Shown piece by piece: positions 1 to 64,000 of a stretch of DNA of 64,000 bases; the stretch's first letter is position 1, and every line of letters starts with the position of its first letter. Source of the DNA: Psychrobacter coccoides (lineage in GTDB: Bacteria; Pseudomonadota; Gammaproteobacteria; Pseudomonadales; Moraxellaceae); NCBI RefSeq assembly GCF_017498085.1, contig NZ_JAGBKM010000003.1:24033-88032 (forward strand), read 5' to 3'. The notes under the pieces are model-generated. The model had not been told where the DNA came from. It ran no database searches and was given only the letters and a program-made list of their open reading frames with translations. The translations under genes were made by a program, and so were the position numbers.

Positions 1-1580
1 AAAGCTCAGCTGCTCGCTGTCCTCATAGATGTCATCATCTTTGACGATAACCGTAATTTTAGGCGCAGCTGTGCTACCTGCAGGTACTTTGACTTGCAAG
101 GTGGTGGTGCCATTTAGTAACGCTTGGATGGCGGCGCTGTCGGTAATGGTCACAGGACTGCCTGTGGCATCAATGTAGCCAATAGAAGCAATGTCCGCCG
201 CTTCAACCTCGCTGCTGCCCGTCGCCACTTTAACAGTGACTGTGGTGGCAAGGTTGCTCTCGTTATCCTGCTCAACGGTGTACTCTAAGGTGTTGTCCAC
301 CCCTTCTATGGCGGTGGCTTTGCTCGCAGTAATGCCAACGGTCGGACGGTCGCCTTCTTGTGGGGTGCCATCTTGTGCCGCTTCATCCTCAATCACCCCG
401 CTATCAGTAGCGGTGGTAATGGTGACGCCATTAGGGTTAACAGCATTGGAGATGATCAGACCTAAGTCTTCAGTTTGCTCATAAACGCTGTCATCAGCAA
501 CGCTGATAGTGATGAGGCTCTCTTTACTGCCCGCAGCGATTAAGACGTCGTCGCCAGTGGCTAAGAAGGCGCTGATCTCACCCTGATCAGTAGTATCAAC
601 CACGCTGCCATCGGCTTTGGTGTACTGCAAACGCGCAATGTCACCGGCGGTAATATCAGGACTGTTTGCTGCATCTAGGCGCACGTTAACAACGGTATCT
701 TGGTCACTGGCCACATTTTGGCGGAGGGTGAACTCAAGAGTGTCATCACTTGTGCCTTCAGTGGCTGTGCCTATTGTGGCTTCAATCTCAATGGTAACTG
801 GCCCTGGAAGAACGGTGAGGTCTAAGACAGAATCGTCAAGGACGTTGCCACTACCATCAACCACGTCATAGCCAATCACAGGGACATCACCGGTAAAGTC
901 AGCATCTGGGGTAAAGGTGTAGTCACCATTAGCATTAACGGTGATGCTGCCAATCGGGTCGCCATTGACATCGGTGACGGCGGTTGGGGTGCCATCTGTT
1001 GGGATGGTGTCTAGTACGCCATCACCATCGGTATCCACTTGCACGTTCGAGACACTCAGGCTGATGCTCGGATCGGTCTCTGAGGTGTTATCCAGTAAGT
1101 TGCCACTCACAGGCGTGCCTTGATCGGTGCTCTGCGCTTCATCACCATCATTAAAGTCGCCTAAGCGATCTTCACTACCAGCTACTCGGTCTTCATCATA
1201 AATGGTGCCAGTGGCACTGTCTGTGCCTATAGTGGCGTTCTGTGCATTGCTGATATCCAGCACTAAGTCTTCTGATTGTTCATAAACATCATCATCCGCC
1301 ACCGTAATGGTGATGACTGGGGCTTTGGTACTACCCGCTGCAATCTTGACGCTTGCGCCATTGGTGAGGAAGTCTTGGATCTCAGCTTGGGTGCCTAATG
1401 TCACTACAATGCCGTCTGAATTAGTGTAACTTATAGAAGCAACGTCCGCCGCTTCGATAGTGCTATTTACTGTATTCAGCTTAACGTCAACAATAGTGTC
1501 AAAGTTACTCAGATTATCTTGCGAGACATCAAAGATAAGCAAGTTATCGACACCTTCAGTGGCAGTATCTTTAGTGGCAG
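1..1580 (-). repeat. Three long Calx-beta-like repeats inside the adhesin
   Basis: Three successive copies of about 110 residues lie at roughly 1240-1580, 445-780 and 1-330 (the last cut by the window edge). Each begins with a T-A-[TI]-E-G motif, has an aligned [AI]-[AG]-D-[IV]-A core, then an I-A-A-G-S or V-P-A-G-S segment, and ends with a D-D-x-[VI]-Y-E motif. They are diverged at protein level rather than identical, so this is an old array and not a recent amplification. Confidence 0.7.
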
Positions 1581-2820
1581 TAATAGATACTACTGGCGTA
1601 TCATCGCCTACTGATGGATCTGCAGGATCAACAGGTGTTTCACCATCTGTGGTGCCATCATCATAGATGGTGGTGTTGACGCTGTCATCAGGGCCAATCG
1701 TTGCCGTACCTGAAGTGATATCAGTAACGGTAACGGTAAAGTCCTCGGGTCCTTCAAATAGGTTGTCATCTACAATCGGTACGCTGATGTCAACCGTAGT
1801 TTGACCTGCTGGAATGGTGACTTCTTGGGTGACAGGTGCGGTATAGTCAGCGGAACCTTCGGTGCTGCCATCACTAATGGTGACTTCAATCACCGTATCT
1901 TCCGTACTTGGGTTGCTAATACTTACGGTATAAGTCGCTTCATTGGCACTGCCATCAGCAGCGGTTTCATTCAAGCTGGTCGTGCCTGTGATGCTTACTA
2001 CGCCTGGATAATCAACGGTAATGGTCGCTTGATTGGACTTTAATCCAGCATTGTCAGAAACAACATATTCAATAGGTGTCGGATCATTGCTAAAACCTGA
2101 CTCTGGTGTAAAAGTGACTTTGCCAGTCGTAGGATCAACTACCCACTCACCTTCATCAGGCACAGTGATGCTAGTGACTTCATCGCCTGTAACAGGATCG
2201 ATCAGCTTGACACTGGTAGGGTCTAAGTCGTTTTCAGGATCAATATCATTTGCCACTACGTCGATAGTGACAGGCTGACCTGTTTCACCTTTTACGACAT
2301 CGTCTTCAGCAACAGGCGCCTGATTAACAGGAGGAGTGACACCACCACTATCGTTTGAGCTGCTACTACTAGCAGCGACTATACCAACCAATCCAACGCC
2401 AGCAGCCGCTGGTATCCACCAAGGTACAACTGCAACATACTCCGTGCCGCCGAGCGCCTGACCCTCGACATCACCGACTTCCAGTTGAGTCACATAATCA
2501 TAGGTCTCACCAGTATCTGGAATATAATAATAGTATTCTCCATCTTCAGCGATACCAAGTAGCGCACTGTCTGGGTTATCGTAAAAACCTTCTATAATAA
2601 GGTCGCTTTCTTCACCTTCTTCTTCAAATGAAACATGTAAGTCGTTTTTTAGACGTTTAGTGATGATATGGTTAGGCGCACGACCGATAGCAGTATCATG
2701 AAACTCATAATTCACCTTATCCATAGCTTTAATAATGGTAGGCTTACCGTCCTTGGTCACGACTTGTACTTGATCTATGGTTTGAGTCGCATCATTTGTC
2801 TTCACAATAATCGTATTCAT
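1..2820 (-). CDS. Giant Bap/RTX-type surface adhesin, N-terminal part (runs off left end)
   Basis: Open reading frame of 940 codons with no stop before the window edge, so only the N-terminus is seen. Residues about 1-120 form a globular, acidic region resembling the BapA/LapA-type prefix domain that retains such proteins in the outer membrane during type I secretion. A hydrophobic stretch near residues 132-152 ([20 protein letters not shown]) and a Ser/Asn/Gly linker follow. Next come a cadherin/VCBS-like domain (start [10 protein letters not shown]), a Calx-beta domain, and three longer Calx-beta-like repeats with acidic DDDxYE motifs that probably bind calcium. No N-terminal Sec signal is visible, as expected for type I export; the C-terminal signal lies outside. 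Start: ATG at 2820 with AAGAG upstream; an in-frame ATG at 2826 is possible. Family is clear, ligand unknown. Confidence 0.85.
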
Positions 2821-2897
2821 TTTCATCTCTTATTTCTTCAATCAAAATTTTAGAACTTTACAGTCTTATGTATTAGGATGTCTAAATCGCTAAAAAC

Positions 2898-3872
2898 TCA
2901 TGGCTTGGCTAGGTTTTCTTCGACAACAGCAACCACTCGGCGATTGAGCTGTCTACCCTCTACTGTATCGTTACTTGCTCTTGGCTGCGACTCGCCATAA
3001 CCTATGGCAGTTAAACGATCTTCTGCGACTCCAAACTGCGAGATCAACACTTCTTTTACCGCATTTACACGACGTTGGGATAAAGCTTGGTTATAACTAT
3101 CCTTTCCACGGCTATCAGTATGTCCTTCTATGATGGCGGCAGTATTTGGATACTGGGTCATAAATTCAGCCAGCTCAGCTACTTTGGCATAATACTCTGG
3201 ACGTACGACCGCCTTATCTGTCTCAAATAACACCTCAAGATCAATCGTCACTTTTTCAGTTAGCACGGGTGTTTCTTTTTCTGCTGTCAAAGGTGGTGTC
3301 ACAGCGGGCATAGCAGCGACAGGTGCTGGACAATTCGGTACGACACGACTGATTTGATGAGACTGATAAGATTTATTTGCTAATAGCGGTGATGCACTGT
3401 CAGGCGTTATCTGCGTCAGTGTGCTCTCGCCTGTTCCGTCCATTTCGACATAAAAAAAGTACGTTTGACCACCTTGTAACTGATAATCTTGCTTATCTGC
3501 CAATAAGTTATTATTTTTAAAACCAGTCGCCTGAACACTCAACTGATTAGTCCCAGCACACGACTCTACCATCGTGTAGTTGTTCGCATGCAAGCTGACC
3601 TGAAACCGATCATTGACAGAGATGTTGGCACTGGTTTGAATAGAGTGATCGTCGTTTTTTCGAATAAATACCAAGCGCACCTTGTCAGCGGCCACCTCTT
3701 GGTTGAGCACTTCTTCAAAGTCGATGTTTGTTTTATTATTCCATGTGACACCATCGACACGCCGTGTATTGCCTTCATTGTCAATCCCACCCGTGATCGC
3801 ACAAGAAGACACACTAAGTAAGGCCATTGGCAACATGATAGTAATGATATTTTTCTTAAGTGCTTTATACAT
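2898..3872 (-). CDS. OmpA-family outer-membrane lipoprotein
   Basis: 324 residues. A short basic N-terminus and hydrophobic core end in a lipobox (VSSC, Cys about residue 24), so it should be lipidated and sorted to the outer membrane. The C-terminal ~115 residues are an OmpA/MotB peptidoglycan-binding domain: VLFETDKAVV, then EGHTDSRG, then the R-x-x-A/V...LNRRV ending. The middle part (about 25-200) is not recognised. Start ATG at 3872 has AGGA seven bases upstream. It sits 77 bp upstream of the adhesin start in the same direction, so the two could be co-transcribed; OmpA-domain proteins often accompany type I-secreted adhesins in this family. A role in anchoring or displaying the adhesin is inference. 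Confidence 0.85.
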   Translation of the reverse strand: MYKALKKNIITIMLPMALLSVSSCAITGGIDNEGNTRRVDGVTWNNKTNIDFEEVLNQEVAADKVRLVFIRKNDDHSIQTSANISVNDRFQVSLHANNYTMVESCAGTNQLSVQATGFKNNNLLADKQDYQLQGGQTYFFYVEMDGTGESTLTQITPDSASPLLANKSYQSHQISRVVPNCPAPVAAMPAVTPPLTAEKETPVLTEKVTIDLEVLFETDKAVVRPEYYAKVAELAEFMTQYPNTAAIIEGHTDSRGKDSYNQALSQRRVNAVKEVLISQFGVAEDRLTAIGYGESQPRASNDTVEGRQLNRRVVAVVEENLAKP

Positions 3873-4305
3873 AGCGACATCCTGACGTTCAGTACTGTTT
3901 ATTTTTGGTTAATCGATTATTGTTTGTTGAGGCCTATATAAGCCAACTCATTAATAACATTGGTTCGTTTTATACATTTATATATAGTGAGGTTTTTAAC
4001 GGATTTATTACACTTAACAGTATATGACATATATACCATTTTATAATAGACTCTTAATCTGTCTGTTTTTTCTACCGCTTATCAGAATTTAACTGTATTG
4101 TCAGTTAATTAGGCATTATTTGTTATTGTGGCAAAGCTTAATACACTTATTTTAGTTAGTATAGAATGCGTATGAACACCTGTAACCTACTGAAACATTA
4201 ATTGGTTCATAACAGAACAATAAGACACCATATTGACCCGAATTACGACAACTTCGTAAATATTCACCCTACTTTCAATTAAAAACCATCTACCAACGAT
4301 TCAGG
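3873..4305. other. AT-rich intergenic region upstream of the OmpA-family lipoprotein gene
   Basis: About 430 bases without a supported gene. Very AT-rich, with several TATA-like stretches, and presumably carries the promoter for the lipoprotein/adhesin unit. No convincing terminator, operator or small gene was recognised. Confidence 0.4.
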
Positions 4306-5406
4306 TTAATGATGCTCATTTTTTATAGGTTCTGTTTCTATAGACTCTATCAAGCTCACTTGATAAGCTTTCGGTGTCATACCAAACCAAGCTTTAAACG
4401 CTTTAAAAAACTGACTGTGTGATTTGTAGCCTAATAAATGTGCGATGTCAGTTGTCGATAACTTTTTTTCAATTAAGTACAGTTTGGCCATTTGCTTTCT
4501 GGTCGCTTCTAATACCTCATGAAACGAAGTTCCCTCTTCTTTGAGCCGTCTTTGTAGAGTGCTGACGCTGATATTCATTGAGTCAGCAACATGACGACGT
4601 GTTGGTACGCTCACCCCCATAACGGTATTAAGAATGATCTCACAACGCTGTTGGTAACTAAGGTCAGCAAACTGAATGGATAACATGTTCAATAAAGGAT
4701 TTATCAGAAACTTTCTACCCAGTCTCTGCTCAGAGCTTGTTAATAAGTAAGTGGCATTTTTATAGTGGTTGCTGCACTTTAAGTCATATACCAAACTTGT
4801 TGTAGCAGCAAGCTTGGCAGGCACACCAAATATAGATTGATAGTACTCTAACTCGTAGGAAGTATACCGGTGTGCAACACACACGCCTTTTAACCTACCA
4901 GGACAAAAAGCTTCTAATAGTCTATAAACCAACACCATAGCGCCATCAATTTGGTTTTTATTCATAACCTCTGAAGCGTTTGAAGCAAAGTCGAATCGGA
5001 GTTGTTCTTTCTTTAAAGTAAGCTTAAGATCAATAGACTGTGTCATAAGAAAGAAAAAATGGAATACAAGCCGGCCGACTAACAAAAAAGGCAATTCACT
5101 ATTTACATTAGAAAAGGGTTTGATACATTCACTAATGGCTTTGTAGAAAGGTAACGACTCTATATCGACCAGTAAATTTAAATGCAGACCTAGATAGTTA
5201 TCCTGTAGCACATTAGATATGGCATGAACCTCCTTAACGACCTCTGTTATAGGCACTCTTTCTCCTTCATAATTCTCCAGAGACAAGAAGACTTCTGCAA
5301 TTTTAGGGATGTCTTTTTCACGGCTTCTATTAAATAGATATAAAGCCGCCGCTTCTCTGATAGCAATCATTATACTTTTATGAGTACTGTGCCCAGTTTC
5401 TATCAT
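4306..5406 (-). CDS. AraC-family transcriptional regulator (OruR/ArgR-like, Arabinose_bd type)
   Basis: 366 residues. The N-terminal ~200 residues match the Arabinose_bd-type effector domain found in OruR-like AraC regulators; the C-terminal ~100 hold the two helix-turn-helix motifs (MNISVSTLQRRLKEEGTSF, then STTDIAHLLGYKSHSQFFKA and the F-G-M-T-P-K-A-Y signature). It binds DNA and probably responds to a small metabolite. Start ATG at 5406 has GTGGA upstream at good spacing. It has no obvious target next to it: the gene downstream is a methyltransferase and the upstream side of the window leads to the start of the OmpA-lipoprotein region. Regulon unknown. Confidence 0.88.
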   Translation of the reverse strand: MIETGHSTHKSIMIAIREAAALYLFNRSREKDIPKIAEVFLSLENYEGERVPITEVVKEVHAISNVLQDNYLGLHLNLLVDIESLPFYKAISECIKPFSNVNSELPFLLVGRLVFHFFFLMTQSIDLKLTLKKEQLRFDFASNASEVMNKNQIDGAMVLVYRLLEAFCPGRLKGVCVAHRYTSYELEYYQSIFGVPAKLAATTSLVYDLKCSNHYKNATYLLTSSEQRLGRKFLINPLLNMLSIQFADLSYQQRCEIILNTVMGVSVPTRRHVADSMNISVSTLQRRLKEEGTSFHEVLEATRKQMAKLYLIEKKLSTTDIAHLLGYKSHSQFFKAFKAWFGMTPKAYQVSLIESIETEPIKNEHH

Positions 5407-5540
5407 TTTTTTCCACTTAATAACAATCGACTTTTTTTATACTTCACCTAACCAGGTCGAAGAAGGGCTATTCTAAATGAACAGCCCTTATCCTTGTCTT
5501 TATTTTTATCCTATAGTTACACCATGCAATCTGGCTTCAC

Positions 5541-6140
5541 TCATTGCTTACGACCTATATATTGCACGACAGCACTAGGTCCATGGTGTAGCTCACCTTC
5601 TGACATCTCTCTTTGCAGCTCAACCCCCACCACTTCTTCAAGCTCACCAAGCTCTGCTCGCAAAGTTTCTAACGACATAAACTTATCCTTTTGTGACGCA
5701 GGTGGCCCACCAACTCCTTGCATCTCAAGTTGTTGCTCGGTATAAGCCTCCAAAATCATAACTCCGCCTGGTCTCAAAGCAGGTGCGACCTGAGCATGAA
5801 TACGTTGACGTACCGCTGGTGGCATATGTGCTGATATAGAGACGATGCCGTCCCACTGCGCCTCACCCAATGAGTAATCCGCCAAGTCTGATACATGAGT
5901 AATAATCGCAACGCCTTTATCACAGGCCAGCTTTAGTGCTTTATTTAAGCCAACCTCTGAGAGGTCGATGGCCGTTACTTTATAGCCTTGTTCCGCTAAA
6001 AACACTGCATTTCTACCCTCTCCTTCTGCCAGACAAAGCACCTGCCCGCCTGCCGGTATTTGCTCAAACTGTGCTTTTAAAAAATCATTAGGTGCTGTGC
6101 CGTAGACATAATGATCACTACTATAACGCTGGTCCCACAT
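5541..6140 (-). CDS. Class I SAM-dependent methyltransferase (copy 1 of a tandem pair)
   Basis: 199 residues with a compact Rossmann methyltransferase fold. Motif I is LCLAEGEGRNAVFLAEQGY, followed by the acidic AIDLS at the end of strand 2, then DLADY and a W-D-G-I strand 4; TehB/Methyltransf_25-like. Substrate unknown. It is the same length as, and by hand count about 70 percent identical to, the protein at 6910-7509, with no gaps, so the two arose by duplication. ATG at 6140 has AAGGAAA upstream. One end of a MITE-like repeat lies only 14 bases upstream of the ATG, so any promoter must lie in or beyond that element. Confidence 0.85.
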   Translation of the reverse strand: MWDQRYSSDHYVYGTAPNDFLKAQFEQIPAGGQVLCLAEGEGRNAVFLAEQGYKVTAIDLSEVGLNKALKLACDKGVAIITHVSDLADYSLGEAQWDGIVSISAHMPPAVRQRIHAQVAPALRPGGVMILEAYTEQQLEMQGVGGPPASQKDKFMSLETLRAELGELEEVVGVELQREMSEGELHHGPSAVVQYIGRKQ

Positions 6141-6153
6141 TTTATTTTCCTTG

Positions 6154-6314
6154 TATAGTCGATACTAAATAAAATAGATACACTGCATTAACACGCTAGA
6201 CTGGTACAAATTTTTCTTGCGTGCTGTGCCTGCGCAGACAGAGGCTGCAAAACCAACATTAAAGAACTAAGCATCTCAGTCTCGCTGTATTCTTTTTATA
6301 CTGACCTGACTATA
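6154..6314 (-). mobile_element. MITE-like repeat, copy 1 (161 bp)
   Basis: Non-coding element bounded by TATAGTC and its inverse GACTATA. The inverted similarity continues imperfectly for about 30 bp inward. The inside matches the elements at 31244-31403 and 60540-60693 over nearly full length; a 24-bp core at 6223-6246 differs from copy 2 (31312-31335, opposite strand) at two positions. It has no ORF, so it would need a transposase in trans. TA dinucleotides at both borders fit a TA target duplication, which is inference. Confidence 0.75.
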
Positions 6315-6547
6315 TTAATAAATCACGGCCTACTGACTTAGTAAGCCTCATATATAGGTTACGAGGTTACCTATCTATTTTTTTATATTCTAATTAGTCA
6401 TATCACTCATATACTCAAGCGCTAAAATGATAAATCAATTGACGCGCCTGTATATATTCGTTATTATGAATAAATATTAATTAGTCAACACTAGTGCATA
6501 AATCTGTTATCAAGAATATTTATCCATTTACATTTCAGGGGGTCATT

Positions 6548-6877
6548 ATGCTACGTTTAAATTACACTCTCAAATGTTGGTCACTGGGTATCATTTTTTT
6601 CACCTTATTTTACTTTGGTATCCTAGCAAACGACCCAAGCTTGAATAAATATCTCTACTCATTAGCGATAAGCACGGTATTATTTCCTATTGCTAAGCAA
6701 GCTGTAGATGTCGTCGGTGAATATATAAATCCTGATATAGACATGTTTAATGGGCTATTATCTGCCCTACTGATTAATATTCTAATATGGATATTTACCC
6801 CTTTTATCGCCGCATTTGCGCTCTTATCGTTTTTATTTTATAGTATTTATACCTTTAAAGACTCTCTCAGTAATTAG
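6548..6877 (+). CDS. Colicin E1-type (microcin) immunity protein, small inner-membrane protein
   Basis: 109 residues, very hydrophobic, with about three membrane segments (roughly 10-27, 36-55, 70-100). The segment LYSLAISTVLFPIAKQAVD closely resembles the LYA-VIST-L-P-SK-AIE region of the ColE1 immunity protein as I recall it, and total length (109 versus 113) and topology agree. Such proteins sit in the inner membrane and block the pore-forming domain of a colicin. The ATG at 6548 is preferred over an in-frame start at 6494 because AGGGGGT lies at ideal spacing. No colicin gene is next to it, so it looks like an orphan. It is AT-rich compared with its neighbours and lies between two duplicated methyltransferases, both suggesting acquisition. 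The family assignment is from memory of the E1 protein. Confidence 0.7.
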   Translation: MLRLNYTLKCWSLGIIFFTLFYFGILANDPSLNKYLYSLAISTVLFPIAKQAVDVVGEYINPDIDMFNGLLSALLINILIWIFTPFIAAFALLSFLFYSIYTFKDSLSN

Positions 6878-6909
6878 TCACTGCAAATATGCTCAGCTTT
6901 TTAGCAAGG

Positions 6910-7509
6910 TCATCTCTTACGACCGACAAACTGCACTACAGCGCTAAGTCCTTGATGGCGCTTACCTTCTGATATCAGGCGCTGTTTTTCAATACCAATA
7001 ACTTCTTCTAGCTCAGCCAACTCTATCTGCAGATTTTCTAATGAGCCAAAGCGCTCTTTTTCTGATGCTGGCGGTCCTCCTACAGCTTCCATCGTGAGCT
7101 GTTGCTCAGTATAAGCTTCTGCGATAAACACACCGTTTGGTTTTAAGGCAGGCGCAATCTGAGCGTGGACATGCTGGCGAACCGCTTCAGGCATATGCGC
7201 CCAAATGGAGATAATGCCATCCCATTGCTCTTCTCCAAATTGATAGTCAGCCAAGTCAGCCACTTGCGTGGTGATTGCGACGCCCCTGTCACTGGCTAGC
7301 TTTAAGGCCTTATTTAAGCCCACATCGGACAGATCCATCGCTGTCACCTCATAACCTTGCTCAGCCAAAAACACCGCATTTCTGCCCTCACCTTCTGCCA
7401 AGCACAGCACCCGCCCACCTGTCGGAATATGGACAAATGTTTCTTTTAAAAAGTCGTTAGGATGGGTGCCAAAGACATACTCTGTCTCACTATAACGCTC
7501 ATTCCACAT
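6910..7509 (-). CDS. Class I SAM-dependent methyltransferase (copy 2 of a tandem pair)
   Basis: 199 residues, gap-free paralogue of the protein at 5541-6140. The SAM-binding motif LCLAEGEGRNAVFLAEQGY is identical in both; differences cluster near the N-terminus and in the last 50 residues (for example W in SIWAHMP versus S in SISAHMP), which may alter substrate choice. ATG at 7509 has AAGGAAA upstream, and the 20 bases before the start resemble those of copy 1. The 3' end faces the 3' end of the immunity gene, 32 bp apart. Substrate unknown. Confidence 0.85.
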   Translation of the reverse strand: MWNERYSETEYVFGTHPNDFLKETFVHIPTGGRVLCLAEGEGRNAVFLAEQGYEVTAMDLSDVGLNKALKLASDRGVAITTQVADLADYQFGEEQWDGIISIWAHMPEAVRQHVHAQIAPALKPNGVFIAEAYTEQQLTMEAVGGPPASEKERFGSLENLQIELAELEEVIGIEKQRLISEGKRHQGLSAVVQFVGRKR

Positions 7510-7612
7510 TGTACTTTCCTTTTATAGTTATTAACGATTAACATTTATCTGAATTTAATTATGTATCATGCAATAATTATTTATTATTAATACCCTATCA
7601 AAGCGCTTATAC

Positions 7613-7656
7613 TATAATGTTGACTTGGCTGACGCATTGGGCATGTCATCAGTCAA
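7613..7656 (+). promoter_or_regulatory. Possible aspA promoter -10 and inverted repeat
   Basis: TATAAT at 7613-7618 is followed at once by an imperfect inverted repeat with arms 7620-7633 and 7645-7656 (TTGACT...AGTCAA ends). It lies about 80-120 bases before the aspA start. No good -35 hexamer is present at 16-18 bp, so an activator could be needed. Position only; the factor is unknown. Confidence 0.3.
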
Positions 7657-7733
7657 GACTTATCAACTGCCATTTTTATAAGAACTATAAAACATGTGCG
7701 TTTTAACTAGGGCTTTTTATTGAAGGAAGTTTA

Positions 7734-9146
7734 ATGACTACTGCTACTCGCCAAGAACACGATCTACTCGGCTACCGAGACGTCCCTGCTGATGCTTACT
7801 ATGGTATCCAGACTTTACGTGCCTCTGAAAACTTTACCGTCAGCGGTGTACGATTAAGTCGATTTCCAATCTTTATTCGAGCGTTTGCTACGGTAAAAAA
7901 AGCTGCTGCGATTGCCAATAATCAAGTTGGTGTCCTAAATGACACTATAAAAGATGCGATTGTTGGCGCTTGTGACGATATTATCGCAGGAAAATATCAT
8001 GATCAGTTTATCATTGATATGTTCCAAGGTGGCGCAGGCACCTCCACGAATATGAACGTGAATGAAGTCATCGCCAACCGAGCGCTTGAAATTTTAGGTT
8101 ATGAAAAGGGGGACTATCAGCACGTCCACCCCAATAATCACGTTAACCTGTCACAATCAACCAATGACGCTTATCCGACTGCGATGAATGTCGCCTTAGA
8201 TGACTACTGTACTTACCTGCTGGACAAAATGAAAGTACTGTACCAAAGCTTTATCAATAAAAGTCATGAGTTGGCTGATTATCTCAAAATGGGGCGCACG
8301 CATTTACAAGATGCCGTACCTATGACCGCAGGACAAGAGTTCAATGCTTTTGCCACCATGATAAAAAAAGAGATGGTTCGCATTGAGTCTACCCGCCCTT
8401 TATTTCACGAGATAAATATGGGTGGCACGGCCATTGGGACAGGTCTAAACGCCCCTGCAGGCTACTCTGAAACAGTGGCCGAGGTACTGTCTGAGCTTAC
8501 AGGACGTCCTTACTATATCGCCGAAGATTTAATCGAAGCCACGCAGGACACCAGCTCTTATGTGGACTTATCAGGTAACGTGCGCCTACTGGCAGCACGC
8601 CTATCTAAAATCGCTCACGATTTACGCTTAGAGTCTTCAGGGCCACGTGCTGGCTTGGCTCAATATCGCTTGCCTGAAATGCAGCCGGGCAGCTCAATCA
8701 TGCCAGGCAAAGTCAATCCAGTCATTCCGGAAGTGGTAAATCAGACGTGCTTTCATGTCATGGGTATCGACCATACCATTATCATTGCCTCTGAAAACGG
8801 TCAGCTCCAGCTCAACGTGTTTGAACCTGTGATTGCCTTTAATCTCTTTACGGGTATGCGCATGTTGGCCAATGTCTGTGAGATATTTGCTACCCGCTGT
8901 ATCGATGGCATCAAGATGAATGACGACTATTGCAACTCCCAAGTGTTTAATAATATCGGTCTAGTGACAGCACTAAACCCACACTTAGGTTATGAGTCAG
9001 CGTCCTATGTAGCAAGGAAGGCGCAAGAAACTGGGGGTAGCGTCTACGATATTATTTTAGAAGAAAACCTAATGGATAAAGCAAAACTGGATGAGATTTT
9101 ATTGCCTGCAAATATGGTATATCCAAAGGTCAGACCAGCGCTTTAA
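7734..9146 (+). CDS. aspA: Aspartate ammonia-lyase
   Basis: 470 residues, the normal length for AspA. It converts L-aspartate to fumarate and ammonia. Family signature GSSIMPGKVNPVIPE lies at about residues 318-332 and carries the catalytic Ser loop. Other conserved blocks are AGTSTNMNVNEVIANRA, NLSQSTNDAYPTA and GRTHLQDAVPMTAGQE. The last two match aspartase and fumarase alike, but the overall match is to AspA rather than FumC. Start ATG at 7734 has GAAGGAAG upstream. It is a single-gene unit closed by a strong terminator at 9165-9204. Together with the dicarboxylate transporter at 55999-57420 it could feed fumarate to the TCA cycle. Confidence 0.96.
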   Translation: MTTATRQEHDLLGYRDVPADAYYGIQTLRASENFTVSGVRLSRFPIFIRAFATVKKAAAIANNQVGVLNDTIKDAIVGACDDIIAGKYHDQFIIDMFQGGAGTSTNMNVNEVIANRALEILGYEKGDYQHVHPNNHVNLSQSTNDAYPTAMNVALDDYCTYLLDKMKVLYQSFINKSHELADYLKMGRTHLQDAVPMTAGQEFNAFATMIKKEMVRIESTRPLFHEINMGGTAIGTGLNAPAGYSETVAEVLSELTGRPYYIAEDLIEATQDTSSYVDLSGNVRLLAARLSKIAHDLRLESSGPRAGLAQYRLPEMQPGSSIMPGKVNPVIPEVVNQTCFHVMGIDHTIIIASENGQLQLNVFEPVIAFNLFTGMRMLANVCEIFATRCIDGIKMNDDYCNSQVFNNIGLVTALNPHLGYESASYVARKAQETGGSVYDIILEENLMDKAKLDEILLPANMVYPKVRPAL

Positions 9147-9164
9147 TACGTTTGGTTCCCGCAT

Positions 9165-9204
9165 AAAAAGGCTGGATTAGCGATTGCTAATCCAGCCTTT
9201 TTTA
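9165..9204 (+). terminator. Rho-independent terminator of aspA
   Basis: Perfect stem AAAAGGCTGGATTAG / CTAATCCAGCCTTTT around a short CGATTG loop, then T-rich. It is A-rich on the other flank, so it may also stop transcripts from the right. Confidence 0.9.
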
Positions 9205-9247
9205 TCATCACTCCCTTAGATTTTCACTAAGAAAAATCAGAGACCTA

Positions 9248-9718
9248 CTATATCCAGCGTCTTACTTTTGCTTTATATGCCTGATATGCTTCCCCGAACT
9301 TTTTGGCCAATACACGTTCTTCTGGTTTGATTTGTAGCTGATTCATGACAACGACAAACAGCGGCAATAGTAATAATGTCAATAAGTTAGATAAGTAAAG
9401 CCCCCATGCGATAAGTACAGTCAATAGCCCAAAATACATGGGGTTACGGCTATACTGGTATACGCCCTCAGTGACCAGCGCTGATGCTTTATCTGGCGTA
9501 TGCGGGTTTGGGGTGGTTTGCGCTTTTCTAAACTCAATAACGCCTTTTACCCCCAATGTGACCCCTGCGATAGCAAGTGCGCTTACCAACCCTTTTGAGC
9601 CTGTCAGTGAATAATCAAACGTTGGCAATTGCTTAGCGACGAAGTACATAGCGCCACCGGTCACGGCAAAGTGCACAACAGGTGGGACTTTAAGTTCTAA
9701 TGAACTGAGCTTTAGCAT
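9248..9718 (-). CDS. Isoprenylcysteine carboxyl methyltransferase-family membrane protein
   Basis: 156 residues with about four membrane segments. The C-terminal half carries the ICMT/phospholipid-methyltransferase signature: VTEGVYQYSRNPMYFG, then a hydrophobic pair of helices, then KPEERVLAKKFGEAYQAY, which binds SAM in this family. Bacterial members act on unknown, probably lipid or quinone-like, substrates in the inner membrane. ATG at 9718 has GGAG upstream. It lies 56 bp downstream of hrpA in the same direction and may be co-transcribed with it. Confidence 0.85.
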   Translation of the reverse strand: MLKLSSLELKVPPVVHFAVTGGAMYFVAKQLPTFDYSLTGSKGLVSALAIAGVTLGVKGVIEFRKAQTTPNPHTPDKASALVTEGVYQYSRNPMYFGLLTVLIAWGLYLSNLLTLLLLPLFVVVMNQLQIKPEERVLAKKFGEAYQAYKAKVRRWI

Positions 9719-9774
9719 AAAGACTCCGTTGCTTTTTGAGTATGATATTTATAGTGTAATTCATTTAGAACTCT

Positions 9775-12700
9775 TTAACCCACTTTATCCCACATCTTAC
9801 TCAGCCGCTTCGGTGAAACTGCCATGCGAGTTTTCATCGGTTGCGCAAACAGCTGTATTCGATACTCCTCCACCATCCAGCGATACTCACTGATGGCCTC
9901 ATCGTTGGCACGATTGGCCAGCCGCTCCATATGCACATCCAGCGCATAGACTCCGTCTAGGTCGGCATCAAGGTTGTGCTCCAAGCGTTCGATACGTACT
10001 TCCAGTGCCTCAAGATAGCGTGGATACTGCCGCCAATGACTATAATCCATATGATAGATAAAGTTTGACAGCTGCAAATCTTGCAGCTGGTCTTCGATAT
10101 CATCGATAGACTCGCCAAATACCTCTCGATCAAGCATAAGTAAACTTTGGCGAATACGTTGCCAACGAGTATAAACCTCTTTGAGGGTTTTAATGATATG
10201 CTGGCCGGTTAATAGAAAGTTTTTGTTGACTGTATCGAAGGTTTGTTGATACTCATCAGCGTTAAAAGGCAACTCCTCGCTCAGTCCAACGGCCACACTG
10301 TCAGCGCTCTCAGGTAAGTCACTACTGTGATCAAATAACACATAATGCTCTTCTAAAGTTGCGTCCAAAGTGGCATCGATGACGATGGTTTTAAGCTTTT
10401 CCATATCGCCAAGGGGCGCAAAGGCCAATTTAAATATCTTGTCGATTTGGCTGGTGAGCTGTTTTTTCTTGGCACCCAGTTTGGTTTTTATTAAAGTTAA
10501 AATACCCGTGCGATGTGCTTTGAGGGCAGCATTGACATCAGTATATTGATGAATGGAGACAGCATCCCCTGCCTCATCAGCGACCAGTGCAGAGAACTGC
10601 TTCATGACCACGCCAGCGCTATGACGGTTTTTACTAAAGGCAAAGTGCTCGGGAAATTCGGTATGCACGCCTTGTTGCTCATTAACCGCTTGACTGGTCT
10701 CGCTAGCATGACGAATCTGCAGGGTCTCCAGATCACGGCCTTTTTCAATGATGCGGTTTTTGTCATCGACCACACAGATTTGTGGCTGCAAGTAGCGATC
10801 AATGCTTGATGGGTCAAAATCATCAGGGGTCACCGACATAATGCCACGGCGATTCAGCGCCTGACAAAGCTGCTTAAGCAATCCTTGCTCGCCCTCCATC
10901 TGTAGCTCATCAAATAGACTATCGGCAGTGTCCGGTATCGGCACGATTTGGCGACGAATGTCTTTGGGCAAGGATTTAAGCAATTGCAGCACCAACTCAA
11001 AACGCCAACCAGGCACACCCCACAACAGCTCGATGGCGTCGAGCTGTGGTAAGGCAGCCAGCGGCACACGGATGGTCACGCCATCGTCATCGCTGGCAGG
11101 ATCAAAGACATAGCGCAGCGGCAAGCGCAAATCCCCCAACTGCCAGATTTCAGGAAAATCGCCGGTAGTTGGCGCCTGACTGGTCAGAACGTCATCATCA
11201 GTAAAGAACAGATGTTTTTTATCACTCTTTTCTACTTCAGCCCGCCAGTCTTCAAAGGCCTTTCGGCTGGCGACATGCTCGGGTATTTTTTTATCATAGA
11301 ACTGGTATAGCGCTTCTTCATCGACCAGTAAATCACGGCGACGCAGCTTGTCCTCGATACGCTCGACTTGAGCAATCTTATCCATATTATGCTGCAAAAA
11401 CGGCGCTTGCCGCCCTAGATTACCGGTTACCAGTCCATCACGGATAAATATCTCCCGTGACTCGGCCAGATTCACTTGCTCATAATTGGTCAGCTGCTTA
11501 CTGACAATGATGAGACCAAACAGACTGATCTGGGCGTAGGCTTTGACCCGTCCGGTCTTCTTTGACCAGTGTGGCTCAAAGTAATGATACTTTAGCAAAT
11601 CGCCTGCGGCTGATATCACCCACTCAGGTTCGATCTTAGCCACATTACGCATAAAGACTTGCGAGGTCTCCACCATCTGAAACGCCATAACCCAAGGCGG
11701 GTTTTGTTTAAACAGCGTACTGGAGGGGAAGATTTTGGCTTTTTGTTGACGTGCGGCTAAATATTCACCACGGTTTTCCGTCTTATGAGCGATGGTAGAC
11801 AACAGCCCTGTCATCAAAGCACGATGCAGATGTGCGTAGCGTACTGCCTTGACTTCCTCATCATCACTACTGGTAGGGTCGCCACCAAGTGTTTCTTTAC
11901 CATTGTTTTTATCCGTGGTCAGTTTTAGCTCAGTGACCATCTGCGACAGTTGCCGATGAGTTTGATGCCACTCTCGTACTCGTGGAAAACTTAGGTAATG
12001 CTTTTTGGCAAACTGGCGGCGCTGATTATTAGACAGCTTATTACCATCTTCGTCTTTATCAAACAAAGCTTTCCAGAGGCTTAAATAAAACAGAAAGTCA
12101 GAGTCGTCTTGCCGAAACAAGGCATGCTTTTGGTCGGCTTGTTGGCGCTTGTTTGCAGGGCGCTCACGTGGATCTTGCACAGCCAAGGCGGCCACCACGA
12201 TGAGCATCTCACGCATACAGTCAAAGTCGCTACCACCAACCAGCATCCGTGCCAACCGAGGATCAATGGGCATACGTGCCATTTGCTGACCGGTACGGGT
12301 CAGACGCAGCTGCTCACCGCCTTTGCGTTTGTTCGGCTTAGCGGCCTTGTTGTTTTTAGAGGGAATAGCGCCCAGCTCGTCGAGCAGCTTATGACCATCA
12401 GTGACCAAGCGGCTATCAGGCGGCTCAATAAAATCAAAGCTATCAACACTGCCCAAACGCAGATTCGCCATCTGTAAGATGACTGAGGCCAAGTTGGTAC
12501 GCAAGATCTCTGGCTCGGTAAACTCAGGACGACTGGTAAAGTCCTCCTCACTATACAGGCGAATACAGACACCGGGTGCCACACGGCCACAGCGACCTTT
12601 ACGCTGATTGGCTGCCGCTTGCGAGATGGCTTCAATCGGCAAGCGCTGCACACGTGAGCGATAAGAGTAGCGTGATATCCGTGCAAACCCCAAATCAATC

Positions 12701-13995
12701 ACATAACGAATACCAGGTACCGTCAGCGCAGTCTCGGCCACGTTGGTAGCGATAACGATACGTCGACCCCGACCTGATGGCTGAAAGATACGCTGCTGTT
12801 CATCATAGGTTTGTCGGGCAAATAAGGGCAGCACTTCAGTATGCTTGGGGCCATACTGTATCAGCACCTCTTGTAGCTCACGAATCTCCGCTTCGGTAGC
12901 GGCAAATATCAAGATATCGGCTTGATCAGCATGACCTTTATTTTGCGCATCGCTAAAGCACTCCTCGACCGCTGCAACCACAGCACGAGGTAGGTTTTCT
13001 TCAAAATCATCATAACTGTCCTCATCAGAGCTGTTGACTGGCTCATCGGTAAGTGGACGATAACGCACCTCAACCGGAAAGCTGCGCCCTTCGACATTAA
13101 AGATAGGCGCAGGGACTTGGCGTTTCAGCTTTTTATCATAATGACTAAAGTATTCACTAAAGCGTTTGGTATCGAGGGTCGCTGAAGTGATAATCACCTT
13201 CAGGTCTGGCCGTTTGGGCAACAGTTTTTTGAGATAACCCATAATAAAGTCGATATTTAGGCTACGCTCGTGCGCCTCATCGATAATGATGGTGTCGTAT
13301 TTATTTAAAAATCTATCATGGCCCAGTTCAGCGAGCAAAATACCATCAGTCATCAGCTTAACAACGGACTGCGCAGTACCTTGTTCATTAAAACGAATCT
13401 TAAAGCTGATGGTGTTACCCAGTGACTCACCCAACTCTTCAGCGATACGATTGGCGACACTTCTCGCTGCCAGTCTACGCGGCTGGGTATGGCCAATTTG
13501 CCCGGTGATACCACGTCCTGCCAGCATAGCAAGCTTTGGCAGTTGAGTGGTTTTACCAGAGCCCGTCTCCCCTGCCACGATAATGACTTGATTATCAATA
13601 ATGGCTTGCACGATATCATCGGCACGCTGACTGACAGGCAAGTCTGGATTTAGTGTGCTCGCCAGATCTTTTGGAATACTGTCGATACGAGCTTGTACTG
13701 CCAGCTGCGAGCGGGTTTTGACTTTATCGTACTGCGCCCGTTTTTTTGCCAGTTCATGAGCAACCTTACTTTGCTCATCGGTCGCTGCATCGGGGTTTTG
13801 GTTATTATCTTGACCTTTATCAAACCCTTTGTTTTTGGACGCTTGGTTTTTAGAGACAGCAGCACGGGCCAATTCTCGCTCAAGACGGCTCAGATAATGC
13901 TGGTCTTTGACAAGAACTGGCAGCTCATTATTTTGCTGATCAAAACGATGTAGAGCAGTGGTGATATTGGGCGTTGTTGTTGAATTATCAGACAT
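9775..13995 (-). CDS. hrpA: ATP-dependent RNA helicase HrpA (DEAH box)
   Basis: 1406 residues, slightly longer than E. coli HrpA. Walker A GETGSGKTTQ at about residues 141-150, DEAH in IIIDEAHERSLN near 239, motif III SATLD, then motif VI with the QRKGRCGRVAPG arginines. The helicase-associated domain follows and the C-terminal DUF3418 region typical of HrpA ends the protein. A Lys/Asn/Gln-rich, low-complexity insert lies at about residues 50-75. Start ATG at 13995 has only a weak ribosome site. Works in the cytoplasm on structured RNA or stalled translation. Many antisense open frames inside it are shadows. Confidence 0.97.
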   Translation of the reverse strand: MSDNSTTTPNITTALHRFDQQNNELPVLVKDQHYLSRLERELARAAVSKNQASKNKGFDKGQDNNQNPDAATDEQSKVAHELAKKRAQYDKVKTRSQLAVQARIDSIPKDLASTLNPDLPVSQRADDIVQAIIDNQVIIVAGETGSGKTTQLPKLAMLAGRGITGQIGHTQPRRLAARSVANRIAEELGESLGNTISFKIRFNEQGTAQSVVKLMTDGILLAELGHDRFLNKYDTIIIDEAHERSLNIDFIMGYLKKLLPKRPDLKVIITSATLDTKRFSEYFSHYDKKLKRQVPAPIFNVEGRSFPVEVRYRPLTDEPVNSSDEDSYDDFEENLPRAVVAAVEECFSDAQNKGHADQADILIFAATEAEIRELQEVLIQYGPKHTEVLPLFARQTYDEQQRIFQPSGRGRRIVIATNVAETALTVPGIRYVIDLGFARISRYSYRSRVQRLPIEAISQAAANQRKGRCGRVAPGVCIRLYSEEDFTSRPEFTEPEILRTNLASVILQMANLRLGSVDSFDFIEPPDSRLVTDGHKLLDELGAIPSKNNKAAKPNKRKGGEQLRLTRTGQQMARMPIDPRLARMLVGGSDFDCMREMLIVVAALAVQDPRERPANKRQQADQKHALFRQDDSDFLFYLSLWKALFDKDEDGNKLSNNQRRQFAKKHYLSFPRVREWHQTHRQLSQMVTELKLTTDKNNGKETLGGDPTSSDDEEVKAVRYAHLHRALMTGLLSTIAHKTENRGEYLAARQQKAKIFPSSTLFKQNPPWVMAFQMVETSQVFMRNVAKIEPEWVISAAGDLLKYHYFEPHWSKKTGRVKAYAQISLFGLIIVSKQLTNYEQVNLAESREIFIRDGLVTGNLGRQAPFLQHNMDKIAQVERIEDKLRRRDLLVDEEALYQFYDKKIPEHVASRKAFEDWRAEVEKSDKKHLFFTDDDVLTSQAPTTGDFPEIWQLGDLRLPLRYVFDPASDDDGVTIRVPLAALPQLDAIELLWGVPGWRFELVLQLLKSLPKDIRRQIVPIPDTADSLFDELQMEGEQGLLKQLCQALNRRGIMSVTPDDFDPSSIDRYLQPQICVVDDKNRIIEKGRDLETLQIRHASETSQAVNEQQGVHTEFPEHFAFSKNRHSAGVVMKQFSALVADEAGDAVSIHQYTDVNAALKAHRTGILTLIKTKLGAKKKQLTSQIDKIFKLAFAPLGDMEKLKTIVIDATLDATLEEHYVLFDHSSDLPESADSVAVGLSEELPFNADEYQQTFDTVNKNFLLTGQHIIKTLKEVYTRWQRIRQSLLMLDREVFGESIDDIEDQLQDLQLSNFIYHMDYSHWRQYPRYLEALEVRIERLEHNLDADLDGVYALDVHMERLANRANDEAISEYRWMVEEYRIQLFAQPMKTRMAVSPKRLSKMWDKVG

Positions 13996-14143
13996 ATATG
14001 CTTAGGCTATTTATTATTAATCAGTGTTTAGAGTATGGGGGTAATTGGGCGGTGATTCAAGCGGGGTTTGGTGTATACGGATGTGATATTCAAGCTAGGT
14101 TTAAATTTAGAAGCCATGGTTAAATGATCCTAGTGGATTCAAC

Positions 14144-14178
14144 AAAAAAAGAGGCCCATCGCTGACAGACCTCTTTTT
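14144..14178 (-). terminator. Terminator downstream of the putA unit
   Basis: Stem AAAAAGAGG / CCTCTTTTT with an A-run on the left, which becomes a T-run for transcripts coming from the right. It lies 64 bp after the stop of the small gene at 14242-14934. Confidence 0.75.
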
Positions 14179-14241
14179 ATTGGTTCCATTAAAAACAGTA
14201 CTTATGCTTATAGATTATAAACCCATGCTACTGTAACTGCA

Positions 14242-14934
14242 TTAATCCGCACCCAGCTCAAGTAAACTGGCATTACCACCGATCGCCGTCGTATTAATGG
14301 TGATCACACGTTCAGTGACAAAGCGATACAGATAGTCTGGAGTGAGCATTTCACAAAATCCTTCCATATCTGTCACAGCGATCACTTGCGTTAAGATGCC
14401 ATCAGTATTTGCTAGGGTTTGACTGATTTCTTGAATCTCAGCAAGACTGCCTGCCACTGCCACCTGCGCCAGACGATCGATATACAGCAAGGTCACAGTC
14501 TGCGAATCATTAGCGACACTTAATACGTTGTCACTGATACCCGTGGCATAAAGCGCTTTGGCAGCGGCCTCACACATGTCTTCTTGGCTTGGGCAATGCA
14601 GTATCACCTCATTGCCCGTTAATAACGCAGCGATCAGCTGCCCAAGTACAGCCATGGCTTTGGCTGACTCGCCACCGATGACCATGGTTTTTCCACGTGC
14701 CGTCACATATAAGTCATTAGACTCACCAGTAGCACCAGTCATGCGCTGCACGTCATCTAGACGAGGCGCTTGCTCTAATAAATGACTGAATAATCGCCGT
14801 GCCTTATTGGCATTGCCTGTCAGTAGTGCCAGTTTAGGAATAGCAGCTTGTAAATAAGCAGCACGCTCTACTGCGCTCAGTAACCGCCACGCTTCACAAG
14901 CTTGGGCATGATCTTTTTTAAACTCAGTCGCCAT
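14242..14934 (-). CDS. Free-standing C-terminal (ALDH-superfamily) domain of PutA
   Basis: 230 residues. The end RVITINTTAIGGNASLLELG matches the conserved C-terminal motif of long PutA proteins (E. coli PutA ends SVNTAAAGGNASLMTIG). MTGATGESNDLY also matches the GPTGERN region of the same domain. So this is the domain that, in long (type B) PutA, follows the P5C dehydrogenase and helps close the substrate tunnel and dimer; here it is a separate polypeptide. It starts 11 bases after the putA stop, with AAGGAG overlapping that stop and ATG seven bases on, so translation is probably coupled. It is in another frame than putA and that frame stays open back into the putA tail for at least 20 codons, so a frameshift origin is possible. 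It has no catalytic Cys or Glu motif of its own. Confidence 0.8.
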   Translation of the reverse strand: MATEFKKDHAQACEAWRLLSAVERAAYLQAAIPKLALLTGNANKARRLFSHLLEQAPRLDDVQRMTGATGESNDLYVTARGKTMVIGGESAKAMAVLGQLIAALLTGNEVILHCPSQEDMCEAAAKALYATGISDNVLSVANDSQTVTLLYIDRLAQVAVAGSLAEIQEISQTLANTDGILTQVIAVTDMEGFCEMLTPDYLYRFVTERVITINTTAIGGNASLLELGAD

Positions 14935-14945
14935 ATTGCTACTCC

Positions 14946-17900
14946 TTATACGTTTTCTGCTTGGATAGATGAGACGGCACTGCTTGCAGCGCTCGCTTTG
15001 TTTTCAGCACTTAATGGCTCATTCGTCAGACGCATCAGACGGGCGACATAATGCGGGCCACCTGCTTTTGGACCTGTCCCAGACAAACCGCAGCCACCAA
15101 AAGGCTGGACGTTGACGATAGCACCGATCTGGTTCCGATTGATGTAGGTGTTACCCACTACTGTACGGCGTTCGATGTGCTCAGCCACACTTTCAATACG
15201 GCTATGAATACCTAAAGTCAGGCCGTATCCAGTCGCATTAATCGCATCGATGAGTTTATCCAAGTCACGAGCCTGATAGCGCAAGACATGAAGTATCGGG
15301 CCAAAGTGCTCACCACCAATAACATCAATGCTTTGGACCTCAATAGCAGTTGGCAATACAAAAGTAGATCGCTCTTCGCTGACCACTGAATGAGCGCTCA
15401 TCGGCGCTTGCGCTAAGATATTGGTGGTTGGCTCAGACTGCATACGTTCGATGTGAGCATCCAAAGCCTTTTTAGCTGTCGCATCAATCACGGGGCCGAC
15501 GTCGGTTGCGACGTATGTTGGGTTACCCACCACCAGCTCTGCCATATTGCCTTGCAGCAGCTCAATCAGGTTATCAGCGATATCCTCTTGGATACACAAA
15601 ATACGACACGCTGAGCAGCGCTGTCCCGCTGAGCCAAATGCTGAGAGCACAGCATCTTGTACCACTTGTTCAGGCAGTGCAGTTGAGTCGATAATCATGG
15701 CGTTTTGACCACCCGTCTCAGCTATCAATACAGGCAGCTCTCCACTGGCTTGGGCATGATCATTTAAGCTTTGATTGATGCGTTGAGCGGTCTGTGTTGA
15801 GCCTGTAAACACCACACCCGCCAAGTTATCTGCTGCTGTCAAGGCGGCGCCCACTTCACCAGCACCCGTGACGAACTGTAACGCACTGGCTGGTACGCCG
15901 GCTTGGTACATCAACTGAACAGCGAAATGCGCAATCAAGCTGGTTTGTTCGGCAGGTTTGGCCACAACCGTATTTCCTGCTGCCAAAGCCGCCACAATCT
16001 GACCGCTATAAATCGCAAATGGGAAGTTCCAAGGACTGATACAGACAAAGGTGCCACGGGCTTTATAAACCTGACGTACCTGCTTGCCTGACAAGTCAGT
16101 AAACTCATGAGCTTGTGATGCGAGGCGCTCTGCTTCATCTGCATAAAAGCGACAAAAATCTACCGCTTCTTTAATCTCATCAATACTGTCTTGTGTGGTT
16201 TTTCCCGCTTCGATTTGACATAGCGCCATCACTTCAGCGTAGTTCTCTTCATACAAATCAGCAATTTTACGCAATATCTCAGCACGCTTAGCAGCAGGTA
16301 CCTCTTGCCACGCTTGTTGGCCTGCAACTGCAGCATCGATGGCTTGTTGGGCAATGTCAGCATTAGCATACTGCACATCCCCTGCTATCACATCATGATT
16401 CCATGGCGCACGTACCGTATGACTTTCAAGCGCTTGCTTTTGGTCATCAGCGCTATACTCGTTGATCGCTTGCCCATTGATAATAGGGGTCGCTGACCAT
16501 GTTTTGTCCATATGGCGGTCGATAGCATCTTTAAACGGCTGCCACTGCGACTCGATAAATATGTTAGGACCAAAGCTGGCACGACGTTTGCCATAGATAT
16601 CCAATGGCTGTGGTATCGCTGAGTTGTGCAATGTCTCATTCGCCAGCAACTTATCATACGGATGCACCGTGAGCTGCTCAATCGGATAAGATTTGTCTAG
16701 TAGCTGATGTACAAACGAGCTGTTGGCCCCATTTTCTAACAAACGACGTACCAGATACGGCAGCAAGTCTTTATGTGCACCGACAGGCGCGTAGATACGT
16801 ACAGGAATACTATAGGCCTGCAAAATGTGATCGTAGAGCGCATCACCCATACCATGTAAGCGCTGGAATTCAAAATCCTTATGGCTACTCATGGTCATGA
16901 CAGAGGCCAAAGTATGGGCGTTGTGTGTGGCAAACTGAGGCCAAATCAGGCCACGTAAATGCTCAGACAATAAGTAACGGGCACAGGCCAGATAAGCCAC
17001 GTCGGTGCCTTCTTTACGAGTCCATACCGGATAGCCTGACAAGCCTTTTTCTTGCGCCAGTTTGATTTCAAAGTCCCAGTAGGCGCCCTTAACCAACCGC
17101 AGTGGAATGCGATCTCCGACTTCTTTTGCCAAGCGTGCAAGCCAAGCAAATATAGCGATAGCCCGCTTTGAGTAGCCTTGAACAACCAGACCCAATCCAT
17201 CCCAGCCAGCCGTTAGAGCGTCACGGTACAAAGACTCAAACAGCTTTAAAGAAATCTCTAAACGATCTGCTTCTTCTGCATCGATACTCAGATCAACATT
17301 GACCTCACGAGCCGCTTCAATGAGCAGCATACAGCGCTGGCGCAGCAGCCCCATCACTTGCGCTTCTTGTGTCGCTTCATAACGTGGATGCAGAGCAGAC
17401 AGCTTGATCGACACTGACGGCTTGGGCATACCTTCTTTGACCTTGACATTAGCAGTCGATTTGATCGCATGCAGATAGTCATTAAAGTATTTTTCTGCAT
17501 CTTTATTGGTGACCGCTGCTTCACCTAGCATATCAAACGAATAGGTATAGCCTTTATTACGGTAAGGCTGACTGTTTTTATTCGCCTCTTCGATGGTCTC
17601 ACCCAGCACAAACTGGTGACCCATGATGCGCATGGCTTTTTGCATCGCCGCCCGAATCATCGGCTCACCCATGCGTTTGGTCATACGATCCAAAAACCCA
17701 GAAGCAGTGGTGCTGCTATCAATACTGACCACACGGCCCGTCATCATCATGCCCCAAGTCGAGGCATTAACGATAAAATTATTATCGTCTTTTAAGTGTT
17801 TTTTCCAGTCAGCCACGCTCATTTTGTCACGGATAAGCGCATCAGCAGTATAGCTGTCCGGCACACGTATCAAAGCTTCAGCCAAGCTCATTAGCAAGAT

Positions 17901-18203
17901 GCCCTCTTGGGTATCCAGACTGTACTCTAGTAGCAGCGAATCGACCATCTTCACGGCTTTGCCATCACTACGAACATGCTCGACTAATTTGCGAGTCTGC
18001 TCGCTTGCATCATCACGCTCTTTGTCAGTAGGCTGTGCCAGAGGAAGCAGCTCGGTCAACCAGCGATCTTCATCCACACTATATAGCGGTGAAATACGCG
18101 CATACAGCTCCTCGCTTGAGTGCGTGATATATTCAGGCGTCAGCAAGTCAGTAGGCTTAAATAAGATGGGCTCTTTCGGGGTAAACTGATCTATTGGGTT
18201 CAT
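14946..18203 (-). CDS. putA: Bifunctional proline dehydrogenase / P5C dehydrogenase
   Basis: 1085 residues from the ATG at 18203, chosen because GTGGAG lies just upstream; a longer frame to 18281 lacks support. It oxidises proline to glutamate in two steps. Order: N-terminal arm and alpha domain, FAD-binding proline dehydrogenase barrel (SIKLSALHPRYE, LVKGAYWD), linker, then P5C dehydrogenase with NFPFAIYSGQIVAALAAGN, AETGGQNAMI and catalytic Cys in GSAGQRCSACR near residue 863. No ribbon-helix-helix DNA-binding domain is present at the N-terminus, so it should not be its own repressor as in E. coli. The protein stops soon after the dehydrogenase domain; the missing C-terminal domain is encoded by the next gene. 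Confidence 0.96.
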   Translation of the reverse strand: MNPIDQFTPKEPILFKPTDLLTPEYITHSSEELYARISPLYSVDEDRWLTELLPLAQPTDKERDDASEQTRKLVEHVRSDGKAVKMVDSLLLEYSLDTQEGILLMSLAEALIRVPDSYTADALIRDKMSVADWKKHLKDDNNFIVNASTWGMMMTGRVVSIDSSTTASGFLDRMTKRMGEPMIRAAMQKAMRIMGHQFVLGETIEEANKNSQPYRNKGYTYSFDMLGEAAVTNKDAEKYFNDYLHAIKSTANVKVKEGMPKPSVSIKLSALHPRYEATQEAQVMGLLRQRCMLLIEAAREVNVDLSIDAEEADRLEISLKLFESLYRDALTAGWDGLGLVVQGYSKRAIAIFAWLARLAKEVGDRIPLRLVKGAYWDFEIKLAQEKGLSGYPVWTRKEGTDVAYLACARYLLSEHLRGLIWPQFATHNAHTLASVMTMSSHKDFEFQRLHGMGDALYDHILQAYSIPVRIYAPVGAHKDLLPYLVRRLLENGANSSFVHQLLDKSYPIEQLTVHPYDKLLANETLHNSAIPQPLDIYGKRRASFGPNIFIESQWQPFKDAIDRHMDKTWSATPIINGQAINEYSADDQKQALESHTVRAPWNHDVIAGDVQYANADIAQQAIDAAVAGQQAWQEVPAAKRAEILRKIADLYEENYAEVMALCQIEAGKTTQDSIDEIKEAVDFCRFYADEAERLASQAHEFTDLSGKQVRQVYKARGTFVCISPWNFPFAIYSGQIVAALAAGNTVVAKPAEQTSLIAHFAVQLMYQAGVPASALQFVTGAGEVGAALTAADNLAGVVFTGSTQTAQRINQSLNDHAQASGELPVLIAETGGQNAMIIDSTALPEQVVQDAVLSAFGSAGQRCSACRILCIQEDIADNLIELLQGNMAELVVGNPTYVATDVGPVIDATAKKALDAHIERMQSEPTTNILAQAPMSAHSVVSEERSTFVLPTAIEVQSIDVIGGEHFGPILHVLRYQARDLDKLIDAINATGYGLTLGIHSRIESVAEHIERRTVVGNTYINRNQIGAIVNVQPFGGCGLSGTGPKAGGPHYVARLMRLTNEPLSAENKASAASSAVSSIQAENV

Positions 18204-18926
18204 ACCAACTCCACAACTATCGTTTAAAAAACCATAATAAATGGTGCGTCGGAGTATTTTTATACCTGTATAAAACAACAATCAATAATAAAACGGTCAC
18301 AATCCTGCCTAATAACAGACAAATTTGCGCTCACGCTAATGATTTAATCAAATTGGCGCTAAAACCATCGTATTAACGATACGTTAATGATTAATAGAGA
18401 TTAAAAATACCAAACGGCGCCATCACAAAACGAACAAATCCAGCATCAGCTGGAGACGGTTAAGTATGTCGTCGAACGTTAAACATGCTACGTTAACAAT
18501 GCAAAGGCAACAACGAACAGTTAAGCGGCATTAGTGCCTTCTTCTTGTCTGTAGTGAAAGGAGTGTGACTGCTCGATAGTACAGTAGCAAAAATCCTGCA
18601 GGCAATGTGAACCACCTGATAATAATGCTTAGATGAATATCTACGTTTGCAGTCTTGTATGACGCTAATTCACTGTAAGAAAAACCTCTACGGCGTTGAT
18701 TGAGGTGATGCGCTTAACCTGTTTATATTATCATGAATACAGCAATCAAACTAACGATATCATCTCTATATCATAATAAATATACCATTTAAAAACAAAC
18801 AGTTGGCTTATCTACAGAAATGCGAGGGCTTTTTTGTGTCTTTTCATTTATCACCATGCATACTTTAGCTCGACAAATCTATCGATAATGGCAAAAACCA
18901 ACTTATCTAAATGTGCTTTTAATAGT
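18204..18926. other. Long putA upstream region
   Basis: About 720 bases with no supported gene. The putA-proximal half contains an inverted repeat and repeated CGTTAA sites (see next entry). The rest is AT-rich without recognised structure. Confidence 0.45.
18372..18496 (-). promoter_or_regulatory. Putative operator cluster upstream of putA
   Basis: A 7-bp inverted repeat ATTAACG / CGTTAAT with a 3-base spacer lies at 18372-18388, about 170 bases before the putA start. The same half site CGTTAA recurs at 18477-18482 and 18491-18496, and a variant CGGTTAA near 18457. The spacing and repetition look like sites for a dimeric regulator. Because PutA here lacks its own DNA-binding domain, a separate regulator is expected; its identity is unknown. 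Confidence 0.4.
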
Positions 18927-18966
18927 AAAAAACCCTCCCTATGTATAAACAATAGGAAGGGTTTGT
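18927..18966 (-). terminator. Terminator of the NCS2 permease gene
   Basis: Stem at 18930-18942 / 18952-18964 (13 bp with one G-U type pair), followed on the minus strand by six T. It begins 34 bp after the permease stop. Confidence 0.85.
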
Positions 18967-18997
18967 CATAATAAGACGCAAAAAACAGTACTGAAGT

Positions 18998-20293
18998 TTA
19001 TAGCAATACAATCTTTGCCAATAACACAATGGTTAGCACCCAGACAGCAATCGTAATGTCAGAAAACTTACCTGTCATCAGCTTCACCGCAGTATAAGTA
19101 ATGAAGCCAAGAGCGATACCATCAGCGATTGAGTACGTCAGCGGCGTGAGCAGCAATACAACCGCTACAGGCGCAGACTCAGTGAGATCTTCCCAATTGA
19201 TGTCTTTTAGCGTAAACAACATCAAGACTGACACATAAAAAATAGCGCCCGCAGTCGCATACGCAGGAATCATACCTGCCAGCGGTGCAAAGAAAATACT
19301 GAGCACAAACAGCACACCAACGGTCACGGCCATCAGACCCGTACGGCCACCTGAGGCCACGCCTGAGGCACTTTCGATATAGCTGGTCGTAGATGACGTG
19401 CCCAGCACTGCCCCTGCCACGGTCGCTGTTGAATCGGCCAACAACGCTTTATCCATATTTGGAATATTGCCATTTTTATCCACCAAACCGGCTTTGCTGG
19501 CGATACCTACCAAGCTTCCTGTGGTATCGAATAAATCCACAAACAAGAAAGCAAAAATCACACTGATCATTGCTACATCAAAAGCCCCTGCAATATCCAG
19601 CTGCATGAGCGTCGGTGCAACCGATGGCGGCGCTGACATGATGCCTGCAAACTCAGTATGACCTGTCAGTAAGCTGATAATAGTAATCAGTAAGATGCCA
19701 ATCGTCACAGCACCAGGTACTTTTTTATACACCAGACCTATGATCACAAAGAAGCCTAAGGCCGCCATCATGGGTGAAAAGGATTTCATATCTCCAAGCG
19801 TCACAAGTGTCGCCTCTTGGCTGACGATGACGCCTGAGCTTTGCAAAGCAATAAATGCCAAAAACGCCCCGATACCCGCGACGATACCCTGCTTAAGGCT
19901 GGTCGGAATGGCGTTGATGATCCATTCACGAATCTTAAATAAGCTTAAAAGAATAAAGATAATACCTGATAAAAATACAGCACCTAATGCCGTTTGCCAC
20001 GTATAGCCCATCCCCAAAACCACACCATAGGTGAAAAAGGCATTGAGACCCATACCTGGTGCCAAGGCTACTGGCAGGCGGGCATAAATACCCATGATAA
20101 AACAACCTATCGCAGCAGCAAGACAAGTAGCAACGAATACTGCTCCCCTGTCCATACCCGCCTCTGCCAATATACTGGGGTTGACAAAGATGATATAAGC
20201 CATCGTCAAGAAGGTGGTAATACCGGCTAGGATTTCCGTTTTGATCGTGGTATTGTCACCATCGATCCCAAAATAGCGTTCAATTGCATTCAT
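18998..20293 (-). CDS. NCS2-family purine permease (AzgA/PbuG type)
   Basis: 431 residues with 12-14 membrane segments. The N-terminus MNAIERYFGIDGDNTTIKTE and the conserved blocks GITTFLTMAYIIFVNPSIL, APGMGLNAFFTY and SYIESASGVASGGRTGL are those of the AzgA-like adenine/hypoxanthine/guanine proton symporters. It imports purine bases across the inner membrane. The ribosome site is weak. The 5' leader contains a strong hairpin at 20359-20386, about 65 bases before the start. No classical purine riboswitch was recognised. Which purine it prefers cannot be told from sequence alone. Confidence 0.92.
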   Translation of the reverse strand: MNAIERYFGIDGDNTTIKTEILAGITTFLTMAYIIFVNPSILAEAGMDRGAVFVATCLAAAIGCFIMGIYARLPVALAPGMGLNAFFTYGVVLGMGYTWQTALGAVFLSGIIFILLSLFKIREWIINAIPTSLKQGIVAGIGAFLAFIALQSSGVIVSQEATLVTLGDMKSFSPMMAALGFFVIIGLVYKKVPGAVTIGILLITIISLLTGHTEFAGIMSAPPSVAPTLMQLDIAGAFDVAMISVIFAFLFVDLFDTTGSLVGIASKAGLVDKNGNIPNMDKALLADSTATVAGAVLGTSSTTSYIESASGVASGGRTGLMAVTVGVLFVLSIFFAPLAGMIPAYATAGAIFYVSVLMLFTLKDINWEDLTESAPVAVVLLLTPLTYSIADGIALGFITYTAVKLMTGKFSDITIAVWVLTIVLLAKIVLL

Positions 20294-20358
20294 AATTGTC
20301 GTACCCAGCTAGCTAGTGACTAGTAAAAAGAACCGATTGATAAGCGCCTAAAATAATT

Positions 20359-20386
20359 AGGGCGTGTTGAACATTCAACACGCCCT
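20359..20386 (-). promoter_or_regulatory. Perfect 12-bp hairpin in the permease leader
   Basis: Arms AGGGCGTGTTGA at 20359-20370 and TCAACACGCCCT at 20375-20386 with a 4-base loop. On the permease strand it is followed by AATTATTTT, a weak T-rich tail, so it could be an attenuator, an operator, or an old repeat end. A second, weaker inverted repeat (GAGGTCA...TGACCTC) lies beside it at 20388-20413. Confidence 0.45.
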
Positions 20387-20413
20387 AAGAGGTCAGCAAG
20401 GATGTGATGACCT

Positions 20414-20766
20414 CTTTATAAAAAAGGCAGCGGTAACAAAGCGCAACATTTTAGAGAAATTAGGACACAAATTCAATCATTACCCGTGCCCAACTGGTCC
20501 AAAAAGATATTGCATGACCTTTGACCCAATTAGAAGTAAACTACAAAGGTCGGATTAGGACAATGGTTTTTATCATAAATATTGAGTTATATTGTGTTAT
20601 GGCTCTATCATTATCAAACTCATTATTACACGGTAAACAAGTACAGATACGACCTATAGTAGACTACACGAGTTTGACAGCGCTCATCATTTTTTGCCTT
20701 TGGTATTACTTTGGTTGTAGTGTGATTGCTTGACCAGTTACCCCTTATCATTAGCGAGTTCGTTAC
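20414..20766. other. Intergenic region between the permease and tolQ
   Basis: About 350 bases between divergent genes. It must hold the promoters of both units. A 70-codon frame at 20521-20733 has no ribosome site, no recognisable domain and skewed composition, so I do not call it a gene. Confidence 0.4.
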
Positions 20767-21510
20767 ATGCCTGAATCATTGAATATTATAGACCTGATTA
20801 CCCAAGCCAGCTTATTGGTACAGATTGTGATGGCACTGCTGTTATTGGCATCTGTACTCAGTTGGGTGATGATATTTCGTCTCAGTGCACGTCTAGGCAC
20901 CGCCAAAAACTTTGATGAGCAGTTTGAGTCTTGGTTTTGGTCAGGTGAGGATCTGGCCAAACTCTACCAAGGGGTACAAAGCTCGCCTGAACGCCAAGGA
21001 CTTGAGCAGATATTTTATGTTGGGTTTTCTGAATATTTAAGAATGCACAAAAAACGCCAGCCCAAAGACGACATCATTGATGGTGTAGAGCGCAAGCTAC
21101 GAGTAGGACTCGGGCGTCAGCAGCAGCTGCTTGAATCAGGCACACCTATCCTTGCCAGTATCGGCTCAGTGGCACCTTATGTCGGCTTGTTTGGTACCGT
21201 CTGGGGTATTATGAATGCCTTTTTGGGTCTATCACAAACAGAGCAAGCGACTCTCGCTGCTGTGGCGCCTGGTATCGCTGAGGCTTTGATCGCAACCGCC
21301 ATGGGACTGTTTGCTGCGATTCCTGCTGTACTGGCTTACAATCATTTTACTGCCAAGGCGCAGCGTCTCTATGAGTCCCGTGCTTTATTTTGCGACGAGA
21401 TGACGGGTATGCTACAGCGTGAGACCAATACTCAACATTCATTTGAGACAGAAAGAGAGACTGTCATTGCTGAAAATAGCGCCGCAGTGGCTAGGGCTAA
21501 AGGACTATGA
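20767..21510 (+). CDS. tolQ: Tol-Pal system proton channel TolQ
   Basis: 247 residues, MotA/TolQ/ExbB family. One membrane segment near residues 14-36, a cytoplasmic loop, then two segments in the conserved block from VAPYVGLFGTVWGIMNAF to TAMGLFAAIPAVLAYN. With TolR it uses proton flow to drive TolA and so keeps the outer membrane in step with division. TolQ rather than ExbB is chosen because tolR, tolA and tolB follow. The usual upstream gene ybgC is not present. Ends overlapping tolR by four bases (ATGA). Confidence 0.93.
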   Translation: MPESLNIIDLITQASLLVQIVMALLLLASVLSWVMIFRLSARLGTAKNFDEQFESWFWSGEDLAKLYQGVQSSPERQGLEQIFYVGFSEYLRMHKKRQPKDDIIDGVERKLRVGLGRQQQLLESGTPILASIGSVAPYVGLFGTVWGIMNAFLGLSQTEQATLAAVAPGIAEALIATAMGLFAAIPAVLAYNHFTAKAQRLYESRALFCDEMTGMLQRETNTQHSFETERETVIAENSAAVARAKGL

Positions 21511-21968
21511 GACAAAGTCCATATCGCCGTGAAAACAAGCCCCTAAATGCTGAAATAAACGTCGTCCCTTATATCGACGTCATGCTCGTGCTGTTGGTGA
21601 TATTTATGGTAACTGCACCCATGCTGACCACAGGTGTCGATGTTGACTTGCCTAAAGAGCAAACCAACACCATGAGCCAACAACAGTTGCCTATTATCAT
21701 CTCATTAACCGGTAGCGGCGAGATCTTTATCAGCTATGAAAACAACATCGATATGCCAATCAGTGAGCCGGAACTGATCAATACCCTATCGAACTTACAG
21801 ATGCAAAACAACAACACTGGTGCGCCGCCCATTCAGGTCATGATCAATGCCGATCAAAACAACCAATACGGCGCTGTCATGGCACTCATGGCAAACCTGC
21901 AGCAAGCCGGCATCGAAAAGGTAGGGCTATTAACCGGCTCTCCTCTCCCGCCGCCCAAGTTACAATAA
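21507..21968 (+). CDS. tolR: Tol-Pal system protein TolR
   Basis: 153 residues, ExbD/TolR family. One N-terminal membrane segment (about 18-38) starts with INVVPYIDVMLVLLVIFMVT, whose Asp is the proton-carrying residue. A periplasmic domain with a short polar C-terminus follows. The ATG overlaps the tolQ stop, a sign of coupled translation. It forms the TolQ-TolR motor in the inner membrane. Confidence 0.93.
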   Translation: MRQSPYRRENKPLNAEINVVPYIDVMLVLLVIFMVTAPMLTTGVDVDLPKEQTNTMSQQQLPIIISLTGSGEIFISYENNIDMPISEPELINTLSNLQMQNNNTGAPPIQVMINADQNNQYGAVMALMANLQQAGIEKVGLLTGSPLPPPKLQ

Positions 21969-21979
21969 GGGGGATCACT

Positions 21980-23023
21980 ATGAATAAGGCGCCTGTGGTC
22001 TATGTGCCAACCCCACCCGAAGGTGATGGCATCACGCTGCCGACGCTACTTAGCATACTGGCGCATGGCGTCGTACTTGGGATAGTCATTTATACCTATC
22101 AAACTCCTGTGATAGAAACTGCTGGCAGTATTGAAACCACCATGGTCTCACCTGAGGAGTTGGCCGAGATGCAAGCGCAAATCATCGCTAACCGAACAGC
22201 GATGCAAGCCGCCAGTAGTGATGAGCGTACGACCAGCAGAACCACTGATGGGGGCAGCACTGCATCTGCTCCACAAATGAGTGCAAACAACAATAGCAAT
22301 AGTGCCACTCAAGATAGCACTGGGCAACGCTCGCAGCCCAACCCAAAACAAACACCTGTGTTTACGCCTGCAAATGATCCTACTGACAAACCCATACTGA
22401 TGTCACAAGAGCATCGCCAACGCCTGCTTGAGCGAAATCGAGAATACGAGCGTAACATAGCTGAAATGGCCGCACAGTTAGACGAGTCGACACGGCAAGA
22501 GTTACAGCGTGCCGAAGAGATAAAAAGGCAGCAACGAGAAGCAGAACGTGAAGCACTTGAAGCGCTTCGTTATAAAGAGAACAATCCTCCTAAGATTAAC
22601 CCTCCAACCAGCAGTGATCGTAATATAAAAATCGACACTGGCAGCTCGGATGGTTCAAACAAAAGCATCAGCTTATCGGATGGTCAGCCTACAGTATCTA
22701 GTAACCCTAATACTGCGAGCACGGAAAAAGGACGTAGTCGCTCTGCCTCAAGTGGCAACCGAGGTGCTAATAACAGTGAAATTATCAATTTAATTAAGCG
22801 CAATTATAACCCACCAGTCGCATCTAAAGGATCCACTCAACGGGCAACCTTGACCATTACTGTCAATAACAATGGTGATGTGGTCGATGTGTCTGTATCA
22901 GGATCAGACAGCGCCGTAAACGAGGCGGCCAAGCAAGCAGTGCTTGATACTCGTAACTTCCCCATTGATGTGGATGACCCCAAGTATCCTACTTTTACCG
23001 TACAATTTAACGGCAGCAACTGA
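21980..23023 (+). CDS. tolA: Tol-Pal system protein TolA
   Basis: 347 residues. A single N-terminal membrane anchor (about 20-40, LLSILAHGVVLGIVIYTYQ), then a long low-complexity periplasmic stretch rich in Ser, Asn, Gln, Glu and Arg (about 50-260) with a charged helical part (ERNREYERNIAEMAAQLDE) and finally a ~80-residue TonB/TolA-C domain ending in PTFTVQFNGSN. It spans the periplasm to connect the TolQR motor with TolB and Pal. AGGGGG lies ahead of the ATG. The linker differs from the Ala/Lys-rich helix of E. coli TolA, as usual outside the enterobacteria. Confidence 0.9.
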   Translation: MNKAPVVYVPTPPEGDGITLPTLLSILAHGVVLGIVIYTYQTPVIETAGSIETTMVSPEELAEMQAQIIANRTAMQAASSDERTTSRTTDGGSTASAPQMSANNNSNSATQDSTGQRSQPNPKQTPVFTPANDPTDKPILMSQEHRQRLLERNREYERNIAEMAAQLDESTRQELQRAEEIKRQQREAEREALEALRYKENNPPKINPPTSSDRNIKIDTGSSDGSNKSISLSDGQPTVSSNPNTASTEKGRSRSASSGNRGANNSEIINLIKRNYNPPVASKGSTQRATLTITVNNNGDVVDVSVSGSDSAVNEAAKQAVLDTRNFPIDVDDPKYPTFTVQFNGSN

Positions 23024-23180
23024 GTGAGCGTCACCTTTTCAGATTATCGCCACTATCCTCTTCCACCACTCATTTAAGTAAATTGCTTAAGCAACTTGCA
23101 CTGAGTGCCTTATTGTCTTAACGTAATAATCGCCTTAAAATATCATCACAACTACCTATTCACTTCTTTAGGAGCCTGAC

Positions 23181-24479
23181 TTGGCTATGCGTACTCACAA
23201 AAAACTATTAATAACATTACTTGCCAGCGCTGCGAGCCTACTAATTGCTCCTAGTGTATCCGCCAACCCTGTTGTCTTACAATTAGACTATGAGATCCCC
23301 GTACAGCAGAACCAAGTGGCGCTCGTGCCTTTTGCCGGTGACCGCCTCCTCTCCTCTGTTATTTTAAATGACTTAAGTCGCACGGAGCTGAATGTCACCA
23401 ATAACGACTTGCCCCAGCAGCCACACAGCAGTAGCGAGTTGGCTGGCAGCCTACCTGTCTGGCAAAGCTTAGGCATTCCTTACTTAGTGGTTGGCAGCAC
23501 CCGTAGCAACCGCGGAAAAGTCATCACAGACTATGAAGTCATAGAGGTAAAGTCTGGCAACGTACTCGAGGGAAAACAAAGCCTCACCTCGGATAACGAC
23601 CCGCAAAGCTTACGTTACGCCGGTCATGTGATCGCTGATAAGATCTATGAGTTGGTCACAGGTACCCCGGGAGACTTCTCAGGACGTATTGCTTATATCG
23701 AAGAGACGGGACTCGGCAAAGACAAGATCTCTCGCCTAAAAGTCATGGACGCCGATGGTGAAAACGCCAGAACCATTACTGAGGTAAAAGGCTCTATCTT
23801 CTCCCCTGCATGGTCGCCTGATGCTTCTCACATCGCTTATACCGTTCAGCGTGACCAGTCATATCCAACCATTTATGTGCAAAATATCAATGGTGGCGGG
23901 GCTCGTGTCTTAACCCCCTTTCCCGGTAGCAACTTAAGCCCTTCTTTCTCCCCTGATGGTAGAAAAATCCTGTTTTCTAGCAGCTATCAAGGCAACGCTG
24001 ATATCTATGAGATCAGTACCAGTGGTGGCCAACCTAGAAGACTGATCAGCTGGCCTAGCAATGAAGTACAGCCAAGCTATGCCCCTGATGGGAAGTCTTT
24101 TGTTTTTGTTTCGGATCGAACAGGCTTTAATAAGCCAAGAATCTATCGCTACGAGTTTGGGAGTGGACGTACTACACAGATATCTAATAGCGGTTATGCC
24201 ACCAGCCCGCAGTTTAGTAGTGACGGCACTCAAATCGCTTTTTTAAACGGTCGCTCAGCTGCCATTATGAATACCAAGGGCGCAGTCACCGCCAATCTGG
24301 GCAACACTGGCATCGATGAAGCGCCCAGCTTTTCACCGAATGGCAAACGTGTGGTCTATGCCTCCACCCAAGGCGGTAAAGGCGTCTTGACCATCAAGTC
24401 TTTAGAAAGTGGCAAAGCATTTGGTAAGTCAGGACAAGGTATCATCCGCTCACCAGTATGGTCCGCCAGTCCAAAATAA
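23181..24479 (+). CDS. tolB: Tol-Pal system beta-propeller protein TolB
   Basis: 432 residues. Sec signal peptide (hydrophobic about 8-26, cleavage near SVSANP), an N-terminal alpha/beta domain (about 30-170), then a six-bladed propeller with repeated SPAWSPDASHIAY, SPSFSPDGRKILF and PSYAPDGKSFVFVSDR units. Periplasmic, binds Pal and TolA. The upstream AGGAG is 6 bases before a TTG at 23181 and 12 before the ATG at 23187, so the TTG start is favoured. A 157-base gap separates it from tolA. pal is not downstream here; it lies at 40045. Confidence 0.93.
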   Translation: MAMRTHKKLLITLLASAASLLIAPSVSANPVVLQLDYEIPVQQNQVALVPFAGDRLLSSVILNDLSRTELNVTNNDLPQQPHSSSELAGSLPVWQSLGIPYLVVGSTRSNRGKVITDYEVIEVKSGNVLEGKQSLTSDNDPQSLRYAGHVIADKIYELVTGTPGDFSGRIAYIEETGLGKDKISRLKVMDADGENARTITEVKGSIFSPAWSPDASHIAYTVQRDQSYPTIYVQNINGGGARVLTPFPGSNLSPSFSPDGRKILFSSSYQGNADIYEISTSGGQPRRLISWPSNEVQPSYAPDGKSFVFVSDRTGFNKPRIYRYEFGSGRTTQISNSGYATSPQFSSDGTQIAFLNGRSAAIMNTKGAVTANLGNTGIDEAPSFSPNGKRVVYASTQGGKGVLTIKSLESGKAFGKSGQGIIRSPVWSASPK

Positions 24480-24575
24480 TATTTAAGGGGTTTTTGGCAT
24501 ATATTTATCGCTACATACAGTCAGTTGTAAACAAAGCTGTCATAAGCCCCAAAGCGCGACTGCAACTATACTGCT

Positions 24576-25634
24576 TTACTGCCAGCCTAGGGTTGCATAG
24601 TGCTCATCTTGATGGGCAAATAAAGGATGAGCCGTGGCCTCCTGCAAGGTTAATACTGGGGTCACGCAGACATCAGTGGATTCAAAAACCTGCTGCCAGT
24701 GTGCAAGATCTTGACTGGCAAAGGCATCAGCTACTATTTGTGCTGCCTCTTGGCTGGCTTTGCTATTGGGCAGCACATTCATCTGCCAATGCTTGGTCTT
24801 AAGCTCAGGCAGCTTTAGTATATCGCACAAGCCTTGCCAAAATTTCAGCTCTAGCGAACCAACTGCCATATAACGGTCATCTGCGGTTTTGTAGAGACGA
24901 TAGCAAGGCAGTAGCCCTCCTAAAAAATCCTGTTGTGGCTTAGGGACTTCACCAGAGAAGCTCGCCACCAGCTTACCAGTGGCTTTTGGCATGACCATAT
25001 GCTGATACAAACTATGGGTCATACTAACGGCAACATGACGACCTTGTCCGGTGCGCTGTGCTGCAAACACAGCAGCCAAAAGAGCGATCACTGCCGTGTC
25101 ACTGCCACCTGCCAAATCAGCAAACTGAATATTGGGCATGGCTTGTTCACCATCAGCTGTTTTGAGCTGATCAAGCACGCCGCTCATCGCCATAAAGTTG
25201 ATATCATGGCCCGCTTTATTCGCCCAGTTATGACTGACAGTGCTACCATCAACCACACCATAACCTGTGATGGATACCATGACCAACCTGGGATTAATAG
25301 CGTGTAAGGTTTCAGAGTCAAGTCCCATACCCTTGAGCACGCTAGGCCGGAAGCTATCAAGCATGACGTCGGCATCCTTTAGGTGCGCTTTGATTGCATC
25401 GATACCCAGCTTATCTCGAAAGTCAACTTTTTGCGTCTCTTTACCATGATTTAGGGCAGTAAACAGCTCACCAAAAGCGCGGGCGGGATCACCGTTTTTT
25501 GGCTCGATTTTGATAATTTGAGCCCCCAAGTCAGCGAGCAATCTGGTCGCAAACGGGCCTGGAAGGTTGCGTGTCAAGTCCACGACACGTAAACCTGTTA
25601 GACAATCTTGCATCGCCTCAGCTGGATTAATCAT
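24576..25634 (-). CDS. CaiB/BaiF (class III) CoA-transferase family protein
   Basis: 352 residues from ATG 25634, chosen because AGGAG lies seven bases upstream; the longer frame would start at GTG. N-terminal LRVVDLTRNLPGPFATRLLADLGAQIIKIE-type block (written here in part: VVDLTRNLPGPFA) and the catalytic Asp region QFADLAGGSDTA near residue 170 are family marks. It may move CoA between carboxylic acids or act as an alpha-methylacyl-CoA racemase; the two cannot be separated by eye. Its start overlaps the stop of the beta-oxidation gene by 8 bases, so it is the last gene of that operon, which favours a role with branched or unusual acyl-CoA. Confidence 0.85.
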   Translation of the reverse strand: MINPAEAMQDCLTGLRVVDLTRNLPGPFATRLLADLGAQIIKIEPKNGDPARAFGELFTALNHGKETQKVDFRDKLGIDAIKAHLKDADVMLDSFRPSVLKGMGLDSETLHAINPRLVMVSITGYGVVDGSTVSHNWANKAGHDINFMAMSGVLDQLKTADGEQAMPNIQFADLAGGSDTAVIALLAAVFAAQRTGQGRHVAVSMTHSLYQHMVMPKATGKLVASFSGEVPKPQQDFLGGLLPCYRLYKTADDRYMAVGSLELKFWQGLCDILKLPELKTKHWQMNVLPNSKASQEAAQIVADAFASQDLAHWQQVFESTDVCVTPVLTLQEATAHPLFAHQDEHYATLGWQ

Positions 25635-27798
25635 CGACAAACTCCTCACCTTTTTCAGCCATATCCACTAATATTTGCGCCGGTATGAAGCGCTCACCAT
25701 ATGTCTTTGCCAGCTCACGACTACGCTTGACAAATCTATCGACACCCATGGAGTTGATAAACTGCAGCGTACCGCCTTGGTTGGGCGCAAAACCCCAGCC
25801 AAAGATCGAGCCGACGTTGGCATCAGCGACGGTGCGGACGACGTTTTCTTCGTAGCATTTGGCCGCCTCGTTGGCTTGTACATAAAGCAGACGGTCTACC
25901 AGCTCTGTCTGCGAAGGCTGCTCATCGCTGGTTGGATAAAGCTCAGTCAGCCCAGGCCATAGGCGCTTTTCGCTTTTTTCAGGATAGTCATAAAAGCCTT
26001 TAGCAACTTTTTTACCCTCACGACCAAGCTCGTTGACCATCTTTTGTATTATTGCCATAGCAGGATGCGGAGTAAAGGCTTTGCCTTGCGCTTCTATTGC
26101 CTGTTTGGTTTGCTGCATGACGTGCAGGGATAGGCTTAGCGACACCTCATCTTGTAGAGCAAGTGGCGGCATCGGCATACCTGACTTGATACCAGCCACT
26201 TCGATACTGCGTGGGTGGACGCCTTCGCCTAGCATCGCAATACCTTCTGAAACATAAGTAGCAAACACACGAGAGGTATAAAAACCACGGCTGTCATTAA
26301 CCACGATTGGCGTCTTTGCAATTTGACCCACATAATCAATACCTTTGGCTACAGTCGCAGCATCGGTCTTTTCACCGACAATAATTTCTACTAAGGGCAT
26401 CTTGTCGACTGGCGAGAAGAAATGCAGACCGATAAACTGCTGTGGCCGTTTACTGGCTTTAGCAAGCTCAGTGATTGGTAGTGTCGAGGTGTTTGATGCG
26501 TAAACAGCAGTCTCTGGCATCACAGCTTCAGACTTGCGTGTGCACTCCGCTTTGATACCCATGTCTTCAAAGACTGCTTCAATCACCAAATCACAGCCTG
26601 CTAAATCAGCATAAGAAACTGTGGTCTCAATCTTATCAAGTAGCGCCTGCTTTTTTTCTTCTGTTGCATGGCCACGGCTGATCGCCTTGTCTAACAGCTG
26701 AACCGAGTGGCTTTTGCCTCTGTCAGCGCCTTCGATAGTGGTATCTAACAACACCACGTCTATGCCGGCCTTAGCTGACACATAGGCAATACCTGCACCC
26801 ATCATGCCAGCGCCTAAGACGCCTACCTTGCTGACTGTTGAGCGCTCAAAACCGTCAGGGCGTGACTGGCCTTTTTTGATACTGTTTAGTTGCGTCCAAA
26901 GGGTATTCATCATGTTTTTGGATTCAGACGAGAGCAGGCAAGCGACAAAGTACCGTGACTCTATCTGTAAACCATTATCAATATCCGTTAGACAGCCTTC
27001 AAACACACTAGACAAAATGTGTGTAATAGCAGGATAATTACCGTGTGACTTTTGGTTGGCCATCGCTGGGGCGATAGAGAGCATTTGCACCACTTTTGGA
27101 TGTGTACTGTCCCCACCTGGAATTTTAAAGCCTTTGCTGTCCCATGGCTGCTGCGCTTTGGGGTTGTCATTGATCCACGCTTTTGCTTTGGCAATAAGTT
27201 CGTTATTGTCGCTAGCAACGTCATCGATAATTCCAATGTCTAGCGCTTGTGTTGGCCGCAGTGCTTTGCCTTGTGTCATCAGCTCAACGGCTCTTTGAAT
27301 CCCAATCAGACGTGGCAGACGCTGCGTGCCACCGCCACCAGGCAGCAAACCAAGCTTTACTTCAGGCAAACCAAGCGTGACCTTAGGTGAGTCGATGGCA
27401 ATACGATAATGACACGCTAAGGCAAGCTCAAGGCCACCACCTAATGCGGTACCCGTTATCGCAGCGACGACTGGTTTAGCAGCAGTCTCAAGCTTACGTA
27501 AGCTCGTCTTTAGCCCTTCAACCAAATCAAACGCTTGCTCAGCAGTCGTAATCGTTGCTAATTGATCAAGATCAGCACCAACCATAAAGGTTGATTTGGC
27601 TGAGGTTAGAATTAAACCTTTTGCTTCTTTGTCACTTATAAAAACCTCCGTCATTGCAGCAAAGGCGTCATTGAAACCCTCACCGATGACGTTCATCTTG
27701 CGATCGCTTTGGTCGATAGTGACCGTGAGAATGCCATTATCAGATTCAGCAAAAAAGTGGTTTAGTGCATTGATGGCATCTACGCTATTGGTGCTCAT
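25627..27798 (-). CDS. Fatty-acid oxidation complex alpha subunit: enoyl-CoA hydratase / 3-hydroxyacyl-CoA dehydrogenase
   Basis: 723 residues, FadB/FadJ-type. N-terminal crotonase domain (oxyanion hole [19 protein letters not shown] near residue 116, [19 protein letters not shown]) is followed by an NAD-binding hydroxyacyl-CoA dehydrogenase ([15 protein letters not shown] near 327, [15 protein letters not shown]) and its C-terminal helical domain. It catalyses the two middle steps of beta-oxidation. AAGGA lies ahead of the ATG. The thiolase that would complete the cycle is the preceding gene, 87 bp away. FadB and FadJ cannot be told apart safely here, so no symbol is given. Confidence 0.93.
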
Positions 27799-27885
27799 AT
27801 TAGGTCCTTCTTAAGTTATTGTCCTATACGATGAATCATTCAAAGCCGTGTCGCATCCTGCTTTATGAGTGTTTTTATAATCGTT

Positions 27886-29094
27886 TTATACACGTTCAAT
27901 GATCGTTGCAATACCCATACCCCCACCGACACAAAGGGTGATCATCGCCGTATTCAGATCACGGCGCTCAAGCTCATCAAGCACAGTCGTCATCAGTATT
28001 GCGCCTGTTGCGCCAAGGGGGTGACCCATCGCAATCGCACCACCGTTGACGTTTACTTTATCCAATGACACACCAAGATCATCAGCAGTATTCATGGGTA
28101 TGGCTGCAAAGGCTTCATTGATTTCCCAAAGATCGATATCATCAGCCGTCATGCGGGCTTTATTCAGTACTTTTTGGCACGCAGGTGTTGGGCCGGTCAG
28201 CATGATGGCCGGCTCAGAGCCAATGACCGCTGCCATGGTCACTTTAGCACGTGGTTTAAGACCCGCTCGCTCCCCCGCTGTAGCACTACCAACGAGGCAG
28301 ATGGCAGCACCATCCACGATACCGGATGAATTACCAGCATGATGCACGTGGTTGATGTTTTCAATCGTGGTGTATTTGTCTAAGATCACACTGTCAAAGC
28401 CCATTTGACCCAGCGTCATAAATGAGGGCTTGAGGCCCGCTAAGGTTTTCACCTCTGTATTGGGGCGAATGGTCTCATCTTTATCAAGTAGCAGCATGCC
28501 ATTAATATCTGTAACGGGTATGACGGATTTATCATAGTAGCCTTGCTCCCATGCATGGGCAGCTCGGCGATGGGATTCGGCTGCAAACGCATCAACATCA
28601 GTACGGCTAAAGCCTTTTAGGGTGGCGATCGTGTCAGCGCCTACGCCTTGAGGCACATAGTTGGTGGCATCATTGACCCGAGGATCCATATACCATGCGC
28701 CGCCATCAGAGCCCATAGGCACACGGCTCATTGATTCAATACCGCCAGCCACGACCATATCTTCCATACCAGACATGACTTTGGCTGCAGCAAGATTGAT
28801 GGATTCAAGGCCTGAAGCACAGTAGCGTGATAATGTCACACCTGCGACACTTTGAACCCAGCCTGCATCAAGCGCAGCGATACGGGCAATATCAGAGCCC
28901 TGCTCACCGACTGGCGTTACACAGCCAAGCACGATATCATCTACCAAGCGGGTATCTAAACCGTGGCGCTGCTGTAAGGCGATAAGTAAAGTACGTGCCA
29001 GCCAAATCGGTGATGCTTGATGAAGAGCGCCATCTTTTTTTCCTTTGCCACGTGGGGTACGGATGGCATCATAGATATAAGCAGTCTGGGGCAT
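27886..29094 (-). CDS. Acetyl-CoA C-acyltransferase (thiolase)
   Basis: 402 residues from ATG 29094 (AAGGA seven bases upstream; a longer frame to 29163 is not supported). Nucleophilic Cys in [14 protein letters not shown] near residue 95, His in [18 protein letters not shown], and the second Cys in [13 protein letters not shown] at the C-terminus. It cleaves 3-ketoacyl-CoA to acetyl-CoA and a shortened acyl-CoA, in the cytoplasm. It is the second gene of the beta-oxidation operon. Confidence 0.94.
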
Positions 29095-29169
29095 GATAAA
29101 TCCTTTTAATTGAAGCGGTGATACATAATGACCTCTTGAGAAGGATGCGCCCTCCTCAACCATAAGCCA

Positions 29170-30321
29170 CTACATAGAACGTGAGGCCAATTCCTTCATA
29201 ATCTCGTTGGTGCCGCCATATATTTTTTGTACACGAGCATCAGCATACATACGAGCGATGGGGTATTCCGTCATATAACCATAACCCCCAAACAGCTGTA
29301 AACACTCATCCATGGCCTTACACTGTTTTTCGGTGACCCAGTATTTAACCAATGACGCTTGTGCGGCCGTCAAGCGCCCCTCAATCAAAGCCTCAATAGC
29401 AGAGTCACACAACGCTTTGACTGCGAGATAGTCTGCTTGCACTTCAGCCATCTTAAAGCGGGTATTTTGAAATGTCCAAATTGACTTACCAAAGGCGGTG
29501 CGGTCCTTTACGTATGCCAGCGTAAGCTCTAGCCCCAACTTGATAGCGCCGCAACCACTTACTGCGATAATTAAGCGCTCTTGTGGCAGCTCTTGCATCA
29601 TCTGAATAAAACCCAGACCTTCAACCCCGCCCAGTACGTTTTTTTGTGGCACACGTACATTGCTAAAGAACAGCTCTGAGGTATCTTGTGCAGACATACC
29701 TGTTTTTTTAAGGTTACGGCCACGCTCAAACCCTGCTAAGCCGTCCGTCTCCACAACGAGTAGTGAAACCCCCTGCGCACCTTGATTGCGATCTGTCTTA
29801 CAGGCCAAAAGAATAAGATTGGCATGTTGACCATTGGTGATAAATGTCTTTGAACCATTGATAATATAATCATCACCATCTTTCACTGCATAGGTTTTGA
29901 TGGCCTGTAAATCAGAGCCCGTCGAAGGCTCGGTCATGGCAATAGCACCAACATACTCGCCCGTTGCCATTTTAGGCAGCCATGCTTTCTTTTGTGCTTC
30001 AGTACCGTGCTTTAAGATATATGGTGCCACGATGCCTGAGTGTACCATACCGCCAAACCCTGATTGGTTGGCCTGCGCTTGTGCTAAAAGGATAGCGGCT
30101 TCGTGACCAAAATCACCACCACTACCCCCGTACTCCTCTGGCATAGAGGCACACAAAAACCCCATCTTACCTGCTTCGTACCAGGCTTCACGGTCTATCA
30201 TGCCGTTTTCACGCCACTGCTCATCTTTGTCTGCCCAACTGTTGAACATTTTTAGCGCACTGTCATATACCATGCCATGCTCTTCGGTCATCCATTTGGA
30301 AGTAAAGGCTTCGATAGCCAT
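29170..30321 (-). CDS. Acyl-CoA dehydrogenase
   Basis: 383 residues from ATG 30321, which has AAGGA at 8 bases; an ATG nine bases earlier overlaps that site. FAD-dependent acyl-CoA dehydrogenase fold: AIAMTEPSTGSDLQAIKT and a FITNGQHANLILL strand, then QLFGGYGYMTEYPIARMYADARVQKIYGGTNEIM at the C-terminus (catalytic base region; key residues GGYGY and GGTNEIM). Performs the first oxidation step of beta-oxidation. First gene of a four-gene operon (dehydrogenase, thiolase, hydratase/dehydrogenase, CoA transferase). Confidence 0.93.
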   Translation of the reverse strand: MAIEAFTSKWMTEEHGMVYDSALKMFNSWADKDEQWRENGMIDREAWYEAGKMGFLCASMPEEYGGSGGDFGHEAAILLAQAQANQSGFGGMVHSGIVAPYILKHGTEAQKKAWLPKMATGEYVGAIAMTEPSTGSDLQAIKTYAVKDGDDYIINGSKTFITNGQHANLILLACKTDRNQGAQGVSLLVVETDGLAGFERGRNLKKTGMSAQDTSELFFSNVRVPQKNVLGGVEGLGFIQMMQELPQERLIIAVSGCGAIKLGLELTLAYVKDRTAFGKSIWTFQNTRFKMAEVQADYLAVKALCDSAIEALIEGRLTAAQASLVKYWVTEKQCKAMDECLQLFGGYGYMTEYPIARMYADARVQKIYGGTNEIMKELASRSM

Positions 30322-30455
30322 ATTGCTCATCCTTGATTTGATTGAGATTTAATTAGGGCGTACGCTCAGTTTCAAGCCCTCACTGCTGCTGGTAGCATGA
30401 CAGATATAAATATTTGAGATATAGTAGATTAAATTCATCATAAAAAGAAGACCTT

Positions 30456-31121
30456 ATGTCATTATCAACGGATTACTCTACCGCTACCAACCAAAGCCAA
30501 TCAGCGCAAATTGATCTCACCAGCATTAACTTAGAGCATCTTAATTCTGATGCGCGAGCCGTGTTGAGTTTTTGGTTTGATAAAAACAACGAACAATATT
30601 GGTTTGCACAAAACGACGAGTTTGATAAACAGATAAAAGAGAAGTTTGGCAAGATTTGGGAAGCGGCTAAACAAGGAGAATGTGTCACTTGGCGAACTGT
30701 GGACGCACCAACCGACAGCAACAGCTCAATCACTGCTTTGGCAGGACGTCTGGCAGAAATTATTGTGTTAGATCAGTTTTCACGTAATCTGTGCCGTAAG
30801 CAAGCGGATGCTTTTGCACAAGATGGTATGGCACTGGTATTGGCACAGGAGGCCATCGCACAGCCTCAGTTTGACAACCTACCAACACAGTGGCGAAAAT
30901 TTATGATTATGCCATTTATGCATTCTGAATCAGCGATGATACATGAACGCTATTTGCCGCTGTTTGAGCAGCTAAATGATGAAAATACGCTAGATTTTGA
31001 GCACCGTCATAAAGAAATCATTGATCGATTTGGCCGCTATCCGCATCGTAACGACGTATTGGATCGTGAGTCGACTGAAGAAGAGGAAGCCTTCTTAAAG
31101 CAGCCGAACTCATCATTTTAA
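30456..31121 (+). CDS. DUF924 family protein
   Basis: 221 residues. Family marks are VLSFWFDKNNEQYWFAQNDEFD, a short D-[QE]-F-[ST]-RN block (LDQFSRNLCR) and RKFMIMPFMHSES near the middle, then a HRHKEIIDRFGRYPHRNDVL end. All-helical, tetratricopeptide-like fold; biochemical role unknown. It is divergent from the beta-oxidation operon with about 130 bases between, and ends before a hairpin at 31187. Confidence 0.88.
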   Translation: MSLSTDYSTATNQSQSAQIDLTSINLEHLNSDARAVLSFWFDKNNEQYWFAQNDEFDKQIKEKFGKIWEAAKQGECVTWRTVDAPTDSNSSITALAGRLAEIIVLDQFSRNLCRKQADAFAQDGMALVLAQEAIAQPQFDNLPTQWRKFMIMPFMHSESAMIHERYLPLFEQLNDENTLDFEHRHKEIIDRFGRYPHRNDVLDRESTEEEEAFLKQPNSSF

Positions 31122-31186
31122 GACAGCAGTTTGCAGAGGTTTACACGTTTCGTAGCTGAAAACACTTTCCAAACAGTCTAAACAAT

Positions 31187-31222
31187 AAGGGCTGAACCAG
31201 TTATCTGCTTCAGCCCTTCTTG
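31187..31222. terminator. Hairpin between convergent genes
   Basis: 10-bp stem AAGGGCTGAA / TTCAGCCCTT at 31187-31196 and 31209-31218. The T tail is broken on both strands, so termination strength is uncertain. It lies 65 bp after the DUF924 stop. Confidence 0.55.
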
Positions 31223-31243
31223 CTCTATGCTATCTAGGTCACT

Positions 31244-31403
31244 TATAGTCAGTCTAATATGAAAAATATACAGCGGAACTGGGATGCTTAGTTTTTTAAT
31301 GTTGGTTTTATAGCCTCTGTCGGCGTAGGCACAGCAAGCTAGAAGACTTATACCAATTTCGCATTATTAAATAACCTATCCATTTTATTTAGTATCGACT
31401 ATA
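31244..31403 (+). mobile_element. MITE-like repeat, copy 2 (160 bp)
   Basis: Same element as 6154-6314 in the opposite orientation, bounded by TATAGTC (31244-31250) and GACTATA (31397-31403). Agreement with copy 1 runs almost end to end, including GGTTTTA and AGCCTCTGTC blocks and the ends with GATACTAAATAAAAT. It lies between convergent genes and ends one base from the stop codon of the lipoprotein gene at 31405, so it forms that gene's immediate 3' flank. Confidence 0.75.
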
Positions 31404-31404
31404 G

Positions 31405-32616
31405 CTAATAAGTCACCTCACCGGTGGTAAAAGTAAACGATTGTTTATTTAAGGTTTTATTATCGATTAACACATCAAAGCTGACACGATACTCACTATT
31501 ACTATACAGCCCGCATTGCTGACTTTGATTTGGGGCACGTTGCATGTCACAGCTCTGTAGATCATCGGTGAGCGGCATAATAAATGCTTCGTTTACTGGT
31601 AGCTGATAGTTAGTATGGCCTTTGTATGGGTCATTATCAGCATCAAGCAATTGAACGGGCACATTTATATTACGTTTGACGTCATGGAACTTTACATTAC
31701 TGACTTTAATGCTGGCGGCCAATGGTACATGAATATAGACAGGCTGACCGATAGGATTCATATATAAGTCACGACCAGTGTCTTTGACTGGGTTAGGGTT
31801 TTCATTATAAAGAGCCGTTACCGTACCTTTGACGTCCTGACAAGGGTAAGTAAAAACACCTTTAAAAGTTGCATTATTAATGGCTGAAGTTGCAGCTGCA
31901 TTGTGATTTAAAACATAGCCTTTGTTATAAGCTGCTTTTTTGCCATAAGGTGTATAAGTAACCATGCTCGTCCCTGCCAAACGTAAACTCGGCATCATCA
32001 AAGAGCGCAAATGATAAGGCGCTGCCAGCAAAGATTTGGCCATTGACTCAGCGGCATTTTCAGGCGTTGCAATATCACCTGCAGAGCTAAAGTACCTTGT
32101 ATGACCGATATTCTCAGTGACGCCATACATGGCATTCGGATATGCGGCTTTTGTTATACGGTCCTCAAATATATTACCCGTAAAAAACGGGTTGTTCCTA
32201 CCTGTCCATGCTTTAATGTCTTTAATTTCACCTTCATAGTGCGCATTAAATGCTGTCGGCGTGCTGTTGGCAAATACGTGCTTGATATAGTTAGCGTGTT
32301 TGGTAGCAACCTCTTCAAGCGCTGGATCATCTGACAAACCACTAAGACCACAGCCTTTTCGCGCAAGACTGATGGTATTACTTGCAACCAGTGCGGCGGT
32401 AGCATCATTGCTAGCGATTGCTTTGTCATTTTCAGGCGGCGCATTAGGCTGTATAGGCTCAGACGGTTTTACTGGAGTAGAAGATTTGGAATCATCATCA
32501 CTGTTACTCGAGCTATCACCCCCATCTCCACCTCCGCCACCTCCGCCACAGGCGGTCAAAAACAGTGCGGCAAAAAGGCCAATGGCAAGACTTTTCTTTG
32601 TGGTTTTCAAAGTCAT
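31405..32616 (-). CDS. CAP/SCP-like domain lipoprotein
   Basis: 403 residues. Signal peptide ends in the lipobox LTAC (Cys about 23), followed by a poly-Gly run and a Ser/Asp/Pro linker to about residue 65, typical of a surface lipoprotein tether. Residues about 75-230 look like a CAP (SCP/PR1) domain: LARKGCGLSGL, DPALEEVATKHANYIKH, an H-Y-E-G-E segment, VTENIGHTRYF and AAPYHLRSLMMPSLRLAGTSM. The remaining ~170 residues resemble a beta-sandwich extension without recognised motifs. ATG at 32616 has AGGATAA upstream. Function of bacterial CAP proteins is mostly unknown. Single-gene unit. Confidence 0.75.
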   Translation of the reverse strand: MTLKTTKKSLAIGLFAALFLTACGGGGGGGDGGDSSSNSDDDSKSSTPVKPSEPIQPNAPPENDKAIASNDATAALVASNTISLARKGCGLSGLSDDPALEEVATKHANYIKHVFANSTPTAFNAHYEGEIKDIKAWTGRNNPFFTGNIFEDRITKAAYPNAMYGVTENIGHTRYFSSAGDIATPENAAESMAKSLLAAPYHLRSLMMPSLRLAGTSMVTYTPYGKKAAYNKGYVLNHNAAATSAINNATFKGVFTYPCQDVKGTVTALYNENPNPVKDTGRDLYMNPIGQPVYIHVPLAASIKVSNVKFHDVKRNINVPVQLLDADNDPYKGHTNYQLPVNEAFIMPLTDDLQSCDMQRAPNQSQQCGLYSNSEYRVSFDVLIDNKTLNKQSFTFTTGEVTY

Positions 32617-32881
32617 TATTTATCCTAAAGTAACTGTATGAGCATGTGAATGCGGGGTGAACATGATTAAAACCAGCAATAATGATGCCAATTTAGGAGG
32701 AAAGCACCGCTTATAACTACAAAAAAACCATCTGTAGCAAATGGCTTGACATTATATCATTTGAATTGGTGTTTTTTTAAACTAGGTAATAGACATGGAC
32801 TGATATTGGGATAGTTGATTTAGAATTAAATGCTTAGGCTATTTTAATAGTAAGATACAGTTGACTGGTTAAAACTTCCGT

Positions 32882-33670
32882 TTATATGTTTTCAAGTGCT
32901 CGTCTCACAGGTGCAAAGCTGCGTCTGTGCTCAGGCAATGCGCCATACTGCTCAAGAGCGGCCATATGAGCTTGAGTCGGATAGCCTTTATGCTTGGCAA
33001 TACCATACTGTGGATGGCGAGCATCCAAATCATACATGGTCTGATCACGACTGACTTTAGCCAACACACTGGCCGCTGCGATACTGGTGTGACGGGCATC
33101 GCCTTTTACCCATGCTTGGCAATCGATAGATGATGGCGTTAGTTTTGAGGCGGCCAGTTCTTTATAATCAAGCTCAGGGCAGCGATTGCCATCGAATAAT
33201 ACTTGCGCTGATATCAAAGAAGCAGTATCTGCTGAATAGGCACTCTGCTTTGCGATGCTAATTAACAACTCCTCTGCACACAATCGCATACCGAGCATGG
33301 TGGCTTGCAGGATATTGATCTGATCAATCACTGCCGCTGGTATCTCTGCTATGACATAGCCAACAGCATGTTTCTGCACCAGTGGATATAGTAGATCACG
33401 CTTTTTTTCGCTAAGCTGCTTTGAGTCGGTCAGTATTGATAGTGGCGTGTCTTGCAATGGCTGCCTCTCTATCAGTCCTGACCATGTCGTTGGCAATATA
33501 GCAGCAGCCACATGGACACTGCCCAGTAAAGGCCCGCGACCTGCTTCATCGACGCCTATTTGTAATGGTTGGCGCTCTAGGTCTAAGCTTGATTGAGATA
33601 AGTCCTGTATCCATTCATCGGTCATACGCAGATGGCCTGTTAGATGAATCGGAGCCACCAAACTCATATA
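32882..33670 (-). CDS. rnhB: Ribonuclease HII
   Basis: 262 residues from ATG 33670 (AAAGG seven bases upstream). The frame extends to 33829 and also has an ATG at 33625, so the start is uncertain; the family core begins only at [13 protein letters not shown]. Active-site acidic residues are in [22 protein letters not shown] and the [22 protein letters not shown] block. It removes ribonucleotides and RNA primers from DNA duplexes. It follows lpxB in the same direction, the usual neighbour in proteobacteria, although the rest of the lpx cluster is not here. Confidence 0.9.
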
Positions 33671-33856
33671 TTGGCCTTTAACATCGATATGATTTATATG
33701 ACGATCAATAGTTATCATGCCCTTAACCCCAACACTTTTATGACGCTCAACATCAGCATCGTTACGACTTTCGATATTGTTTTTTAACCAGCACTCATGA
33801 CTCATAGCATTCGGCTTGTTATACACCATTTGTAAACATACTATCCTAGACGGTCG

Positions 33857-35131
33857 TTATGAGTTTTTTTGAGCAAACCATTCTGCAACCACACTATTTG
33901 CAGGATCATGATTGCTTTGTTGCTGCAACTCTAGTTTGGTAGTCACAAGATTTTGCATTTGCTCAGCATAAGCACGAGGCTGCAACAAACGCATTACTGT
34001 GCGACAGATATTGTCACCACTGGCCTGATCTTGGATCAGCTCAGGCACAATCGCACTACCAGCTAAAATATTCGGCAATGCCACGTAGGGGACTTTGACT
34101 AAACGCTTAGCGACTTGATAAGTCAACTGGTTGAGTTGGTAAATCACCACCATAGGACGCTCAAGCAGCATCGCCTCAAAGGTTGCGGTGCCTGATGCCA
34201 GCATCACGATATCAGCAGACGCCATCGCTTGCTGACTAAAGTTAGGCTGACGGTCATCATAAACCACAACAATGGCGCTGCGCAGCTGCTCTGAGCGCTT
34301 ATCGATGACATCTTGCACGATATACTGATGGTTTTGATCGACGGTTGGAATGATGAAGCACAGCTTGGGATCAAGTAACAGCAGTCTTTGGATACCATCT
34401 AGCATCAACGGTAAGATAGCGTTAATCTCCCCACGGCGAGAGCCTGGCATGACACAAATCAGCTGGCTGACATCATCAAAGCGCTCGATAAAAAACTGCT
34501 GCAAACCATCATTGTGCCAAACCAGCTCACTGCGCAGCTGATTGGTCGGCGTATCCACAAGCGCTTGATTGACCGTACGCAATAGCGGATGGCCAACACA
34601 AATGGCAGGATGATTGTGCCGCTCATACACTGTCAGCTCAAATGGAAACAAGCATAGGACCAAATTGGTCGCCGCCTTAATGCCATGGATACGAGACTCA
34701 CGCCATGCCCATATCGAAGGACTGACATACTGCACACAAAATACCCCTTGCGGCTTGAGCTTTTTGGCCACACGTAAATTAAAATCAGGCGCATCGATAC
34801 CGATAAACCAATCGATATTGGCCGCCGCAAAAGCCTCTAGCAGCTCACGACGGGCCTTGAGTAGATCAGGGAGTTGGGCCATCACCTCTACCAAGCCCAT
34901 GACTGCCAAACGGGCTAATGGAAAGATACTTTGCAACCCTTGCGCTTGCATCTTACTGCCACCTACGCCGACCCAAACGATGTCATCACGCAAGTTGTTC
35001 ATCTGCTGCATAAAGTCTGCACCCAAGCTGTCGCCGGACACCTCACCTGCCACGATGCCAATCACCAGTGGCGGCGTTTTTGAAAGGTCATAAGCGGCTA
35101 CCGTGTCAGAAGATACAGCAGAAGTTGTCAT
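33857..35131 (-). CDS. lpxB: Lipid-A-disaccharide synthase
   Basis: 424 residues, GT19 family. It joins UDP-diacylglucosamine and lipid X in lipid A synthesis at the inner membrane. Conserved blocks: GIVAGEVSGDSLGADFMQ, WVGVGGSKMQAQGL, FIGIDAPDFNLRVAKKLK, YVSPSIWAWRESRI, and MPGSRRGEI with AMLLERPMVVIYQLN near the C-terminus. A short extra N-terminus (about 15 residues) precedes the family start. It is divergent from the DAHP synthase gene and is followed by rnhB; lpxA and fabZ are not next to it. Confidence 0.96.
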   Translation of the reverse strand: MTTSAVSSDTVAAYDLSKTPPLVIGIVAGEVSGDSLGADFMQQMNNLRDDIVWVGVGGSKMQAQGLQSIFPLARLAVMGLVEVMAQLPDLLKARRELLEAFAAANIDWFIGIDAPDFNLRVAKKLKPQGVFCVQYVSPSIWAWRESRIHGIKAATNLVLCLFPFELTVYERHNHPAICVGHPLLRTVNQALVDTPTNQLRSELVWHNDGLQQFFIERFDDVSQLICVMPGSRRGEINAILPLMLDGIQRLLLLDPKLCFIIPTVDQNHQYIVQDVIDKRSEQLRSAIVVVYDDRQPNFSQQAMASADIVMLASGTATFEAMLLERPMVVIYQLNQLTYQVAKRLVKVPYVALPNILAGSAIVPELIQDQASGDNICRTVMRLLQPRAYAEQMQNLVTTKLELQQQSNHDPANSVVAEWFAQKNS

Positions 35132-35311
35132 AATAAGTTCTCGGTATTGATCATATGCGGTGAGTTAATTGGCCCTAAATAGGCAAGTATAACAAAGTTT
35201 TGGTTTTGACATTCCAGTTATCAGTCAATAATCTTACCGACCGCCCTTGTCAACTCGCTGTTTTCACAGCATAATGAATATCCCTATAAATTAGCTAGAC
35301 GACGTATAATT

Positions 35312-36394
35312 ATGACAACACCAGTTACTCACAACGCAGATATTGATGACGTGAATATTGAACAGTTCATTCCTTTGATCACTCCAGCTGAGCTAAAAAC
35401 TGAGCTCCCTCTGACAGACAAAGCCTATCATACGGTTCTAAAAGGTCGTCAGACCATCCAAAACATCTTAGATGGTAAAGACAAGCGCTTATTTGTGGTC
35501 ATCGGTCCTTGTTCTATACACGATATCGAAGCGGCACACGAATATGCCGATCGCTTGGCAACATTAGCAAAAGAAGTCGAAGACAGTATTTTTGTCGTCA
35601 TGCGGGTTTATTTTGAAAAGCCCCGTACCACCGTTGGCTGGAAGGGTATGATTAACGACCCTGATATGAATGACAGCTTTGATATCGAAAAAGGACTGCG
35701 TACTGCACGCAAGCTTTTGATTGACCTCAACGAAAAAGGGCTCCCCTGTGCCACCGAAGCGCTTGACCCAAATACCCCGCAGTACATGCAGGATCTTATC
35801 AGCTGGTCAGCGATTGGCGCACGTACCACTGAGAGCCAAACCCACCGTGAGATGAGTTCAGGATTATCTTGTCCTGTCGGATTTAAAAACGGTACTGATG
35901 GCGGCATGACAGTGGCGGTAAATGCCATGCAGGCGGTCAAAGCCGGTCATAGCTTCTTGGGTCTATCGGCAGATGGACAAGTCTCTATCATCAAATCTAA
36001 AGGCAACCCTTACGCCCATGTGGTACTGCGTGGTGGTAACGGCAAACCTAACTATGATGAAACTGCAGTCGCTCAGGTCGAAAACGAGCTGGCCAAAGGC
36101 AAAGTCAGCTCCAAGATTATGATTGACTCAAGCCATGCCAACTCTGGTAAAGACCCTTACTTACAGCCCATGGTCATTCAAAACGTGGCGGAGCAAATCC
36201 AAAACGGCAATAAGTCCATCATCGGCATGATGATTGAAAGTCATCTAAAAGGTGGCAATCAAAAGCTCACCGCTGATTTGAGCCAGCTTGAATACGGCAA
36301 ATCCATCACTGATGGGTGCCTCGACTGGGACAGCACAGTGACGGCGCTACATGACCTACGTGATATGATAAAAGACGTATTGCCCAATCGTTAA
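35312..36394 (+). CDS. 3-deoxy-7-phosphoheptulonate (DAHP) synthase, class I
   Basis: 360 residues, AroF/G/H type. It condenses PEP and erythrose-4-phosphate, the first step of aromatic amino acid synthesis. Marks: GPCSIHDIEAAHEYADRL, MRVYFEKPRTTVGWKGMIND, GARTTESQTHREMSSGLSC and the metal-site MIDSSHANSGKDP. Feedback type (Phe, Tyr or Trp) cannot be decided by eye, so no symbol letter is given. Terminator at 36431-36463. Confidence 0.95.
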   Translation: MTTPVTHNADIDDVNIEQFIPLITPAELKTELPLTDKAYHTVLKGRQTIQNILDGKDKRLFVVIGPCSIHDIEAAHEYADRLATLAKEVEDSIFVVMRVYFEKPRTTVGWKGMINDPDMNDSFDIEKGLRTARKLLIDLNEKGLPCATEALDPNTPQYMQDLISWSAIGARTTESQTHREMSSGLSCPVGFKNGTDGGMTVAVNAMQAVKAGHSFLGLSADGQVSIIKSKGNPYAHVVLRGGNGKPNYDETAVAQVENELAKGKVSSKIMIDSSHANSGKDPYLQPMVIQNVAEQIQNGNKSIIGMMIESHLKGGNQKLTADLSQLEYGKSITDGCLDWDSTVTALHDLRDMIKDVLPNR

Positions 36395-36430
36395 TGTTAT
36401 AACGTATTGCCCACAGCCTATTTTTATAAA

Positions 36431-36463
36431 GGAAGCCCATCTATCGCTAGATGGGCTTCTTTT
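36431..36463 (+). terminator. Terminator of the DAHP synthase gene
   Basis: 11-bp perfect stem AAGCCCATCTA / TAGATGGGCTT with a TCGC loop, then CTTTTC. Lies 37 bp after the stop and directly before the pepN stop on the other strand. Confidence 0.85.
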
Positions 36464-36490
36464 CTGCGGTACGGAGCAATGAAGCTACAA

Positions 36491-39130
36491 CTAGGTACTC
36501 TGCGTCTGCGCAGCGGCAAGCACGCTATCTAAGCTCTCAAGCACATGCTTGGATGACGCCTGCTTTTGCAAAGCAGACAGCTTATCATGGGCCATTTGAC
36601 GCTGTGGCTCAACCAGCGTATACCAACGTGCCAGCACTTGCAGTAACCGTGAAGCGAGTACTGGGTTGGCTTCATCAAGTCGCTGAATCGCACCCGTATA
36701 AATATCTAAGCCCTCAGATGTCCACAACACAGTCGGCTGCGAAGTCAGCGCACTGATAACGGAACGTACACGATTGGGCGTGTTCCAATCAAAGTCAGCA
36801 TGCTCAAGTAGTGCTGTGATGTCATCAGTACTGACCTGTTCGGCAGAGGCTTGTACACTAAACCACAGATCGATCACTAACTCATCGGCCTTAAAACGCT
36901 CATAAAAATCAGCCAAATAGTCATTTACACCTGCAACCTGATGATCGACCAAGGCTTTTAGAGCACCAAAACGCTCGGTCATACAGCTGGCATTATCATA
37001 CTGCTGCTGCGCCCACTTATCAGCACCCTCAACCTGTGCGGTCAAAGCCATATCAAGCACCACATTACGCAAGGCACGTGCGCCGCGTGCTTTCGGGCTG
37101 TCCTCATATCCCTGTATCGGCAGCTGCTGATAGAGTGCTGTCCACTGCTCGGCCAACGAGTCTGCCACTTGTTGATACAGTCCCTCTCTTTGCTGCTTGA
37201 TTGAGCTTGGATCATAGTCTTTATGAATGGCTGAGGCCAGCTCACGAGCAGAAGGAATGTCGAGCAAACGTGCAGCCAACATGGGGTCATCTACTGCCAG
37301 TTGCGGCAAGGTATCAGCCACAGCCTGTAAATAAATGCTAGGATGATGACCTTTTAGTAAGATACGGTTGACCAGCAGCTGTGTGACTTGCCAGCGGTTA
37401 AAACCATTGGTCTCATATTTGAGTAAAAAAGCCAAATCCTCATCATGATAGTCATAATTGAGCTGCACAGGTGCGCTAAAGTCACGCAGCAGTGAGACGA
37501 TAGGCTCACTGGTCACATTTTCAAAAGTAAAAACCTGCTCGTCCTCTTCGAGCAGTAGCATGCGTTCGGCAACGATAGCGCCCGTATCTTTAGCAAACAA
37601 AGCCGTTGCTACTGGAATCGGTAGCGGTTTTGGTGCGTCAAACCCAGCCACATGACGGGTCTGCTGGCTTAGAGTAATGGTAAGCGTTTGCGCCTGACTG
37701 TCATAGTGTTGATGACCAGATACCACTGGCGTACCCGGCTGACGATACCAATCAATAAAGCGCTCGATCTTACTATCAGCGACACTCAATGCAGATAAAA
37801 AATCCTCCACGGTCACCGCTTGCCCATCATAACGACGAAAGTACTCGTCTGTCCCTTGGCGAAATTTCTCAGGGCCTAAAGTATTGGCCAACATACGCAC
37901 GATTTCTGCGCCTTTTTCATAGATGGTGGTGGTATAAAAGTTATTGATTTCTACAAAGCTCTCTGGGCGCACCGGATGAGCAAGTGGTCCTGCGTCCTCA
38001 CTAAACTGATGCGCACGTAGCATAGATACATCATCAATGCGCTGCACGGCACTAGATTGATGATCCGCCGAAAAAGACTGATCACGATAGACGGTCAAGC
38101 CTTCTTTTAGACACAGCTGAAACCAGTCGCGGCAAGTAATACGGTTGCCCGTCCAGTTATGAAAGTATTCATGAGCGATAACCGCTTTGACATTAAAGCT
38201 GCGTATATCTGTCGTGGTCTCAGGGCTTGAGAGCACACAAGCCGTATTAAAGATATTAAGCCCTTTGTTTTCCATCGCCCCCATATTGAACTGACTGACC
38301 GCCACAATCATATAACGATCCAAATCGTAGGCACGGCCATAGTTGACCTCATCCCACACCATGGCGTCTTTTAGTGCCTGCATACCGACATGACATTTAT
38401 CAATGTCTTCCGCCTTTGCATAAAGCTCAAGCGTCACCTCACGCCCCTCACTGGTCGTGTAGTAATCTGTCAACACATCCAAATCCGCCACCACACAGGC
38501 AAACAGATAGCTTGGTTTATGGGTTGGGTCATGCCAGATGGCATAATGGCGGTCTGGCGCATCGGCAACCACACCCTGCTCAATTAGATTGCCATTGGCG
38601 AGTAAGGTAGGGTAGCGTTTAGAAGCTTCAAGGCGGGTGGTAAACACAGCCAGCACATCAGGACGGTCTGGATAAAAAGTAATCTTGCGAAAACCTTCGG
38701 GCTCACATTGACTGACAAACATGGTATCGCTACCTGTTCCTGCCATGTATAGGCCTTCAAGGGCGGTATTGGTTTGTGGGCAAATTCGTACTTGCAGCTG
38801 CAACGTTAACTGATCAGGCGTGTCGCTAATCGTTAGCTTGCCATCGCTTTGGCTATAGCCCTCTGAGCTGAGAGCTTCACCATTGATACTTATTTCTAAC
38901 AGCTCAACGTCCTCGCCATATAATACTAAGTCGCCCTCTGCTTGACGATGCATGACGAGCGTACTATCTACCAGCGCATGATCGTCAAACACCTTGATAT
39001 CCAAATCGACCGTTTCGACATCATAGCTTGGTTTTTTATAGTCTTTTAGATAGATTTTCTTGGGTACATGTGGCGGCACATCGGGCATATTGGGATCGAT
39101 GATTGCGGTGGCAGTTTGAGCGGTTGACAT
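36491..39130 (-). CDS. pepN: Aminopeptidase N (M1 family)
   Basis: 879 residues, normal for bacterial PepN. Exopeptidase motif GAMEN near residue 283 and zinc site HEYFHNW (HExxH about 320, with the downstream Glu in LKEGLTVYRDQ) are intact. The N-terminal beta-sandwich carries the YLKDYKKPSYDVETVDLD start; the C-terminal superhelix fills residues about 560-879. It cleaves N-terminal residues from peptides in the cytoplasm. ATG at 39130 has AGGAAG upstream. Confidence 0.97.
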   Translation of the reverse strand: MSTAQTATAIIDPNMPDVPPHVPKKIYLKDYKKPSYDVETVDLDIKVFDDHALVDSTLVMHRQAEGDLVLYGEDVELLEISINGEALSSEGYSQSDGKLTISDTPDQLTLQLQVRICPQTNTALEGLYMAGTGSDTMFVSQCEPEGFRKITFYPDRPDVLAVFTTRLEASKRYPTLLANGNLIEQGVVADAPDRHYAIWHDPTHKPSYLFACVVADLDVLTDYYTTSEGREVTLELYAKAEDIDKCHVGMQALKDAMVWDEVNYGRAYDLDRYMIVAVSQFNMGAMENKGLNIFNTACVLSSPETTTDIRSFNVKAVIAHEYFHNWTGNRITCRDWFQLCLKEGLTVYRDQSFSADHQSSAVQRIDDVSMLRAHQFSEDAGPLAHPVRPESFVEINNFYTTTIYEKGAEIVRMLANTLGPEKFRQGTDEYFRRYDGQAVTVEDFLSALSVADSKIERFIDWYRQPGTPVVSGHQHYDSQAQTLTITLSQQTRHVAGFDAPKPLPIPVATALFAKDTGAIVAERMLLLEEDEQVFTFENVTSEPIVSLLRDFSAPVQLNYDYHDEDLAFLLKYETNGFNRWQVTQLLVNRILLKGHHPSIYLQAVADTLPQLAVDDPMLAARLLDIPSARELASAIHKDYDPSSIKQQREGLYQQVADSLAEQWTALYQQLPIQGYEDSPKARGARALRNVVLDMALTAQVEGADKWAQQQYDNASCMTERFGALKALVDHQVAGVNDYLADFYERFKADELVIDLWFSVQASAEQVSTDDITALLEHADFDWNTPNRVRSVISALTSQPTVLWTSEGLDIYTGAIQRLDEANPVLASRLLQVLARWYTLVEPQRQMAHDKLSALQKQASSKHVLESLDSVLAAAQTQST

Positions 39131-39341
39131 ATTTCTTCCTATTATGAGTATAATTCGCTATATTAAAGCGACGGACTTTGCATGTGAAATGTGGTTAGGG
39201 TCTGTTAATCAGCTTGATGAGCAGCTTAATGATCAACTTAATAGCTACATTGGCGTTTATCTATTGATTTCAAGAGTGATACTGACCGTCCGCGTCAATA
39301 ATCAATGATTTTTTACTACTGTATAAGTTAGAGCAACGCCT

Positions 39342-39890
39342 ATGTCACCACTGACAACCACGCCATCTACAGCCAGACTATCCTCACTGATTGTCTATAC
39401 TGAAGCACTTTGGTCTTCATTGAGCCATCACGATGACGATAGCGGCATGCTATGGGTGGTCACAGACACACAGGCCCAGTCTGCTCTCCATCAACTATTG
39501 ATAACACAAGACAGCCGTGCCGCAGCGACTGCTGCTGTCTCTACGATCTCAGATCTGCATCACTCTACTATACAGCACCGCTATGCGCTGGTTTGTTTTT
39601 GGCTGCCTCAGCTCTCCGCTGACACCCTACAGCTGCATATTCCTACACTTATGCGCTACCGTGACCTCTATGCTGCGCATATGCTCGTCGCCCTCGATAG
39701 CCAGCTTAGCCTGCAGGCTTATGGCTTTACCCCTTTAGACTTTTTAGAAAAACCTCAATCACAAGCGATAGCGCCAAGACCCTTGATCACACTATGGCAG
39801 TTTAACTTATATGATTATAAAAAACGTCCCAATTGGCTAAATAGCGACTATTGGGCCAATCCTGAACACTGGGACAAACATCGTTGGTAA
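39342..39890 (+). CDS. DUF6231-like protein of unknown function
   Basis: 182 residues, cytoplasmic, no membrane segment. The C-terminal end (LYDYKKRPNWLNSDYWANP then W-D-K-H-R-W) resembles the DUF6231 family known from Pseudomonas; the N-terminal half is rich in Ser, Thr, Leu and His and is not recognised. Weak ribosome site. It lies between pepN (divergent) and pal (same strand), but a 154-base gap before pal argues against a strict operon. Confidence 0.6.
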   Translation: MSPLTTTPSTARLSSLIVYTEALWSSLSHHDDDSGMLWVVTDTQAQSALHQLLITQDSRAAATAAVSTISDLHHSTIQHRYALVCFWLPQLSADTLQLHIPTLMRYRDLYAAHMLVALDSQLSLQAYGFTPLDFLEKPQSQAIAPRPLITLWQFNLYDYKKRPNWLNSDYWANPEHWDKHRW

Positions 39891-40044
39891 TGCGGGACGG
39901 TATTTATCATCATTTACAGTAATGCTATTTACACAACGTAACGAAGATTTTATGATGAGTAGTAATTGCCTAGGTTTTACCATAAGCAGTTATGATAAGT
40001 GGTCTCAAAAATAACAAATTGGATTAAACATTTAGGAGCTAAAT

Positions 40045-40599
40045 ATGTCAACCACTCACCTCTCGTCTCGTACGATCGCCAGCAGCAGTCGTTTTGCTAA
40101 AGTCGCTGCTCTTGCAGTGCTATCAAGTGCTGTAGCGCTCACAACAGGCTGTGCCACCAAGCGCTCTACCTCTGAGGTTGTCGTCGCACCACTCGGTGTT
40201 CCCAGTGGCCAAGTAGCCTATACCGGTGCTGTCGTCGTCGATAACCCAACTGCTGTGGTCACCACCGCTGACAATCTACAGACTGTGGTTTATTTTGATT
40301 TTGATAGAAGTGATATTAGAGCTGACGCTGCCAATGTGTTGAACCAGCACGCCAGTCTATTGAGCTCAAACCCTGCAGCCGGTGTGCTGATTGCAGGTCA
40401 CACTGATGAGCGTGGTAGCCGTGAGTACAACATGGCACTAGGCGAGCGCCGTGCCGCATCGGTACGCAGCTATCTAGCAGCGCAAGGCGTACCTGTCAAT
40501 AATATCCGCATCATCAGCTACGGTGAAGAGCGTCTGGCCACTACAGGTACGACTGAAGAAGCCCATGCACTCAACCGCCGTGCTGAGCTGTCTTACTAA
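40045..40599 (+). CDS. pal: Peptidoglycan-associated lipoprotein Pal
   Basis: 184 residues. Signal with lipobox TTGC (Cys about 32), a short linker, then the OmpA-like domain: VVYFDFDRSDIRADAAN, IAGHTDERGSREYNMALGER, RAASVRSYL and a HALNRRAEL end. The TDERGSREYN block is typical of Pal rather than other OmpA-domain proteins. It anchors the outer membrane to the cell wall and works with TolB. AGGAG lies ahead of the ATG. Unusually it is about 15.6 kb away from tolB, as a single-gene unit with its own terminator. Confidence 0.92.
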   Translation: MSTTHLSSRTIASSSRFAKVAALAVLSSAVALTTGCATKRSTSEVVVAPLGVPSGQVAYTGAVVVDNPTAVVTTADNLQTVVYFDFDRSDIRADAANVLNQHASLLSSNPAAGVLIAGHTDERGSREYNMALGERRAASVRSYLAAQGVPVNNIRIISYGEERLATTGTTEEAHALNRRAELSY

Positions 40600-40646
40600 G
40601 CGGCCTTGCTACTCTCACGCCCTTAGTGAGGTTTATCCGATATAGT

Positions 40647-40683
40647 AAAAGCCTAGCAACAGAGATATTGCTAGGCTTTTTGA
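40647..40683 (+). terminator. Terminator of pal
   Basis: 13-bp stem AAAAGCCTAGCAA / TTGCTAGGCTTTT with an 8-base loop, then T-rich. Symmetrical enough to work in both directions. Confidence 0.88.
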
Positions 40684-40724
40684 TTTTGATCACCATAAAG
40701 CTTACTGATAAGTAGGTACCAATT

Positions 40725-41501
40725 ATGCAAAACCTGACGCTCAGTCGGATTCAATATACTCAGCTTGATGCAGCGACCTGGTGTGCGACGGCCGATGTCA
40801 GCTCAGCGCTACCTGCTGCCAACCACTCCTTATCACCGCCCTTTACCATACCCTCGTCACTGAATATAGACGGCAGTACAGACAATCGTACTCAAATGAA
40901 TCACCAAGCTGAGGCATGCTTTGCTGACCTTTCTTGGCAGTATGTCGTCAAGCGACACACCTCGGCACAAAAAAAAGCCCAGCATAAGCGCCAACAACAA
41001 CGTGACGGCGTACGTTTGCTGTTACAGCAGTTGCTGGCGACACTTGATATTGATGATACGCTAAATGAGTCACAGTTCCCCTATCAGCTGTCAGAGCATC
41101 GATACTATGTGTGCTTTAGCCACTCAGGTGGTGGCCGTCATAGCAAGGTCGCAGTCGCCATCAGCTATCGGCGAGCAGTAGGTATCGATATCGAGACTCA
41201 TGATGTAGAGTGGCACGTGGCGCAGCGCTTTTATCATTCTGAAGAGATCGCTGTGCTCACTAGGTTGCCAAAGAAGGACCGCCCGTTGGCAGCCAAGGTG
41301 CTATGGCAAGTCAAAGAAAGCTTTATTAAAATTCATCAATACACGCTGGCTCAAGGCCTAGGTATAAACTATGCGCCTATCATCAGCGATCTAAATATAG
41401 CATCGAGTAAGGCGACAGCCTCTCTGCCCTTACTCAGCTCTAAAGCCTCTGATTATCAAGTGGTCTTCTCAGCTCAGCAGCAAGTGATCATTGTGTTTTA
41501 A
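40725..41501 (+). CDS. 4'-phosphopantetheinyl transferase superfamily protein
   Basis: 258 residues. The magnesium and CoA-binding motif GIDIETHDVEW lies near residue 155 and the second motif KVLWQVKESFIKIHQY (W-x-x-K-E-S-x-x-K) near 200, both as in Sfp/AcpT/HetI-type enzymes. It would attach phosphopantetheine to carrier-protein serines. No polyketide or peptide synthetase lies in the window. An N-terminal ~60-residue part is not recognised. AGGT precedes the ATG. Holo-ACP synthase type AcpS is a different family, so this is likely a second enzyme. Confidence 0.8.
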   Translation: MQNLTLSRIQYTQLDAATWCATADVSSALPAANHSLSPPFTIPSSLNIDGSTDNRTQMNHQAEACFADLSWQYVVKRHTSAQKKAQHKRQQQRDGVRLLLQQLLATLDIDDTLNESQFPYQLSEHRYYVCFSHSGGGRHSKVAVAISYRRAVGIDIETHDVEWHVAQRFYHSEEIAVLTRLPKKDRPLAAKVLWQVKESFIKIHQYTLAQGLGINYAPIISDLNIASSKATASLPLLSSKASDYQVVFSAQQQVIIVF

Positions 41502-41641
41502 TCATACTAGGGTTATTGGGCTAGGGTTATTAGTTATCAAACATAAGTCCATGTGCTGCGTAGCAAAGCTCATCTCCTATCTATCTATCAGGACATTCTA
41601 TCAGCACCTTAGCAACACTCAGCATGGGGCTAAACCACCAC

Positions 41642-41848
41642 TTAGTAGTGCTTTTGTCCGCAGAGGGTGCATGTCCATGGCTCAGAAAACGACAAATGAT
41701 GAATGATAAAAAAAGCCCATAAACCACCGGTGATGACCAGCTGCAGCAGCATAAGTAACCAGTTATTTTTGACACGCTTACGAATATAGAGTACTTCTCT
41801 TCCTACAATCTCACAATACCCGTGTCTTTTTTCGATGGCATCAGACAT
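41642..41848 (-). CDS. Small membrane protein with C-terminal CxxC
   Basis: 68 residues. One long hydrophobic segment (about 30-52, LLMLLQLVITGGLWAFFII) lies between a Cys/basic N-terminal part (HGYCEIVGR, then RKRVKN) and a WTCTLCGQKHY end with a CxxC knuckle that could bind zinc with the other residues. There is no clear ribosome site and no recognised family. The order of basic linker, membrane segment and WTCTxCG looks purposeful, which is why it is listed. It lies alone between the transferase gene and the barrel gene. Confidence 0.45.
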   Translation of the reverse strand: MSDAIEKRHGYCEIVGREVLYIRKRVKNNWLLMLLQLVITGGLWAFFIIHHLSFSEPWTCTLCGQKHY

Positions 41849-41948
41849 AGTTTTTTAAGGATATACTTTTGTTTGTTTAAAATTTATTATATCCATAAAC
41901 CAGAATATAGTCTACTCCTATTATTTATTAAAACTTTTTTAGCGGCAT

Positions 41949-41985
41949 AAAAAAACGACCCTTAAACTTAAGGGTCGTTTTTTAT
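41949..41985 (-). terminator. Terminator of the outer-membrane barrel gene
   Basis: Stem AAAAACGACCCTTAA / TTAAGGGTCGTTTTT with a two- to three-base loop and A/T runs on both sides, so it can work in both directions. Confidence 0.9.
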
Positions 41986-42021
41986 TTTATAATCCACGAC
42001 AGCTTTTAGGCTGTATTTGGC

Positions 42022-42879
42022 TTAGAAGCGGTAAGTCGCACCAACTTTAACGATTGGCATCCACTCTAACCAGTTTTTGTCTTCTAGCTCTTTTTGAGCA
42101 CGTTCAGCGACGACACTAGCGTCTACATCCGGGCCACCTGTAACACTCACATTACCTGTTCCACTTGCAGTCACTGTAGCGTCTGTTTTACCTAGGTAAG
42201 CCGCACCGACTTCACCAAACACACCCCAGTTGTCAGAGATATTTGGACGGAAACCAACGGTCAAGTAAGGTGCTAGTTTGTTACGATGCTCTACCGTACC
42301 TGATAGCGAACCTACATCATCAGAAGCATAGTCAATATTGTTGATTCTATAGTTTGGACCTGTGGCATTAGCGGTTACTTCAATATCATTATCTGGTACG
42401 ATGATACCACCACCGACAGTGAACCAGTTGGCTGCTGGACGTACCTGTACACCTAGGTACGGGTTGCTAAAGTCTGCATCATCGATCTTATATTCGATAT
42501 CATTAACATCGAAGTTATCTTTGATGTCAGAAACATCACCACCTGCCCAACCGGCTTGTAGTTCAACTCTATCATTTAGCGCCCAAGCGATGTTGGCACC
42601 ATAACCTAGCGTACCGATCTCAGCACTGACAGCTGCTGGGTTTAGAGCAGTATTAAAGAATGTCTTGGTACCACCAACGACAGCGCCTGTGGTGTTACGT
42701 ACCACACCAGCATCAGCGTTGTATTGAGCAGCTGGCTGAGCTTCATAAGCGACTGCTACTGGCTCCGCTTGATATACAGCAGCTTCATCGCCATCAACGA
42801 CGACGACTGGCTCTGCTGCTAGTGCAGCTGTTGATGCCAAAACAGCGGCAGAGATAGCAGTTAATTTAACAAGTTTCAT
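42022..42879 (-). CDS. Outer-membrane beta-barrel protein (OmpW/OmpA-barrel-like)
   Basis: 285 residues. Clear Sec signal (MKLVKLTAISAAVLASTAALA), an Ala/Val-rich spacer to about residue 70, then alternating hydrophobic strands typical of an eight-stranded barrel and a final aromatic (VGATYRF) as needed for BAM insertion. The acidic loops (for example DFDVNDIEYKIDDADF-like segment) may be surface exposed. No exact family recognised. AGGAG before the ATG is strong, fitting high expression. Upstream lies a long untranslated region. Confidence 0.75.
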   Translation of the reverse strand: MKLVKLTAISAAVLASTAALAAEPVVVVDGDEAAVYQAEPVAVAYEAQPAAQYNADAGVVRNTTGAVVGGTKTFFNTALNPAAVSAEIGTLGYGANIAWALNDRVELQAGWAGGDVSDIKDNFDVNDIEYKIDDADFSNPYLGVQVRPAANWFTVGGGIIVPDNDIEVTANATGPNYRINNIDYASDDVGSLSGTVEHRNKLAPYLTVGFRPNISDNWGVFGEVGAAYLGKTDATVTASGTGNVSVTGGPDVDASVVAERAQKELEDKNWLEWMPIVKVGATYRF

Positions 42880-43440
42880 TTATATTCTCCTAAAGTGTGA
42901 AATAACTGGCCCACAAAAAAAGATTGTCTTGTTATCATTACAAACAATCATTTTGTTGAGGCGATTAAAACAATTCTGGCTGAAAAAGTCATCCCTAGAT
43001 AAGCGCTTTTTATTTACCGTTATGTAAAGATTGCATAGGTATTGTAATCATTACTGCTCAAGCCTGATAAACAACGATTTTTGGTTACACGATACTCTCA
43101 AAGTAAACACACTGTACAAGGCTAAGCACTCGCATTGTTGCTTGATTGTTGTTGCTCTCTGGGACAGATATATTGTTAATGAGTTCATTATACTATGATA
43201 AGCCGTGGGACTCAGTGGCAGTTGCTTAACTGAACATGCGCAATTGTTATACAATGTGAGATGCTGTATCTAGGACGGCTAAAACGCTATATTTATCACT
43301 GATGCCTAAGCGCAGGCCTTATCAGCATAGCAATCACTAAAATTTGTTAAGTGATTTAATTTATATCGTTTTAATTGGGTCTTAAATTCGTTATTATATA
43401 AGCCATATTGAATACTCTATATCCTTTAGCAGCGCCTAAG
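42880..43440. other. Long intergenic region upstream of the barrel gene
   Basis: About 560 bases (640 to the next start) between divergent genes. It must carry the promoters of the barrel gene and the IclR gene. A TATACAAT stretch near 43250 could be a -10. No gene is supported; a 67-codon antisense frame at 43051-43254 has no ribosome site. Confidence 0.4.
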
Positions 43441-43482
43441 TTACTGTATTTCAGTCACTGTGTTTCAGTCACTGTGTTTGCG
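43441..43482 (+). repeat. Three 14-bp direct repeats before the IclR gene
   Basis: Units at 43441-43454, 43455-43468 and 43469-43482, consensus TCACTGTGTTTCAG, the first with two changes and the last with its final three bases changed. The array ends 38 bases before the start codon, so it lies in the likely promoter or leader. Confidence 0.75.
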
Positions 43483-43519
43483 TTGCCTACCATTTATTAT
43501 CTTAACTTAGAGCTGTCTT

Positions 43520-44278
43520 ATGCCTAAAGTGTCATCGATTACCCGTGTGCTAGAAATCATAGAAGCTGTGTCGTATGCGCCCAAGCCGATTACTCCACTT
43601 GACCTGTCACAAGAGCTTGATATTCCCAAACCGACGATCCATCGCCTACTACAAAACTTGGTCGAAGAAGGCTTTGTCGCTGTCGATATCGGTGGTGGGA
43701 TTATCCCTGGCAAGCGGGTACGCAATCTGAGCGTCGAGCTGTGGCAACAACGGCAGTTTTTTAATGAGCGGCAAGTGGTCTTGCAAAAGCTAGTAGAAGA
43801 CATTGAAGAGACCTGTGGTATCGGTATTCCTTATCATATGGATATGGTCTACAGCAATCGTGTGGCGACCACGCTACCGCTACAAATCTACTTACCTGTT
43901 GGTGCCAAGTCGCCTATGTGGTGCACTGCGACTGGCAAGCTCTACCTAAGCCAACTCTCTGATGCCAGCCGCCGCAAGATGTTACGTAACCTGCCCATCA
44001 CTAAGTTTACCAAAAACACCATCACTGATATCGATACGTTAAATGCTGAGCTCGACCATATTGCCTCGACGGGCATCGGTATCGATAATGAAGAGTTTAT
44101 CTCTGAGATGGTGGCCATATCGGTGCCCGTATTGGATAAAAAGTCGCGTTATCTGGCCTCACTATACGTGCATGCGCCTACCATCCGAGTCTCACTCGAT
44201 GAGCTGATGGTGCACGTGCCTCGCCTGCAAGCGGCGGCTCACGACATTCAAACGCTCGTTTATGAGCTGCAAGACTAG
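43520..44278 (+). CDS. IclR-family transcriptional regulator
   Basis: 252 residues. N-terminal winged helix (ITRVLEIIEAVSYAP, LDLSQELDIPKPTIHRLLQ) and C-terminal effector-binding domain with the usual STGIGIDNEEFISEMVAISVPV end. Its 3' end faces the mmsB end of the valine operon, sharing a terminator, so it is the best local candidate for a regulator of mms or prpE, by position only. Weak ribosome site. It may bind its own leader repeats at 43441-43482. Confidence 0.9.
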   Translation: MPKVSSITRVLEIIEAVSYAPKPITPLDLSQELDIPKPTIHRLLQNLVEEGFVAVDIGGGIIPGKRVRNLSVELWQQRQFFNERQVVLQKLVEDIEETCGIGIPYHMDMVYSNRVATTLPLQIYLPVGAKSPMWCTATGKLYLSQLSDASRRKMLRNLPITKFTKNTITDIDTLNAELDHIASTGIGIDNEEFISEMVAISVPVLDKKSRYLASLYVHAPTIRVSLDELMVHVPRLQAAAHDIQTLVYELQD

Positions 44279-44293
44279 TAAATAGTGCTTAAT

Positions 44294-44337
44294 AAAAAAC
44301 AGTCTGCGCTATCAATGATAACGCAGACTGTTTTTTT
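44294..44337. terminator. Bidirectional terminator between the IclR gene and mmsB
   Basis: 14-bp stem (CAGTCTGCG... / ...CGCAGACTG, one mismatch) with an A-run on the left and seven T on the right, so it ends both convergent transcripts. Confidence 0.9.
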
Positions 44338-44380
44338 AAGCCTAAAAAATCTGAGTCACAGTAAACGATATAGCGCTAGG

Positions 44381-45337
44381 CTATAGGACTGAGCTATCAT
44401 GCAGAGCCATGATACTAGAAAAATCCTTATCGCCATGCTCAGTGACATGAGCGCTATATAGCTCGGTGGCTTTGGCCCCCATTGGGGCTTTGGCACCTGT
44501 GTCTTTTGCGGTATCCATCGCCAGATTGAGGTCTTTTTGCATCAGATTGGCCATAAAACCACCTTTGTAGCCGTTACTTGAGGGTACGTTTTCCATAACC
44601 TGTGGGTAAGGGTTGTATACTTCTAGCGCCCAGTTGCGACCTGAGCTTTGTAGCATGATATCTGATAGCACCTTGGCATCCAGACCGTTTTTGACCCCCA
44701 AGTTGATGGCCTCTGCGGTACCTGCCATCAAGATACCAAGCATCATGTTGTTGCATATCTTGGCCACTTGTCCTGCGCCATGATCGCCAGCATGAAAGAT
44801 GTTTTTTCCCATCATACTTAGTATAGGCTTGGCTTTGGCGAAGGCTTCAGCACTGCCGCCAACGATAAAGGTCAACGTCCCTGCGATAGCACCGCCGGTA
44901 CCCCCAGAGACTGGCGCATCTAAAAACTCAATACCAAGCTTGCCCGCTTCGTCGGCGACCTTGCGTGCATCAGCGGCGGCGATCGTGCTGCTATCGATGA
45001 CCAGTGTGCCCTTTGGTAGTTTTGCTAATAAGCCAGTACTGCCACTTTGTTCTGCGCTCATATCACCTAAGTAAACCGAATGCACATGTTTACCAGCAGG
45101 CAACATGCTGATGACGACTTGCGCACCTGCTGCCGCACCTTCAGGACTATCGGCAACATTGGCACCTGCTTGCTGTAAGCGCTGGGTAGCGTCGGCAGAT
45201 AAGTCATATACTGTTAGCGCATAGCCTGCTTTTAGCAGGTTTTCTGCCATTGGTGCCCCCATATTGCCCAGACCGATAAAACCGATCTTAGGTTTGTCAG
45301 TATGGCCGTCATTTGCGCTGGTATCTCTTGCTGTCAT
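44381..45337 (-). CDS. mmsB: 3-hydroxyisobutyrate dehydrogenase
   Basis: 318 residues from ATG 45337, with AAGGAG upstream (a longer frame to 45373 has no support). NAD-binding GFIGLGNMGAPMAENLLKAG, substrate motif DAPVSGGTGGAIAGTL, catalytic Lys in AGQVAKICNNMMLG. It oxidises 3-hydroxyisobutyrate to methylmalonate semialdehyde in valine breakdown. An N-terminal extra piece of about 18 residues is Asp/Thr-rich and unusual for the family. Last gene of the mms operon, just ahead of a strong terminator. Confidence 0.93.
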   Translation of the reverse strand: MTARDTSANDGHTDKPKIGFIGLGNMGAPMAENLLKAGYALTVYDLSADATQRLQQAGANVADSPEGAAAGAQVVISMLPAGKHVHSVYLGDMSAEQSGSTGLLAKLPKGTLVIDSSTIAAADARKVADEAGKLGIEFLDAPVSGGTGGAIAGTLTFIVGGSAEAFAKAKPILSMMGKNIFHAGDHGAGQVAKICNNMMLGILMAGTAEAINLGVKNGLDAKVLSDIMLQSSGRNWALEVYNPYPQVMENVPSSNGYKGGFMANLMQKDLNLAMDTAKDTGAKAPMGAKATELYSAHVTEHGDKDFSSIMALHDSSVL

Positions 45338-45423
45338 AGCATCACTCCTTGATGACTGTACAATTATTATCAATTTATCTTTAATTATGCCTATTATATT
45401 AGGGTCTGTTACACATTCAAATA

Positions 45424-46680
45424 TCAGCGGACGCTTTGGCTACCGAGTGCCTCACTGTCTAGCCAGCCCTCTAAAGGATGTTCGCCTTTTGTATAGGGGT
45501 CGCTAAAGTGCTGATGAATGTATGCTTGCCCGTCAGTGCTGAGGCAGTCTGCCAGTGATCGTGACCACTGTGGGGTTTTGTCCTTATCAATCAACAGCGC
45601 ACGCACGCCCTCTTTAAAGTCAGGGTTGGCGGCGCAGTGCACTGCTACATTGGCCTCTAGGTATAGCACCTGCTCAAGTGAGAGCTCAGCGACTTTATGA
45701 TAAAGTGCATAAGTCAGAGCGACTGTGACTGGACAGCCTTGACGATAAGTAGCGACTGCACGCTGGGTCCAACTGTCATTGGCAAAGTCTGCATCCAGCT
45801 CGGCCAATGCTTCATCACTTTGCAGCAGCGCATCAATATCACCCAGTCCGCCGCTATTCATCAATCGCCAGATGGGCTGCCAATAAGTGGCCAGTTTGCT
45901 CGCTGGCAATTCAGCGGCAGGCTGTGCCGCTAATGCCCGACTAACGACACTATGAGCACTATCACGATGTAGGTGACGACAGTGGTCTGTGGCAGACGCT
46001 GCCGCTCGCCAGTCACTTTGCTTGAGACGCTTGATAATGGCATCGTAGTCACTACTTGCTACCGCATACTCTGCAAGGTTGGCCAGCATCGCATCACTGC
46101 CATTACACATCGCCCCTGTCAGTCCCAAAAACAAGCCTGTCTTGGCGGGCATGCGCTGCAAAAACCAGCTGCCAGAAGCATCAGGAAACAGGCCTATAGT
46201 GACCTCAGGCATAGCAAAGCGAGTACGCTCAGTGACCAGACGATGACTGCAGCCTGCCATCAACCCCATACCACCGCCCATGATGATGCCATCACCCCAA
46301 AGGATCAAAGGTTTGGAATAAAAGTGCATCTGCCGATATAGACGATACTCATGACCGAAAAACTCGGTAGCATAAGGATTGGGCATGGGCGCCGTCTCTG
46401 ACATACTGTCATATAGCTTGCGAATATCTCCGCCTGCACAAAACGCCTTATCGCCTGCACCTTTTAGCACCAGTGCCACTACCTTATTGTCATTTTGCCA
46501 CTCATCCAGCTGCTGAGACAGCAGTTGGCACATCTCCACACTGAGTGCATTAAGAGACTTTGGGGTGTTAAGTGTCATGATGCCAAGCAGATGCCCACAG
46601 TCAGTCGCCTCCGTCTGAAACAATACTGGTGCTTCTTGCTCTGTGGTGTTTTGATTATTGTTATTTGTGGGGGTTGTCAT
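45424..46680 (-). CDS. 3-hydroxyisobutyryl-CoA hydrolase (enoyl-CoA hydratase/isomerase family)
   Basis: 418 residues, longer than a plain enoyl-CoA hydratase (~260) and the size of HIBCH proteins. Crotonase core: LNTPKSLNALSVEMC, KGAGDKAFCAGGDIRKLYD, IIMGGGMGLMAGCSHRL and PEVTIGLFPDASGSWFL. The ECH_2-type C-terminal extension holds DWRAAASATDH and similar helical stretches. Position between an enoyl-CoA hydratase and mmsB supports the hydrolase step that frees 3-hydroxyisobutyrate. Weak AGGT ribosome site. Confidence 0.88.
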   Translation of the reverse strand: MTTPTNNNNQNTTEQEAPVLFQTEATDCGHLLGIMTLNTPKSLNALSVEMCQLLSQQLDEWQNDNKVVALVLKGAGDKAFCAGGDIRKLYDSMSETAPMPNPYATEFFGHEYRLYRQMHFYSKPLILWGDGIIMGGGMGLMAGCSHRLVTERTRFAMPEVTIGLFPDASGSWFLQRMPAKTGLFLGLTGAMCNGSDAMLANLAEYAVASSDYDAIIKRLKQSDWRAAASATDHCRHLHRDSAHSVVSRALAAQPAAELPASKLATYWQPIWRLMNSGGLGDIDALLQSDEALAELDADFANDSWTQRAVATYRQGCPVTVALTYALYHKVAELSLEQVLYLEANVAVHCAANPDFKEGVRALLIDKDKTPQWSRSLADCLSTDGQAYIHQHFSDPYTKGEHPLEGWLDSEALGSQSVR

Positions 46681-46741
46681 AAAAAGACCTACAAAAATTA
46701 AAATGAATATTAGGGCACTTTATCAAAACTGCCGCAAGCGC

Positions 46742-47524
46742 TTATTTATTTTGCCAGCTGGGCTTGCGCTTTTCTAAGAATGCTTGTACGCCTTCCTGCT
46801 GATCTTGGGTATCAAAGAGTTTAACAAAAGCTTCACGCTCATGGATGAGGTTCTGGGCAGGTGGATTGTCTCTCGCCGCTTGAATCAGTGCTTTAGAGGC
46901 GCTGACAGCGACAGGAGACTGCTTGGCAACTTTTTGTGCTAAGGCTTGCGCTGCCTGTAGGCCTTCGCCTTTTGCCGTCACTTCTTCTACTAAGCCAATA
47001 CGCAATGCTGTATCGGCATCGACACGCTCACCACATAATATCATACGTTTCGCCCAACCCTCACCGACCAGCATAGGCAGGTTTTGTGTCCCGCCAGCAC
47101 ATGGCAATAACCCCACGCCAGTCTCTGGCAGTGCCATCTGAGCATGCGCCTCGCTAATACGAATATCACAGGCCAAGGCACACTCAAGCCCGCCGCCCAT
47201 CGCATAGCCATTGATGACAGCGATACTCACACCACGATAACTCGACAACGCCTCAAACGCTTCGCCAAAGGCTATCGCCATACTGACGGCTCGACCTTTG
47301 TCACCGTCTGCAAAATTGTTTAGATCGGCCCCTGCAGAAAAAAACTTCTCACCATCGCCATGAATGATGAGCGCATACACCTCATCATTGGCATTGAGAT
47401 CTGTGACCAGCTGCTTTAAGGCTGGCAGGCTCTCCATCGTCCAAGTATGGGCTGGAGGGTTGTTCAAAGTGACGATCGCAGTATGACCATCAATCGATAG
47501 CTTAAGGTTGGTATAATCCGTCAT
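46742..47524 (-). CDS. Enoyl-CoA hydratase
   Basis: 260 residues, single crotonase domain. LNNPPAHTWTMESL, IIHGDGEKFFSAGADLN, AMGGGLECALACDIRI and PETGVGLLPCAGGTQNLP are the CoA- and oxyanion-binding blocks; the Glu in the last-but-one block and E of LPETG are the usual catalytic positions. In this operon it should hydrate methacrylyl-CoA. AAAGGG precedes the ATG. Confidence 0.9.
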   Translation of the reverse strand: MTDYTNLKLSIDGHTAIVTLNNPPAHTWTMESLPALKQLVTDLNANDEVYALIIHGDGEKFFSAGADLNNFADGDKGRAVSMAIAFGEAFEALSSYRGVSIAVINGYAMGGGLECALACDIRISEAHAQMALPETGVGLLPCAGGTQNLPMLVGEGWAKRMILCGERVDADTALRIGLVEEVTAKGEGLQAAQALAQKVAKQSPVAVSASKALIQAARDNPPAQNLIHEREAFVKLFDTQDQQEGVQAFLEKRKPSWQNK

Positions 47525-47589
47525 AAATAACCCTTTATATTATTTAAATGTACTATGATTTTTTGATAGCGATAAAATAAGCATAGTAT

Positions 47590-48750
47590 CTAGCGCAATT
47601 GGCTGAGCGCTTCATCTTGCATCAGCTGACGTGAGACAATCACTCGCATAATCTCATTGGTGCCTTCTAAGATTTGATGGACACGCAAGTCTCGCACATG
47701 GCGCTCAAGCGGATATTCGTTTAGATAGCCATAGCCGCCGTGCAGCTGCAAGGCTTCATTGGCAACATCAAAACAAAGATCAGTTGAGAGACGCTTGGCC
47801 ATCGCACAGTAGGTAGAGGCTTGAGCATCATTATTGTCGATTTTATTGGCCGCTAGATAGAGCATTTGGCGAGCCGTTACCGTTTGGGTAAGCATGTCAG
47901 CAAGCTTAAACTGCACCGACTGCAAACTGGCAATCGGACTACCGAACTGGCTGCGCTCTTGAACATAGTTGGTGGCAGTCTCTAGCGCTGATTGCGCCGT
48001 ACCCACGGCACAGATACCGATATTGATACGACCGCCATCAAGCCCTTTCATAGCGATACGAAAACCTTGTCCTTCCTCACCGATTAAGTTTTCTGCTGGT
48101 ACTTTGACATCTTTAAAGCTAATGGTGCGGGTCGGCTGTGCTTTCCAGCCCATCTTATGCTCGTTTTTGCCATATTCAATACCAGCGCTGTCAGCGTCTA
48201 CTACAAATGCTGAGACCCCCTTTGGCCCTGCGCCGCCTGTACGTGCCATCACCACCAGTACGTCAGTAGACCCTGCACCGGAGATAAAGGTTTTTTCGCC
48301 ATTGAGCACATAAGAGTCGCCTTGCTTGACGGCCTTGGTGCGTAGTGAGGCCGCATCTGAGCCAGCATTGGGCTCCGTCAGACAGTAGCTGCCCAGCCAC
48401 TCACCGCTGACCATTTGTGGCAGATACTTTTTGCACAGCGCATCGCTGCCATACTCGCCGATCATCCAGCCGGCCATATTATGAATACTCATATAGGCTG
48501 CCACAGCGGTATCACCCCATGCCAGCTCCTCAAACACCATCGCAGAGTCCAAACGGGGCAACCCTAGTCCATCATAGTCTGGGTTGGTATACAGTCCTAA
48601 AAAACCAAGCTCACCTGTTTTTTTGATGACATCAACTGGGAAGTGTGAGGTGCGATCCCATTCAGCAGCATTCGGCCTAAGCTCCTTTTGGGCGAACTGT
48701 CGGGCTGTCTGTCGAAAAGCGATTTGGTCGTCGGTTAATGAAAAGTCCAT
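47590..48750 (-). CDS. Acyl-CoA dehydrogenase (probable isobutyryl-CoA dehydrogenase)
   Basis: 386 residues. GSYCLTEPNAGSDAASLRTKA and KTFISGAGSTDVLVVMART-type FAD region (short forms TEPNAGSDA, FISGAGS), catalytic base zone LQLHGGYGYLNEYPLER and LEGTNEIMRVI at the end. Within mmsA-...-mmsB it most likely dehydrogenates isobutyryl-CoA to methacrylyl-CoA; this is context, not motif. AAGGA precedes the ATG. Confidence 0.9.
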   Translation of the reverse strand: MDFSLTDDQIAFRQTARQFAQKELRPNAAEWDRTSHFPVDVIKKTGELGFLGLYTNPDYDGLGLPRLDSAMVFEELAWGDTAVAAYMSIHNMAGWMIGEYGSDALCKKYLPQMVSGEWLGSYCLTEPNAGSDAASLRTKAVKQGDSYVLNGEKTFISGAGSTDVLVVMARTGGAGPKGVSAFVVDADSAGIEYGKNEHKMGWKAQPTRTISFKDVKVPAENLIGEEGQGFRIAMKGLDGGRINIGICAVGTAQSALETATNYVQERSQFGSPIASLQSVQFKLADMLTQTVTARQMLYLAANKIDNNDAQASTYCAMAKRLSTDLCFDVANEALQLHGGYGYLNEYPLERHVRDLRVHQILEGTNEIMRVIVSRQLMQDEALSQLR

Positions 48751-48789
48751 AAGGTCATCCTTGTCTCTTTTGGCAAATAAGGCAGGTAG

Positions 48790-50277
48790 TTACATCGAAA
48801 TCGTGGTGTTTACTTTACCACGGCTTGCCTCGTCATCAAACCAGCGGGCAGTGACGGTCTTTGTTTGGGTATAAAACTGTACCGCTTGCTTACCATAAGG
48901 CCCCAGATCACCAAGCTTACTGGCACGTGAGCCTGAGAATGAGAACATGGGTAAGGGCACAGGAATCGGCAGATTAATACCGATTTGACCGACTTGCACA
49001 TCTTGTTGGAATCTATGCGCCGCCGCTCCTGATTGGGTAAATATCGCCGTGCCATTACCGTTTGGATTGTCATTGAGCAGCGCTATCGCCTCATCTAAGC
49101 TATCAGCACGCATGATGCAGAGCACAGGTCCAAATATTTCTTGTTGATAAATCTGCATCTCGCTGGTGACATTGTCAAATATAGTCGGGCCGACGAAGTT
49201 GCCCTTTTCAAACCCTTCAACCGTGATACCACGACCATCCAGAATTAGACTTGCCCCTTCTTCGACGCCTGTACCTATCAGACGCTCGACACGGTCTTTG
49301 GCGGCAGGGGAAATCAGAGGGCCAAGATCTTTATCGTTTTTGCCCGCTGATACCACTAGCCCTTCTGCTTTGGCTTTAATCTCGTCAATCCAGTCACCCG
49401 CTGCACCAACCAATACCACCACTGATAGCGCCATGCAGCGCTGACCCGCTGCACCAAAGGCGGCGCCTGCCAGCTGATTGAGCGTTTGTTCTTTATTGGC
49501 ATCAGGCAAGATAACGGCATGGTTCTTAGCACCCATCATGCACTGAGCACGCTTACCTGATTGACTGGCACGCTCATAGACATGCTTGCCCACAGCAGTC
49601 GAACCGACAAAGGAGACCGCCTTAATATCGGGATGATCACAAATCGCATCGACCGTTGGTTTGCCGCCGTGCACCACGTTAAGTACGCCTTCAGGTACAC
49701 CAGCCTCCACAGCCAACTCTACCAGACGCATCGTGACCATCGGGTCTTGCTCAGATGGCTTTAGTATAAAGGTGTTGCCGGTAGCGATCGCCATCGGAAA
49801 CATCCAAAGCGGAATCATCGCTGGGAAGTTAAAGGGTGTGATACCCGCACAGACACCAAGAGGCTGCCAAATGCTGTAAGTATCGACATTGGAAGCCACG
49901 TTTTCGACGAAGTCGCCCATTTGTAGGTTAGCAATACCGGCGGCATGCTCGACCACCTCTAAACCACGAAACACATCGCCTCGAGCATCAGCGATCGTCT
50001 TGCCTTGCTCAGCAGTCAATATCTCTGCCAGCTCATCCATATGCTCACGGATAAGCGCCTGATACTTTAAAAAGATGCGTGCACGAGTGGTGATAGGCGT
50101 TTTGCGCCACGTTTGAAAGGCGGCTTGAGCGGCTGCCACAGCTTGATTGATTTCGTCGTCAGTGGTCTGTGGGACTTTGGCAATGACTTCTTGGGTTGCA
50201 GGATCAGTGATATCGATCCATTCACTGGTATTAGAATCAACGAACTGACCATTGATGAGCTGCTGAACATGATGCAT
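48790..50277 (-). CDS. mmsA: Methylmalonate-semialdehyde dehydrogenase (CoA-acylating)
   Basis: 495 residues, aldehyde dehydrogenase fold. MQGFGAKNH-type block here as [16 protein letters not shown] and catalytic Cys in [14 protein letters not shown] near residue 281, both characteristic of MmsA rather than other aldehyde dehydrogenases. [15 protein letters not shown] is the NAD-binding helix. It makes propionyl-CoA and CO2 from methylmalonate semialdehyde. AAGGA lies ahead of the ATG; it is the first gene of the operon, so its promoter is in the gap at 50278-50487. Confidence 0.95.
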
Positions 50278-50489
50278 AAGATATCCTTATCTTGGGTGCG
50301 AGACTGCCATGAGATAGCGTCTTAATATGAATAAAAAGGTATAAACAACCAAACGACTTACTGCTAACTGTTTATTTAAAATGATTTATTTCGTATCGTT
50401 ATTGACTATAACAACAAATTGATTTTAGGGTCAAGTGCTTTATGATATTTAATCTGTTTTTGAGCCGATGTACACGAGCAAGCCTTTGA

Positions 50490-50518
50490 TAAAAAAGCCC
50501 ATGATGACTCATGAGCTT
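50490..50518 (-). terminator. Terminator of prpE
   Basis: 10-bp stem AAGCCCATGA / TCATGAGCTT (one G-U) with TGAC loop, ending in six T on the minus strand. It separates prpE from mmsA, so the two are not one operon. The rest of the 308-base gap (50278-50585) shows nothing else clear. Confidence 0.8.
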
Positions 50519-50585
50519 ACAGCGTCGTTATGAGATGGCTTGCTAGTAACCACTCACTCTCGAGGTTTATTGATAACGTAAACCA

Positions 50586-52619
50586 TCAGTAATCTTTCAT
50601 AGATTGCTTGACGGCGTCAATAGCAGGTGGATTGTCAAGGGTTGACATGTCTCCTGTGGGCTTGTTTTCTGCTAAAGCACGAATAGAGCGGCGCAGGATT
50701 TTACCTGAGCGCGTCTTTGGTAGTGCTTGCGGAAAATAGACTGCTGCAGGACGAGCGATACCGCCAAGCGACTTGACTACGGCACCGACGATTTGCTGCT
50801 CGAGGCGAAAGCGATTTTCGGTGCTTTTGACTTGCTCATGATCTCTGAGTACGCAAAACGCAATGGGCAGCTCGCCTTTTAGCTCATCGGCAATACCTAC
50901 CACCGCACACTCTATAATCTCAGGATGGGTGCTAATTGCCTCTTCAATCTCTTGTGTGCCAATTCGATGTCCTGCGACGTTGATGACGTCATCAGTGCGA
51001 CCCAAGATATGAAAATAGCCACCTTCATCGACGACCGCATAGTCTGAAGTGGAGTATTGTTTGCCATCAAATAAATTAAAGTAACTGCTAATAAAGCGTT
51101 TATCGTTGCGCCAGACTGTGGTCAAGCATCCAGGCGGCAACGGCGCAGCAATCGCCAATAAGCCTTTTTCGCCAGCAGCGCAAGGTTCGCCCGTCTCTTC
51201 GTTAATGACATGGGCATCATAGCCATACATTGGGTAACCAGGAGAGCCTTGCTTGTGCGGCTTATGATTAAACTTGGGCGCATGACTTAAGATAGGCCAG
51301 CCTGACTCTGTTTGCCAATAGTGATCTAAAATAGGCACTCCTAAATGCTCGGTTAGCCAGCTGGCAGTTGACTCATCGAGCGGCTCGCCGGCCAAAAAGA
51401 AGGACTTAAGGCTTGAGACGTCATAACGGGTCATCCATGTCTCGTCTTGTTTTTTGAGCATACGAACACCCGTCGGTGCAGTAAACAAAATATTGACTTT
51501 ATTGGCCTCAACGATACGCCACCATATGCCTGGATTCGGGCGATGTGGTAGTCCTTCATACATAACACTGGTCATGCCAGCCAGTAATGGGGCATAAATG
51601 GTATAAGAATGCCCTGCCGCCCAACCGACATCAGATATCGTCCAAAACGTCTCACCTGCTTTGCCGTTATAGACGTAATCTATAGACGTGGTGAGGGCAA
51701 CAGCATGACCCCCTGTATCACGCTGCACCCCTTTTGGTGTACCTGTGGTGCCAGAGGTGTATAGCAGATAAGAGGGCTCATTGGACTCCAGCCAGACAGG
51801 ATCGACCGTCGCATTGGCATCACAGCTGATACGGCGCTCTGTGGCATAGTCCACATCTATCGGCTGCGCTTTAAAAGGCAAAATCCCTCGATTGACGACC
51901 AAGACATGTTCAGGCTTATGATTGGCCTGCTCCACCCCTTGATTGATTAAGTTTTTATAGTTAATGATCTTACCGCCACGCAAACCTGCATCGACAGTGA
52001 TGAGCATCTTGGCTTCAGCATCATCCATACGAATGGCCAAGTTGTGCGCCGCAAAACCGCCAAAAACCACTGAGTGTATCGCCCCTATCCGAGTACAGGC
52101 CAGCATGGCATAAGCGGCTTCCAATATCATCGGCATATAAATAATCACCCGATCGCCCTTGCCGACACCATGGCGCTGCAGTACATCTGCAAAGTAATTC
52201 ACTTCTTTATAAAGGTCATTGTACGTCAGACGACGCTTGGTATAGTCGGTATAAAACTCAACACTATTGCCCAAGTCACTAAATGCATCAGCGACCGCCG
52301 GAAAGGTGTCGATCAGTTCCTGATTAATCTCAGAGGACAGCCAGATAAAGGCATCTTGCTCAGCGCGGTCAGGCAGATGACGGTCGACACAGTTATAGCA
52401 TAAGTTGGTCTCGCCGCCGACGAACCATTTGGCAAAAGGTAAATTGCTGTCGTCTAGGATTTTATCTGGTTGTTTGTGCCAATAAATGCGCTTAGCTTGC
52501 TGCGCCCAAAACGATTCACGATTATGAATAGAAGAATGATAAATATCAGCAAAAGAAGAAGGTTGCTGAGTGCTTGGCAGGGATGATTCAGAGACGTTGT
52601 TGGCGATCTGTTCGCTCAT
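50586..52619 (-). CDS. prpE: Propionyl-CoA synthetase
   Basis: 677 residues from ATG 52619 (AAGGA nine bases upstream). The N-terminal FWAQQAKRIYWHKQPDKILD and PFAKWFVGGETNLCYNCVDRH blocks are of PrpE type rather than acetyl-CoA synthetase. AMP-binding motifs: YTSGTTGTPKGVQRD, DVGWAAGHSYTIYAP, YWQTESGWP, GRTDDVINVAGHRIGTQEIE, and the acylatable Lys in KTRSGKILRR near the C-terminus. It activates propionate. It stands as its own unit with terminators on both sides but beside the valine operon, whose end product is propionyl-CoA. Confidence 0.9.
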   Translation of the reverse strand: MSEQIANNVSESSLPSTQQPSSFADIYHSSIHNRESFWAQQAKRIYWHKQPDKILDDSNLPFAKWFVGGETNLCYNCVDRHLPDRAEQDAFIWLSSEINQELIDTFPAVADAFSDLGNSVEFYTDYTKRRLTYNDLYKEVNYFADVLQRHGVGKGDRVIIYMPMILEAAYAMLACTRIGAIHSVVFGGFAAHNLAIRMDDAEAKMLITVDAGLRGGKIINYKNLINQGVEQANHKPEHVLVVNRGILPFKAQPIDVDYATERRISCDANATVDPVWLESNEPSYLLYTSGTTGTPKGVQRDTGGHAVALTTSIDYVYNGKAGETFWTISDVGWAAGHSYTIYAPLLAGMTSVMYEGLPHRPNPGIWWRIVEANKVNILFTAPTGVRMLKKQDETWMTRYDVSSLKSFFLAGEPLDESTASWLTEHLGVPILDHYWQTESGWPILSHAPKFNHKPHKQGSPGYPMYGYDAHVINEETGEPCAAGEKGLLAIAAPLPPGCLTTVWRNDKRFISSYFNLFDGKQYSTSDYAVVDEGGYFHILGRTDDVINVAGHRIGTQEIEEAISTHPEIIECAVVGIADELKGELPIAFCVLRDHEQVKSTENRFRLEQQIVGAVVKSLGGIARPAAVYFPQALPKTRSGKILRRSIRALAENKPTGDMSTLDNPPAIDAVKQSMKDY

Positions 52620-52693
52620 AGTGGCTATCCTTAGCGTAAACGAAATATAACAAAGTATAGGCAACTCCATGCCTATTACCAATAGCTAAAAGC

Positions 52694-52737
52694 AAAAAAC
52701 CGATACGCAATGTATCGATTTAATGCGTATCGGTTTA
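52694..52737 (-). terminator. Terminator of the acyl-CoA ligase gene
   Basis: 13-bp perfect stem AAACCGATACGCA / TGCGTATCGGTTT with a 14-base loop, ending in six T on the minus strand. Confidence 0.88.
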
Positions 52738-52811
52738 AAATGTAACAGAGCTACTGATAAAGGTCAACTCTTAAGCGCATAAACTGCAAGATGCGACAAG
52801 GGGTTGTCTGC

Positions 52812-54482
52812 TTAGCTTTTTGCCGCACTGGCATACCTATCACGCATGACTTTTTTATCGTGTTTGCCAACCGACGTCTTGGGCAGCTCATCAACGAACT
52901 TAAAATCATTGGGCACACCGTATTTAGGGATAATGCCACGAGTCACGGCCTGCTCAGCGATCGCTCGGATATCCTCGCTACTGGTATCTTGACAGTCAGC
53001 TTTGAGCACCACCAGTGCCAATGGACGCTCGCCCCATACCTTATCAGGTATACCGATGACCGACACATCATCTACCGCCGGATGCAAGGACAATATCGTC
53101 TCTATCTCTAGCGATGAGATCCACTCGCCGCCAGATTTGATCACATCTTTGAGACGATCAGTGATTTTTATATAGCCATCAGGTCGCATATAAGCGATGT
53201 CTTGAGTGTGCATATAGCCACCTTCCCACAGCTCAGTGCCCGCATCGTCATTTTTGAAGTAACTTTGGGTGAGCCAAGGCGCCCGCAACACCAGCTCACC
53301 TGTGTTGTCTTTACCCACACCGACTGGAGTGTTGTCTGAGCCCCAAACTTGGGCATCGACCATCAACACAGGCTTGCCGGTCATACAGCGGCGGCTGATG
53401 TCTTCTTCTTCAGATCTCTCAGGCTCGCCGATACTGAAGTCTGTCAAGCTAATTAAAGGCGCTGTCTCAGACATGCCGTAACCGGTATAGACCTCAATGC
53501 CTTGATCCAGTGCCGCCTTTGCCAACCCTTCAGTCAACCTAGAACCACCAATGATCATCTTTAAACCATTAAAGCTGGCGTCTCGATCTTGCGCTTCTTT
53601 AAGCACCATTTGCAATATCGTAGGCACACAATGGGTGATACTGACCTTTTCGTTTAAAATTAAGTCAAACAGCGTATCAGGGGCATAGCGTCCAGGATAA
53701 ACTTGCTTTAATCCCGTCATGGTGGCGGTAAACGGAAAGCCCCACGCATGCACATGAAACATCGGCGTCATCGGCATATAGACATCGCCATAGCTGACGC
53801 CTTGCTTATTGGGTAACATCCCTAGTGATGCCGCTTCTGTGAGGGTATGTAATACCAATTGCCGATGACTAAAATACACCCCTTTTGGATCGCCTGTCGT
53901 ACCTGACGTGTAGAAGGTCGTGGCGATGGTGTTTTCATCAAAATCTGGAAAATCAAACTCACTATCAGCCGCATCGAGCAGGGCTTCATATTCACCGATG
54001 ACACGGCCTTGATTGTCACCAAACACCCCTTCAACCGTCACGTCATTATCATCGAGCCAAATAATATGCTCGATACTGGAGTTTTCAAACTGATAGTCTT
54101 TGACTAAAGGCGCAAACTCAGAGTTGAGCAACAGTACTTTAGGCTTGGCATGGTTGATGGTATAAAGCACCTTCTCAGGTGACAGACGGATATTGACCGT
54201 CTGTAAGACATACTGTGACATCGGCACGGCAAAGTAAGACTCAAGATAGCGATGACTGTCCCAGTCCATGACAGCGACCACATCACCGGCCGCCAAGTTT
54301 AAGTCTGCCAACACATTCGCTAGGCGGTTGATACGGGCAAACAAGTCTTTATAAGTAAAGCGCTTTTTATCGGCGTATATAATCTCTTGATCTAAAGACA
54401 CTGTTTTGGCACGGTTTAATAATTGTTTGATGAGTAGCGGAAACTCATAAGCAGACGGCGCACTGTTATAGATATCGGACAT
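52812..54482 (-). CDS. Medium/long-chain acyl-CoA ligase (AMP-binding, AlkK-like)
   Basis: 556 residues. AMP-binding motif TTFYTSGTTGDPKGVYFSHR near residue 180, MTPMFHVHAWGFPFT, GYGMSETAPL and TQDIAYMRPDGYIKITDRLK with the C-terminal KTSVGKHDKK Lys. The FHVHAWG and overall length fit the AlkK / medium-chain acyl-CoA synthetase group. It activates fatty acids to acyl-CoA. AAGGAAG precedes the ATG. Single unit. Confidence 0.88.
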   Translation of the reverse strand: MSDIYNSAPSAYEFPLLIKQLLNRAKTVSLDQEIIYADKKRFTYKDLFARINRLANVLADLNLAAGDVVAVMDWDSHRYLESYFAVPMSQYVLQTVNIRLSPEKVLYTINHAKPKVLLLNSEFAPLVKDYQFENSSIEHIIWLDDNDVTVEGVFGDNQGRVIGEYEALLDAADSEFDFPDFDENTIATTFYTSGTTGDPKGVYFSHRQLVLHTLTEAASLGMLPNKQGVSYGDVYMPMTPMFHVHAWGFPFTATMTGLKQVYPGRYAPDTLFDLILNEKVSITHCVPTILQMVLKEAQDRDASFNGLKMIIGGSRLTEGLAKAALDQGIEVYTGYGMSETAPLISLTDFSIGEPERSEEEDISRRCMTGKPVLMVDAQVWGSDNTPVGVGKDNTGELVLRAPWLTQSYFKNDDAGTELWEGGYMHTQDIAYMRPDGYIKITDRLKDVIKSGGEWISSLEIETILSLHPAVDDVSVIGIPDKVWGERPLALVVLKADCQDTSSEDIRAIAEQAVTRGIIPKYGVPNDFKFVDELPKTSVGKHDKKVMRDRYASAAKS

Positions 54483-54656
54483 TTTTTACTTCCTTGTGGG
54501 TCATTAAAAAGAACACAGGTTTAACATTAGCATTTGCTATCATTTAATATGGCAATCAATATTGTCATGCAAATACACAATCCATAGTGTTTATTGATAG
54601 TAGAAAAAAACCAACGCCATGTAAAGCAGATACTCGTAAGCAAACCAAGACGTATA

Positions 54657-55856
54657 TTAGCCGGCTACCACCTTTCTTTTTACCATGCCAAAGCTTGCAA
54701 CCAGTAGCGCCAATACCTGTACAAACAATAACAACCAAACCGTGAGCGGCCACTCACCCTTGGCATAAGCAATCCCGCAAACCCATGCTCCCATAGTACC
54801 GCCTGCATAATAAGCCATATAATATAGCCCAGACGCCAGTGAGCGTCCTTTTTTGACATTGACCGCAATATAGCTGATGGTCGCCGACTGAGTAATAAAC
54901 ACCCCCGATGACATGATAATAAGACCGGCAATCACTCCCCAAAGTGGTGTCACCAATGTCAAAAGAACCCCTAGCGTCGAGACCACAACCGCCACTCGTA
55001 CGATTCGTGCCGCCCCAAACTTGCGCAGTAGCGATGTCGTCAAAGGCGTAATAAGCACCCCAATGAGATACACTGCGAAGATATTCGCCAACTGTCCGGT
55101 ACTCAGCTCGTATGGCGTTTCAGCAAGATGCAAATTAATAAACGTAAAGCAGCCTACTAATGAAAACAGCACACAGCCGCCAAGCAGGCAAGCGGTCACC
55201 ACATAACGATTGGTCAGATGCTCACCAAGCGTCTGTATCGCTGAGCGAAAGTTTGGATTGGCCTCAAAGCAGCGTGAGGACGGTAGCATCTTACTCACCC
55301 ACAGTGCGCCTATCAGCGTCATGGTCGCCATCACGTAGTAACCATTGCGCCAGCCGATAAACTCATGCAAATGACCAAGCAAAAACCGACCCATAAAACC
55401 GCCAAACACTGAGCCTGAAACATAAAACGACATCAGCTCTGCTACAGCCCGTCCCTCAAACTCCTCACCTATATAAGCAATAGTTACCACTGTAATACCA
55501 GGCACAGACAGCCCCTGCATAAAACGCCACAACCCAAGCCAACCTATACTAGGGCTTTGGGCGATAAGCGCTGTAGGCACAGCTAAAAACAATAACGCAC
55601 CAACGATAAAGGACTTGCGACCGATCGCATCAGAGAGCATGCCTAAAAAAGGCGACATGATTGCTATCGCCATTACCGTTGCGCCGACGACCATACCCGC
55701 TTGTACTTCGGTTGCAGAAAAATCCACCATTAATACAGGCAATAACGCCTGAATGGCATAAACCTGCAAAAACGCAAACATACCTATCAAGCCGATGGTC
55801 AGCTTTAGTATCCAAGAGGGCGATTGACTTTGAGGAATCGATAAAGGTAAAGACAT
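54657..55856 (-). CDS. MFS transporter (YnfM-like)
   Basis: 399 residues, 12 membrane segments. The motif A-like loop GMLSDAIGRKSFIVGAL lies between segments 2 and 3, and a second-half counterpart TTSLLRKFGAARIVR follows. N-terminal FLQVYAIQALLPVLMVDF fits the drug-efflux-like YnfM branch. Substrate unknown. The ribosome site (AAAGGG) is 12 bases before the ATG. Near its start lies a short tandem repeat, 55877-55908. Confidence 0.88.
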   Translation of the reverse strand: MSLPLSIPQSQSPSWILKLTIGLIGMFAFLQVYAIQALLPVLMVDFSATEVQAGMVVGATVMAIAIMSPFLGMLSDAIGRKSFIVGALLFLAVPTALIAQSPSIGWLGLWRFMQGLSVPGITVVTIAYIGEEFEGRAVAELMSFYVSGSVFGGFMGRFLLGHLHEFIGWRNGYYVMATMTLIGALWVSKMLPSSRCFEANPNFRSAIQTLGEHLTNRYVVTACLLGGCVLFSLVGCFTFINLHLAETPYELSTGQLANIFAVYLIGVLITPLTTSLLRKFGAARIVRVAVVVSTLGVLLTLVTPLWGVIAGLIIMSSGVFITQSATISYIAVNVKKGRSLASGLYYMAYYAGGTMGAWVCGIAYAKGEWPLTVWLLLFVQVLALLVASFGMVKRKVVAG

Positions 55857-55876
55857 GACTGACGCACCCTTTGGTT

Positions 55877-55908
55877 AAGCACTAGTGAAGCACTAGTGAA
55901 GCACTGTC
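55877..55908. repeat. Short 11-bp tandem repeat before the MFS gene
   Basis: AAGCACTAGTG occurs twice in tandem at 55877-55887 and 55888-55898, with a third partial copy AAGCACTGTC. The unit contains the palindrome CACTAGTG. It lies 21 bases before the ATG, so it is in the leader or promoter. Confidence 0.6.
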
Positions 55909-55940
55909 TAAAAATACAGCAAGATAAAAGACAATAGCAT

Positions 55941-55983
55941 AAAAAAAACCGATATCCGGCTCTGGCACAGATATCAGTTTTTT
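55941..55983 (-). terminator. Terminator of the DASS transporter gene
   Basis: 14-bp stem, arms 55943-55956 and 55970-55983 (one mismatch) with A/T runs on both sides. It lies 16 bp after the stop at 55999. Confidence 0.85.
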
Positions 55984-55998
55984 GTGACACAAGGTCTA

Positions 55999-57420
55999 TT
56001 AAATTAAGAAAAAATAAGCCCAAAGGCCAATGATAACCGTAGCGATAAGGTTCAACACCACGCCAGTACGCACCATCTCTGCTTGCTTAATCAAACCAGT
56101 ACCAAACACAATGGCGTTTGGCGGTGTGGCGACAGGCAACATAAAGGCACAAGAGGCACCAATACCGATAACGAGTACCAACACCTCATGAGGCAGCCCC
56201 ATTTGCTCTGCAATGGCGGCAAAAACCGGCACCAACAGAGCTGCCGATGCTGTGTTGGAAGCAAACTCAGTCAAAAAGATAATAAAAGCAGATATCGCAA
56301 TCATCACCACGATAAGCGGTGCAGCAGACAACGCATTGGCGACCGTCTCACCCAATATCAAAGAGGCCCCTGAGACTTTAAGTACCGTCGATAGCGCAAT
56401 GCCGCCCCCAAACAACATGAGGACACCCCAGTCCGTGTTATCGGACACTTGTTTCCATGATACCAGCCCAAAGCTGACCACTGCCACCGCTGCTGACAAT
56501 GCGATGACCGAGTCGGTACTAACAATACCAAAAGCGGCACCGATTTTTTTGGAGAATATCCAGCTAAAGGCGGTGACTAAAAACACAATAATCGTGATGA
56601 TACGTGGCTTATTCCAAGGAATAGGCGCCTCATCTGAAACCGTCACTTGCCGGTTTAGATTTGGTTTTAACACCACATACATCGCACCCAATAACACTGG
56701 CAAGAGCACCAACATCATGGGTACACCAAACTTCATCCAGTCAACAAAAGCAATATCAAGCGCCTTTGCAGCGATGGCATTAGGCGGCGACCCAACGATA
56801 GTCCCTAGACCGCCTAGACTTGCTGAGTACGCAATACCTAATAGTACAAACACAAAGGTACCACGGTCTTTTTCACGATCGACTTGCGTCAAAATACCAA
56901 GCGCTAATGGCAGCATCATGGCTGCGGTGGCAGTATTGGATATCCACATGGACAAAAACGCCGTCACACCAAATATTAAAAACACTGCCGTGCCAAGCTT
57001 ACCACCTGACATTGAGATAATCTTTAAAGCGATTTTTCGATCAAGCTGCTGCACATGCAAAGCGGCAGCTAGCGCAAAGCCACCAAAGAACAGATAAATA
57101 ATAGGACTGGCGAAGCTTTGTAGCCCAATCTTAGTATCAAAATCAGGAATGCCTATCAGTGCACCGATAACCACTACCAAAATTGCGGTAATAGTCACGT
57201 GCAAAGCTTCTGTAAGCCATAGTACACCAATAAAAAACAGCATGGCTAAGCCTTTATTGGCATTGATATCAAACGGTAGCACATTGTAGATGATCATACT
57301 CATCACGGCTGCAATCGCTACGATGATCAAACCTTTACCGGTACCCTTTGGAAAGGTATCAGTAAATAAATACTCGTTGCCATCATCGGGTATGTGGCTA
57401 TCTAACTTTTGCCTTGGCAT
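55999..57420 (-). CDS. DASS-family sodium-coupled dicarboxylate transporter
   Basis: 473 residues with about 12 membrane segments, SLC13/DASS (VcINDY-like). Family SNT-type motifs: SNTATAAMMLPLALG near residue 160 and SNTASAALLVPVFA near 387, which hold the substrate and sodium sites, plus GIGASCAFMLPVATPPNAIVFG. It imports succinate, fumarate or similar C4 acids. AAGGAAA precedes the ATG. Confidence 0.92.
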   Translation of the reverse strand: MPRQKLDSHIPDDGNEYLFTDTFPKGTGKGLIIVAIAAVMSMIIYNVLPFDINANKGLAMLFFIGVLWLTEALHVTITAILVVVIGALIGIPDFDTKIGLQSFASPIIYLFFGGFALAAALHVQQLDRKIALKIISMSGGKLGTAVFLIFGVTAFLSMWISNTATAAMMLPLALGILTQVDREKDRGTFVFVLLGIAYSASLGGLGTIVGSPPNAIAAKALDIAFVDWMKFGVPMMLVLLPVLLGAMYVVLKPNLNRQVTVSDEAPIPWNKPRIITIIVFLVTAFSWIFSKKIGAAFGIVSTDSVIALSAAVAVVSFGLVSWKQVSDNTDWGVLMLFGGGIALSTVLKVSGASLILGETVANALSAAPLIVVMIAISAFIIFLTEFASNTASAALLVPVFAAIAEQMGLPHEVLVLVIGIGASCAFMLPVATPPNAIVFGTGLIKQAEMVRTGVVLNLIATVIIGLWAYFFLI

Positions 57421-57796
57421 AGTTTTTCCTTATTTAAGCACCTTAAATAGGCATTGAACGATGAGAACAATGCAGTTGTTGCATGACAATCTCTAACTTT
57501 GCATCAAGTTACTGTGATTGATACTTATTGATACTTTGATAAACGCTTTGATGACTACTTTTTAAACCTGTTATTTACACACAGTCACTAAACTCGCTCA
57601 GTCTTACCCTGTACAAGTCACATTTGATATCACATACTTAGGTTTTATTAAAATACCGTGTTGGGTATAGTCGATATTAAATAAAACGGATACGTTATTT
57701 CATAATGACTTGTACTTGCTACGATCAATATTAAATTAATATGTCCTAGAGTTATCTGTATTGACAGTCATCTAAAATCATAAACAGGAGTATCTT
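57421..57796. other. Intergenic region with a MITE fragment
   Basis: 376 bases. It holds the MITE-like fragment at 57666-57715 and presumably the divergent promoters of the transporter gene and the acidic-protein gene. Nothing else is clear. Confidence 0.45.
57666..57715 (+). mobile_element. Truncated MITE-like repeat fragment
   Basis: Begins TATAGTCGATATTAAATAAA and matches the equivalent end of copies 1 and 2 (three changes in the first 28 bases against copy 1). It continues to resemble copy 2 through GGATA-GTTATTT-ATAATG and then breaks off. The other terminus is missing, so this is a solo end. Confidence 0.55.
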
Positions 57797-57973
57797 ATGC
57801 CACGTAATAAAGTTGACTCAACCACCAAACTTGCCCCTAAAGACATCAACCAAGACGGCCTTGCTGAAGAAGATCAGCAGCGTACTGATGACTCTGCTCT
57901 TGATATGATGCAAGAGATGCATGGGCATGAAGAGCACAGTGATGACGAACTTGAAGAAGATGACGATAATTAA
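57797..57973 (+). CDS. Small, very acidic protein of unknown function
   Basis: 58 residues: MPRNKVDSTTKLAPKDINQD, then a long run rich in Asp, Glu, Gln and His that ends ELEEDDDN. The ribosome site AGGAG is six bases before the ATG, as good as any in the window, and a palindromic hairpin follows directly, so this is a proper small gene. The C-terminal half has two HxH/HEEH-like patches that could bind a metal. No domain recognised; not a shadow, since no longer gene covers it. Confidence 0.7.
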   Translation: MPRNKVDSTTKLAPKDINQDGLAEEDQQRTDDSALDMMQEMHGHEEHSDDELEEDDDN

Positions 57974-57995
57974 ACTGATACTAAAAACGAGCTCA

Positions 57996-58032
57996 TAAGC
58001 GCTTATCTATCCTCTGGTAAGCGCTTTATTGT
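57996..58032 (+). terminator. Terminator of the small acidic-protein gene
   Basis: Arms AAGCGCTT at 57997-58004 and 58019-58026 (each a palindrome) with flanking T-rich TTTATTGTTTT. It overlaps the last bases of the DUF1275 gene on the other strand and may end both. Confidence 0.7.
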
Positions 58033-58706
58033 TTTGGTTTGCGCATTTCAGGCAGATGCTCTGACGCAGAATTATAAATAAATGCAGCCAATAATACGAT
58101 GGTAATGGGTACAAAAAAAGCCCCATAGCCAACTCTAGCATACAAAAACGCACCTACGACGCCGCCGCCACAAAAGCAGTACCAAATAATGGCTTGAAAA
58201 CCAAGCGTGGGCTTACTAATCGAGCGCCCTGCTAACCAATTACCGATTGCGGCGCCCATATCTGACGTTAAACCCGTTAAATGCGTGGTACGAATCACAG
58301 CGCCACTATATGTTGCGACCATAGCGTTTTGTAACCCACAAGCCATAGCGGCTGCCAACTGCCCTAAATAATCATGCTGCTGATACAATAGATAGCTGAT
58401 GAGTAACAGCGCCGCCTCAATATACAACGCACGGCCGTAGCTCCTGCCAAGCTTTAAGGAGCGCTGGCCAATCACAAAGCCACTGAGTATCGCTCCTGCT
58501 AAAAAGGACAATAATGCAGCACCAATAAACAGTATACTGCTGACATCAAAATGAGCCAAAGCGGCGGCAAACAAACTCACATTTCCGGTGACATGTGAGA
58601 CAGACAGTCTAGTAAACCCCATAAGCGCCGCTGTGTTGACACAGCCTGCACTAAATGCCAGTACTGCCCCACCCCAAAATATCCACCTTGGAAGCTTGTT
58701 TATCAT
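58026..58706 (-). CDS. DUF1275 (YoaK-like) membrane protein
   Basis: 226 residues from ATG 58706, where the family's typical start (MINKLPRWIFWGGAVLAF) lies; the frame could begin at 58727 or a TTG at 58754, and no start has a good ribosome site. About six membrane segments. Family blocks: SAGCVNTAALMGFTRLSVSHVTGNVS, GLQNAMVATYSGAVIRTTHLTGLTSD (in short: SHVTGN and THLTGLTSD) and NWLAGR. Function unknown. It begins just after the fabI terminator. Confidence 0.8.
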   Translation of the reverse strand: MINKLPRWIFWGGAVLAFSAGCVNTAALMGFTRLSVSHVTGNVSLFAAALAHFDVSSILFIGAALLSFLAGAILSGFVIGQRSLKLGRSYGRALYIEAALLLISYLLYQQHDYLGQLAAAMACGLQNAMVATYSGAVIRTTHLTGLTSDMGAAIGNWLAGRSISKPTLGFQAIIWYCFCGGGVVGAFLYARVGYGAFFVPITIVLLAAFIYNSASEHLPEMRKPKQ

Positions 58707-58752
58707 ATGCGTGGCCCAAAACCCCATGATCAAAAAAGCAATTAGTATAACC

Positions 58753-58781
58753 AAAAAAGACAGCCTTTTGGCTGCCTTTCT
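58753..58781 (-). terminator. Terminator of fabI
   Basis: Stem GGCAGCC / GGCTGTC (one G-U) with an AAAA loop, then six T on the minus strand. It lies about 50 bp after the fabI stop. Confidence 0.8.
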
Positions 58782-58827
58782 TATAATTCGATATGTTATG
58801 AAGCATTACCTGTCAGCCTAACTGACG

Positions 58828-59634
58828 TTACTTAGGGTCATCAAGCATCATCAGCTGCTCACTAATGGCAACCGTATTAAAGCCTGCATCAACAAACATA
58901 ATCTCACCGGTAATACCAGAGGCCCAAGGTGACAGCAAAAACAGCGCAGCGTTGCCCACTTCGGTCTGAGTAATATTGCGCTGTAGCGGTGCTATCTTTT
59001 CGCTGATGTCCAGCATCTTACGAAACGACTTGATACCACTGGCAGCGAGCGTACGGATAGGACCAGCTGAAATGGCATTCACACGAATGCCTTCGCCGCC
59101 CAATGACGTCGCCAAGTAGCGCACACTGGCCTCTAAGCTGGCTTTGGCCATACCCATGACATTATAATTAGGTAGTACTGAAATGCTGCCTTCATAAGTC
59201 AAAGTCAGCATAGAGCCATTACGCATCGCGAGCAGCTCACGGGCCGCTTTCGCCAGCGCTACAAAGCTATAGCTTGAGATATCATGGGCGATATGACTGC
59301 CTTCACGAGTCGTCGCACTGGTAAAGTCACCATCAAGCTGATCCATTGGGGCAAAGCCAATCGCATGTACCACCCCATCGATACCATCACCCCAGTGCTT
59401 ATTGACTTGCTCAAAACAAGCAGCAATAGAGTCATCAGAGGCGACATCACATTTCAGCACTAAGTCTGCCTCAAACGCTTCTGCGGCCATGTCGACACGC
59501 TTTTTAATCTTATCGTTTGGATAGGTTAAGATTAAAGAGGCGCCTTCACGATGCAGCGCTTCGGCAATGGCCCATGCGATAGAGAGTTTGCTGGCGATAC
59601 CAGTGACGACAAAGCGTTGTCCTTGCAGTAGCAT
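58828..59634 (-). CDS. fabI: Enoyl-[acyl-carrier-protein] reductase (NADH)
   Basis: 268 residues, short-chain dehydrogenase fold. N-terminal [17 protein letters not shown] is the FabI-specific NADH loop; the active site is [19 protein letters not shown] (Tyr-x6-Lys). [20 protein letters not shown] and the [12 protein letters not shown] end are also of FabI. It does the last step of each fatty-acid elongation round and is the triclosan target. AAGGAAA precedes the ATG. Confidence 0.95.
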
Positions 59635-59918
59635 AATATTTCCTTGTTGACCGATCGGATGTATGCCTTATACATTCGAGATAATAAATAAATACTGCCC
59701 CATAGCAGCAGAATAATCAGATGACTTATTATACACGAATCAACTTAAGTAAACAGTCGTAAACTCATGACATTTTACAGCGCCTGCCACCCTCAGCTAA
59801 ATATTTAGTACTGAGTACAGCAGTATTAAACTGAGCCGATTTCGAGTATAATCACATCCTTTCAAAGCTTGCACATTTCTTGCACCCTGCTTGCACATTT
59901 TGGATGGCTGCCACACTT

Positions 59919-60527
59919 ATGAGTAATACCCCAATAATCACATCAGAAACCACACCAAATCACCAACAAAGTATCGAATCTTATCGTCAACTGATCGCAT
60001 CGACTGGCGAGAGTTTATTGCGTCCAGGCCTCGTAGATACGCCTATGCGGGCGGCAAAAGCCTTTGGGCATCTGACTCAAGGCTATCAGCAAAACCTAGA
60101 TGAAGTCGTCAATGACGCCGTATTTCCATCGACCAATCGTGAGCTGGTCTTGGTACAAAACATTGAATTTTATTCATTATGCGAACATCATATGCTGCCT
60201 TTTCATGGCATTGCCCATATTGGCTATCTGCCTGATGGGCAGGTGCTCGGCTTATCTAAGTTTGCCCGTATCGTCGATATGTTTGCTCGCCGCTTACAGA
60301 TTCAAGAAAACCTAAGTGAGCAAGTTGCCCAAGCCATTATGGACGTCACGGGCTGCCGCGGTGTGGCCGTGGTCATGGATGCTTCGCACATGTGTATGAT
60401 GATGCGTGGCGTCAGCAAACAGCACTCTACCACTCGTAGCACAGCGATGCTTGGTGAGTATATGCATGACAATCAGGCACGCAATGAGTTCTTAAATGCT
60501 GTACCTAAGCGCCAGCCAGCGTTTTAA
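59919..60527 (+). CDS. folE: GTP cyclohydrolase I
   Basis: 202 residues from ATG 59919; a longer frame to 59880 would add only 13 residues, and no start has a strong ribosome site. Zinc and active-site motifs [21 protein letters not shown] (short: LCEHHMLPF) and [20 protein letters not shown] (short: [10 protein letters not shown]). It makes dihydroneopterin triphosphate for folate. Divergent from fabI. A MITE-like repeat begins 12 bp after its stop. Confidence 0.95.
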
Positions 60528-60539
60528 TCCCTGTCTACT

Positions 60540-60693
60540 TATAGTCGATGCACTTTAAAAAGAACATAGCGCTACTGGGGTGCTTTCTGTTCAAAATATA
60601 GGTTGCGCAGCCTCTAGGGAGAGCAGCACGCAAGTAAAATTTATACCAGTAGCGCGTTTAAATCCATAACAGTTTTACATTCAGCTGACTATA
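60540..60693 (-). mobile_element. MITE-like repeat, copy 3 (154 bp)
   Basis: Bounded by TATAGTC (60540-60546) and GACTATA (60687-60693). The interior keeps AGCCTCT, GCACGCAAG and TATACCAGT of the family, but the middle is more diverged than in copies 1 and 2. It lies between the convergent folE and yejF genes. Confidence 0.7.
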
Positions 60694-60791
60694 ATACCTC
60701 TGAACCCGCTTTGACGATAACACCCCATCAGCATCCCCTCAAAGGCGTACCAGCGTCCTTGTTTTTAAATGTATGACAGTTTTGACTCAAG

Positions 60792-62504
60792 CTAGGTGAC
60801 ACTGGCCTGCAATAGCTGCTTGGCATACGGATGCTCTGGGTGGTCAAAAACCTCTTCAGTACGACCATACTCAATACATCTGCCTTCTTTTAGCACCATG
60901 ATGTGCTGGCACAGGGCACGCACCACTTTTAGATCATGACTGATAAACACATAACTGAGCTGTAGTTTTGCTTGAATCTCTCGTAGCAAACTGACCACAG
61001 TAACCTGTGTGCTACTATCAAGTGCAGAAGTTGGCTCATCTAATATCAATAGGCTTGGCTGCATGATTAGCGCACGGGCAAGCGCCACCCGCTGACGCTG
61101 ACCGCCTGATAGCTCATGCGGATAGCGCTGGGCAAACTCACTCGGCAGATGCACTGTCGCTAAGCTCTCTATGACAGCGCTTTGACGTGTTTTTTTATCG
61201 ACACCTTGAACCAACAGTCCTTCTTCGATGATTTGCATCACAGTCATGCGTGGGTTGATACTGGCAAAGGGGTCTTGAAACACCATTTGGATTTGTGAGC
61301 GAAATTGGCGGCGTTCTTTGTTGGACAGTGACGAGATGTCTTGACCGTTGACGATCACCTGACCATTGACACGAGCTTGATTGCTCAGCAGCTGAGTTAG
61401 CGCGAGGGCGATGGTGGTTTTGCCTGAGCCGGACTCACCCACGATGCCGAGCGCCTGTCCTTTTTGTAGCTGCATGTCGACATGACTTACGGCATCAAAC
61501 CAACGTTTGGTAGCGCCAAAGAGGCTTTTTTCTATCGGAAACTGCACTTGTAAATGACTGACTTGCAATACGGTCGGTTGCTGACTTTGGTCATCCCCCC
61601 ATAAATCTAGCGCTTGCCCAAAGTCTTGGGCTATGAGCGAGCGGGTATAGTCGGCTTTGGGTTGACTGAATACCGCTGCGGTTTGCCCCTGCTCTATCGT
61701 TTGTCCTTGACGCATGACGATGACTTCATCACTGTAGCGCCTAACCAAATTAAGATCATGGCTGATGAGTATCATCGCCATATTATGCTGACGCTTAAGG
61801 TTATTAAGTAGCTCAAGGATTTCATGCTGCAAGGTGACATCCAGTGCAGTCGTTGGCTCATCAGCGATGAGGATATCCGGCTGCTGCGCCAATGCCATGG
61901 CAATCATCACCCGCTGACGTTGTCCGCCTGACAGCTCATGTGGATAGCGATTTAGTTTATCAGCCGGATCAGTGATATTGACATCATTCAGTAAAGCGAG
62001 GCTCTTTTCATGCCAGTGCTTTTTGGCGACGCCGCTCAAATGCAAAGATTCGGCGATTTGCTTAGCGACGGTGTGGAGTGGATTGAGTGCCGTCATCGGT
62101 TCCTGAAACACCATACCGATGCGCTGCCCACGGATAGTGCGTAGCGATGCTTCACGCTGTTTATCCCTGATGGTCGATTGAGTAGATTGGGTGATAGGCA
62201 AGTGGATCATGCCAGCAGTTTCTGCGAGCTCTACTTCTCCTGTCACAGTCAAACTATCAGGCAACAGACCCAGTAACGCTAGGCTAGCAATCGATTTGCC
62301 AGAGCCTGACTCGCCGACGATGGCCAGTGTCTGAGCCTGTCTGAGCGTATACGATAACTCATCCACTAAGGTGACCCCTGTGGCAGTGACGATTTTTAGC
62401 TTATTTACCACCAGCATGGGTTGGTTGTGGCCACTACAAGCATGGTTATCTGTCCTGCTGGGAGCAACATCGATCAGGGTATTGTGTACGGTCGTTATGG
62501 TCAT
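60792..62504 (-). CDS. yejF: Oligopeptide/microcin C ABC transporter, ATP-binding protein YejF
   Basis: 570 residues from ATG 62504, which overlaps the yejE stop region (TAATATG). Two fused ATPase domains: Walker A GESGSGKSIA and signature LSGGQRQRV in the first, GESGSGKTTI and LSGGQRQRV in the second, each with a DEPT Walker B. It powers import of peptides through YejBE, a route also used by microcin C. The A-rich tail before the second domain is a linker. Nothing unusual in sequence. Confidence 0.92.
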   Translation of the reverse strand: MTITTVHNTLIDVAPSRTDNHACSGHNQPMLVVNKLKIVTATGVTLVDELSYTLRQAQTLAIVGESGSGKSIASLALLGLLPDSLTVTGEVELAETAGMIHLPITQSTQSTIRDKQREASLRTIRGQRIGMVFQEPMTALNPLHTVAKQIAESLHLSGVAKKHWHEKSLALLNDVNITDPADKLNRYPHELSGGQRQRVMIAMALAQQPDILIADEPTTALDVTLQHEILELLNNLKRQHNMAMILISHDLNLVRRYSDEVIVMRQGQTIEQGQTAAVFSQPKADYTRSLIAQDFGQALDLWGDDQSQQPTVLQVSHLQVQFPIEKSLFGATKRWFDAVSHVDMQLQKGQALGIVGESGSGKTTIALALTQLLSNQARVNGQVIVNGQDISSLSNKERRQFRSQIQMVFQDPFASINPRMTVMQIIEEGLLVQGVDKKTRQSAVIESLATVHLPSEFAQRYPHELSGGQRQRVALARALIMQPSLLILDEPTSALDSSTQVTVVSLLREIQAKLQLSYVFISHDLKVVRALCQHIMVLKEGRCIEYGRTEEVFDHPEHPYAKQLLQASVT

Positions 62505-62505
62505 A

Positions 62506-63579
62506 TTAAGAACGCCTCGGATCAAAGGCATCACGCAGCGCTTCGCCAACAAAAATAAGTAGAGACAAAATCAAAGTCAAGCTGAAAAACCCTGACAGCG
62601 CTAACCAGGGGGCATCGAGATTATTTTTGCCTTGTACCATCAACTCGCCCAGCGATGGTGAGCCAGGCGGTAGGCCATACCCTAAAAAGTCTAGCGCCGT
62701 TAAGGCGATGATATTGGCAGTCAAAATAAACGGTAGCTGCGATAAGCTAGACGCTAAAGCATTGGGCAGAATATGCCTGAGCATAATGCGTCGGTCTGAG
62801 ACCCCAAGGTTGCGAGCGGCTCGCACATAATCAAAGTTACGGGCCCGTAAAAACTCCGCCCGTACCAAACCAACCAAGCCCATCCAACCAAACAACAGCA
62901 TCATGGCAAACAACACAAAAACACTGGGACTAAACAAGCTGACTAAGATAATAATCATAAACAGCTGCGGCATACCGCCCCACACTTCCATAAAGCGCTG
63001 CCCCGCCAGATCCACCCAGCCTCCATAATAGCCTTGTACTGCTCCCACAATGATGCCAATCATGGCGCCTGCTAGCGTCAAGGCGATACCAAACAGTAGC
63101 GATATTCGCATGCCGTACAGTATTCGGGCCAGTACATCACGACCCAGATCATCTGTTCCCAGCCAGTTTTGACTATTGGGCGCTGCCGGATAAGGGATAC
63201 CCAACTCTACGTTTGGGGTCTGATCAGCAAAGGGAATCAGCGGCATGACATAAAAACCCTGCTCATTAATTAAACGTTGCACGGCAGGATCTTTGTAATT
63301 GGTTTCAGTCTCAAACACCCCGCCAAAAGTGGTTTCGGGATAGGCTTTTAGCACAGGAAAATAGTAATCGCCTTGATACTGTACCAACAGCGGCTTGTCA
63401 TTGGCAATCACGTTGGCTGCCATACAAATGACAAATATCAGGACAAAAACAACCAGTGATATAACCCCAAGACGATTGCGACGAAAGCGGCTTAGGCGTG
63501 CCTGCCAAATAGGGTTTAGGCGACGTTTTTTTTCTAGTGAAACAGAAGGTGCGGTTGAAGGTAATGGGTGACTTGACAT
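62506..63579 (-). CDS. yejE: ABC transporter permease YejE
   Basis: 357 residues. N-terminal cytoplasmic and single membrane segment (about 37-55), a periplasmic domain with the YPAAPNSQNWLGTDDLGRDV block near 135, then five membrane segments with the EAA-like loop AARNLGVSDRRIMLRHILPN. The 3' end runs into yejF. GAGGGG precedes the ATG, within the end of yejB. Confidence 0.92.
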   Translation of the reverse strand: MSSHPLPSTAPSVSLEKKRRLNPIWQARLSRFRRNRLGVISLVVFVLIFVICMAANVIANDKPLLVQYQGDYYFPVLKAYPETTFGGVFETETNYKDPAVQRLINEQGFYVMPLIPFADQTPNVELGIPYPAAPNSQNWLGTDDLGRDVLARILYGMRISLLFGIALTLAGAMIGIIVGAVQGYYGGWVDLAGQRFMEVWGGMPQLFMIIILVSLFSPSVFVLFAMMLLFGWMGLVGLVRAEFLRARNFDYVRAARNLGVSDRRIMLRHILPNALASSLSQLPFILTANIIALTALDFLGYGLPPGSPSLGELMVQGKNNLDAPWLALSGFFSLTLILSLLIFVGEALRDAFDPRRS

Positions 63580-63582
63580 TAA

Positions 63583-64000
63583 TTAGCGCCCCTCAAAATC
63601 AATACGAGGATCAATGAGGTGATAACTCAAATCACTGATTAATTGTAATAACAACCCGACCAAGGTAAAAATAAACAGAGTGCCAAATATCACGGGATAA
63701 TCTCGCTGCTGAATGGCCTCAAAACCAAGTAGACCTAAACCATCAAGCTTAAAGATAATCTCAATCAGAAAGTTACCCGCAAAGAAAATACCGACAATAG
63801 CCGCTGGAATCCCAGCGATGATAATCAGCATCGCATTACGAAATACGTGACCGTACAACACTTGACGCTCGCTCAAGCCCTTAGCACGTGCAGTAAGCAC
63901 ATACTGCTTACCCAGCTCCTCCAAAAAGCTAAACTTAGTCAGATAAGTCAAACCTGCAAAACCGCCAACCGTACTTGCCAGCAGCGGCAAAGCCAGATGC
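63583..64000 (-). CDS. yejB: ABC transporter permease YejB, C-terminal part (runs off right end)
   Basis: 139 residues visible, reading in from the right edge with [16 protein letters not shown]-like loop [20 protein letters not shown], two or three membrane segments and the DPRIDFEGR end typical of YejB-type permeases. The yejE ATG follows four bases after its stop, so the yejBEF genes are one operon. The substrate-binding gene yejA would be further to the right, if present. Confidence 0.9.

Follow-up and report, generated by a model that had tools for sequence, protein, structure and literature searches.

A small non-coding mobile element family common in Psychrobacter genomes, and a candidate IS630-type helper

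Three similar intergenic repeats in a 64,000-nucleotide stretch of a Psychrobacter coccoides contig (the window) raise a simple question: are they mobile elements, or regulatory or RNA elements held in place by selection? A sequence-only reading had proposed a non-autonomous transposable element with a TA target, and had named beforehand three checks: further copies in the genome, empty sites in relatives, and a transposase gene with like ends. We conclude that the three repeats are small non-coding mobile elements of a family common in Psychrobacter genomes.

The repeats lie at 6154-6314 (copy 1, plus strand, 161 bp), 31244-31403 (copy 2, minus strand, 160 bp) and 60540-60693 (copy 3, minus strand, 154 bp), and their inverted TATAGTC/GACTATA ends can be read directly in the sequence. 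The imperfect inverted likeness behind these ends, first put at about 30 bp, measures about 28 bp; the element also has an inner palindrome and, over about 33 nt, a conserved core. In copy 1, the left terminal repeat (6154-6181, plus strand) matches the 28-base family pattern with 0 mismatches, the imperfect right repeat (6287-6314, minus strand) folds against the left end, and the core occupies 6216-6248 (plus strand), of which 6222-6248 (C23:30254-30280) matches the core pattern with 2 mismatches and the rest is an extension by eye. The interiors are alike on either strand, as had been described: copy 1, aligned in turn with the opposite strands of the other two, agrees with copy 2 in 78% of 161 columns and with copy 3 in 70% of 130. 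Copies 1 and 2 belong to a long subtype (~161 bp) with an additional segment in the right arm; a short subtype (~145 bp) retains the inner palindrome. The elements contain no ORF, and a length of at most 161 bp leaves at most 53 codons. A further piece at 57666-57707 (plus strand), recognized by alignment and the left-end pattern, is truncated and comprises a left end only.

Additional copies are plentiful in the rest of the genome. With copy 1 as the query we obtained at least 42 genome matches at E ≤ 0.001 (40 of the 111 first-look candidates were scored). The 28-base left-end pattern, allowing up to 3 mismatches, matches the genome 41 times and its reversed control 0 times, and is therefore far above chance; likewise, a 27-mer from the core, also with up to 3 mismatches, yields 26 matches against 0 for its control. 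Two of the loci with core matches (L069 and L070) were outside the earlier copy list, and both also fit the family profile. A profile search of 54 stretches gave, after merging, at least 45 near-full-length copies in the 3.05-Mb genome; this is a lower bound, with a further copy found at L074:29-177 and truncated copies in several stretches. Because their sisters elsewhere in the genome are 0.99 and 0.94 identical, copies 1 and 2 look like recent insertions; the 99% sister of copy 1 lies at G000:C56:65960-66120.

We then compared the insertion sites with the corresponding loci of relatives. At site 2, two relatives' loci (L174 and L181) show CTTAACTAA in ungapped alignment over the joint, in the place of CT-element-GCTAA in the window; in two others (L173 and L177) a gap of 3 nt adjoins the joint, and further gaps occur in the remaining relatives. 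At site 1, genome G022 reads TTTTCCTTATTAATT, and joining the window flanks would give TTTTCCTTGTATTAAT (by eye). G022 also lacks a copy at site 3. Empty sites with a single TA at the joint are thus found at site 2 and, by eye, at site 1, as the proposed TA target predicts. A nested copy in L015 also sits at a TA: it interrupts the terminal repeat of another copy, and once it is excised together with one TA, the host repeat is whole again except for a single mismatch. The neighboring bases show a dyad-like preference: of 78 distinct flanks, 73% have A or C just ahead of the element and 68% have G or T just behind it.

For each site we fetched 30 loci, one of them from the P. coccoides genome itself, leaving 29 relatives. 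A family copy is present at or near the site in 1 of 29 relatives for site 1 (G080, L133), 2 of 29 for site 2 (G022, L160; G043, L187) and 1 of 29 for site 3 (G052, L200), counts in which some of the fetched loci may not span the site. Conservation of position in all relatives, which would have spoken against mobility, was therefore not what we observed, and a fixed-position regulatory element is disfavored because most relatives' loci have no copy at these sites. The copy in G022 at site 2 is the same, identical element, and the adjoining window flank (31410-32100) matches G022 at 99% identity over 680 bp, against 81-83% for the window flanks at sites 1 and 3; this flank identity suggests a recent exchange of the site 2 region with G022. 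One might ask whether the family as a whole has spread mainly in this manner, by recombination or horizontal exchange of flanking DNA without transposition. Near-identical copies sit in unrelated flanks with TA joints, however, which refutes flank exchange as the main mode and leaves that account scarcely credible.

The copies in G080, G043 and G052 are different in kind. Their identity to the window copy at the same site, 56-67%, is no higher than that of typical pairs of copies (medians 0.65-0.70); they belong to different subfamilies than the window copies; and in G043 (site 2) and G052 (site 3) the core is oriented opposite to that of the window copy. We read them as elements that inserted independently into the same short intergenic regions. 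Because each window site has such a divergent copy in one relative, hot spots, or old insertions that were once shared and later replaced, could also account for them. At site 1 orthology is blurred, since the site lies between two paralogous genes.

To describe where the elements reside, we classified 58 copies with enough flank: 3 from the window, 8 from elsewhere in the genome and 47 from relatives, the last being top-scoring or exact-core matches rather than a random sample. All but one (57 of 58) are intergenic and one overlaps an ORF; 161-bp intervals placed at random in the window are intergenic in 7%. By simple ORF calls, 34 of the 57 intergenic copies lie between tandem, 14 between convergent and 9 between divergent genes, a mixture that led us to reject a terminator-specific element. 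Two of the window copies had been placed between convergent genes, and ORF calls agree for copies 2 and 3. Copy 2 separates a DUF924 gene (30456-31121, plus strand) from a gene without a Pfam match (31405-32616, minus strand) whose stop is 1 bp from the element; copy 3 separates a GTP cyclohydrolase I gene (59880-60527, plus strand) from an ABC transporter gene (60792-62552, minus strand), these assignments coming from ORF calls and domain searches. Copy 1 lies between divergent genes, upstream of a methyltransferase-domain gene (5541-6140, minus strand; ORF call and domain search) whose start codon is 13 bp away, and insertions so placed offer a route for strains to come to differ in their upstream regions. 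A second methyltransferase-domain gene (6910-7509) lies on the other side of copy 1, on the same strand as the first, and the two are 71% identical in DNA. No sigma-70-like site was found in 6050-6450, where shuffled sequences average 1.3, and an outward promoter at copy 1 was therefore rejected.

If the elements do not encode a transposase, what could move them? The P. coccoides genome contains 18 matches to DDE_3, the domain of IS630-type transposases. Many of these IS630 copies sit at contig ends (C5, C6, C18, C25, C35 and others), and for this reason the assembly probably breaks at them. The IS copies with readable ends are 912 and 920 bp long and run from TATAGT to ACTATA, so that a resident transposase gene with ends like those of the element, the third check, was indeed found. 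Each of these IS has two overlapping frames that could be joined by a frameshift at an A8 run. In NCBIfam searches both second frames score as IS630 above the cut-off; the first frames score below the cut-off throughout, one against IS630 and IS481 and the other against IS481 only. Past the shared motif, 75 element ends drawn from the 45 copies of this genome agree with ten IS ends at a mean of 15.4 of 23 positions, compared with 9.5 for shuffled ends. The likeness fades by about position 35 (by eye), and the core is therefore not derived from the IS.

Together, these observations show the features of a MITE: short length, no coding capacity, terminal inverted repeats, TA target duplication and empty sites. 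The many copies, the TA empty sites and the IS630 elements with like ends support the earlier proposal of a non-autonomous transposable element, and judging from sequence the element is probably a non-autonomous MITE moved in trans by the IS630 transposase. The transposase would bind the element ends in trans, excise the element and insert it at a TA with duplication of that TA, and copies would persist mainly between genes. A precedent is RUP of pneumococcus, a 107-bp intergenic element with a 9-bp terminal repeat, TA duplication and about 108-110 copies, for which IS630-Spn1 has been put forward as the mobilizing element (PMC2229807, PMC3049150). As described in the cited passages, RUP resembles the Psychrobacter element in being small and intergenic, in duplicating TA and in having ends that resemble a resident IS630-family element; it differs in its host, in the length of its terminal repeat (9 bp against ~28 bp) and in that the Psychrobacter element has a conserved core and a co-varying palindrome, a separation made on the published description of RUP. 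By analogy with these accounts, we infer that the element may work as RUP does with IS630-Spn1. A multi-copy MITE family mobilized by an IS630-type transposase in the manner of RUP is the best explanation of the data, and we regard it as very likely.

The finding gives Psychrobacter a mobile repeat that is very common in the genus. Because the P. coccoides genome also contains a candidate helper IS, mobilization of a bacterial MITE becomes directly testable here.

Two other known families invite comparison. Correia elements (CREE/NEMIS) of Neisseria have TATAGT ends, terminal repeats of 24-26 bp, size classes of about 107 and 155 bp and a long hairpin (PMC5039591, PMC10969869, PMC2229807), and the Psychrobacter family could be imagined as a member, derived from or held in common with Neisseria. 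The two share their size class, TATAGT ends, TA, intergenic placement and a long hairpin, and a core inverted relative to its terminal repeats, as reported for Correia elements in the cited passages, occurs in the Psychrobacter family at L023:301-446. Past TATAGT, however, the repeat sequences diverge: compared with four published Correia repeats, element ends agree on average at 10.0 of 22 positions, and the best agreement, 13 of 22, equals the maximum among random 22-mers from the window (mean 7.0, 95th percentile 10, maximum 13). The passages cited name no helper IS for Correia elements, and the Psychrobacter family, as sampled across its taxonomic family, occurs almost exclusively in a single genus. 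We thus reject Correia membership, judged on the terminal repeats, as highly improbable. MITEAba12 of Acinetobacter likewise pairs a MITE with a resident helper IS within the Moraxellaceae; as described, it is 111-114 bp long, with 16-bp ends like those of ISAba12 (GGCTTTGTTGCA...) and a 9-bp duplication (PMC6382973). Those GGCTTTGTTGCA ends and the 9-bp duplication, set against TATAGTC ends and TA here, exclude membership. A search of open-licence literature found no description of the Psychrobacter family. Our verdict, from comparison with RUP by description and with Correia elements by terminal repeats, is that the family is new and of a kind already known.

The family is widespread within its genus. 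Matches occur in 93 of 100 same-genus genomes and are missing from 7, and 35 of these genomes have at least 31 matches. A search across the taxonomic family matched 64 of 199 genomes, 63 of them from the same genus and one (G138, with a single candidate match) from another. Among named genomes, the exact 28-base core occurs in 19 stretches, all from Psychrobacter. Copy 1 had no match in a plasmid and phage search (a set from which records very near its own genome may be missing), and the exact core had none in viral contigs; we accordingly rejected a plasmid or phage origin.

Transposase matches are found in 90 of the 100 same-genus genomes, and 55 have a close IS (E ≤ 1e-80). The element is present in all 55 genomes with a close IS and absent from 7 of the 45 others (Fisher p 0.003, uncorrected for relatedness). 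By contrast, the number of copies does not track the presence of a close IS, which counts against a simple helper model: a close IS is found in 27 of 45 copy-rich genomes (at least 15 copies) versus 28 of 55 copy-poor genomes (p 0.42), and the correlation with copy number is slight (Spearman 0.12, p 0.22). Thirteen copy-rich genomes have no close IS (E above about 1e-40). Among the eight of these examined for DDE_3, six have none, G036 has one match below the cut-off and G022 has 21. The matches in G022 (L249-L270) represent a different IS630-type element in many copies; L249, the one examined, has TACCAAACCCAA ends.

We also asked how fresh the copies are in such genomes. In G042 and in G072, the median identity among ten top-scoring copies is 0.78, a value that fits relics. 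The ten top-scoring copies of G096 are 0.96-1.00 identical, and show past bursts; this genome has three fragments only of this IS type, two of them still with TATAGT repeat ends. The expectation that a helper would be found wherever copies are numerous or fresh thus failed, both in the copy-rich genomes without DDE_3 and in G096 with its fragments. The helper-poor, copy-rich genomes would be explained if the helper was lost once a burst was over, or if transposase came from elsewhere, and they form a natural series for studying bursts of such elements and their later persistence.

Two unusual features of the family, its conserved core and the covariation within its inner palindrome, go beyond the earlier description, and both deserve testing. 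An alignment of 22 short-subtype copies, scored on the structure of one member, has a covariation score of 0.213, compared with 0.131 in shuffles (0 of 500 reach it) and at most 0.082 when the structure is slid. In the inner 16-pair helix, 11 pairs have changed on both sides. Weaker measures are less distinctive: the count of both-side-changed pairs is reached by 67 of 500 shuffles and that of further pair types by 20 of 500. Of 114 copies, 89 allowed both arms to be located; these yield 74 distinct arm pairs. Arms pair better with their own partner than when crossed (mean 13.0 versus 9.6; own above crossed in 58 of 74; 0 of 5000 permutations), and 15 dissimilar representatives behave similarly (13.7 versus 9.1 permuted). 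Because both the covariation score and the own-versus-crossed pairing exceed shuffles and permutations, the coupling between arms looks real.

The inner palindrome would let a strand fold into a long hairpin, and its arms may change together through selection for an RNA hairpin or through arm-to-arm copying during replication. Template switching corrects imperfect palindromes, and fits the arm coupling as well as RNA selection does. Could the family instead be a dispersed structured-RNA or regulatory element under selection, such as a target of RNase III or a bidirectional terminator, whose mobility is incidental or past? The conserved core, the coupled arms and the family copy near each window site in one relative are in its favor, as is the folding of some copies far above shuffles (z -4.0, -7.6 and -6.4). 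Folding strength varies, with z -2.4 for another copy and -3.2 for copy 1. Against this reading, others of the six copies folded besides copy 1 are ordinary (z -0.5 and -0.4), positions are mostly unshared, gene contexts are mixed, 7 of 100 genus genomes do without the element, and the count of both-side-changed pairs is itself ordinary. Further, Rfam gave no match at gathering score within the window, and we rejected a known Rfam RNA; L012 has two sub-threshold matches. Selection of this kind as the main explanation therefore seems to us quite unlikely, and the IS630-mobilized MITE remains our preferred reading.

A somewhat less remote reading, unlikely in our estimation, combines mobility with function: the ~33-nt core, carried on a hairpin held by compensatory change, could be a functional payload that makes the family a mobile RNA regulator and not a parasite only, with the RNA perhaps read from the strand opposite copy 1. 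A weaker version would be that copying between the arms of imperfect palindromes visibly homogenizes a bacterial MITE family. In copy-1 orientation, the inner arms of the 56 of 74 distinct arm pairs that pass a pairing threshold contain 65 A-C mismatches against 20 G-U pairs, which may point to a hairpin RNA made from that opposite strand. By column, a hand count gives 8 leaning one way, 2 the other and 5 tied, and the terminal repeats show no asymmetry (G-U 187, A-C 205). We rejected the asymmetry as proof of RNA selection, given how few columns carry it, and keep it as a hint.

Some copies depart from the common plan. L057 has an apparent internal deletion near 410-477, with about 67 bp left and both ends retained. 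In L021, L022, L024 and L032 the left side of the element adjoins a repeated end, ...TTTTTAAAATGA(G/A)GACACGCCCTA, at which the last three are truncated; it is probably that of another IS, lying in or next to the element.
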